Shown here piece by piece: positions 1 to 27,685 of a stretch of 27,685 bases of DNA. The position numbers and the translations under genes are program-made. The notes under the pieces were generated by a model, which saw only the letters and a list, made by a program, of their open reading frames with translations, had not been told where the DNA came from and ran no database searches. Where the stretch lies: positions 1 to 27,685 of IMG/VR virus record IMGVR_UViG_3300043777_000044. The stretch is one strand, 5' to 3'. The DNA comes from a virus. The first letter of the stretch is position 1. Each line of letters starts with the position of its first letter.

Positions 1-491
1 AGATAAGTCGCAGAGACACTGGATAACTGGATGTAAGTCGCCGTGGCGCTTGATGTGGTTAAGTAAGACCCGATCATCTGGTACGTCGCCGCGGCCGATG
101 ACGAGGTCAAGTATAGTCCAGGTATGACAGACAAATAGAACGTCCCTCCCCCCGCCAACTGTCCCGTGAAGATTGTGCTGTCCACGTTCAGCACGTATGT
201 AGGGCTCGAGATCACGGACGAGAACCCACCGGCATTTCCGGTGGTGACGGCCAGGACTGAGATCCCAGAGCCGGCGGATATCTGATCTATCGTGTCCATG
301 GCGTGCTGAAGGTTTGCGTCCAGAGAAGTCAGGTTCTTGGAGAATGTCGTCGTGTCCACGAAGACGTTCGTCGAGTTTACGACGTACTGGAAGGCATTGT
401 TCTTAGGGCCAAGAACGTCGATGACGGTCACGGTGGCGCGCGCAGAAGAAGCCAGTCCCAGGAGCCCAAGCGCGACAAGGAGCTTCTTCAC
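1..491 (-). CDS. Secreted-type fibre, N-terminal part (cut by window edge)
   Basis: A GTG at 491 overlaps the previous stop (GTGA) and follows GGTGAC. Translated by hand, 163 codons are visible. The first 19 residues form a Sec signal peptide: KK, LLVALGLLGL and SSARA before TVT. The sequence continues through a helical part (FSKNLTSLDANLQHAMDTIDQISAG) to repeats YLTSSSAAATYQMI, YLTTSSATATYIQL and SSVSATYL, which reach the window edge. The same repeat type occurs in the 886-residue fibre. The true length is unknown. Confidence 0.8.
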   Translation of the reverse strand, partial: MKKLLVALGLLGLASSARATVTVIDVLGPKNNAFQYVVNSTNVFVDTTTFSKNLTSLDANLQHAMDTIDQISAGSGISVLAVTTGNAGGFSSVISSPTYVLNVDSTIFTGQLAGGGTFYLSVIPGLYLTSSSAAATYQMIGSYLTTSSATATYIQLSSVSATY

Positions 492-1435
492 GGCGTCGTC
501 ACCACGACGGTCGTGGTCCCCAGATTTGAATTCACGCTTCTGTAGACGTAGTAGTTCTCGGTGTAGCCGGAGGCGTTCGTGATCGACAGCGTCTGTGGAG
601 CGTTGAAGCCACCAGAGAACCCTCCGACCGTGAACGAAGCGGTGCCGAGCCTGTCGGGATACGAGTAGACGATGTACTGCCCCGATCCCGCCGTCACGGT
701 GAACGTGATCGGGACCGAGTTCGTCAGGTCGCTTGAGGCCAGCGCTTGGACGTCAGCCTGGCTGTAGGTTCCAGACTGCGTCGAAACCCCGTGGTATCTG
801 GTGTTGTTGAAAGAGTGTGTCAGAGACGACGTCGCGCTCCCGGCCGCCCCTGCCGCATTGAGAGTGAAAGTTATCGAATTCCCAGGCGATCCGGGCATGT
901 TCACGTTGGCCGTGGACGCCGTCGGACCCTGGAACGAATTTGTCATTGTAAGGCCGGTGCCGTTGGAAACGTAGCCGCTTACTGCCGGTCCGTTCGTGTA
1001 GGATGCCGTGAAGGTTATTCCACCCGTCGAGACCCAGACCCCGGTGCCGATCTGGATGGTACCAGGTTCACCGTCCGAGAAAGAAGCGATTGCGAAGGCG
1101 TAGGAGCCGCCCGGAGGAGTCCACTCCGGCGCGCTCCCGTTCCACACGACAGAGTAATTGACGGAAGGAGAGCCGGTCACGCTGAATCCGGACACGCTGA
1201 CGGTCGAGAAATCTATGTCGACGGTATTGCTGGAGACCGAAGTCACGATCACAGCGGACCCCGTCGAGGCATTCACGCTGGACGTCGGAATGATGATCTG
1301 GTACGTCGTCGACAACGTGGCTGGAGCCTGGATCTGCATGTAATTCGTCGAGTTGAGATCGTACAGGGTTATGCCGTGGACCGCGAAGCACGGAGCCGGG
1401 AGGAAGAGGACAAGGAACGGCCAGAGCTTCCTCAA
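488..1435 (-). CDS. Secreted-type fibre, 315 residues, TTG start
   Basis: The frame opens further upstream, but the best start is a TTG at 1435 that overlaps the preceding stop (TTGA). From there the first 18 residues form a Sec signal peptide: RK, WPFLVLFLP and PCFA before VHG. The body is beta-rich. The C-terminal part is a known phage fibre domain: FNNTRYHGVST..GTYSQADVQALASSDL, GSGQYIVYSYPDRLG, then GGFSGGFNAPQTLSITNASGYTENYYVYRSVNSNLG. It ends in a GTGA overlap with the next fibre gene. No enzyme motif is seen. Confidence 0.78.
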   Translation of the reverse strand: MRKLWPFLVLFLPAPCFAVHGITLYDLNSTNYMQIQAPATLSTTYQIIIPTSSVNASTGSAVIVTSVSSNTVDIDFSTVSVSGFSVTGSPSVNYSVVWNGSAPEWTPPGGSYAFAIASFSDGEPGTIQIGTGVWVSTGGITFTASYTNGPAVSGYVSNGTGLTMTNSFQGPTASTANVNMPGSPGNSITFTLNAAGAAGSATSSLTHSFNNTRYHGVSTQSGTYSQADVQALASSDLTNSVPITFTVTAGSGQYIVYSYPDRLGTASFTVGGFSGGFNAPQTLSITNASGYTENYYVYRSVNSNLGTTTVVVTTP

Positions 1436-2124
1436 GACGCGATCAGCACTCCGGCCGTCGTCACGGTGACGACCCAAGATGTGTTCGAAGAATCCGTCAG
1501 GATGATCGAGGGAAGAGCGTGAGTGAAAGATCCTCCGGCGACCGTTTTGAACGTCCCGTTCGTGTTCATCGTCACTGTCCAGTAGACTCCGTCCGTGTCC
1601 TGAAGGACGAGCGTGTTGAAGTACAGGAAATCCGCCGGTCCGAAGCTCTGCTGAGTGAACACGAAATCGCCGGAGGTGTTCACCGTCACGACCCAGCGGA
1701 TCGAAGAAGAGTCGAACATGACGAGGCCGGTCGAATTGAAGATCGGCGGAGTTGGAAGTCCGGAGACGTTCTTCAAGACGTAAAAATCCGTTGCGTAACT
1801 CGGCGGCAGCTGAACCCCGTTCACGGTCGCCGAACCCTGCATCTGATATAGGCCGTTCTGGCTCAGATCGACGGTTGACATGACGTTCCTGGTCGTATAG
1901 ACGATGTTCCCGTCGGAGCCGTCGCTGTAGAGCGAGGCCGTGAACGTCTGTGAGGTCACTCCGTCCGGGTAGAGGAGCGAGATCGTCATGCCGGTGGCGG
2001 TCTGGAGCTGGATCGGGAGGCCGGTCTGCTGGTCTATCAACTGGACGACGATGGAAACGATGGCCCCGAGCTGATAATAGACCCCGCTCTGCGGGACGTC
2101 TGTTATCACGGTCACCTGATCCAT
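1432..2124 (-). CDS. Fibre protein with three tandem W-V-T-V repeats, 230 residues
   Basis: A beta-rich protein without a signal peptide. The N-terminal half is Ig-like (VTVITDVPQSGVYYQLGAIVSIVVQLID). The C-terminal 100 residues carry three copies of a motif like DSS..WVVTV.T.G (about 133-155, 172-193 and 207-229), each a probable beta hairpin. The ATG at 2124 has only GGG before it; a stop codon lies close upstream in frame, so no longer form is possible. It ends as TTGA with the next start. Likely a fibre or adhesin part. Confidence 0.75.
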   Translation of the reverse strand: MDQVTVITDVPQSGVYYQLGAIVSIVVQLIDQQTGLPIQLQTATGMTISLLYPDGVTSQTFTASLYSDGSDGNIVYTTRNVMSTVDLSQNGLYQMQGSATVNGVQLPPSYATDFYVLKNVSGLPTPPIFNSTGLVMFDSSSIRWVVTVNTSGDFVFTQQSFGPADFLYFNTLVLQDTDGVYWTVTMNTNGTFKTVAGGSFTHALPSIILTDSSNTSWVVTVTTAGVLIAS

Positions 2125-2258
2125 CCCGTGAAGAATCCGACGAACCGAACCTTAACGGCTTGGAACGACCTGATCGGGAAGGCCGCCAGGGTCCACGGGA
2201 AGGCTTGCGTGGCCTGGAGCCCGAGACCCGACAGTTGCCCAGGGAATCCTCTCAGCAC
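2112..2258 (-). CDS. Possible 48-residue ORF in fibre gap
   Basis: An open frame of 48 codons plus TGA fills the 135-base gap between two fibre genes and overlaps the next gene by 13 bases. It has a GTG start with GGTGAT a few bases upstream. It is in the same frame as the 212-residue gene, so it could also be read by rare readthrough of that stop. The product (VLRGFPGQLSGLGLQ, then aromatic and basic) has no recognisable domain. It may be a chance frame in a spacer or the remnant of a longer fibre. Confidence 0.3.
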   Translation of the reverse strand: MLRGFPGQLSGLGLQATQAFPWTLAAFPIRSFQAVKVRFVGFFTGWIR

Positions 2259-2259
2259 G

Positions 2260-2898
2260 TCAGATCACCAGAAAAGTATCAGCGGCGCTGGGGGCGGAGG
2301 GCGCCGGCTGATTGTTGTAGGCGACGAACGTTACGAGTCCGCCCGTCACCGCATAGGCGGTCACGAGGACGGCGAGGCTCGCGTTAACGCCGCTCGTGAA
2401 GTAGAGGGTCCTGCCAGCGATTATGTTCGCAACAGTGAGAGATAGATTCGTTGTCATCGTGCTTGATGTCAAGGTTCCCGCCGCCGCCGCGCCCACGACG
2501 AAAGCGTTGGACGATTTGGAAAGGTTGACCGCGGCCGGAGCAGATCCGTTGATGGCTCCAACATTGAGCGCCGATCCGACGGACATGACTCCCCCGCTCC
2601 CGTCCGTCACGAATATCTCGGTGTCAAAAGGGGTGTCTCCTGGTGCCGGTGACGCCGGGTTCTCTGGGTTGTAGAAAGTCGCCTTGATCAACCCGGCCGG
2701 GAGCGCGCCGGGGACGGTGAGCTTGTACTCTCCAGAACCCGCATCTTCCGGCGTGTCGACGACGTATTCGGACCAGTGGGCCTGATTGTAGTTCTCGTTC
2801 GCGGACCCGTTCCAGATCTGACCAAGGTTCAGGTTTCTGAGTGAGCAATAGACACCCAAGATCCCAGTTGATCCAGAAGCATATTGATATCCCGGCAT
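2260..2898 (-). CDS. Fibre or baseplate-fibre linker, 212 residues
   Basis: A beta-rich protein without a signal peptide. The start has GAGGAGA just before the ATG at 2898, formed by the previous stop. The N-terminal half resembles phage fibre modules with the pattern IWNGSANENY...Y.L.VPGALPAGLIKATFY, similar to BppU-like upper baseplate parts. The C-terminal half has SLTVANIIAGRTLYFTSGVNASLAVLVTAYAVTGGLVTFVAYN, a typical barrel repeat. It may link fibres to the baseplate, but this is inference. Confidence 0.75.
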   Translation of the reverse strand: MPGYQYASGSTGILGVYCSLRNLNLGQIWNGSANENYNQAHWSEYVVDTPEDAGSGEYKLTVPGALPAGLIKATFYNPENPASPAPGDTPFDTEIFVTDGSGGVMSVGSALNVGAINGSAPAAVNLSKSSNAFVVGAAAAGTLTSSTMTTNLSLTVANIIAGRTLYFTSGVNASLAVLVTAYAVTGGLVTFVAYNNQPAPSAPSAADTFLVI

Positions 2899-2907
2899 GG
2901 TGTCTCC

Positions 2908-5568
2908 TCAGTGGACCCGGATGGCGCTCATGCTTCCGAACGCCTGGGGAGTCCCGACCGTGTAGGTGGCTTCGTATTTCAGATAGAAAGTCGTGTTGAC
3001 CGTGGCTTGATACAGGAACGGCGATATCGTCATCGTCACGTTCTGGATGTTCGGCATGGAGCTCGTCAGCTCATTGTAACCCGAAAGGAGCGTCGCCGAA
3101 TTGTTCAACGGGACCGTCGAGATCCCGACGCTGTAGGCCGAACTGGTGGTCCCCGTCACGGCTTCCATCATGCCGCCGATCATCCACGTCCCCGTCGTCA
3201 GAGACATCACCGACAGATCTCCGAAGTTGCTCGTGCTTGGGAAGTTCGTCCCGCCGGTGGCCGTCGCTATGTAGACAACCTCGCCGATGTCACCCTGGAG
3301 CGCTTTTGAAGCCGTCAACGAACCGGCGATCCCGCACTGGATCGTGGCAGTCGTCATCACCGTGTTGGTTTCATACCCAGTTCCCAATGCGCCGCCGAGC
3401 TGAGTTGTGTTGGAGGCCTGCGGCATGGCGTTGAACCCAAGCCCGGCCGCGTTGTAGAGCCTCTGCGGTGTGGACGGGATCGGATCTTCCGCGCCTATTA
3501 ACGTCACGCCCGTAGAACTATAAGCCGCATAGCCCGCCTGATATCCGACATAAACATTGTCGGATGATCCAGTTCCACCATCGAACTGTCCGACGTTTAT
3601 TCCGGACTGGAACCCGACGGCAACATTGTTTCCTCCGGTGGTGATCGTCGCAAGAGAGTCGTAGCCGATTGCTACGTTGCTTGACGAAAGAAGGTTGTAA
3701 CCCGCATTGACACCGATAGTTTCGTTTGAGTTCCCAGTGCAGAAATTGCAGGCATCCACACCAAAGGAATCGTTGAAGAACCCGTTGATGAGTTGGTTAA
3801 GAGAGCCAGAACCGAAAGCCGAGTTGTATCCGCCTGTCCTCAAGCTGACCTCAGAATCCGTCCCGAATCCGCTGTTGTCCGTTCCTGTCCCGGTGGCGCT
3901 CGCCCCGGCGGAAGATCCAACGAAGGTGTCATCGAAGGCCCCGTTCTGGAGTCTCGCACCGGCCAAGTAACCCCAAGAGGTGTTCTGGTGCGCATTGCTG
4001 ACAGACTCGTTCGTGATCAGGTTCTCGTAGCCGTAGCCCATCTGGATCGTGTAGCTGGAGTAGATGACCGGGACCAGGGAAACCGAAGGAGTGACCGCGA
4101 TCTGGTAGACGACGAAACCGGGCGAGTTCGAGACAAATGATCCCGCCGAGAGCTGTCCCGCCACCGTTCCGCTGGATGTGAAGAACGTCGCGCCCGCCTG
4201 AAGGGCGCTCGTGTTCTGGACGTAGGCCGAGAGCGAAGAGGGGATCGCCGACGTGGAGATCGTCCCTGTCAAGTTGGATGCGTTCAAGTTCGTGATCAGA
4301 TTCCCGTTGAGCGCCGGGTACTGAGAGCCGGAAGTGAGCTGAACCAACTCGTTTCCGTTGTTGAAGACGTTCCCCTGCGCCGTCACGGACGATAGGTTCA
4401 CCTTGAGCCCCGCCGATGAGGTTCCGATCAGGTAGGCCGTAATCGTGTTGGAATCGGCAGCGACGGAAATAGTCGGGCTCGAAATCTGAGTGGTTCCATT
4501 GAACACGGCGAGGGTGCTCGAATTTGCATTTGAGAGAGGAGCCGCCCACGTCCCGTCACCCCTGAAAAACGTGCTCGACGTTGCCCCCGTTCCGGAGTTG
4601 AGGTTGGCCACGGGCAGGTTTCCAATCACCTGGCTTGACAGGCTCACGGACGAAACTGAAAGGGTGACGGAAGGCCCGGAGCCGCCGCCCGCCAACCCGG
4701 AACTGGCGACTATGGTTATGACGCTCCCGGCTCCCTTGGAGTTGAACGTGTTCCAATCCTGAGCTTGAAGGATTCCGGTCGATGTGGCGCTGGCATAGAC
4801 GCTGTTCTGGGCGTATGTCGCCGCCGCACTTGAAGTCTGGAGATAGGTGGCGGCCGCCGAGCTCTGGGTTAGGTAGTTCGAGGCCGCCGAGGTCGTGGAA
4901 AGATATTGAGCCGCCGCCGTCGTTGTTGAGAGGTATCCCAGGATTGTCGTTGTCGAGACATAGGCGCTCCCGAGTGCGTTTATCTGGTTCTGAAGGCTGA
5001 CCGTGGAGCCAGAGAGTGTCCCCGTGGCCGCGCCGACAGAAGCCATCTGGGACTGGAGCGAAACCGTCGAAACGGAAAGGGCCGAAACTGAGACGTTGAG
5101 AGCCAAAGTCGAGACGTTTATCGCCGTTATCTGCGTCTGGAGGCTGTTCGTCGAGACGTTAAGGGCTGTGGTCGAGACGGCGAGACTCGCAAGGGCCACT
5201 CCTTGAGATGTCGTCGAGACTCCCAGCGCGGCGGTCGAAACCCCGATTGCGTTGAACTTTGACTGAAGGTCGGACTGGTTCCCGATAGTTCCTGTGATAT
5301 TCCCCCAGGACACGCTGGCCGTGATGGTTGTCGTGGAGTAGAGCTGAGTCCCGTCTTGGAACGTGACGGTGGTTGTCTTGACCCCTTTATTGGCCGTGAG
5401 AAGGTGGGTGGTCGTGTCAACCGTGACGTCTGAATTCGTCGTGATCAGTCTCTGGTTCGAACCGTAAGCTACCTGAGAGACTGGAAGGATCGGCTGGACT
5501 GAATCAGCAAACGCGAGATTGCAGGCCCCCAGCGCGAAAAATATGCCCGTGAAGATGAACTTCTTCAC
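2908..5568 (-). CDS. Large secreted-type trimeric fibre, 886 residues
   Basis: A GTG start with AAGGA upstream gives a Sec-type signal peptide: KK, a hydrophobic run and NLAFA before DSV. A Cys at 16 in LGAC could instead act as a lipobox. Residues 109-200 are short heptad-like repeats (VSTTAL, VSTNSL, VSTVSL) suggesting a trimeric stalk. Residues 211-257 hold about four copies of a YL(S/T)xSSAAATY repeat. DWNTFNSKG (271-279) and STFFRGDGTWAAP (332-344) are common phage-fibre motifs. Residues 563-695 are YadA-head-like repeats (NVAIGYDSL, NNVAVGFQSG, NVYVGYQAG). The last 100 residues look like a globular C1q-like tip. Confidence 0.83.
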   Translation of the reverse strand: MKKFIFTGIFFALGACNLAFADSVQPILPVSQVAYGSNQRLITTNSDVTVDTTTHLLTANKGVKTTTVTFQDGTQLYSTTTITASVSWGNITGTIGNQSDLQSKFNAIGVSTAALGVSTTSQGVALASLAVSTTALNVSTNSLQTQITAINVSTLALNVSVSALSVSTVSLQSQMASVGAATGTLSGSTVSLQNQINALGSAYVSTTTILGYLSTTTAAAQYLSTTSAASNYLTQSSAAATYLQTSSAAATYAQNSVYASATSTGILQAQDWNTFNSKGAGSVITIVASSGLAGGGSGPSVTLSVSSVSLSSQVIGNLPVANLNSGTGATSSTFFRGDGTWAAPLSNANSSTLAVFNGTTQISSPTISVAADSNTITAYLIGTSSAGLKVNLSSVTAQGNVFNNGNELVQLTSGSQYPALNGNLITNLNASNLTGTISTSAIPSSLSAYVQNTSALQAGATFFTSSGTVAGQLSAGSFVSNSPGFVVYQIAVTPSVSLVPVIYSSYTIQMGYGYENLITNESVSNAHQNTSWGYLAGARLQNGAFDDTFVGSSAGASATGTGTDNSGFGTDSEVSLRTGGYNSAFGSGSLNQLINGFFNDSFGVDACNFCTGNSNETIGVNAGYNLLSSSNVAIGYDSLATITTGGNNVAVGFQSGINVGQFDGGTGSSDNVYVGYQAGYAAYSSTGVTLIGAEDPIPSTPQRLYNAAGLGFNAMPQASNTTQLGGALGTGYETNTVMTTATIQCGIAGSLTASKALQGDIGEVVYIATATGGTNFPSTSNFGDLSVMSLTTGTWMIGGMMEAVTGTTSSAYSVGISTVPLNNSATLLSGYNELTSSMPNIQNVTMTISPFLYQATVNTTFYLKYEATYTVGTPQAFGSMSAIRVH

Positions 5569-5571
5569 TCA

Positions 5572-7632
5572 TCAGTCCTTGGCCGTCAAGATGACTTTCA
5601 AGTTGACTCCCCCCTGGTTCGGTCCGGTTATGTTGTACCTGAGGTAGTTGTAGTCAACAACGCCGAAATCTTGGACGGTCGTTGTGGATGGATTTATGGC
5701 CGTGAAGGTATTCGAGTTCACGGTCTGTCCGCCCGCCGTCGTCGAGTAGGCGGTCCAGTTCACACCGTCGTTGGAAGCCTGCCAAGAGGCAGAAGCCGAG
5801 CCCGCTATGTATGTGCTGGGCGTCACCGTATAGGTGTGCGCCGACGTCGTCGGGTCGGTGCTCTTCAAGATGACCGGGAAATTGGATTGCGCGAGGGCGC
5901 TCGTGGTCGCCAGTTCGATGTCGTTGGCGTCTGCGACGATGACGTAGTAAGTGGTCCCACCAACAAGTCCGGCTATGCTTCCTCCGGAAGGAGTGCTGAA
6001 AAGGACCGGCAGAGCCGTTGTGAAGCCGTGGTTTGGCAAAGATATTGTCGCCGAACCGGAAGAGTAAGCCGGATTCAAGCCACCCGTGAAGCCGACCGCC
6101 GTCAACTGGGACTGAGTTGAAGATGTCAGGGTATAGTTGTAGACCGTCCCGTTGTTGGTCGCCGTCGCATAGACCACGTTGGACGTGTTGCTGGCCGCGA
6201 TCAGCGGACCCAGAACCGCATTGGCGTCTATCGCCGCCGCTATCGAACCGGCGGCCGTCGACGTTGTCGAGCTGGATCCGAGCGTCCAGTTCGTCGGGTA
6301 CTGAAACACGGTCCCGTTTATCGTGAAAGAGGCGTTGTCCTGTCCTCCGGTGAACAATGCCGATCCAGCCGTGAACCCGCTGAGACCGGGTCCCTGCGTT
6401 GTGGCAAGGGTTATCAGGTTTCCGGCCGCGCCCGCCGCACCCGCCTTGAGATTCACAACCCCGCCAGATGTGGAGGCGGTGACGTTCCCGAATCCGCCCG
6501 TGTCGTCAGAGTTGATCGTCGTGGATATGCTGTTCAGGAAATTTGTGATGGATTGGGCCGCGCCAGTGGATGTGTTCGAGGCGTCGCTCCAGTGGTATCC
6601 GTTCCGGTAGGTGTAAGCCCCGACCTTGAAGTACGCCCCTAGCAAGGCGCGATTAAGACCACCAGAGAAATTTGTGCTGGAAACCGAAACCAACGGAGAG
6701 GACGTTGTCGCCATGGTGTAGGCGTTCTGGAAAGAACCGTTCACCGTTGCGGTCGCGAATATCTCGCCGGACACGTTTGATGCCACGATGGAGCCGATTC
6801 CAAGAGCCGGACCGTTCCCTCCGATGTCGTTTATGAGTCCGGCGAGGATGCCCGCGGCGTCCGTGACTGTGTCCGTGCTCGGCCAGTTGGCCCCGTAGGT
6901 GAAAGCGAAATTCTGAAGCGTGTTGTTGATCGTGACGGTCGTCGGATTTGTGCCTCCGCTGTACACCCCTGTTGAGACGTAGTTCCCGTTGCTCGACGTC
7001 ACTGGATAGCCGTTGTAGGATGTCCCGCTGGATATGTAGGTGATGGCGACCCCGGTGGAGCTGACCACGGACGCCGTGAAGGTTCCTCCCGCATTTATGG
7101 CGGAAGCGAGAGTTGTCGCGGCGTGCTGGATCGTGTCTGTGCTGGCCCAGTTCCCACCCCACGTGTAGGTCAGATATCCGTTCAAGACGATGCTTGGCGA
7201 GGACGAGGAAATGTAGGCATAACTGCTCAAAGCCGTCGTGAAGCTGGCCGGGACTCCCGCCAAACCAGTAAGCGATTCCACCGTGATCTGGCCCGTTGCA
7301 GGGGACCCGAGGATCTGAGCGGTCGTCGGCATTGTCAAACTGTCTGTCGCGAAAGAGGCTATGAGTGCCTGTGTCGACACAACCGTGATCGTGGCCGTGG
7401 ACTCCTGGCCACCGATGAACGTCTGGGCCGGTATTGTGGCGGAAGCGTAAGTCACCTGAACCGAGAGCTTCGACGCCGCGCCCTGAGGAGATGCGAACTG
7501 GAGGAGGTTCTGGGTCGCCACCGTGCTGTATGCCAGGGCCGGGTTGTTAACCAGGGTCACAGTGCCAGAGACTGCGAAAGCTGGCGCTGAAAGTCCGGCC
7601 AGAAGAAATGCGGCGGTCAGGAATTTTCTCAT
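5572..7632 (-). CDS. Secreted-type repeat fibre/adhesin, 686 residues
   Basis: The ATG at 7632 follows GAGGAGAA; upstream in-frame readings overlap the collar gene. The first 20 residues are a Sec signal peptide: RK, a long hydrophobic run and APAFA before VSG. Four tandem domains of 83-102 residues follow (148-230, 231-327, 331-432, 433-521), each ending in a GG motif (YSGGTNP, FSGGLNR, FTGGQDN, FTGGLNP). Residues about 527-605 contain NHGFTTALPVLF...GLVGGTTYYVIVADANDIELA, a module known from phage fibres. The end (WQASNDGVNWTAY...NYLRYNITG) is a beta sandwich. It is probably a receptor-binding or surface-displayed protein. No catalytic motif is seen. Confidence 0.82.
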   Translation of the reverse strand: MRKFLTAAFLLAGLSAPAFAVSGTVTLVNNPALAYSTVATQNLLQFASPQGAASKLSVQVTYASATIPAQTFIGGQESTATITVVSTQALIASFATDSLTMPTTAQILGSPATGQITVESLTGLAGVPASFTTALSSYAYISSSSPSIVLNGYLTYTWGGNWASTDTIQHAATTLASAINAGGTFTASVVSSTGVAITYISSGTSYNGYPVTSSNGNYVSTGVYSGGTNPTTVTINNTLQNFAFTYGANWPSTDTVTDAAGILAGLINDIGGNGPALGIGSIVASNVSGEIFATATVNGSFQNAYTMATTSSPLVSVSSTNFSGGLNRALLGAYFKVGAYTYRNGYHWSDASNTSTGAAQSITNFLNSISTTINSDDTGGFGNVTASTSGGVVNLKAGAAGAAGNLITLATTQGPGLSGFTAGSALFTGGQDNASFTINGTVFQYPTNWTLGSSSTTSTAAGSIAAAIDANAVLGPLIAASNTSNVVYATATNNGTVYNYTLTSSTQSQLTAVGFTGGLNPAYSSGSATISLPNHGFTTALPVLFSTPSGGSIAGLVGGTTYYVIVADANDIELATTSALAQSNFPVILKSTDPTTSAHTYTVTPSTYIAGSASASWQASNDGVNWTAYSTTAGGQTVNSNTFTAINPSTTTVQDFGVVDYNYLRYNITGPNQGGVNLKVILTAKD

Positions 7633-7643
7633 GATTGTTCTCC

Positions 7644-8573
7644 TCAGTATTTGATTATCTTCGTGACCACTCCGGAAGGTTGCATGTTGTTGTGAGCGGC
7701 CCCTCCTCCCGTGAGATTGTTCGTCGCCGTCGTCTGTCCGGTTGTCGGATCGAACTGCGTTATGTAAATAGGCGAACCTGAAACGATGAGTCCGGTCCCG
7801 GTGCTTTCCGAGGCATTGGAACCGACGAAATTCGTTGAGCCGGCTGATGGTCCGTGGCTGTGCGGATTCTGACTGTGGTTGTGGGAAGGCATCTCTCCAA
7901 CAACAAGGACATGGGTTTCCTCGCCCAGAGTTTGACCAAGAGTCCTTGGGGTCAACCCGGAACCGGTCCCGGCTCCTATGCTGGTCCTGCCCCTCATGTC
8001 CGGCACGTTGAAGTTCGGACCGCTCCCGCCCCAGGTATAGCCTATAACGGCAAAGAGGGCCGGGTACGACGTGGCCGAATAGCTCGAACCGTCGCACATG
8101 AGCCATCCGGTCGGTGCCGTGCTTCCAGCGAAATCTATCATGGAACCCGCGGGCGTCGCCTCCGTGTTCAGGTAAGTCCAGTAGGCGTCAGAGGATTGAT
8201 TCGGCAGAGGGTTTCCGACATTATCGTCTATGGCCGAAGAGAACATGAAATTCGTTCCGTCCTGCCGGACGATGCTCCCGGTGTAGTACGTCGTGTCCGG
8301 GTCCCAAGCCGGTATTCCGTCTTGGAAAAGGTTGCAGAGCTGTTGGAAGATCAAAAGCGTGATGCCGTTCATGTCCTCCAGGTAGGGGGCCTTGTTTCCG
8401 GAGATGACGGCTTGCTCCCAACCGTTCTGCGTGAATGCCGGGAGCGCCTGAATCGTGGCGGCGTCCTGCGTTGTGACAGGGAATCCGGCCGCTTTCGAAC
8501 CGAACTGTCCGAAGTTGGCCGTTGTTCCTGCGGCACCGAAAAGATTTTGGAATACTCGGGGGATCTTCGCCAT
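7644..8573 (-). CDS. Tail fibre with phage tail collar domain
   Basis: A 309-residue fibre protein. It starts as TGATG with the wedge gene. Residues about 85-135 form a small binding-type module (PAWDPDTTYYTGSIVRQDG...DDNVGNPLP...YWTYL). Residues about 140-205 are the collar domain: APTGWLMCDGSSYSATSYPALFAVIG, then FNVPDMRGRTSIGAG. A His-rich stretch, PSHNHSQNPHSHG (229-241), resembles the metal-binding HxH clusters of T4 gp12-like fibres. The end, NNMQPSGVVTKIIKY, is the usual collar-fibre C-terminus. No signal peptide is present, unlike the genes that follow. Confidence 0.9.
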   Translation of the reverse strand: MAKIPRVFQNLFGAAGTTANFGQFGSKAAGFPVTTQDAATIQALPAFTQNGWEQAVISGNKAPYLEDMNGITLLIFQQLCNLFQDGIPAWDPDTTYYTGSIVRQDGTNFMFSSAIDDNVGNPLPNQSSDAYWTYLNTEATPAGSMIDFAGSTAPTGWLMCDGSSYSATSYPALFAVIGYTWGGSGPNFNVPDMRGRTSIGAGTGSGLTPRTLGQTLGEETHVLVVGEMPSHNHSQNPHSHGPSAGSTNFVGSNASESTGTGLIVSGSPIYITQFDPTTGQTTATNNLTGGGAAHNNMQPSGVVTKIIKY

Positions 8574-9184
8574 CAGATCGAAACCACGTTGGCCAGCACG
8601 CCGCAAGAGTTCGGGAGTATCTGCGCGAGAACGACGGCACCCCAGAGATCGTCTGGATCTGGGTCGATGGATTGATGTTGGTAAGTCATGGTCATGTTCC
8701 CATTGTCGACCAAATTCACGTAGATTCCGAACGTAGTGTACAATATGGCGTCAAGTGCTCCAAGAGTCAACGGAGAGGAGTCGAGAAGCGCCTTGAACTG
8801 AATCATTCGGCGCATCTGCGGGTCCGTCAGGACCGCCGTCGTCACGTCGTCGTATTGGAGCCAGAGCCAATTCGGCGCAGAGCCCGCGTAAGTCGCCCAC
8901 CCATAGTAAGAATCCGGAGACGGATCGTTGTATGGAACCAGAGACCAATAGTTTCCGCTCGGCAACCCGAACAACTGTCTCGGGATTCCACGATATGTCC
9001 CGAGGATCGTCAACTGCGCCCCGGAAGCCGTGGCCAGCTCGAAGGCCTCCTGAACCTGTGTCGTGATCTGGTTCTGAACCAGAGCGCCGACGTAGGCCTG
9101 GATCGTGCCAATCGCATTTGGAAGCGATACATACTGGACGATCAGCAGTTCGCTGTAGTAAGAGAGAACGTCCGAAGTCAGCAT
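8573..9184 (-). CDS. Baseplate wedge, DUF2612 type
   Basis: A 203-residue protein in the place of P2 gpI. The N-terminal half follows DUF2612: ELLIVQYVSLPNAIGTIQAYVGALV, EAFELATASGAQLTILGTYRGIPRQLFG. A later WLWLQYDD and the TLGALDAILYTTFG segment are typical as well. The ATG overlaps the gpJ stop (TGATG), so a long reading from 9556 is rejected. It probably anchors the receptor-binding proteins that follow. Confidence 0.85.
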   Translation of the reverse strand: MLTSDVLSYYSELLIVQYVSLPNAIGTIQAYVGALVQNQITTQVQEAFELATASGAQLTILGTYRGIPRQLFGLPSGNYWSLVPYNDPSPDSYYGWATYAGSAPNWLWLQYDDVTTAVLTDPQMRRMIQFKALLDSSPLTLGALDAILYTTFGIYVNLVDNGNMTMTYQHQSIDPDPDDLWGAVVLAQILPNSCGVLANVVSI

Positions 9185-10383
9185 CAGGTCGACACCGTTA
9201 TGTTCGCCGATGACACAGTGAAGTAGTGTTGCGCGTCGGTCGGCTCGACGATGGACGCCCAGCTCGAATTGTCGACGGAAACGCCCTGGGTTGCGCTGAT
9301 GGAGAGGATCGCCGTCGGAGCGATCGCTTGCATGGCCCTGAGCACGTCGCCTATGCTCGGAGTCTGCCCGAGCTTGTAGACCAATACCGGGGCCAGCGCG
9401 ACCGCCACTTGGGAATTCGAAAGGAGCTGTGGACCGACCCAGTTGACGGTGAAAGCTATGTAAAGCGGTTGGGATATGGCCACGTCCCATTGGGCCGCGA
9501 ATGTGGAACCGTTTGGCCTCGTCACGAGCTGGGACACAGACCCCTTCATGGCGCACCCCGGACTCTTTTTAACGTAGATGGCCTGAGCGATCTGTGCGGC
9601 GGTCCCGCCGGCTACGATGACCCAGATGCAGTTCTTCGGGATCGGTCCAACGGTCGCGCCGGTGTCGTTCTCGACGACATAGGCGTCCGTGACTCCAGGG
9701 ATGTTCCTCAAGAGTGACTCCATGGCGTCGCTCATCCCGGTGGAAGCCAATGTAAAACTCTGATCATGCCGGATCTGGAGCTGGGCATCTGATTCCTCGT
9801 TCACACCTATGATGTCGGAGGCCACAGACGGATTGTTGACGGAAGTTATCCCGAGTGTCGCCGTGACTATGTTCGTTATCGTGTTTGCGATAGTCGTCAC
9901 AACACCAATCGTGACGGCCTGAAATGTGACGGTCTGCGTTCCCGCAGAGGCGAACACAAGACTTGTCACGAGCTGGAACTGGTTCCCGGCTTCGTCTGCG
10001 ACCGTGAAAGCCGGAACCGCCGTCTGGTCCAATCCAGGCACCGTTATCGCCTGAGAAGCCGTCACAGCGACCTGGGCCTGCGTGTATGTTCCCTGCTGTC
10101 TCGCGAGCCCGTTGAGCGCGACGAGTTGGTCGAGGCGCGGTCCGTAAGAAGTCGGAACGGCGAAGTTGTTGTAGGTGTCCAAGAGCAGTTCGAGATAATC
10201 TATGTCGGACTGAGCAAATATATTTATAAGCTGGCCGTCCGGAGAGTTCGATTCAAGGTTCACGTCCGATCCGTAGATGGACTGCAACGCCGACTCCAGG
10301 AAGGAAATTATGTTCGCCAGGGATTCTATGGCCAGACCGGCCCCGCTTATCGTGCTGACGTTTGGATCGACTGGTAGGCTCAT
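9184..10383 (-). CDS. Baseplate wedge, gpJ-like
   Basis: A 399-residue wedge protein. The gpJ pattern is clear: NSPDGQLINIFAQSDIDYLELLLDTYNNFAVPTSYGPRLDQLVALNGLAR in the N-terminal part, ESDAQLQIRHDQSFTLASTGMSDAMESLLRNIPGVTDAYVVEN in the middle and GDVLRAMQAI near the end. The start has GGGGAG ahead of the ATG, stronger than most baseplate genes. It stops in TGATG with the next wedge. It would bridge gp25-like wedge and fibre-bearing proteins. Confidence 0.92.
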   Translation of the reverse strand: MSLPVDPNVSTISGAGLAIESLANIISFLESALQSIYGSDVNLESNSPDGQLINIFAQSDIDYLELLLDTYNNFAVPTSYGPRLDQLVALNGLARQQGTYTQAQVAVTASQAITVPGLDQTAVPAFTVADEAGNQFQLVTSLVFASAGTQTVTFQAVTIGVVTTIANTITNIVTATLGITSVNNPSVASDIIGVNEESDAQLQIRHDQSFTLASTGMSDAMESLLRNIPGVTDAYVVENDTGATVGPIPKNCIWVIVAGGTAAQIAQAIYVKKSPGCAMKGSVSQLVTRPNGSTFAAQWDVAISQPLYIAFTVNWVGPQLLSNSQVAVALAPVLVYKLGQTPSIGDVLRAMQAIAPTAILSISATQGVSVDNSSWASIVEPTDAQHYFTVSSANITVST

Positions 10384-10384
10384 G

Positions 10385-10762
10385 TCAACTCCCCTGCGGC
10401 ACTCCCGCCGCCAAAGCTATCGTATTCTGCACGTTCGTACTGTAGATCGTGTCGATGTTATAAGTCGCAGAGAACTTCCTCGTGTTCGGATCAAGGCTCA
10501 TCGTGAAACTGTTGATCCGGACAACTCCCGTGCGCGCCAATATGACGGCCTGGAGTTCCGTGTTCAGGTTCGCCTCCTGGTTATAATCGAGCCGCGCGAT
10601 CCAGTCCACGAAGTCGCCTAGCGACCAAAAACAATTTCCCTTCCAAGACAAGAGAGCCGTCTGGATGTCGAGCGCGATCGCATTGTTCTGCGTCGCATAG
10701 CTGTAGATCCCTTTTCCAAAAGTCCAATCTCCGATTCCAGTGAGTTGCCTGAATATCATCAT
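10385..10762 (-). CDS. Baseplate wedge, gp25-like
   Basis: A 125-residue protein resembling gp25/gpW-like wedge proteins that link sheath and baseplate. The pattern runs from an N-terminal DWTFGKGIYSYATQNNAIALDIQTALLSWKGNCFW to a final beta hairpin (NTRKFSATYNIDTIYSTN). I choose the ATG at 10762, which overlaps the spike stop (TGATG). A GTG at 10765 and an ATG at 10759 are equally in frame. Order before gpJ is the usual one. Confidence 0.8.
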   Translation of the reverse strand: MMIFRQLTGIGDWTFGKGIYSYATQNNAIALDIQTALLSWKGNCFWSLGDFVDWIARLDYNQEANLNTELQAVILARTGVVRINSFTMSLDPNTRKFSATYNIDTIYSTNVQNTIALAAGVPQGS

Positions 10763-11511
10763 CACTCCAAGAGCGTGTTCAAAGTGTCCTGAACCGTGAC
10801 GAGCGCCGCTATCGTTGCGGCCGACACGATTCCGCTTGTCCCGCTGACCGTCACCGTGAGGGTCGACAAAACGTTTATCAAATCCGTCACGCAGGTCAAA
10901 AGAGAGGTCGCAGAATTCTTTATCGAAACAAGGGTCCCAAGAGTTATCTCCGCGCCGTCGGCCGCCGTCAGGTCGATGGTATCGTTTATATCAAACTCCG
11001 CGCCGCCTTCAGCCGTTATCGTGTAACCATCAGACGTCAGCGCGAGATTCGTTCCCTGGTAAGAGAGGACGACCTGATCCGTTGGGTAGGGCGGCAGTTT
11101 GCTGTTCAAGGCATTAAGGCCAACCAAAGCGATCCCGTCGCTGAGGTCGTGCATCCTTGGATCTCCCGGAACAACTTCGGCTCCGTTCTGGAACCACTCG
11201 TCGATCCTCCGGTCGCTGAACAGGATCAGACACTGGTCGCCGGCCTGGATCGGGAACTGGATCGCGCCGCCGCCGCCCTGAAGAGTGAACACCGGAACGT
11301 CAACGAGGACGGGCTGGGATTGAGTCGTTCCAGTTGGGAGCGTCCATTTGAAGAGGATCTGGACTTGCGCCGTTTTCTTCGTGACGTCGAAGGATTGAAT
11401 GGAACCTATCTTGACGCAGTTCAACGTCGAGAAGATATCCAGCTTCAAATTCTGTAGGACGAGGTTCAAGTCTGGGTCTATTATGCTCTTTACTTGGAGA
11501 GGATTTGTCAC
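10762..11511 (-). CDS. Baseplate central spike, Gp138 N-terminal type
   Basis: A 249-residue protein that likely forms the membrane-piercing spike. The first half is a clear Gp138-type OB domain: CVKIGSIQSFDVTKKTAQVQILFK, VDVPVFTLQGGGGAIQFPI, GDQCLILFSDRRIDEWF and the block DPRMHDLSDGIALVGLNAL. The remainder is a short beta-helix-like region (YTITAEGGAEFDINDTIDLTAADGAEITLGT) and a hydrophobic helical tail. No PAAR motif is visible. The GTG start overlaps the hub stop (GTGA), and its own stop overlaps the wedge gene. Confidence 0.88.
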   Translation of the reverse strand: MTNPLQVKSIIDPDLNLVLQNLKLDIFSTLNCVKIGSIQSFDVTKKTAQVQILFKWTLPTGTTQSQPVLVDVPVFTLQGGGGAIQFPIQAGDQCLILFSDRRIDEWFQNGAEVVPGDPRMHDLSDGIALVGLNALNSKLPPYPTDQVVLSYQGTNLALTSDGYTITAEGGAEFDINDTIDLTAADGAEITLGTLVSIKNSATSLLTCVTDLINVLSTLTVTVSGTSGIVSAATIAALVTVQDTLNTLLE

Positions 11512-12404
11512 GCGGCAACCTCCACGAACGGCCGATCCGGCTGGAACAAAGTCGCCTCAGTTGTGAACGTCTCGCACACCGCGCCGGATATCGTCCCGGC
11601 GTGGATCAATCTCAGAACCGTGTAATCTCCGCTCATCCTGCTCTCAAGAGTCGTGAGGTGGACCTGCTGTTGAGGTTCAAGCCTCGGCTCGAACAGCATC
11701 TGGACGTTGACGTGGTTCGCCTGGAGCCTCGGCGTTCCGATGATCCCAGTGTCGTAATTTATCTCCGTGAGCAAGCCCTGGTTTAGGAGGTATTCCCACT
11801 GGTTCACGATGTAAACCTTCTCGTTGTTTATGAATGCGAACCCGCCCGTCGGAAGGACGGTCCTCGTGAGATAGTCCCATGCGTTTCCGCTGGCCGTGAC
11901 TCCGCGGCTGACCGCTGGACTGGCCGAGTCGAGATCTCCAAGCGCTCCAAGCGTGACATGAGCCATCTGGCTCACAACCGCGCGCGCGAGGTCGCTTTTC
12001 TTGTACGGATACGGTTTCGTCACGTTTGCCGTTGAATTGTCCCTCGCGTAGCCACCGTCCAAGCAAGAGATTTCCGTGATCCAATCTGGACCTTGTCTGT
12101 ACGAGAAGGCCTGCTTCACGTTACCCTGGAACACGAGCGGCAATTGCTCTCCGCTGTAACCTGCCGAGAACGTGATCTGCTTGTAAATGATCTGCTCGAA
12201 GGCGTCCTTGTAGATATCGCTCCTGACGTCAGAAGCCAGGTTGTAGATCCTGAAAGTAGCCGAGCCAGCGCTCAGAACGCTGGATTTTATTATCTGGAAC
12301 CTGCACGTCAACGGATAATTTATCGTGTGGGTGACCGCCGTCCCGTCCGCATTCATGGTTCTTCCCTGGACCGTCATCGTGTAGAGCCTCCCGAACTTGC
12401 TCAC
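11508..12404 (-). CDS. Baseplate hub protein (gpD / gp27-like)
   Basis: A 298-residue protein placed between plug and spike. It would form the trimeric hub that holds the spike. The GTG at 12404 overlaps the plug stop (GTGA); upstream in-frame codons lie inside the plug gene and are unlikely to be used. Hub-like signs are the early barrel pattern (CRFQIIKSSVLSAGSATFRIYNL), ITFSAGYSGEQLPLVFQGNVKQAFSYRQGPDWITEISCLDGG, and the C-terminal DYTVLRLIHAGTISGAVCETF. There is no lysozyme domain. It ends in GTGA with the spike gene. Confidence 0.8.
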   Translation of the reverse strand: MSKFGRLYTMTVQGRTMNADGTAVTHTINYPLTCRFQIIKSSVLSAGSATFRIYNLASDVRSDIYKDAFEQIIYKQITFSAGYSGEQLPLVFQGNVKQAFSYRQGPDWITEISCLDGGYARDNSTANVTKPYPYKKSDLARAVVSQMAHVTLGALGDLDSASPAVSRGVTASGNAWDYLTRTVLPTGGFAFINNEKVYIVNQWEYLLNQGLLTEINYDTGIIGTPRLQANHVNVQMLFEPRLEPQQQVHLTTLESRMSGDYTVLRLIHAGTISGAVCETFTTEATLFQPDRPFVEVAA

Positions 12405-12760
12405 GGGTTCACCAGTGCCGGAGGAGCGAATACCAACTGTTCCACTTGTTGAACTTCCGCCGCATCCAAAATGTAAACCAATATCCGTCCCGTCTGGAAA
12501 TCCGTCACAAGGATTGGATCGACTCCGTCGAGGGACTGTATCAATATCCCGAAAGGGATGACGTTTCTCCACGGCCTGAGAATGTTCGCGCCCTGCTTTA
12601 TGTTGTAGCCGTTGAGGGTGAGCGCCGGATGTATGACGTTCAAGCACCACCTCTGTATCCCTGCGCGGTACACGAACTCGAGCTGGAGCGTCGATCCGTC
12701 GGCAAGGACGAACGTGACCATCTGATCCGCCGAATTCGTCAGGCTGTTTATTAGTATCAT
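12401..12760 (-). CDS. Baseplate plug protein
   Basis: A 119-residue protein resembling the plug of simple myophage baseplates, such as the cyanophage Pam3 plug. The pattern is a small beta sandwich: TFVLADGSTLQLEFVYRAGIQRWCLNVIHPALTL, GYNIKQGANILRPW and PILVTDFQTGRILVYIL. It starts as ATGA over the Dit-like stop and ends as GTGA over the hub start. A plug sits between hub and tape measure and closes the tube before infection. The call rests on fold pattern and order. Confidence 0.72.
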   Translation of the reverse strand: MILINSLTNSADQMVTFVLADGSTLQLEFVYRAGIQRWCLNVIHPALTLNGYNIKQGANILRPWRNVIPFGILIQSLDGVDPILVTDFQTGRILVYILDAAEVQQVEQLVFAPPALVNP

Positions 12761-13626
12761 GCGAATCCCGCCGCTGATAGGGTCCCCGGAATGTCGGACA
12801 CTATGGTCCCCTGGACCTTCCCGTTGTTGACCGGATTCTGGATCTGGCTTGATGCCCGGCCCGCGACGTTCTGGGCGGCCAACTGGGGGGACAATCCAGA
12901 CCCGGGAGAAGTGGTCCCAACGATTCTGACCTCTTTCACAGTGACGGATATCTCGCTCCAGTCCTTCGTCGTTTCATCCTGGGTAAACGACATGCTCTCT
13001 ATGCACACGCTCCGGAAATAGTTGAAAGGTGTCGCCAAAGTGAACACGGTGTTGTTGGCCCACAGCGCATAGAGTTGTTGATAGGCCATCTGCTGTTTCG
13101 TCTGTGTCACGGCTGAACCCGTGAAGAGTCCAACGAGATTCTGCGCCCTGCTGACGTAGCTGTCCACGGTGTTGACCAAATTCGTGGCCTGGGATGTCAA
13201 CTGCGCGATCTTCGGCACGATCGCCGGAGTATAAGATCCGAGGATCGCCGGAAGTTCCGTGAGCTTTCCCTGGAGTGTGGCCAAGGCCCCAACGACTCCA
13301 GACACCGGCGTTATGGAAAGCTCCGCGACGAAACCCCTCAACGTTATCCTCTGCGGCTTCTGGGCCACCTGGTCGTTGAAGAAGGCGTTCTGCTCCGAAT
13401 AATGATCCGTTATCTCCGACTGGACGTTGACGACCGTCTCTCCCTCGTAATCAAAAACGAACCCGGCCAAACCCGTGGCGCTGGCCGGCTTGAGAAGGTA
13501 CTGGTTCGCAAGTGTGTTCAAGTACCCGCTGGCGGAGGCGTTCATGTTCAGAGGATTCAGGTTGAAAGAAGCCGCCTGGGAGACCTGGGCCGTGAGGTTG
13601 GAAGGCAATATATCCGCGAGAGACAT
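12757..13626 (-). CDS. Baseplate Dit-like protein
   Basis: A 289-residue protein, the first baseplate gene after the tape measure. Residues about 54-106 (GFVFDYEGETVVNVQSEITDHYSEQNAFFNDQVAQKPQRITLRGFVAEL) fit the N-terminal Dit-like fold found at tube ends, where ITDH and the L.G.V strand are typical. Residues about 125-180 are helical, and LALATPF-type text (FTLATPFNYFRSVCIESMSF) precedes the final barrel strands. Its ATG overlaps the tape measure stop (TGATG), and its stop overlaps the next start (ATGA). Function: docking ring joining tube and hub, by family and order. Confidence 0.75.
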   Translation of the reverse strand: MSLADILPSNLTAQVSQAASFNLNPLNMNASASGYLNTLANQYLLKPASATGLAGFVFDYEGETVVNVQSEITDHYSEQNAFFNDQVAQKPQRITLRGFVAELSITPVSGVVGALATLQGKLTELPAILGSYTPAIVPKIAQLTSQATNLVNTVDSYVSRAQNLVGLFTGSAVTQTKQQMAYQQLYALWANNTVFTLATPFNYFRSVCIESMSFTQDETTKDWSEISVTVKEVRIVGTTSPGSGLSPQLAAQNVAGRASSQIQNPVNNGKVQGTIVSDIPGTLSAAGFA

Positions 13627-14594
13627 CAGCGCCCCGAGTTGTTGGATTGCTTCATGGCATTCACGAAATGGCTGTTCAGAAGTTCACTCACGACCTGGGC
13701 TGCCACTTCTTTCGCAGATTCAGCCATGCTCTCAATGTTTTGCGTCACGTTTACAACGGTCCTGTATGCTTCTGCGGTATCTTGCCTGTTTATCCTGCTC
13801 CCTGGAACAAAAAATTCCATGTCGCCCAAGAGCCTTTTACCTGCTGTGTTAGATCTAATATTTCCAATCCCAGTTGCGAGTGGAACGACTGCATTTTTCA
13901 AAAAGTCCGAGATGACACCTCCGAGCTTGTCCAGCAATGGAAGAACCTGCGTTATCGGTCCGATGAAGTCCATTTCCATGTGCTCCTTGAACTCTTCCAG
14001 CTTGACTTCAAATCTCTTGAAGTCTGCCGTCTGCTCCGGCGTCTGGAGGACGGTCGCCATCTTGTTGAAAAGAGCCGGGTTCTGAAGGACAGAGGACATC
14101 TGCATGAGAGAAGGATCTATCCCCATCTGCTTTAGGAAACCGGCCGCTTGGTTCTTGTCCTTGAAGTTGTTGGCGTTTATGAGCGCCTGCTTCAGCATGG
14201 AGAAATAATTTCCGCTTGTTCCGACGTGGAGGGAACCCGCTGCTTGCAGGAAGGCATCTTGCGGCGTGCCGGATTTCAAAGCAGCCAAAGCCGCTCCGAT
14301 GTTCCGGATCGAAGATTCTACGCCCTTCCCTTCTCCTGTCACCTGCTGGGCGACGCTGGCCCACTTCTGAAGGGAGATGGCCGACTGGCCCGTCGTTGCC
14401 GTGAAGTCAGTCAGGTTGTTGGCGAGGCTGATGGAGTTCTCTATCAAGTCTTTCAGCTCGAAACTCATGCCAGTCAAAGAGGTGATCCCGGCCGCGACTG
14501 AAAACGGGATTTCTCCAAGCGCGTGGGCGAAGTCTTTCAACTTAAATGTGTCGGCATCGACTCCGAGCCGTACTTTCAGGTTGCCTATTTCCAC
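13626..14594 (-). CDS. Tail tape measure protein (short)
   Basis: A 322-residue protein in the fixed position after the chaperone frameshift gene. The GTG start shares a base with the chaperone TAG (TAGTG) and follows AGGGG. Content is helical with Gly, Ala and Ser, including MSFELKDLIENSISLANNLTDFTATTGQSAISLQKWASVAQQ, a lambda-like tape measure pattern, and a hydrophobic stretch GGVISDFLKNAVVPLATGIG. Tape measure length sets tail length at roughly 0.15 nm per residue, implying a tail near 50 nm or less, short for a myovirus. It ends as TGATG with the next gene. Confidence 0.82.
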   Translation of the reverse strand: MEIGNLKVRLGVDADTFKLKDFAHALGEIPFSVAAGITSLTGMSFELKDLIENSISLANNLTDFTATTGQSAISLQKWASVAQQVTGEGKGVESSIRNIGAALAALKSGTPQDAFLQAAGSLHVGTSGNYFSMLKQALINANNFKDKNQAAGFLKQMGIDPSLMQMSSVLQNPALFNKMATVLQTPEQTADFKRFEVKLEEFKEHMEMDFIGPITQVLPLLDKLGGVISDFLKNAVVPLATGIGNIRSNTAGKRLLGDMEFFVPGSRINRQDTAEAYRTVVNVTQNIESMAESAKEVAAQVVSELLNSHFVNAMKQSNNSGR

Positions 14595-15150
14595 TATGAA
14601 CCCCTGTTCAATTCGACGGAAGCTCTCTCGTAATCGTTGCAGAAATCTTCGTATTGGAGCGCGGCAACGACCTGGTCCGCCGGGACTCTCATGATCCTGC
14701 CAGGATCGGCTCCCCAGTAGCCCGCCTTGGCGAGTCTCAGTGAGATGCCTAGAGCGAGTCCTGCGTTCACGGTGACTGGCGGCTTCCGGTCGGTTCGTTC
14801 TGGGTGGTAGTTGACTTTGAAGAGAGGGTCAAAAAAAAAGGTTTCATGTTCACCTCGATTATCTTTGAGCAGATCTCGAAGTAGTCACCGCGCGCCTTCT
14901 CCCCAACCTTCTGATCGTTGAAGAGCTGAGGAGAAACCTTGTGAATCCCCCACATGGCAAGGGCAAAGCACGGGTACAATGCTTTCCTGACGTTTGGATT
15001 TGCGAGGATGGCGTCGTCTATTTCCGATGACGGATCCATCCCGAGCGTGACGGACTTGACGGCTTCCACAAGGCAAACCGCGTCCTCGAACGGGGCCGTG
15101 CTTACGTGGAGGTTCTCACCGCTCTTGAGCTTGAAGTCGTGGTTCGACAT
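14594..15150 (-). CDS. Tail assembly chaperone, frameshifted long form (GT-like)
   Basis: A -1 slip on the nine-T run at 14831-14839 joins the first 107 residues of the short chaperone to a further 78 residues, giving 185 in all. I translated the -1 frame: it is open from the slip site to TAG at 14594-14596. It reads DPLFKVNYHPERTDRKPPV, then GYWGADPGRIMRVPADQV, then VAALQYEDFCNDYERASVEL. The last block is the AAL.Y..F...YE.A..EL pattern I know from T domains of tail chaperones. The open frame ends exactly at the tape measure start (TAGTG), which supports it being translated. Confidence 0.88.
14767..15150 (-). CDS. Tail assembly chaperone, short form (G-like)
   Basis: A 127-residue product of the zero frame. 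It lies between tube and tape measure genes, where phages make the G and GT chaperones that coat the tape measure protein during tail assembly. Most of it is helical (FEDAVCLVEAVKSVTL, NVRKALYPCFALAMWGIHKVS, GDYFEICSKIIEVNMKPF). The last 20 residues after the slippery site are polar and low complexity, typical of a tail translated only when no slip occurs. The ribosome binding site is weak. Confidence 0.85.
   Translation of the reverse strand: MSNHDFKLKSGENLHVSTAPFEDAVCLVEAVKSVTLGMDPSSEIDDAILANPNVRKALYPCFALAMWGIHKVSPQLFNDQKVGEKARGDYFEICSKIIEVNMKPFFLTLSSKSTTTQNEPTGSRQSP
14831..14839 (-). promoter_or_regulatory. Programmed -1 frameshift slippery site
   Basis: Nine consecutive T on the minus strand, read as CCT TTT TTT TTG in the zero frame. 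It contains the heptamer T TTT TTT, a classical X XXY YYZ slip site. A zero-frame stop follows 60-70 bases later, while the -1 frame stays open for 78 codons. The position between tube and tape measure is where such sites are conserved in tailed phages. Confidence 0.88.
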
Positions 15151-15153
15151 GGA

Positions 15154-15612
15154 TCACTGGATGGAGATCTGGCAGTTGGCGAACTGGAGCATATACACCG
15201 ACACGCTCTGTTCCGAGTCACCTTCGGCGCTCGTCTTGACTTCCTGCTGTTTCACGAAGATGCCGCCCGAGCATTGGTAGACCTTGCTCACGACGTTTCC
15301 GTTGCCATCCCCGACATGCTTCACGAACACGCCTGTCAAAAGCTCGAAGGTCGACTCTGATTGGATCCACTGCTGCATACGCCCGAGAAGGTATGTGTCG
15401 TCAACGCCGCCGAGCAAGAGCCTGAGCGTGACGTCAGCGATGCGGCCCATCTCGTTCTTCGCGAAGATCGAGTTCCCTTCCTTCCCGGCCTTGAGGGTGG
15501 CCAGGTTGTTGGGGAAAGTGACGTCGAACGGTATTCCGTCCGCCAAAGTGGAAATGACGTTCCCGTCTATCTGGGCTGTGTCCGAACCTGTTAAACTGAC
15601 CGCACCTGGCAT
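15154..15612 (-). CDS. Tail tube protein
   Basis: A 152-residue protein that would stack as hexamers to make the inner tube. Placement straight after the sheath, size and beta-rich pattern (GIPFDVTFPNNLATLKAGKEG, VTLRLLLGGVDD, ELLTGVFVKHVGDGNGN, YMLQFANCQISIQ) fit contractile-tail tube proteins of the DUF3277-like kind. The ATG at 15612 follows AAAGGAGA. It is followed by the tail chaperone, the standard order. Confidence 0.85.
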   Translation of the reverse strand: MPGAVSLTGSDTAQIDGNVISTLADGIPFDVTFPNNLATLKAGKEGNSIFAKNEMGRIADVTLRLLLGGVDDTYLLGRMQQWIQSESTFELLTGVFVKHVGDGNGNVVSKVYQCSGGIFVKQQEVKTSAEGDSEQSVSVYMLQFANCQISIQ

Positions 15613-15624
15613 AATTTTTCTCCT

Positions 15625-17079
15625 TTAGAGATTGATCTGGACGACGACGGAAGAAGTGTGTATCGCGCCGGCCATCTTCGCCGCGATCTGAATGAGTGGA
15701 GCTTGGCGCGCATTCCTGGCCGCTACAGACTGCTGGGCAACGGGTAGGCTGTAGACGTAGAACCCAATCGCCGCCACAGCGTTTATCAAGTTCGTCACGT
15801 TCCCGAATACCGTGCTGGAGTTCCACGCGCCAGGGGCCAGCACTCCAGCCGTCACCGCCTGCTGCATCACGTTCCGGTAGGCGTTCTTGAGCCCGTCCAT
15901 GCCCGTCTCCGTCTGCGGGATCTTCGTGTTCGTCTGGGCCAGATAATCGAACCCGGCAACTTGTAGCGCGAAAGTCATCCAGAATTGGTTGTAGATCTGA
16001 TCGAAGAACCCGTTGGCTCCGCTCGTGAAGAGATTGCCGGTCGCCACGAGACCTTGGAATCCGAAGGGCGGGTATATATCCACACCCGTCGACTGGCAGG
16101 TGTTGAGGTCCGTTTGCGTGAGAGTCGAGTCTGGCAGGAACCCGACGAGCTGCTTCATGTTCATCGTGCTGGCCTGTAGAGCGCCGGCGAAGTTGACGGA
16201 TAGACCGCGCGAAGCGTAAGCCGCCGCGAAGTCGACCGTGTCCTGAAGCGTTCCGTCGTTGTAGTACAGGCCCCTCGTGTTGTTCAGGTTTGAGGCCGCG
16301 AGGTTCGCCAACATTCCTCCGGGCTGGAAGTCGGCCTTGTTGTTCGAGGATATGAAGGCCATCTGCTGAACGCTCTGGATGTACTTCGAAAGCGTGACGA
16401 TGCTCGTTGGAACGAAGTCAACTACGACGCCGAAGAAGTAGACCGCATTCGCCACGCGGATCAAAGCAGAGTGGACCGGCTCCAATCCGCTGGCTGTTCC
16501 TCCAGAGAGATTTGTCGCAGACACCGGCGCGACTTGATGGTTCGTCGCGATACCGAATATGCTTGCCGTCACGAGAGCAGAAGCCGCGGTTGATGCTTTT
16601 ATAGCCGCTACGATCTGAGATGCCGTGGAAGCTCCAGAAGCGATCTGGACGGAAATTGCGTTCGAGATGACCGTGACGACTTCTGCTCCGGCCGTTCCGC
16701 CGGTCGTGTAGGCCACGGTTATGGCGTTTCCACTTGTCCCCAAGGCAACCGCCGTATAGGTTATATCTTGGATAGAAACGAATGCCGGCAGGTCCTGATT
16801 CTGGAGACGAGGGATTATGGCCAGGTATCCGCCAGTCGTGACCGGGTTAGGATTTTGAGCGAAGAAGGCTTGCGCGATCGCCGCCGCTTTGCTGTTTGAA
16901 CCGAAATCGTTGGCCACGCTGTTCGGGTCAAGGTATTGTTCGGATGATTGCGTTCCGTACCAGATCGGAACTTCCTGAGATATGAGCCCGACCGTGTTTA
17001 TGTTCGGGACCGCGATTCCCTGCGGGGTTCCTTGCAAGGAGACCTGGATGATGTTCGAGGGGGGAAGGTTCTGGCTCAT
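15625..17079 (-). CDS. Contractile tail sheath protein, DUF3383-like
   Basis: A 484-residue protein that forms the outer contractile sheath. The N-terminal IIQVSLQGTPQGIAVPNINTVGLISQE and the later blocks fit DUF3383 sheath proteins. Residues 104-196 form an inserted beta domain (ITYTAVALGTSGNAITVAYTTGG up to SATNLSGGT) that probably projects from the surface. The C-terminus (QQSVAARNARQAPLIQIAAKMAGAIHTSSVVVQINL) is the usual last strand that links neighbouring subunits. The ATG at 17079 follows AAAGGAGA, matching the high expression expected. Its presence shows a myovirus-type tail. Confidence 0.9.
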   Translation of the reverse strand: MSQNLPPSNIIQVSLQGTPQGIAVPNINTVGLISQEVPIWYGTQSSEQYLDPNSVANDFGSNSKAAAIAQAFFAQNPNPVTTGGYLAIIPRLQNQDLPAFVSIQDITYTAVALGTSGNAITVAYTTGGTAGAEVVTVISNAISVQIASGASTASQIVAAIKASTAASALVTASIFGIATNHQVAPVSATNLSGGTASGLEPVHSALIRVANAVYFFGVVVDFVPTSIVTLSKYIQSVQQMAFISSNNKADFQPGGMLANLAASNLNNTRGLYYNDGTLQDTVDFAAAYASRGLSVNFAGALQASTMNMKQLVGFLPDSTLTQTDLNTCQSTGVDIYPPFGFQGLVATGNLFTSGANGFFDQIYNQFWMTFALQVAGFDYLAQTNTKIPQTETGMDGLKNAYRNVMQQAVTAGVLAPGAWNSSTVFGNVTNLINAVAAIGFYVYSLPVAQQSVAARNARQAPLIQIAAKMAGAIHTSSVVVQINL

Positions 17080-17092
17080 CTGAAATTCTCCT

Positions 17093-17629
17093 TTAGGCGT
17101 TAACGACCAATTGAGGCGGCACAGCTTTCGAGAAGTCCGTGTAGTAATCTACGACGGGGAGCATCTTCTGGTTGACAGACGTCGTCTTTAAAGTCGTCGT
17201 GAAGCAGTTTATCATGGCCGTTTCTTCTATGAAAGAGGTGTCCAAGAACGGGCCAGGGAACTTGGCTATGTTCATCTGCCACATCTCTTGCTGTGCTTCG
17301 GACAAGAGCGAGTTGATAGAGAATTCAATTCCTCCGTTCACGGAAATCCCGCGCGCCGTCGCATCATAGCTCATAACGTCCACCTGCAGTAAGTGGAGCA
17401 TCGTCCTCGTCTGGATCTCCGTTAGAACGCCTGTTACTGGATCAGGAGCCCAAGCGTCAACTGAACATATCACCTTTGACGGCCCGAGGTATCTGACGAC
17501 AACGAGCGGACCGGGCGTCGGAATCAAAATCTTTTGATAGGCGAGAAGGACCTGAGAAGGGCTGAGATTGCACCCTTGCTGGATGACGTCCGCGACGATC
17601 TTCGCCGGTTCACGATATTCAAACGTCAC
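17093..17629 (-). CDS. Probable tail terminator / neck protein
   Basis: A 178-residue protein just before the tail sheath. The GTG start at 17629 overlaps the previous stop (GTGA). A longer reading would need 18 extra residues inside the previous gene. Sequence blocks include NLSPSQVLLAYQKILIPTPGPLVVVRYLGPSKVI near the N-terminus and WQMNIAKFPGPFLDTSFIEET later. This resembles the neck terminator type that precedes DUF3383 sheath genes in related phages, but the call is mostly by position and size. Confidence 0.65.
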   Translation of the reverse strand: MTFEYREPAKIVADVIQQGCNLSPSQVLLAYQKILIPTPGPLVVVRYLGPSKVICSVDAWAPDPVTGVLTEIQTRTMLHLLQVDVMSYDATARGISVNGGIEFSINSLLSEAQQEMWQMNIAKFPGPFLDTSFIEETAMINCFTTTLKTTSVNQKMLPVVDYYTDFSKAVPPQLVVNA

Positions 17630-17970
17630 AAAAGACCCACGCCTTCTATAAGCTGGTACTGGTAGAACCCGGCCTGGCTCCAATCTGAGCTGGCCATGAC
17701 CCGGTACTGAAGTCCGTTCCTGTCCTTGATGATCGTGTCAACGGCCATCTCAAGATCAGTGAAAAGTTCCCACCACTTGAACTTGCGCTGCCCTTCCGGC
17801 TTGATCATGAGCTTGCGTGGACTCATCGGCTGGACATTGCCTTCAAACCAGAGAATAACGGGCGTCTTAGACGACTCGTCAAGTTCGTGATCCACAGTCT
17901 CCTTGACGACGATTGTGAACTGCATCGTGTCCTCGAATCCCGTGATCGTGCTGGCCATGTTCGGCATCAT
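17626..17970 (-). CDS. Neck protein, probable head-tail joining or stopper
   Basis: A 114-residue protein starting at tandem ATGs at 17970 that overlap the stop of the 54-residue gene. An upstream extension would run into that gene and is rejected. The C-terminal half (GQRKFKWWELFTDLEMAVDTIIKDRNGLQYRVMASSDWSQAGFYQYQLIEG) has the W..Y.V....W...GYY.Y.L pattern seen in small beta-barrel connector proteins. Position after the gp10-like protein and before the likely tail terminator fits a stopper or joining ring. It ends in a GTGA overlap. Confidence 0.72.
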   Translation of the reverse strand: MMPNMASTITGFEDTMQFTIVVKETVDHELDESSKTPVILWFEGNVQPMSPRKLMIKPEGQRKFKWWELFTDLEMAVDTIIKDRNGLQYRVMASSDWSQAGFYQYQLIEGVGLL

Positions 17971-18131
17971 AGGGCGCGCATCCAAGAATCGTACATTTCT
18001 TCGTTTGTCGGGGCCTGATCCAAAATGACTTCCCACTTTCTCGTCTTAGGATTCAGGAACAAAATGAGCAGGCCCATCTCGAACTTGCCGATGAGGCACA
18101 CTTCCACTTCAACGGTATATTCTTTCTTCAT
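17967..18131 (-). CDS. 54-residue coupled small protein in neck module
   Basis: An ORF of 54 codons plus stop that fills the gap between two neck genes. Its ATG overlaps the previous stop (ATGA) and its TGA overlaps the next ATG (ATGA). The product starts MKKEYTVEVEVCLIGKFEMG and continues as an amphipathic beta hairpin with a helical end (NEEMYDSWMRAL). It has no signal peptide or membrane segment. The double overlap and full use of the gap argue strongly for a real gene. Function unknown; a neck accessory is the default guess. Confidence 0.72.
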   Translation of the reverse strand: MKKEYTVEVEVCLIGKFEMGLLILFLNPKTRKWEVILDQAPTNEEMYDSWMRAL

Positions 18132-18574
18132 GCCTGAACCACTTGTGACGCAATCGAACGACGCAATTGCCCAGTATCTGTCAAGTAACTGTGTCCCCAG
18201 TCCCCGAATCCTGCGGTGTCGAATGCTTCACCTATCGCCGTTTCGCAAGCGAACCCGAGATCCGACATGACGCCCCACACATCACCTTCCGCGAATTTCT
18301 TGAGCGCGCCGGCTTCGACAACGTCTTTGATTATACCGTCAGCCTTGACCGTGAGTGGCATGCGAAGGAAAGATCGAATTGGAACTCCGCGGCCAAACTC
18401 ATGGATGAAACCCAGCGTGGGGTTATTGATCCCGCCTCCATCCCTACGGATCTTGGTCTGCTGGCCGCTCTTGTTCTTTGCGCCCATGATGCCGACGTCC
18501 ACGGCAAGGTTAGATTCCAGGCCCCGGATGAACTTGTGGAGTTTCGAGAAATCGTATGTGACCTTTGACTTCAT
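18128..18574 (-). CDS. Tail completion / HK97 gp10-like neck protein
   Basis: A 148-residue protein resembling the HK97 gp10 and phage virion morphogenesis group. Signs are VDVGIMGAKNKSG near the N-terminus and the block LGFIHEFGRGVPIRSFLRMPL (54-74), where F.HEFG..IP.R.FLR is characteristic. The C-terminus DTGQLRRSIASQVV is the L..SI..V strand typical of the family. It overlaps the adaptor gene as ATGA and the following 54-residue gene also as ATGA. The exact role (stopper, tail terminator or chaperone) cannot be fixed from sequence. Confidence 0.85.
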   Translation of the reverse strand: MKSKVTYDFSKLHKFIRGLESNLAVDVGIMGAKNKSGQQTKIRRDGGGINNPTLGFIHEFGRGVPIRSFLRMPLTVKADGIIKDVVEAGALKKFAEGDVWGVMSDLGFACETAIGEAFDTAGFGDWGHSYLTDTGQLRRSIASQVVQA

Positions 18575-19062
18575 ACGGGATTGAATCCGTCTGGAGGAAA
18601 GTATCCGTTTGGTCCGCCGACTATGGCCATGTTCCCGACCGTCCTCGGCTCGGCCATCTGCATGTAGCGTTGTCCAAAGGTTGTCATGAAGAAGTACAGG
18701 AACATCGGATTCTCGGCTACCCTTGGAGACGGAACCATGTAGGTGACGTTGGATGGGCCGACCCCTTTTGACACCTGGACACCCTCTCCTGCGTTTCGAA
18801 CTCCGCGGCCGCGAGGGACCGCCGATAGACCGCCGGCCATCTGCTGTATGTTCATGACCATGAGATGCGCGGCGAGGTAGAGGAGTGCGGTTGTCCGCTG
18901 TTGGACCGTGTCCCAGAGGCCCTGCGAGAAGTACGAACCGTCGAGAGCCTCGTTTAATGCCCGAGTGATGTCCGGATCTGTGACGGAATCCTGGCCGTCA
19001 CCGTATGAAAATTCTCGGACAAAGTAGGCTTTAAAATCAGAGACGGCGGGAGGCCAGGACAT
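18571..19062 (-). CDS. Head-tail adaptor, DUF4054-like
   Basis: A 163-residue protein, probably the ring that binds under the portal. It follows the DUF4054 pattern: SDFKAYFVREFSYGDG..DSVTDPDITRALNEA, then a helix-rich middle TALLYLAAHLMVMNIQQM. The later part, FLYFFMTTFGQRYMQM, matches the usual block ahead of the C-terminus in connector proteins. The ATG at 19062 has GAGGAGG a few bases upstream. It ends in an ATGA overlap with the next gene, so adaptor and tail-completion protein are likely coupled. Confidence 0.82.
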   Translation of the reverse strand: MSWPPAVSDFKAYFVREFSYGDGQDSVTDPDITRALNEALDGSYFSQGLWDTVQQRTTALLYLAAHLMVMNIQQMAGGLSAVPRGRGVRNAGEGVQVSKGVGPSNVTYMVPSPRVAENPMFLYFFMTTFGQRYMQMAEPRTVGNMAIVGGPNGYFPPDGFNPV

Positions 19063-19071
19063 CCATCCTCC

Positions 19072-19428
19072 TCACCGTTTCTTGACGTTGCTCTGGAACG
19101 AATCTTGTTTTGGTTTCTCGTCTTTGGCTCTGAGAGCCTGGTTCTGGGCGATCAAGGTGGCGTTCTTGGCTTGCTCTTCTGCCAATTGCTTCTTGAGCGC
19201 GTCGATTGACATAACGATCGAAGGAGTCTCTTTCGCTATGTCGATCAATCCGACGGAAGCCAAGAGCTTCTCTTCCGCTTCGTCCAGAGCTTCGACGGTC
19301 TGGTTTGGCCCGAGCACAAAGCTGGCTTCAGATGCCGGCTGATCCGGCCTTCGCTGGAGATACCAGATCATGTTCTTCGGATTCCTGAAAATTATCCGGC
19401 TTGTCCGTTCTGCAATTGCTTCTGTCAT
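19072..19428 (-). CDS. Small neck-region protein with C-terminal coiled coil
   Basis: A 118-residue protein. The first 65 residues are compact (IIFRNPKNMIWYLQRRP, then FVLGPNQTVEALDEAEEKLLASVGLIDI). The remainder is a predicted coiled coil (IDALKKQLAEEQAKNATLIAQNQALRAK) with a basic tail. The start has GGAGGT five bases before the ATG. A 64-base non-coding gap separates it from the capsid gene and holds no clear terminator. I do not recognise the family. Its place between capsid and adaptor suggests a head or neck accessory protein. Confidence 0.78.
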   Translation of the reverse strand: MTEAIAERTSRIIFRNPKNMIWYLQRRPDQPASEASFVLGPNQTVEALDEAEEKLLASVGLIDIAKETPSIVMSIDALKKQLAEEQAKNATLIAQNQALRAKDEKPKQDSFQSNVKKR

Positions 19429-19492
19429 GTTGACCTCCGCGCCGGTGTCACGAGGCCCGCCGGCAGGCTCAGTTAAAGTAAACCGTCAACCA

Positions 19493-20587
19493 TCAAGTGT
19501 GGTCGAAATATAGCGCTTCCGCAGGCCGGAACGCAACCACACCCGTGAACTGGCCGTAGCCGAGTCCTTCAAACGTGACAGGTCCGACAGGGACGGGAGC
19601 CGCCAGGACGAAGTCCATCGGCAGGTCCATCCGAATCGACTTCGGATCTTTCCGATAGAGCATGTAGCGCTGGGTTCCGTTTGTCGCCCAGAATCCGGCA
19701 TTTGTCGCCATCTTGCCGTAGAGAGAACCGTACACGACGAAGTTCGGGTTGCCGGTGATCTTCTTGAAGGAAGCCTCCAAGAGGTCGATGAACATGGATC
19801 CTGCCAAGGGGAACGAAGGATTCACGAACGCGGCGAGACCAAGATAATCGTCGATTGGTATCTCGAAGTGGTCAGGCATGACCGTGTTGTTCGAGTTCAG
19901 GAAGTAGGCCGCAATGATCGTCGAGACGAAGGTCTGCCAGTCCGTTGTCGCGAACGTGCTGATGTTCTTTGTGATGACGGTCAGGTTGATGTTGACGCTT
20001 GCCTGAGACAAGAGCCCAGGGAAGTTCGTGGCATCGGATTGGAGTCCGAGGAACGAGAGCTGTTGGATTCCAAGATCCCAGTCCATCTTCACCGCTTCCA
20101 GTTTTCCGGAAACGACGTCCCAGTTGTTGAGCGCGAGAGCTTTGTTGACTTCGAATGTCGAGTAATCATACGACTTCGCCCACAGCGCGACGGCCTGAGT
20201 GACGGGCGTTGTCCCGATGTTCATCTTCGCGAACTTCTGTTGGTTCGAGCCGGTGTTGATGATTCCCTGCTCGAATGAACCGCCGATCTTGTAGACCAGG
20301 TTCGTTTTGATGTTCTCCATCCAGGCCGCTTCACCTGGAATGACCGGGATGTAATCAGCGAACGGGATCTCGTAGAACTTCTGGTCCACGGTCTCAGCAC
20401 GGATGAGGGTCGTCGTCTGGATCGTGTACTGGTAACCAAGAGTCGTCGAGCTGACGGCTCCGTTCGTCGCGTTGTAAAGCTCTATCGGATTGATGACGTC
20501 TGGAATCCGGATCGACCGGGAATCTTTGATGTTGAGGGGCACCGAATTCTTCAGCTCCTCCATGATCAACTGCTTCGGCGTTTTCAT
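19493..20587 (-). CDS. Major capsid protein, DUF2184 family
   Basis: A 364-residue protein predicted to form the icosahedral shell. It resembles DUF2184 capsid proteins, a branch of the HK97 fold: an N-terminal helix (KQLIMEELKNS), a long region with YEIPFADYIPVIPGEAAWMENI, YDYSTFEVNKAL, and a C-terminal strand-rich end (VTFEGLGYGQFTGVVAFRPAEALYFDHT). The ATG at 20587 follows AAGGAGA. A longer in-frame reading of 78 extra residues overlaps the decoration gene and lacks such a site, so it is set aside. The N-terminus shows no obvious delta domain, which fits scaffold supplied separately by the DUF2213 gene. Confidence 0.9.
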   Translation of the reverse strand: MKTPKQLIMEELKNSVPLNIKDSRSIRIPDVINPIELYNATNGAVSSTTLGYQYTIQTTTLIRAETVDQKFYEIPFADYIPVIPGEAAWMENIKTNLVYKIGGSFEQGIINTGSNQQKFAKMNIGTTPVTQAVALWAKSYDYSTFEVNKALALNNWDVVSGKLEAVKMDWDLGIQQLSFLGLQSDATNFPGLLSQASVNINLTVITKNISTFATTDWQTFVSTIIAAYFLNSNNTVMPDHFEIPIDDYLGLAAFVNPSFPLAGSMFIDLLEASFKKITGNPNFVVYGSLYGKMATNAGFWATNGTQRYMLYRKDPKSIRMDLPMDFVLAAPVPVGPVTFEGLGYGQFTGVVAFRPAEALYFDHT

Positions 20588-20615
20588 TTTAAATTCTCCT
20601 TGTGGTCGACGATGG

Positions 20616-21074
20616 TTAGGCGTTGGAAACTTGGATGGTCTGGATGATGCGTCCCATTCCGCTGGCCGGGAAGTAGTCAAGCGCGATCCCGCGGGTCGGG
20701 TTGGCACTCTGCACTTCAACGAGCTGGCCCGTGCTGTCGCTTTCGACTTGAGCCCCTGGAACGATGGCAACGGCGGTGGCCTGCTGCCAGATGACGGCCC
20801 CTCCGAAGAACACGATTTCAACCTTGTCTCCGGTTGCGAACGTCGCGTCCTTGGTGATGTAGGCGACCATTCCGATGGCCTTCGTGCCTTGAGGGCAGGC
20901 GATCACGCGGGGATAAGGACCCGTGTTCGTGTTGTCCAAGATCACGAACTGGCCCGCGACCAAAGGACCGGTCAGAACGATGGCCGTGAAATAGCCGTTC
21001 TGCATCGTTTGGATGTCGATTTGCCCAGGGATCGGGAGGATGCCCTGTTGGTTTATGTTGATGTTCTGTCCCAT
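20616..21074 (-). CDS. Capsid decoration / structural cement protein
   Basis: A 152-residue beta-rich protein that probably sits on the outside of the capsid and stabilises it. It has the look of DUF2190-like cement proteins: an N-terminal Gln and Asn-rich arm, a repeated small beta-barrel pattern (GPLVAGQFVILDN, GTKAIGMVAYITKDATFATGDKVEIVF, GAQVESDSTGQLVEV) and no transmembrane segment. The ATG at 21074 has a strong AAAGGAGA site, as do capsid, sheath and tube, which fits a high-copy product. The gene is directly before the major capsid gene. The family call rests on pattern and position, not on a decisive motif. Confidence 0.78.
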   Translation of the reverse strand: MGQNININQQGILPIPGQIDIQTMQNGYFTAIVLTGPLVAGQFVILDNTNTGPYPRVIACPQGTKAIGMVAYITKDATFATGDKVEIVFFGGAVIWQQATAVAIVPGAQVESDSTGQLVEVQSANPTRGIALDYFPASGMGRIIQTIQVSNA

Positions 21075-21103
21075 TGAATTATCTCCTTTGGTCGATGGTT
21101 AAA

Positions 21104-22267
21104 TTATTTCTTGCCGGCGGAACCGTAGCGGGCCGCGCCTTCAGCCGCTAGATCTGATACACTCCTGAACTTAGGCATCTCTATCACGCCGCCCTTGTTT
21201 CGGAGCTCGTCGAGCTTGGCCGCGCGGTCCGCAGAGTTCTTCCGTTCCTCGTCCTCTTTCGCTTTCTCGGCGTTCTTGCGCTCTATCTCTTCTTTCTCTT
21301 TTTCTTCGGCGTTCTTGCGTTCCTCTTCCTCGGCCTTTTTCTTTTCCTCGTCGGAGTTGTAGACCTTCGGAAGGTCGCCGGCCTTCTCTTTCAAGTTGGT
21401 TGGCTCGTGCTTGGCGGCGGAGTTGCACATGCCGCAGTTCTTCTTGGCGTTCTCTTTGTGCTCTCCGTCCTTGTGCTCCTTCTCCATCTTGTCGGATTCG
21501 GCGTTGTGTAGGAATTGGCTCTTGAGTTCCAAGACGGTTTTCTTTCCGTGCCCTGGCACGTCGATGAGATCCATGTCGTTTAAGCTTGACGGGTTAGACT
21601 TGACGAAGCTGTTCACCAATTCCTCGATCGTTTTGTTGCCGTGCCCTTCCACCGCGACCGTAGAAGTGGCAATGTCGATCTCCACCTTCTCCCCCGGCTT
21701 ATCTTTCTTGAACAGACTGAGCAATCCCATAACGCCTCCTTTGGCTGAATTCAACAATTCTATCCGCGCACCTTCGTAGCGCGGGACCGACACGACAGCA
21801 ATGTGAGTCCCCTTTCCGTTGATCGCTTCTTTGACGTATGGGACCTTGTGATATTCTCCACCGTCGCCCCACTCCGAAACGTTGTAGGCGCACGAAATCG
21901 AATGGCCTGCCTCGATGTTCTTTCTGGTTGCTTCATCCCAAACGTAGCCGCGCGCGTGCCACCAACCGTCTACCGAATCGTAATAAACCTCCGTGACGAT
22001 TCCCTGGAAAGTGCCCTGGTTGTATTCTTTCGGATTGACCTTGCGGTGGTCCCAGTTGACGATTGGCTTGCCGAGGTAGGTCGGCATGATCTTGTCGAGC
22101 GCGGCCTTCTGAACCAGGATGTTCCCGCCGACTGTTTTCCCGTCCGTGGTTTTCAAATCTTCGTAGTGGACGACGCCGGGGTCAATGACCTTCATATCGA
22201 CGATGGACGGCCAGCCGTCGATGGAGTTGTTCTCCAGTTGGAATTTTTCAAGAACAGCGCCGGTCAC
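21104..22267 (-). CDS. DUF2213 head protein, probable prohead protease with scaffold tail
   Basis: A 387-residue protein resembling phage DUF2213 proteins, thought to be prohead protease-like. The N-terminal 175 residues hold the recognisable blocks YLGKPIVNWDH (64-74), GWWHARGYVWDE (101-112), GHSISCAYNV (121-130) and GTHIAVVSVPRYEGARIEL (153-171); the conserved His and Ser are candidate catalytic residues, by inference. A linker contains two copies of VxGHGxKTxxEL (206-217 and 237-248). A CGMC motif follows (278-281). Residues about 305-350 are Glu and Lys rich coiled coil, as expected for a scaffold. The GTG start overlaps the previous stop (GTGA) and follows AAGGA. It lies just before decoration and capsid genes, the usual place for protease/scaffold. 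Confidence 0.85.
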   Translation of the reverse strand: MTGAVLEKFQLENNSIDGWPSIVDMKVIDPGVVHYEDLKTTDGKTVGGNILVQKAALDKIMPTYLGKPIVNWDHRKVNPKEYNQGTFQGIVTEVYYDSVDGWWHARGYVWDEATRKNIEAGHSISCAYNVSEWGDGGEYHKVPYVKEAINGKGTHIAVVSVPRYEGARIELLNSAKGGVMGLLSLFKKDKPGEKVEIDIATSTVAVEGHGNKTIEELVNSFVKSNPSSLNDMDLIDVPGHGKKTVLELKSQFLHNAESDKMEKEHKDGEHKENAKKNCGMCNSAAKHEPTNLKEKAGDLPKVYNSDEEKKKAEEEERKNAEEKEKEEIERKNAEKAKEDEERKNSADRAAKLDELRNKGGVIEMPKFRSVSDLAAEGAARYGSAGKK

Positions 22268-22449
22268 ACTTTATCCTTGCCGGACAAATAACCGTGGAGG
22301 GCTTTGTCCTCTTCGCTGGTCAGATCGTCATAGTTCTTGCCGAATAGTCTCTGGCATATCTTGTCGTAATCTTCGCGGGAGTTTTCAAGCGTGCCGTACC
22401 TGCGTCGGCCTTCGTTCATAAGGGAATTGTTCGAGTGGAAGGCAGGCAT
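22264..22449 (-). CDS. Small hypothetical protein between head morphogenesis and protease genes
   Basis: A 61-residue charged protein ending LTSEEDKALHGYLSGKDKV. The proposed ATG at 22449 overlaps the stop of a micro-ORF. The frame is open up to a TTG at 22545, so a 93-residue form is possible, but that TTG has no ribosome binding site. The C-terminal half (RYGTLENSREDYDKICQRLFGKNYDDL) looks helical. I know no function. It ends in a GTGA overlap with the protease/scaffold gene. Confidence 0.6.
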   Translation of the reverse strand: MPAFHSNNSLMNEGRRRYGTLENSREDYDKICQRLFGKNYDDLTSEEDKALHGYLSGKDKV

Positions 22450-22520
22450 CACAGATTGCCTGTTCTCTCTGACCTTTCGATGGTTTTTGGGTAAACCATT
22501 TTGTTGCTGAGCGCGATCAT
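22449..22520 (-). CDS. Possible 23-codon coupling micro-ORF
   Basis: A 23-residue frame starts at an ATG that overlaps the stop of the head morphogenesis gene (ATGA). It ends in a TGA that overlaps the ATG of the next small gene (TGATG). It contains a second in-frame ATG. The double overlap suggests that it carries ribosomes across the 70-base gap and so couples the two neighbours. Whether the peptide itself does anything is unknown. A longer TTG-started reading of the next gene through this stretch is the alternative. Confidence 0.4.
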   Translation of the reverse strand: MIALSNKMVYPKTIERSERTGNL

Positions 22521-23497
22521 GAAATATATTCCGCGACTTTGTCAAGCAGAGGAATGTCTAGACACCTGCAATTGTAGTCCTCGCCAGGCGCGTTCTTGGC
22601 TCCAGTGGCTCTGTCCGTGATCGGAGGATCGTCGTATTGGAACACGCGCCCGTCGAGCCGTTTGTGGCTGTCCCGGACGCGCTCGTCGTGGGCCGTGGAC
22701 CACTTGTACTGCTTCACGCCACCTTGCGAGAATCTCTGATGGCGGTACTTTGACATGAACAGCGAAGTCTCTTGTCGTGCCAGGAACTTGGCTTTGTTGG
22801 CCGTGACTCCGTAGCGCTGTTTGATGACGTCCTTCAGGCGGTCGAAGCGGTAACCTTGCATGGCGTTCTCTTCAACGGCCTCTCGCAATGATTGGACTGA
22901 TTGTTTTGAAAAATCGTTGATGTAGAGCTTTATGTTCTTGTTGTAATCCGCAGCGAGGCGGTCCTTGCTGAACTGAGACAGCTCCGGCTCAATGGCGAGT
23001 GCCTCTGCCGACTTTCTAAATCCATGTTCGATTTTATCCATCGCCGAATACGGGTCAACGTCGTATTCTTTCAGGTTGTCATCCATGCGGTCCTGAATCT
23101 CTATCAGCTTGCGTAGGATTTCATCATGAGTGGCCTTGGCGCGGGTGTGGTAGGAAGCTGCTGCTGCCTTGATGAAGCCAGGGACCTTGATCGGGTCGCA
23201 CTTGTAAATTCTTGACCTGGCGTCGAACTGGCCTCCAAAAGACCGGATGTCATTTGAGATTGAAACGCTAAACCTTCCGGTAAATTCTCCGTTCGCGTAT
23301 TGAACACGTCCCGTCTCCAAAGCGCTCGACAATGCGGTCAGGCCTGAAGAATTCCTCAGTTCGATCGTCTGGTCCGTTTTGCTGTTGATCACCGCCAGGA
23401 TCGGAGCAAACAAAAGATCGTAGAAGATCCTTCGAATCTGATCTTCTATCCCGGCCCACGTGGAGTCAGTTAGCCGCTGGGGCGGGAGCGTTCTCAT
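22517..23497 (-). CDS. Head morphogenesis protein (Mu gpF / SPP1 gp7-like)
   Basis: A 326-residue minor head protein, likely bound near the portal and needed for infectious heads or DNA ejection. The C-terminal block carries the family signature: YKWSTAHDERVRDSHKRLDG, then a short acidic loop (QYDDPPI), then APGEDYNCRC. The middle is a long helical region (DRMDDNLKEYDVDPYSAMDKIEHGF onward). I chose the ATG at 23497, preceded by GGGA. In-frame starts further upstream exist but lie deeper inside the previous gene. The position straight after portal matches the usual order in DUF1073/DUF2213/DUF2184 head modules. Confidence 0.9.
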   Translation of the reverse strand: MRTLPPQRLTDSTWAGIEDQIRRIFYDLLFAPILAVINSKTDQTIELRNSSGLTALSSALETGRVQYANGEFTGRFSVSISNDIRSFGGQFDARSRIYKCDPIKVPGFIKAAAASYHTRAKATHDEILRKLIEIQDRMDDNLKEYDVDPYSAMDKIEHGFRKSAEALAIEPELSQFSKDRLAADYNKNIKLYINDFSKQSVQSLREAVEENAMQGYRFDRLKDVIKQRYGVTANKAKFLARQETSLFMSKYRHQRFSQGGVKQYKWSTAHDERVRDSHKRLDGRVFQYDDPPITDRATGAKNAPGEDYNCRCLDIPLLDKVAEYIS

Positions 23498-23792
23498 GAT
23501 TCCCGTTCTGCTTGGCATTCCGCATTGCAATCTCAATCGCCCTGGATGTGTTCTTCATCCTGGCCCTGTCTGCTTCTGAATTGCGGACCATGATCAGATG
23601 AGCGGCTTCGACAAGAACTTTAATGCAGATATCCGTGTTGTCGATGTGTCCGCCGATTTTGACTTTACCCGTCTTGATTTCAAATTCGACGTTCAGTTTC
23701 ATGATCCCGGCCTGCTCGTCCGTCTGTGGTGCTTGCTCAATCGGCTCCGTGAATCCCTGCGGTGGTTGGTTCACTATTTCATCTGGTTCCAT
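23466..23792 (-). CDS. Small acidic head-region protein, unknown
   Basis: A 108-residue protein starting at the ATG at 23792, four bases from the portal stop and after AGGGAGAG. An upstream in-frame start would add 51 residues buried in the portal gene and has no such signal. The N-terminus is Pro, Glu and Gln rich. The middle reads as a short beta segment (MKLNVEFEIKTGKVKIGG), followed by a basic amphipathic helix (EADRARMKNTSRAIEIAMRNAK). I recognise no family. It overlaps the next gene by 32 bases. A role in head assembly is inferred only from its place between portal and head morphogenesis genes. Confidence 0.75.
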   Translation of the reverse strand: MEPDEIVNQPPQGFTEPIEQAPQTDEQAGIMKLNVEFEIKTGKVKIGGHIDNTDICIKVLVEAAHLIMVRNSEADRARMKNTSRAIEIAMRNAKQNGNHENAPAPAAN

Positions 23793-23793
23793 G

Positions 23794-25314
23794 TCACTCT
23801 CCCTTTGGTGTTTTTGGTTTTCCTTCGGCGGCTCCGGCCTTGGATGATCCGCCGGCAGATTCTTTTCCGCCCTCTTCTTCGCCAACAGATCCCATCGGCT
23901 TCTCTGGGAACTCTTCGAGTTTACCGGCTGCGGCCTTTGTGTCAACGGGAATCAGATTTTTCTTGTGCCAAGCCTGGCCGACCTCTTCTGAGTCCATCAG
24001 CGCCCGGTCGTAGGCCTGGATCGTGCGGTTGAACTCCTGGTCCTTGATATCCTCTTCGTCCTTGGCGCTCATCACGCGCAGAGGCTTGAACGAAAACTTG
24101 TACGAATAAGTTTTACCCCACTTGAATCGAGTCACAAGGTCTATAACTTGCCTGATCGGACGCCTGATCTGGGAGCGAACATCCGATTCTACCATGGCGT
24201 TGTAGTTCTCGATGTCGTCCTCTCCAGAAGAGAACCCGCTTGATGCCACGCCGAATATTTTGCTGATCGGCATTCGGAGAGCGGAGGCGATCCCCATCTT
24301 GTTCTCTTTCATAACCTCGGCGATCCCTGTGAACGTGAGTTGCTTCTGGTCGTAGACGTCGTTCTTGTCGAGAAGGAGCGCATTGTTAAAGTTCTTCGCC
24401 TGCTGGACAGTTCCGATGCGCTGGAGCATCTTCTGGGCACCACCCTCTGTCATGAGCAGTTCCCTGAACCCGTCGATCATGAACACGTCGACCTTTGCCT
24501 CGTTGAGAAGATCGTAGAGAACGTTCGTCGTTCGGAGGTACAGGTTGAACGCCTCGATCATGCGCTCGACTTCGCTCATGCCCCAGCCCTGGAGCATCCA
24601 CCGGACCATCCAAGGGGCTTCCCGGCCGGACATGGTTATCACGCGTGACTTGTGGAGGCGCTCTCCGTAGTAAGCGTAGTATTCGGAAGATCGCGCCGCC
24701 GCTGTTTCCCACGGTGAGTTGTTTGACATGACGGCGGTAGGATCTTCAAGCTTGTGTGTAGATCCGAGTTCCCAGCGTGCGGCCGCATAGAGTTTCAAAA
24801 AACGGATCGGAGCGTTCGGGTCAAGAGGCTCCGAGAAATCCTTTGCCCCGTCGTTGATGATGATGGCTCCGCCGCCGAACAGGCGCGCCCAGTTTGCTGA
24901 TCCTCCAACCACACCGCTGAGTATATCTTCCTCCTCCAGAAATTCCTGAACCTCTTCGATGTCGTCCTCATCCATCTCGTCGGAGTGGATGTCTATCCCG
25001 CCGCGGAGTGCGTCGAGGACAGGCTGGTTGATCGCCGTCTGAATGATTCCGTGCGTCTTGTAGAAATAATTCAGGAACGTGTAGTTGATCGAGATCGGGG
25101 CGACGATGTTCGACTGGAAGAGCGGGTTGAAGCTGGCGATATTAAACTGGGACGCGGCCTGAACAGCCAAGCCCATAAAGCCGTCGTTTCGGAGTTCTTC
25201 TGGTGTCTTGAGTTGTTTGTTGCTGTTCTCTAGGAGTATGTTCTGCTCCCTGAGGAGCTGGAGTTCTTCCCTGACGGCTCGCCTGGGTCGGCTGTGCATG
25301 ATCTCTTTTCCCAT
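23794..25314 (-). CDS. Portal protein, DUF1073 (HI1409-like) family
   Basis: A 506-residue protein, probably the dodecameric portal at the packaging vertex. It matches the DUF1073 portal family by its overall pattern: an N-terminal NPLFQSNIVAPISINYTFLNYFY region, LHKSRVITMSGREAP (220-234), LRMPISKIFG (346-355) and the signature GFSSGEDDIENYNAMV (360-375). Residues 112-131 are very acidic. The C-terminal tail (about 470-506) is low complexity (E, G, S, K, A) and probably disordered. The start is well fixed: GAGGAG forms part of the large terminase stop (TGAGGAG) and sits 7 bases before the ATG. Some databases name this family after the anti-CBASS protein Acb1, but here length and position favour portal. 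Confidence 0.92.
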   Translation of the reverse strand: MGKEIMHSRPRRAVREELQLLREQNILLENSNKQLKTPEELRNDGFMGLAVQAASQFNIASFNPLFQSNIVAPISINYTFLNYFYKTHGIIQTAINQPVLDALRGGIDIHSDEMDEDDIEEVQEFLEEEDILSGVVGGSANWARLFGGGAIIINDGAKDFSEPLDPNAPIRFLKLYAAARWELGSTHKLEDPTAVMSNNSPWETAAARSSEYYAYYGERLHKSRVITMSGREAPWMVRWMLQGWGMSEVERMIEAFNLYLRTTNVLYDLLNEAKVDVFMIDGFRELLMTEGGAQKMLQRIGTVQQAKNFNNALLLDKNDVYDQKQLTFTGIAEVMKENKMGIASALRMPISKIFGVASSGFSSGEDDIENYNAMVESDVRSQIRRPIRQVIDLVTRFKWGKTYSYKFSFKPLRVMSAKDEEDIKDQEFNRTIQAYDRALMDSEEVGQAWHKKNLIPVDTKAAAGKLEEFPEKPMGSVGEEEGGKESAGGSSKAGAAEGKPKTPKGE

Positions 25315-25324
25315 CGGCTTCTCC

Positions 25325-26809
25325 TCAGTCGGCGTAGCTCATAGCGTCCGCGCGCCTCATCTCGAGGGGAAGGAGGGCCGCGTCGCGCAGATCATCGTAT
25401 TTCGGATGGTTGGTTGTCAATTGGTAGATGAGCACGTCCTTGATTTCCTTTCGAATGTTCTTGTTGATGAACACGCGCTTGTTCTCGAAGAAGTAAGATT
25501 TATTTTCGAGGTTTGTTATTTTGTCCGGCACCTTGTCCACCTCTCGGACCGGTAGAGTTGTTCGACGTTTAACCTCGGCGCAGAAGTCTTTAAAACCGGC
25601 AATCGCCTCGATATAAGCCGTGTTGATCTTCCTAAGGGCCGGCTGGCGATCCTGAATGTCCTGTAGAAGCTTCACGCGCTGGTCGAGGCTGATGTGTTCG
25701 TTCCAGCATTCGTCCAAGTAATAAAACTCGCCGCGGCCGTCCGCATAACGGCCAACGAGGTATTTAACAACTCCAGTGAAATCGTTCTCAACCTTTGCGC
25801 CGATGGAAGGGTCGACCCCCAAAACGCAACGGACGAATTGGAACCGAAGATCGAAAACGAGCTGGTCCGGGTCGTATTCTTGGATCCAACCGTCTTTGAT
25901 GATCTGAGTCGTTGGGTCGCGCGGCTCGTTCTGCATCTCGCGCATGAAGATATACGTTGTCATCAATCCCTTGTCGACCATCAGGGAATCGAAAGAGTTT
26001 AGTTCAGGCCAGAGAGGTGTGACAGGCTTCAGCGGATTGCCATCCCATCCTGGGAGAGCCTGGAAAGTCTTGCTCACGCAATCCGGCGAATTCTCCATCT
26101 GGTTCAGGATGTCCTCGTTGTTGATGGCCGTGCCCTGAATGTGTATAGACGTGCGGCGGGCGCGGGCGCGGGCGGGATATAGAGTCGACCAGAACCAGGC
26201 TGTTTTCTTTTGGGTTGATTCCGGGTTGTTGATATCTTCTTCTTTGTAAAGATCGTCCGCGATTATATAGCTGGGTCGCTGGGATCTGTAATTGTATCCG
26301 CGTATAGAGCTGCCAGTCCCGACAGCAGAGAAGATGACGCCGTTCTTAAGCACAAACTGATCCTCGTTCCACTTCTCGCCGATCATGTCCCCATATATCT
26401 CAAGAAGATCGAGATTCTCCTCGAACTCCATCTTGATCGTGTGGTTGACTGCGGTTGCTTTGGTGTCCGTCTCTTGGACGTTCAGGTAATGGTTAAAGGT
26501 CTCCGGTTCATGGATCGCCTGGAATATCGGGATGAGGAAACACTTGACGGCCGTCTTGGCGTGGTACCGCGGGGCTTTTGTGCTTGTGAGTAAGAGGCCT
26601 CTGATGCTTATAAAGTAATCGTGGAGCGCGTAGCAGTACGGGAGATAAAACTTTTCGGGGAAGAGCATCTTACCCCAATTGAGAATATCCTTCTTGGCCG
26701 CGTATAGACGCGCGCGACTTAAGCGAACCGACCTAGAAAGGGCTTGGGGGGTGAGATTCGCTCCCTGGAGTATGGCCGTTAGTTCCGTTTGTTCCTGTGG
26801 AAGCATCAT
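25325..26809 (-). CDS. terL: Terminase large subunit (ATPase and nuclease)
   Basis: A 494-residue packaging motor that pumps DNA into the prohead and cuts the concatemer. The ATPase half has a Walker A-like APRYHAKT (79-86), a Walker B YIIADD (181-186) and a probable coupling motif IQGTAIN (224-230). The C-terminal nuclease half shows the acidic RNase H-like set: D333 in LGVDPS, E401 in YIEAIAG and D472/D473/D476 in KYDDLRDAA. Length is normal for the T4 gp17-like superfamily. The usual Gly in Walker A is Tyr here. An Arg-rich stretch (YPARARARR, 211-219) comes from a GC-repeat run. It starts at tandem ATG codons inside terS with little Shine-Dalgarno sequence, and no better in-frame start exists before residue 48. 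Confidence 0.96.
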   Translation of the reverse strand: MMLPQEQTELTAILQGANLTPQALSRSVRLSRARLYAAKKDILNWGKMLFPEKFYLPYCYALHDYFISIRGLLLTSTKAPRYHAKTAVKCFLIPIFQAIHEPETFNHYLNVQETDTKATAVNHTIKMEFEENLDLLEIYGDMIGEKWNEDQFVLKNGVIFSAVGTGSSIRGYNYRSQRPSYIIADDLYKEEDINNPESTQKKTAWFWSTLYPARARARRTSIHIQGTAINNEDILNQMENSPDCVSKTFQALPGWDGNPLKPVTPLWPELNSFDSLMVDKGLMTTYIFMREMQNEPRDPTTQIIKDGWIQEYDPDQLVFDLRFQFVRCVLGVDPSIGAKVENDFTGVVKYLVGRYADGRGEFYYLDECWNEHISLDQRVKLLQDIQDRQPALRKINTAYIEAIAGFKDFCAEVKRRTTLPVREVDKVPDKITNLENKSYFFENKRVFINKNIRKEIKDVLIYQLTTNHPKYDDLRDAALLPLEMRRADAMSYAD

Positions 26810-27215
26810 CGAGCTTATTGTCTATATTCTCGAGGAGTGATGCAAGGCGCTCAAGCTTTTCGATGGACAGGGTCTTGCTCAGGTCAACGGAGGGCGCTGG
26901 AGGCGGTAGGAGAGGCCGTCCGCCGGCTCCTGTCAGCTCATGTCTCTTTATCAGGCTGAACCGCTCAGGCATCTTACGCTCTAGAAGCCACGCTCGGGCC
27001 TGCCAGCTCTTCTTTCCGGCCTCGCGTATACCAAGCACCTGTTCGAGCTCCCAGTTGTTCGCCGCCTCGTCCAGCTTCTCCTGAAAGGCGATGTCGTTCT
27101 TCTTGTGCTCGTAGAAGGTCGTCTTGCCTATCCCAGCCCGTACATATGCGAGGCGCTCATCGTTTGTGGCGCGCATGACGTCGAAGAGGACCTTGAGCTG
27201 ACTCTTTTTGATCAT
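26733..27215 (-). CDS. terS: Terminase small subunit
   Basis: A 160-residue protein that probably recognises phage DNA and loads the packaging motor. Residues about 8-40 form a helix-turn-helix-like segment (ERLAYVRAGIGKTTFYEHK). Residues about 60-90 contain KSWQARAWLLERKMPERFS, close to the W..A.WLER..PERW pattern common in phage small terminases and related DNA-binding proteins. The C-terminal third is Pro, Gly and Ser rich and probably disordered apart from one helix (LSIEKLERLASLLENIDNKLD). The ATG at 27215 has only a weak ribosome binding site. The 3' end overlaps the large terminase by 77 bases, and that adjacency supports the call. Confidence 0.85.
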   Translation of the reverse strand: MIKKSQLKVLFDVMRATNDERLAYVRAGIGKTTFYEHKKNDIAFQEKLDEAANNWELEQVLGIREAGKKSWQARAWLLERKMPERFSLIKRHELTGAGGRPLLPPPAPSVDLSKTLSIEKLERLASLLENIDNKLDDASTGTNGTNGHTPGSESHPPSPF

Positions 27216-27243
27216 GGATGGTTCTGTCTGTTCGTTTTCGGTT

Positions 27244-27262
27244 GCCAGGGATTCATTCCCTG
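27244..27262. repeat. Perfect inverted repeat between hypothetical gene and terS
   Basis: The two arms CCAGGGA and TCCCTGG are exact reverse complements separated by five bases (TTCAT), giving a 7-bp stem and 5-base loop. It lies in the only non-coding gap near the packaging genes. There is no run of T after it on the minus strand, so it does not look like a simple intrinsic terminator. It could be a protein-binding operator or a packaging (pac/cos) recognition site, but nothing in the sequence decides this. Confidence 0.55.
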
Positions 27263-27274
27263 GATCTTAACCCC

Positions 27275-27625
27275 TTAAGGCTTAGGAGTCAAGGGATGAG
27301 AAAGACAAGACAGTATTTTCTCAAAAATGGAAGGTCCGGAGATAGGCTGGAGATCAGCTCCAATGAACCTATCGAAACATCTGTGGTCCGTTGGCCCGTG
27401 TGGTTCTCCAGGCTTGCGTCCATGAGCCTGATCCCATTGTTCCCACTTCCAATCAATCCAGGCCATGAAACCGTACATACAAGCGCCTGGCATGGCTGCC
27501 TGGTCTATTTCAAACATCCGCTTAGGTGTTTGTCCTTTGCTTCTGGCGTAGGCTATGTATCGCGGATTGGAATCTATCACTTCAGATAAAAAATTGCCGA
27601 AGTCCAGGTCGCTCCTAGACTTCAT
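27275..27625 (-). CDS. Small hypothetical protein upstream of the terminase genes
   Basis: A 116-residue protein of unknown function. The ATG at 27625 follows an AGGTGG ribosome binding site at a suitable distance and overlaps the preceding stop as TAATG. The sequence is soluble and mixed in charge, rich in aromatics in the middle (MYGFMAWIDWKWEQWD), with no membrane segment and no motif I recognise. Its position just before the small terminase suggests a packaging-adjacent or last-early-region gene, but that is inference from order only. The 59 bases after its stop form one of the few non-coding gaps in the window and hold a perfect inverted repeat. Confidence 0.7.
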   Translation of the reverse strand: MKSRSDLDFGNFLSEVIDSNPRYIAYARSKGQTPKRMFEIDQAAMPGACMYGFMAWIDWKWEQWDQAHGRKPGEPHGPTDHRCFDRFIGADLQPISGPSIFEKILSCLSHPLTPKP

Positions 27626-27685
27626 TAGTTTCCACCTATTTGAGGTGTTGTGATAGGCCCTCGATGCTTCGGCACAAATCTATCT
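27625..27685 (-). CDS. 3' end of an upstream gene (partial)
   Basis: An open frame enters from the right edge of the window and ends in TAA at 27625-27627. Only about 20 codons are visible (ending ...TPQIGGN), too few for any family call. The stop overlaps the ATG of the next gene as TAATG, the same stop/start arrangement used throughout this operon, which is the main reason to believe it is a real gene end. Confidence 0.5.
   Translation of the reverse strand, partial: DRFVPKHRGPITTPQIGGN

Follow-up and report, generated by a model that had tools for sequence, protein, structure and literature searches.

Four of the six genes that follow the tail-collar gene in the tail operon of a dwarf myovirus are predicted to begin with a Sec signal peptide of the signal peptidase I type, a trait that on sequence evidence appears real, conserved, recurrent among related phages, and apparently undescribed. 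The minus strand of the window, a whole IMG/VR record of 27,685 bases, encodes a myovirus head-to-tail module with terminase, portal, head, sheath, tube, baseplate, and collar genes, and after it a fibre cassette that is interrupted by the contig end. In the standard account, tailed phages assemble wholly in the cytoplasm, and ordinary ones are not known to put export signals on tail fibres. Sec signals on most long fibres of a recurrent family would point either to virion assembly split between compartments or to phage-made envelope adhesins or receptor blockers.

By its gene order (terminase, portal, head, sheath, tube, tape, baseplate, fibres) and its homologous sheath and baseplate J-like protein (BppJ), the window belongs with the phiPLPE-like dwarf myoviruses. 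Their genomes are of ~45 kb, and the window is a 27.7-kb fragment. Its top cultured match by both proteins is Bdellovibrio phage phi1422 (34-39% identical; 37.7% for sheath and 38.7% for BppJ), itself a phiPLPE-like dwarf myovirus (PMC3391216). Phi1422 has the gene order of the window and predicted signals on its own gp68 and gp75, but by the searches run its fibres lack homology to those of the window, and gp67, its first fibre, is signal-less. The main text on this phage (PMC3391216) makes no mention of signal peptides. No match to phage records was found for the window DNA, or for its fibres by tblastn; scanning whole fibres against IMG/VR gave no relatives, and a sheath alignment scan of genome contigs gave no confirmed relative.

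Predicted signals in the fibre cassette

Signals were called with an n/h/c-region score that combines a positively charged n-region, a hydrophobic core, and an AxA-type cleavage site. The score flagged 6/6 signal-bearing S74 (MAT) fibres from two Bdellovibrionota genomes and 1/433 non-fibre phage head, tail, and baseplate genes. It misses evident signals in an 844-aa protein of the related phage L093 and in L161 and L132, so that our signal counts are lower bounds. By this score, all four N-termini singled out in the initial annotation conform to the Sec/signal peptidase I pattern, and every other gene of the window is negative, including the 212- and 230-aa neighbours and the baseplate genes, which it had described as lacking signals. 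When whole proteins were shuffled, 1.9-5.7% of the products, depending on the cassette gene, had a signal-like N-terminus, a rate at which 4/6 would arise by chance with p <= ~2e-4.

Table 1. Features of the window and of a fibre gene shared by three relatives (slash, predicted cleavage site)
Feature	Coordinates	Strand	Start	Predicted signal	Evidence
Fibre-like protein, >=163 aa (contig end cuts gene)	3..491	-	GTG	MKKLLVALGLLGLASSARA/T, 491-435	PHROG 35197 E 4.5e-4, residues 1-89
Fibre-like protein, 315 aa	488..1435	-	TTG	MRKLWPFLVLFLPAPCFA/V, 1435-1382	Orthologue L093:18340-21180
Cassette protein, 230 aa	1432..2124	-		None	L093 orthologue likewise without signal
Cassette protein, 212 aa	2260..2898	-		None	L093 orthologue likewise without signal
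Long fibre-like protein, 886 aa	2908..5568	-	GTG	MKKFIFTGIFFALGACNLAFA/D, 5568-5506	Orthologue L093:14361-16892
Tail-cassette fibre-like protein, 686 aa	5572..7632	-	ATG	MRKFLTAAFLLAGLSAPAFA/V, 7632-7573	Orthologue L093:12708-14354, 47% identical, with signal
Tail collar fibre, 308 aa	7644..8570	-		None	Pfam Collar E 1.5e-21
Tail protein adjoining BppJ	8573..9184	-		None	Alignment A4 with phi1422 gp66 and kin
BppJ, anchor for finding relatives	9184..10383	-			Pfam Baseplate_J E 3.5e-15
Shared fibre gene	L100:12073-13824			Present	
Shared fibre gene	L138:12080-13858			Present	
Shared fibre gene	L130:12024-13676			None	

The cassette lies in the tail operon after BppJ together with the collar fibre, the position of phage tail fibres. 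The 686-aa gene has a clear Shine-Dalgarno sequence, GAGGAG, and the starts of the other three signal-bearing genes overlap or abut the preceding stop (TGATGAGTG, TTGA, and GTGA, in the order 5568, 1435, 491), as in translationally coupled operons. The predicted signal of the 886-aa protein includes LGAC, a non-canonical lipobox, and the product may be lipidated. This protein has a beta-repeat region at residues 527-659, and among known fibre families it matches a PHROG tail spike at no better than E 1e-4. Residues 208-312 of the 315-aa protein form a C-terminal domain common to proteins of human gut phages (43% identity, MT835917), with a weak match also to the PaBG tail fibre, and these gut-phage and PaBG proteins are all without signal. 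The 315- and 686-aa proteins gave unusable AlphaFold models (mean pLDDT 35 and 32, respectively).

Conservation and distribution among relatives

The nearest relative, L093, whose BppJ is 62% identical to that of the window, sits on a 48.8-kb contig that encodes an integrase. It holds orthologues of the collar gene (50% identical) and of the next five cassette genes with order kept (47%, 37%, 54%, 48%, and 31% identical, in that order). The orthologues of the three matched signal-bearing genes all have signals, and those of the two signal-less genes have none. Relatives lacking these N-termini had been named in the initial annotation as grounds against the signals; that the L093 orthologues instead have them at corresponding positions, even though identity is low, supports the start calls made in the window. 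In the orthologues of the 886- and 315-aa proteins, the signal and the N-terminal ~100 and ~60 aa, respectively, are conserved before the sequences diverge, and this combination of a like N-terminus with a divergent remainder is a mosaic fibre pattern. The L093 cassette continues with two further signal-bearing proteins.

A scan with a BppJ alignment recovered 80 relatives in IMG/VR. Across 57 loci, at least 33/137 fibre-like genes after BppJ have a signal, compared to 1/433 upstream non-fibre structural genes (Fisher p 4e-21). The distribution on the BppJ tree is patchy, with signal-bearing fibre genes in 18 of 57 phages and none in 39; a single origin of the trait is unsupported, as the tree calls for ~12 changes, at least 5 of them forced. 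Essentially all long fibre-type proteins of L093 and of the phage in G003 bear signals, leaving none without. No signals were found on the fibres of four phiPLPE-like phages in culture, whose hosts are Aeromonas, Pectobacterium, Vibrio, and Iodobacter. The view that the signals are real and not general to the phage is supported by the L093 orthologues and by many relatives. A gp68 orthologue with signal also occurs in a prophage that has integrated into the chromosome of a member of the Bdellovibrionota. This phi1422-like prophage, at G095:C12 about 79000-139000 (L089, L090, L173, L174), is the only one in 291 genomes searched.

Several signal-bearing proteins of relatives stand out individually. 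In the G003 phage, a 1438-aa fibre is encoded between the gp25-like gene and BppJ (L124:5671-9984), and a Collar-domain protein follows a signal-less gene at the collar position (L124:12693-13292). A 1263-aa fibre (L132:4458-8246) ends in an S74 chaperone domain, as do MATs and phage spikes, and a 674-aa cassette protein (L193:846-2867) has a marginal GH123 match at its N-terminal domain.

Signals on phage fibres and the likeness to bacterial adhesins

Among the relatives, the same fibre occurs with and without a signal. One fibre gene, at the same locus directly after the same tail gene, has a signal in L100 and L138 and none in L130, a natural experiment among close relatives. Between L100 and L130, identity of the protein is 68% from just after the signal through to the end, close to that of the flanking genes (73% and 71%), and nothing able to encode a signal was found upstream of the L130 start. 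As L100 and L130 encode the same protein, it probably does the same job in both. Likewise, gp75 of phi1422 has a signal and its prophage counterpart does not, and a fibre start of the form KISQLP...D.FPYVDS...TKR follows a signal in L094, L104, L108, and G003 but not in phi1422 gp67. The signal-bearing L100 fibre has virion and tail-fibre PHROG matches down to E 1e-28, and in the G003 phage a 190-aa protein joins a signal to a Pfam Collar domain (2.4e-13) with T4 gp12 homology. By these comparisons, the predicted signal is an add-on to genuine phage fibres, gained or lost on an otherwise unchanged protein.

This pattern bears on whether the segments are Sec signals at all. Only one of the four genes begins with ATG in the window, the other three having GTG or TTG, so the starts might be miscalled, or the segments could be hydrophobic anchors embedded in the virion. 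We regard either as very improbable, since charge, core, and AxA pattern persist in divergent orthologues, several relatives have ATG starts, the segments are confined to fibre-type genes, and the L130 fibre is otherwise unchanged without one. Sec export of the signal-bearing fibres is instead very likely from their predicted N-termini, which suggests that they cross the host cell envelope before acting.

Conventional collar and tail fibres have the same domains (T4 gp12 collar domain, PHROG tail fibres) and the same position after BppJ, but they have no signal peptide, and both their synthesis and their assembly are cytoplasmic. Sec signals are used by the coat proteins g3p and g8p of filamentous phages and by the T5 lipoprotein Llp, but these have other folds and roles and are not tail fibres of tailed phages. 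The initial annotation knew of no described system of this kind. For tailed phages this stands, in that no account of Sec-exported fibres was found in the open-access literature searched; in bacteria, however, the mosaic adhesive trimer (MAT) fibres of Bdellovibrio bacteriovorus, which are signal-bearing, phage-fibre-like, and displayed on the cell surface, are a close functional precedent (PMC10769870).

The cassette fibres resemble MAT fibres in having a signal, a conserved N-terminus, and a variable C-terminal tip. They differ in lying in a tail operon, where MAT genes are chromosomal, and in lacking the ~130-aa conserved domain that follows the signal at the N-terminus of MAT adhesins and defines them (PMC10769870). 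It had been proposed that the phage took up host secreted adhesins, and for the MAT family tested this is most unlikely. MATs are mosaic as well as signal-bearing and phage-fibre-like, and some shaft repeats do match (an L094 fibre with L190, E 2e-12; the 886-aa fibre of the window with an S74 protein from a single Bdellovibrionota genome, E 4e-4), but weak shaft similarities are what fibre repeats would be expected to give. The MAT N-terminal domain, recognisable in 5/6 MATs, matched no signal-bearing phage fibre even at E 1, and capture from MAT adhesins was rejected on this absence. In addition, phi1422 gp68 had no chromosomal homologue in 282 Bdellovibrionota genomes outside a prophage, and signal-bearing relatives have mature parts that belong to phage fibre families, with N-termini that match signal-less phage fibres. 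The link to Bdellovibrio, a predator that binds its prey with exported phage-like fibres of its own, may indicate a route from phage fibres to bacterial adhesins.

Possible fates of the exported fibres

Of the other two meanings initially proposed, export before assembly and display on the host, both stay in play. We tentatively prefer a reading in which fibres are exported through Sec, cleaved, and later joined to virions. Fibres made from the tail operon of this dwarf myovirus, kin of phi1422, would leave the cytoplasm through Sec, lose the signal to signal peptidase I, and fold outside the cytoplasm; lysis would then mix cytoplasmic particles with envelope contents, allowing fibre and particle, made in separate compartments, to join. 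This reading draws on the retention of signals in L093 orthologues, their confinement to fibre-type genes, and the membership of signal-bearing relatives in virion families (PHROG to 1e-28, Pfam Collar 2.4e-13, T4 gp12-like). Attachment after export is favoured because L100 and L130 have the same fibre with or without signal and because some phages bear signals on all long fibre-type proteins. In T4 and P22, fibres or spikes attach to finished particles in extracts. Cysteine content did not tell the two readings apart: enrichment in fibres with signals, which would mark oxidative folding, was not significant (p 0.24), although cysteine parity leans weakly to even numbers (p 0.03). The fuller scheme, in which the particle is built in the cytoplasm and the receptor-binding fibres in the periplasm, the two are joined only at lysis, and lineages add or drop the signal on the same gene, is plausible but somewhat short of probable.

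Exported fibres might instead be retained in the periplasm, at the surface of the infected cell, or in its medium, where they would block receptors or alter host adhesion, a serious possibility that we hold no more than tentatively. Receptor block would save progeny from loss and exclude superinfection, as does the receptor-blocking lipoprotein Llp of T5. The default effect of a signal peptide is to move a protein away from where particles assemble, several fibre genes have none, and Bdellovibrio shows secreted phage-like fibres on its own surface (PMC10769870). Moreover, only short ~10 nm terminal fibres are reported for phiPLPE-type virions (PMC3391216), so that virions may not carry the long fibres that are exported. 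The L093 integrase would permit lysogenic expression, but phi1422 is reported to be lytic (PMC3391216), and 8/9 records tested lack an integrase, so that neither a host benefit in lysogeny nor a lysogenic-only function is general. No outer-membrane transport element was seen, and the L100/L130 pair points to one job with or without a signal.

Two further genes of relatives were also observed. L193:4404-4880 encodes a small signal-bearing protein without Pfam match that follows the cassette, adjoins a holin-like gene, and may belong to the lysis module. In phi1422, a candidate lipoprotein with an LSGC lipobox (L003:43091-43432) overlaps gp72 and is a possible spanin.
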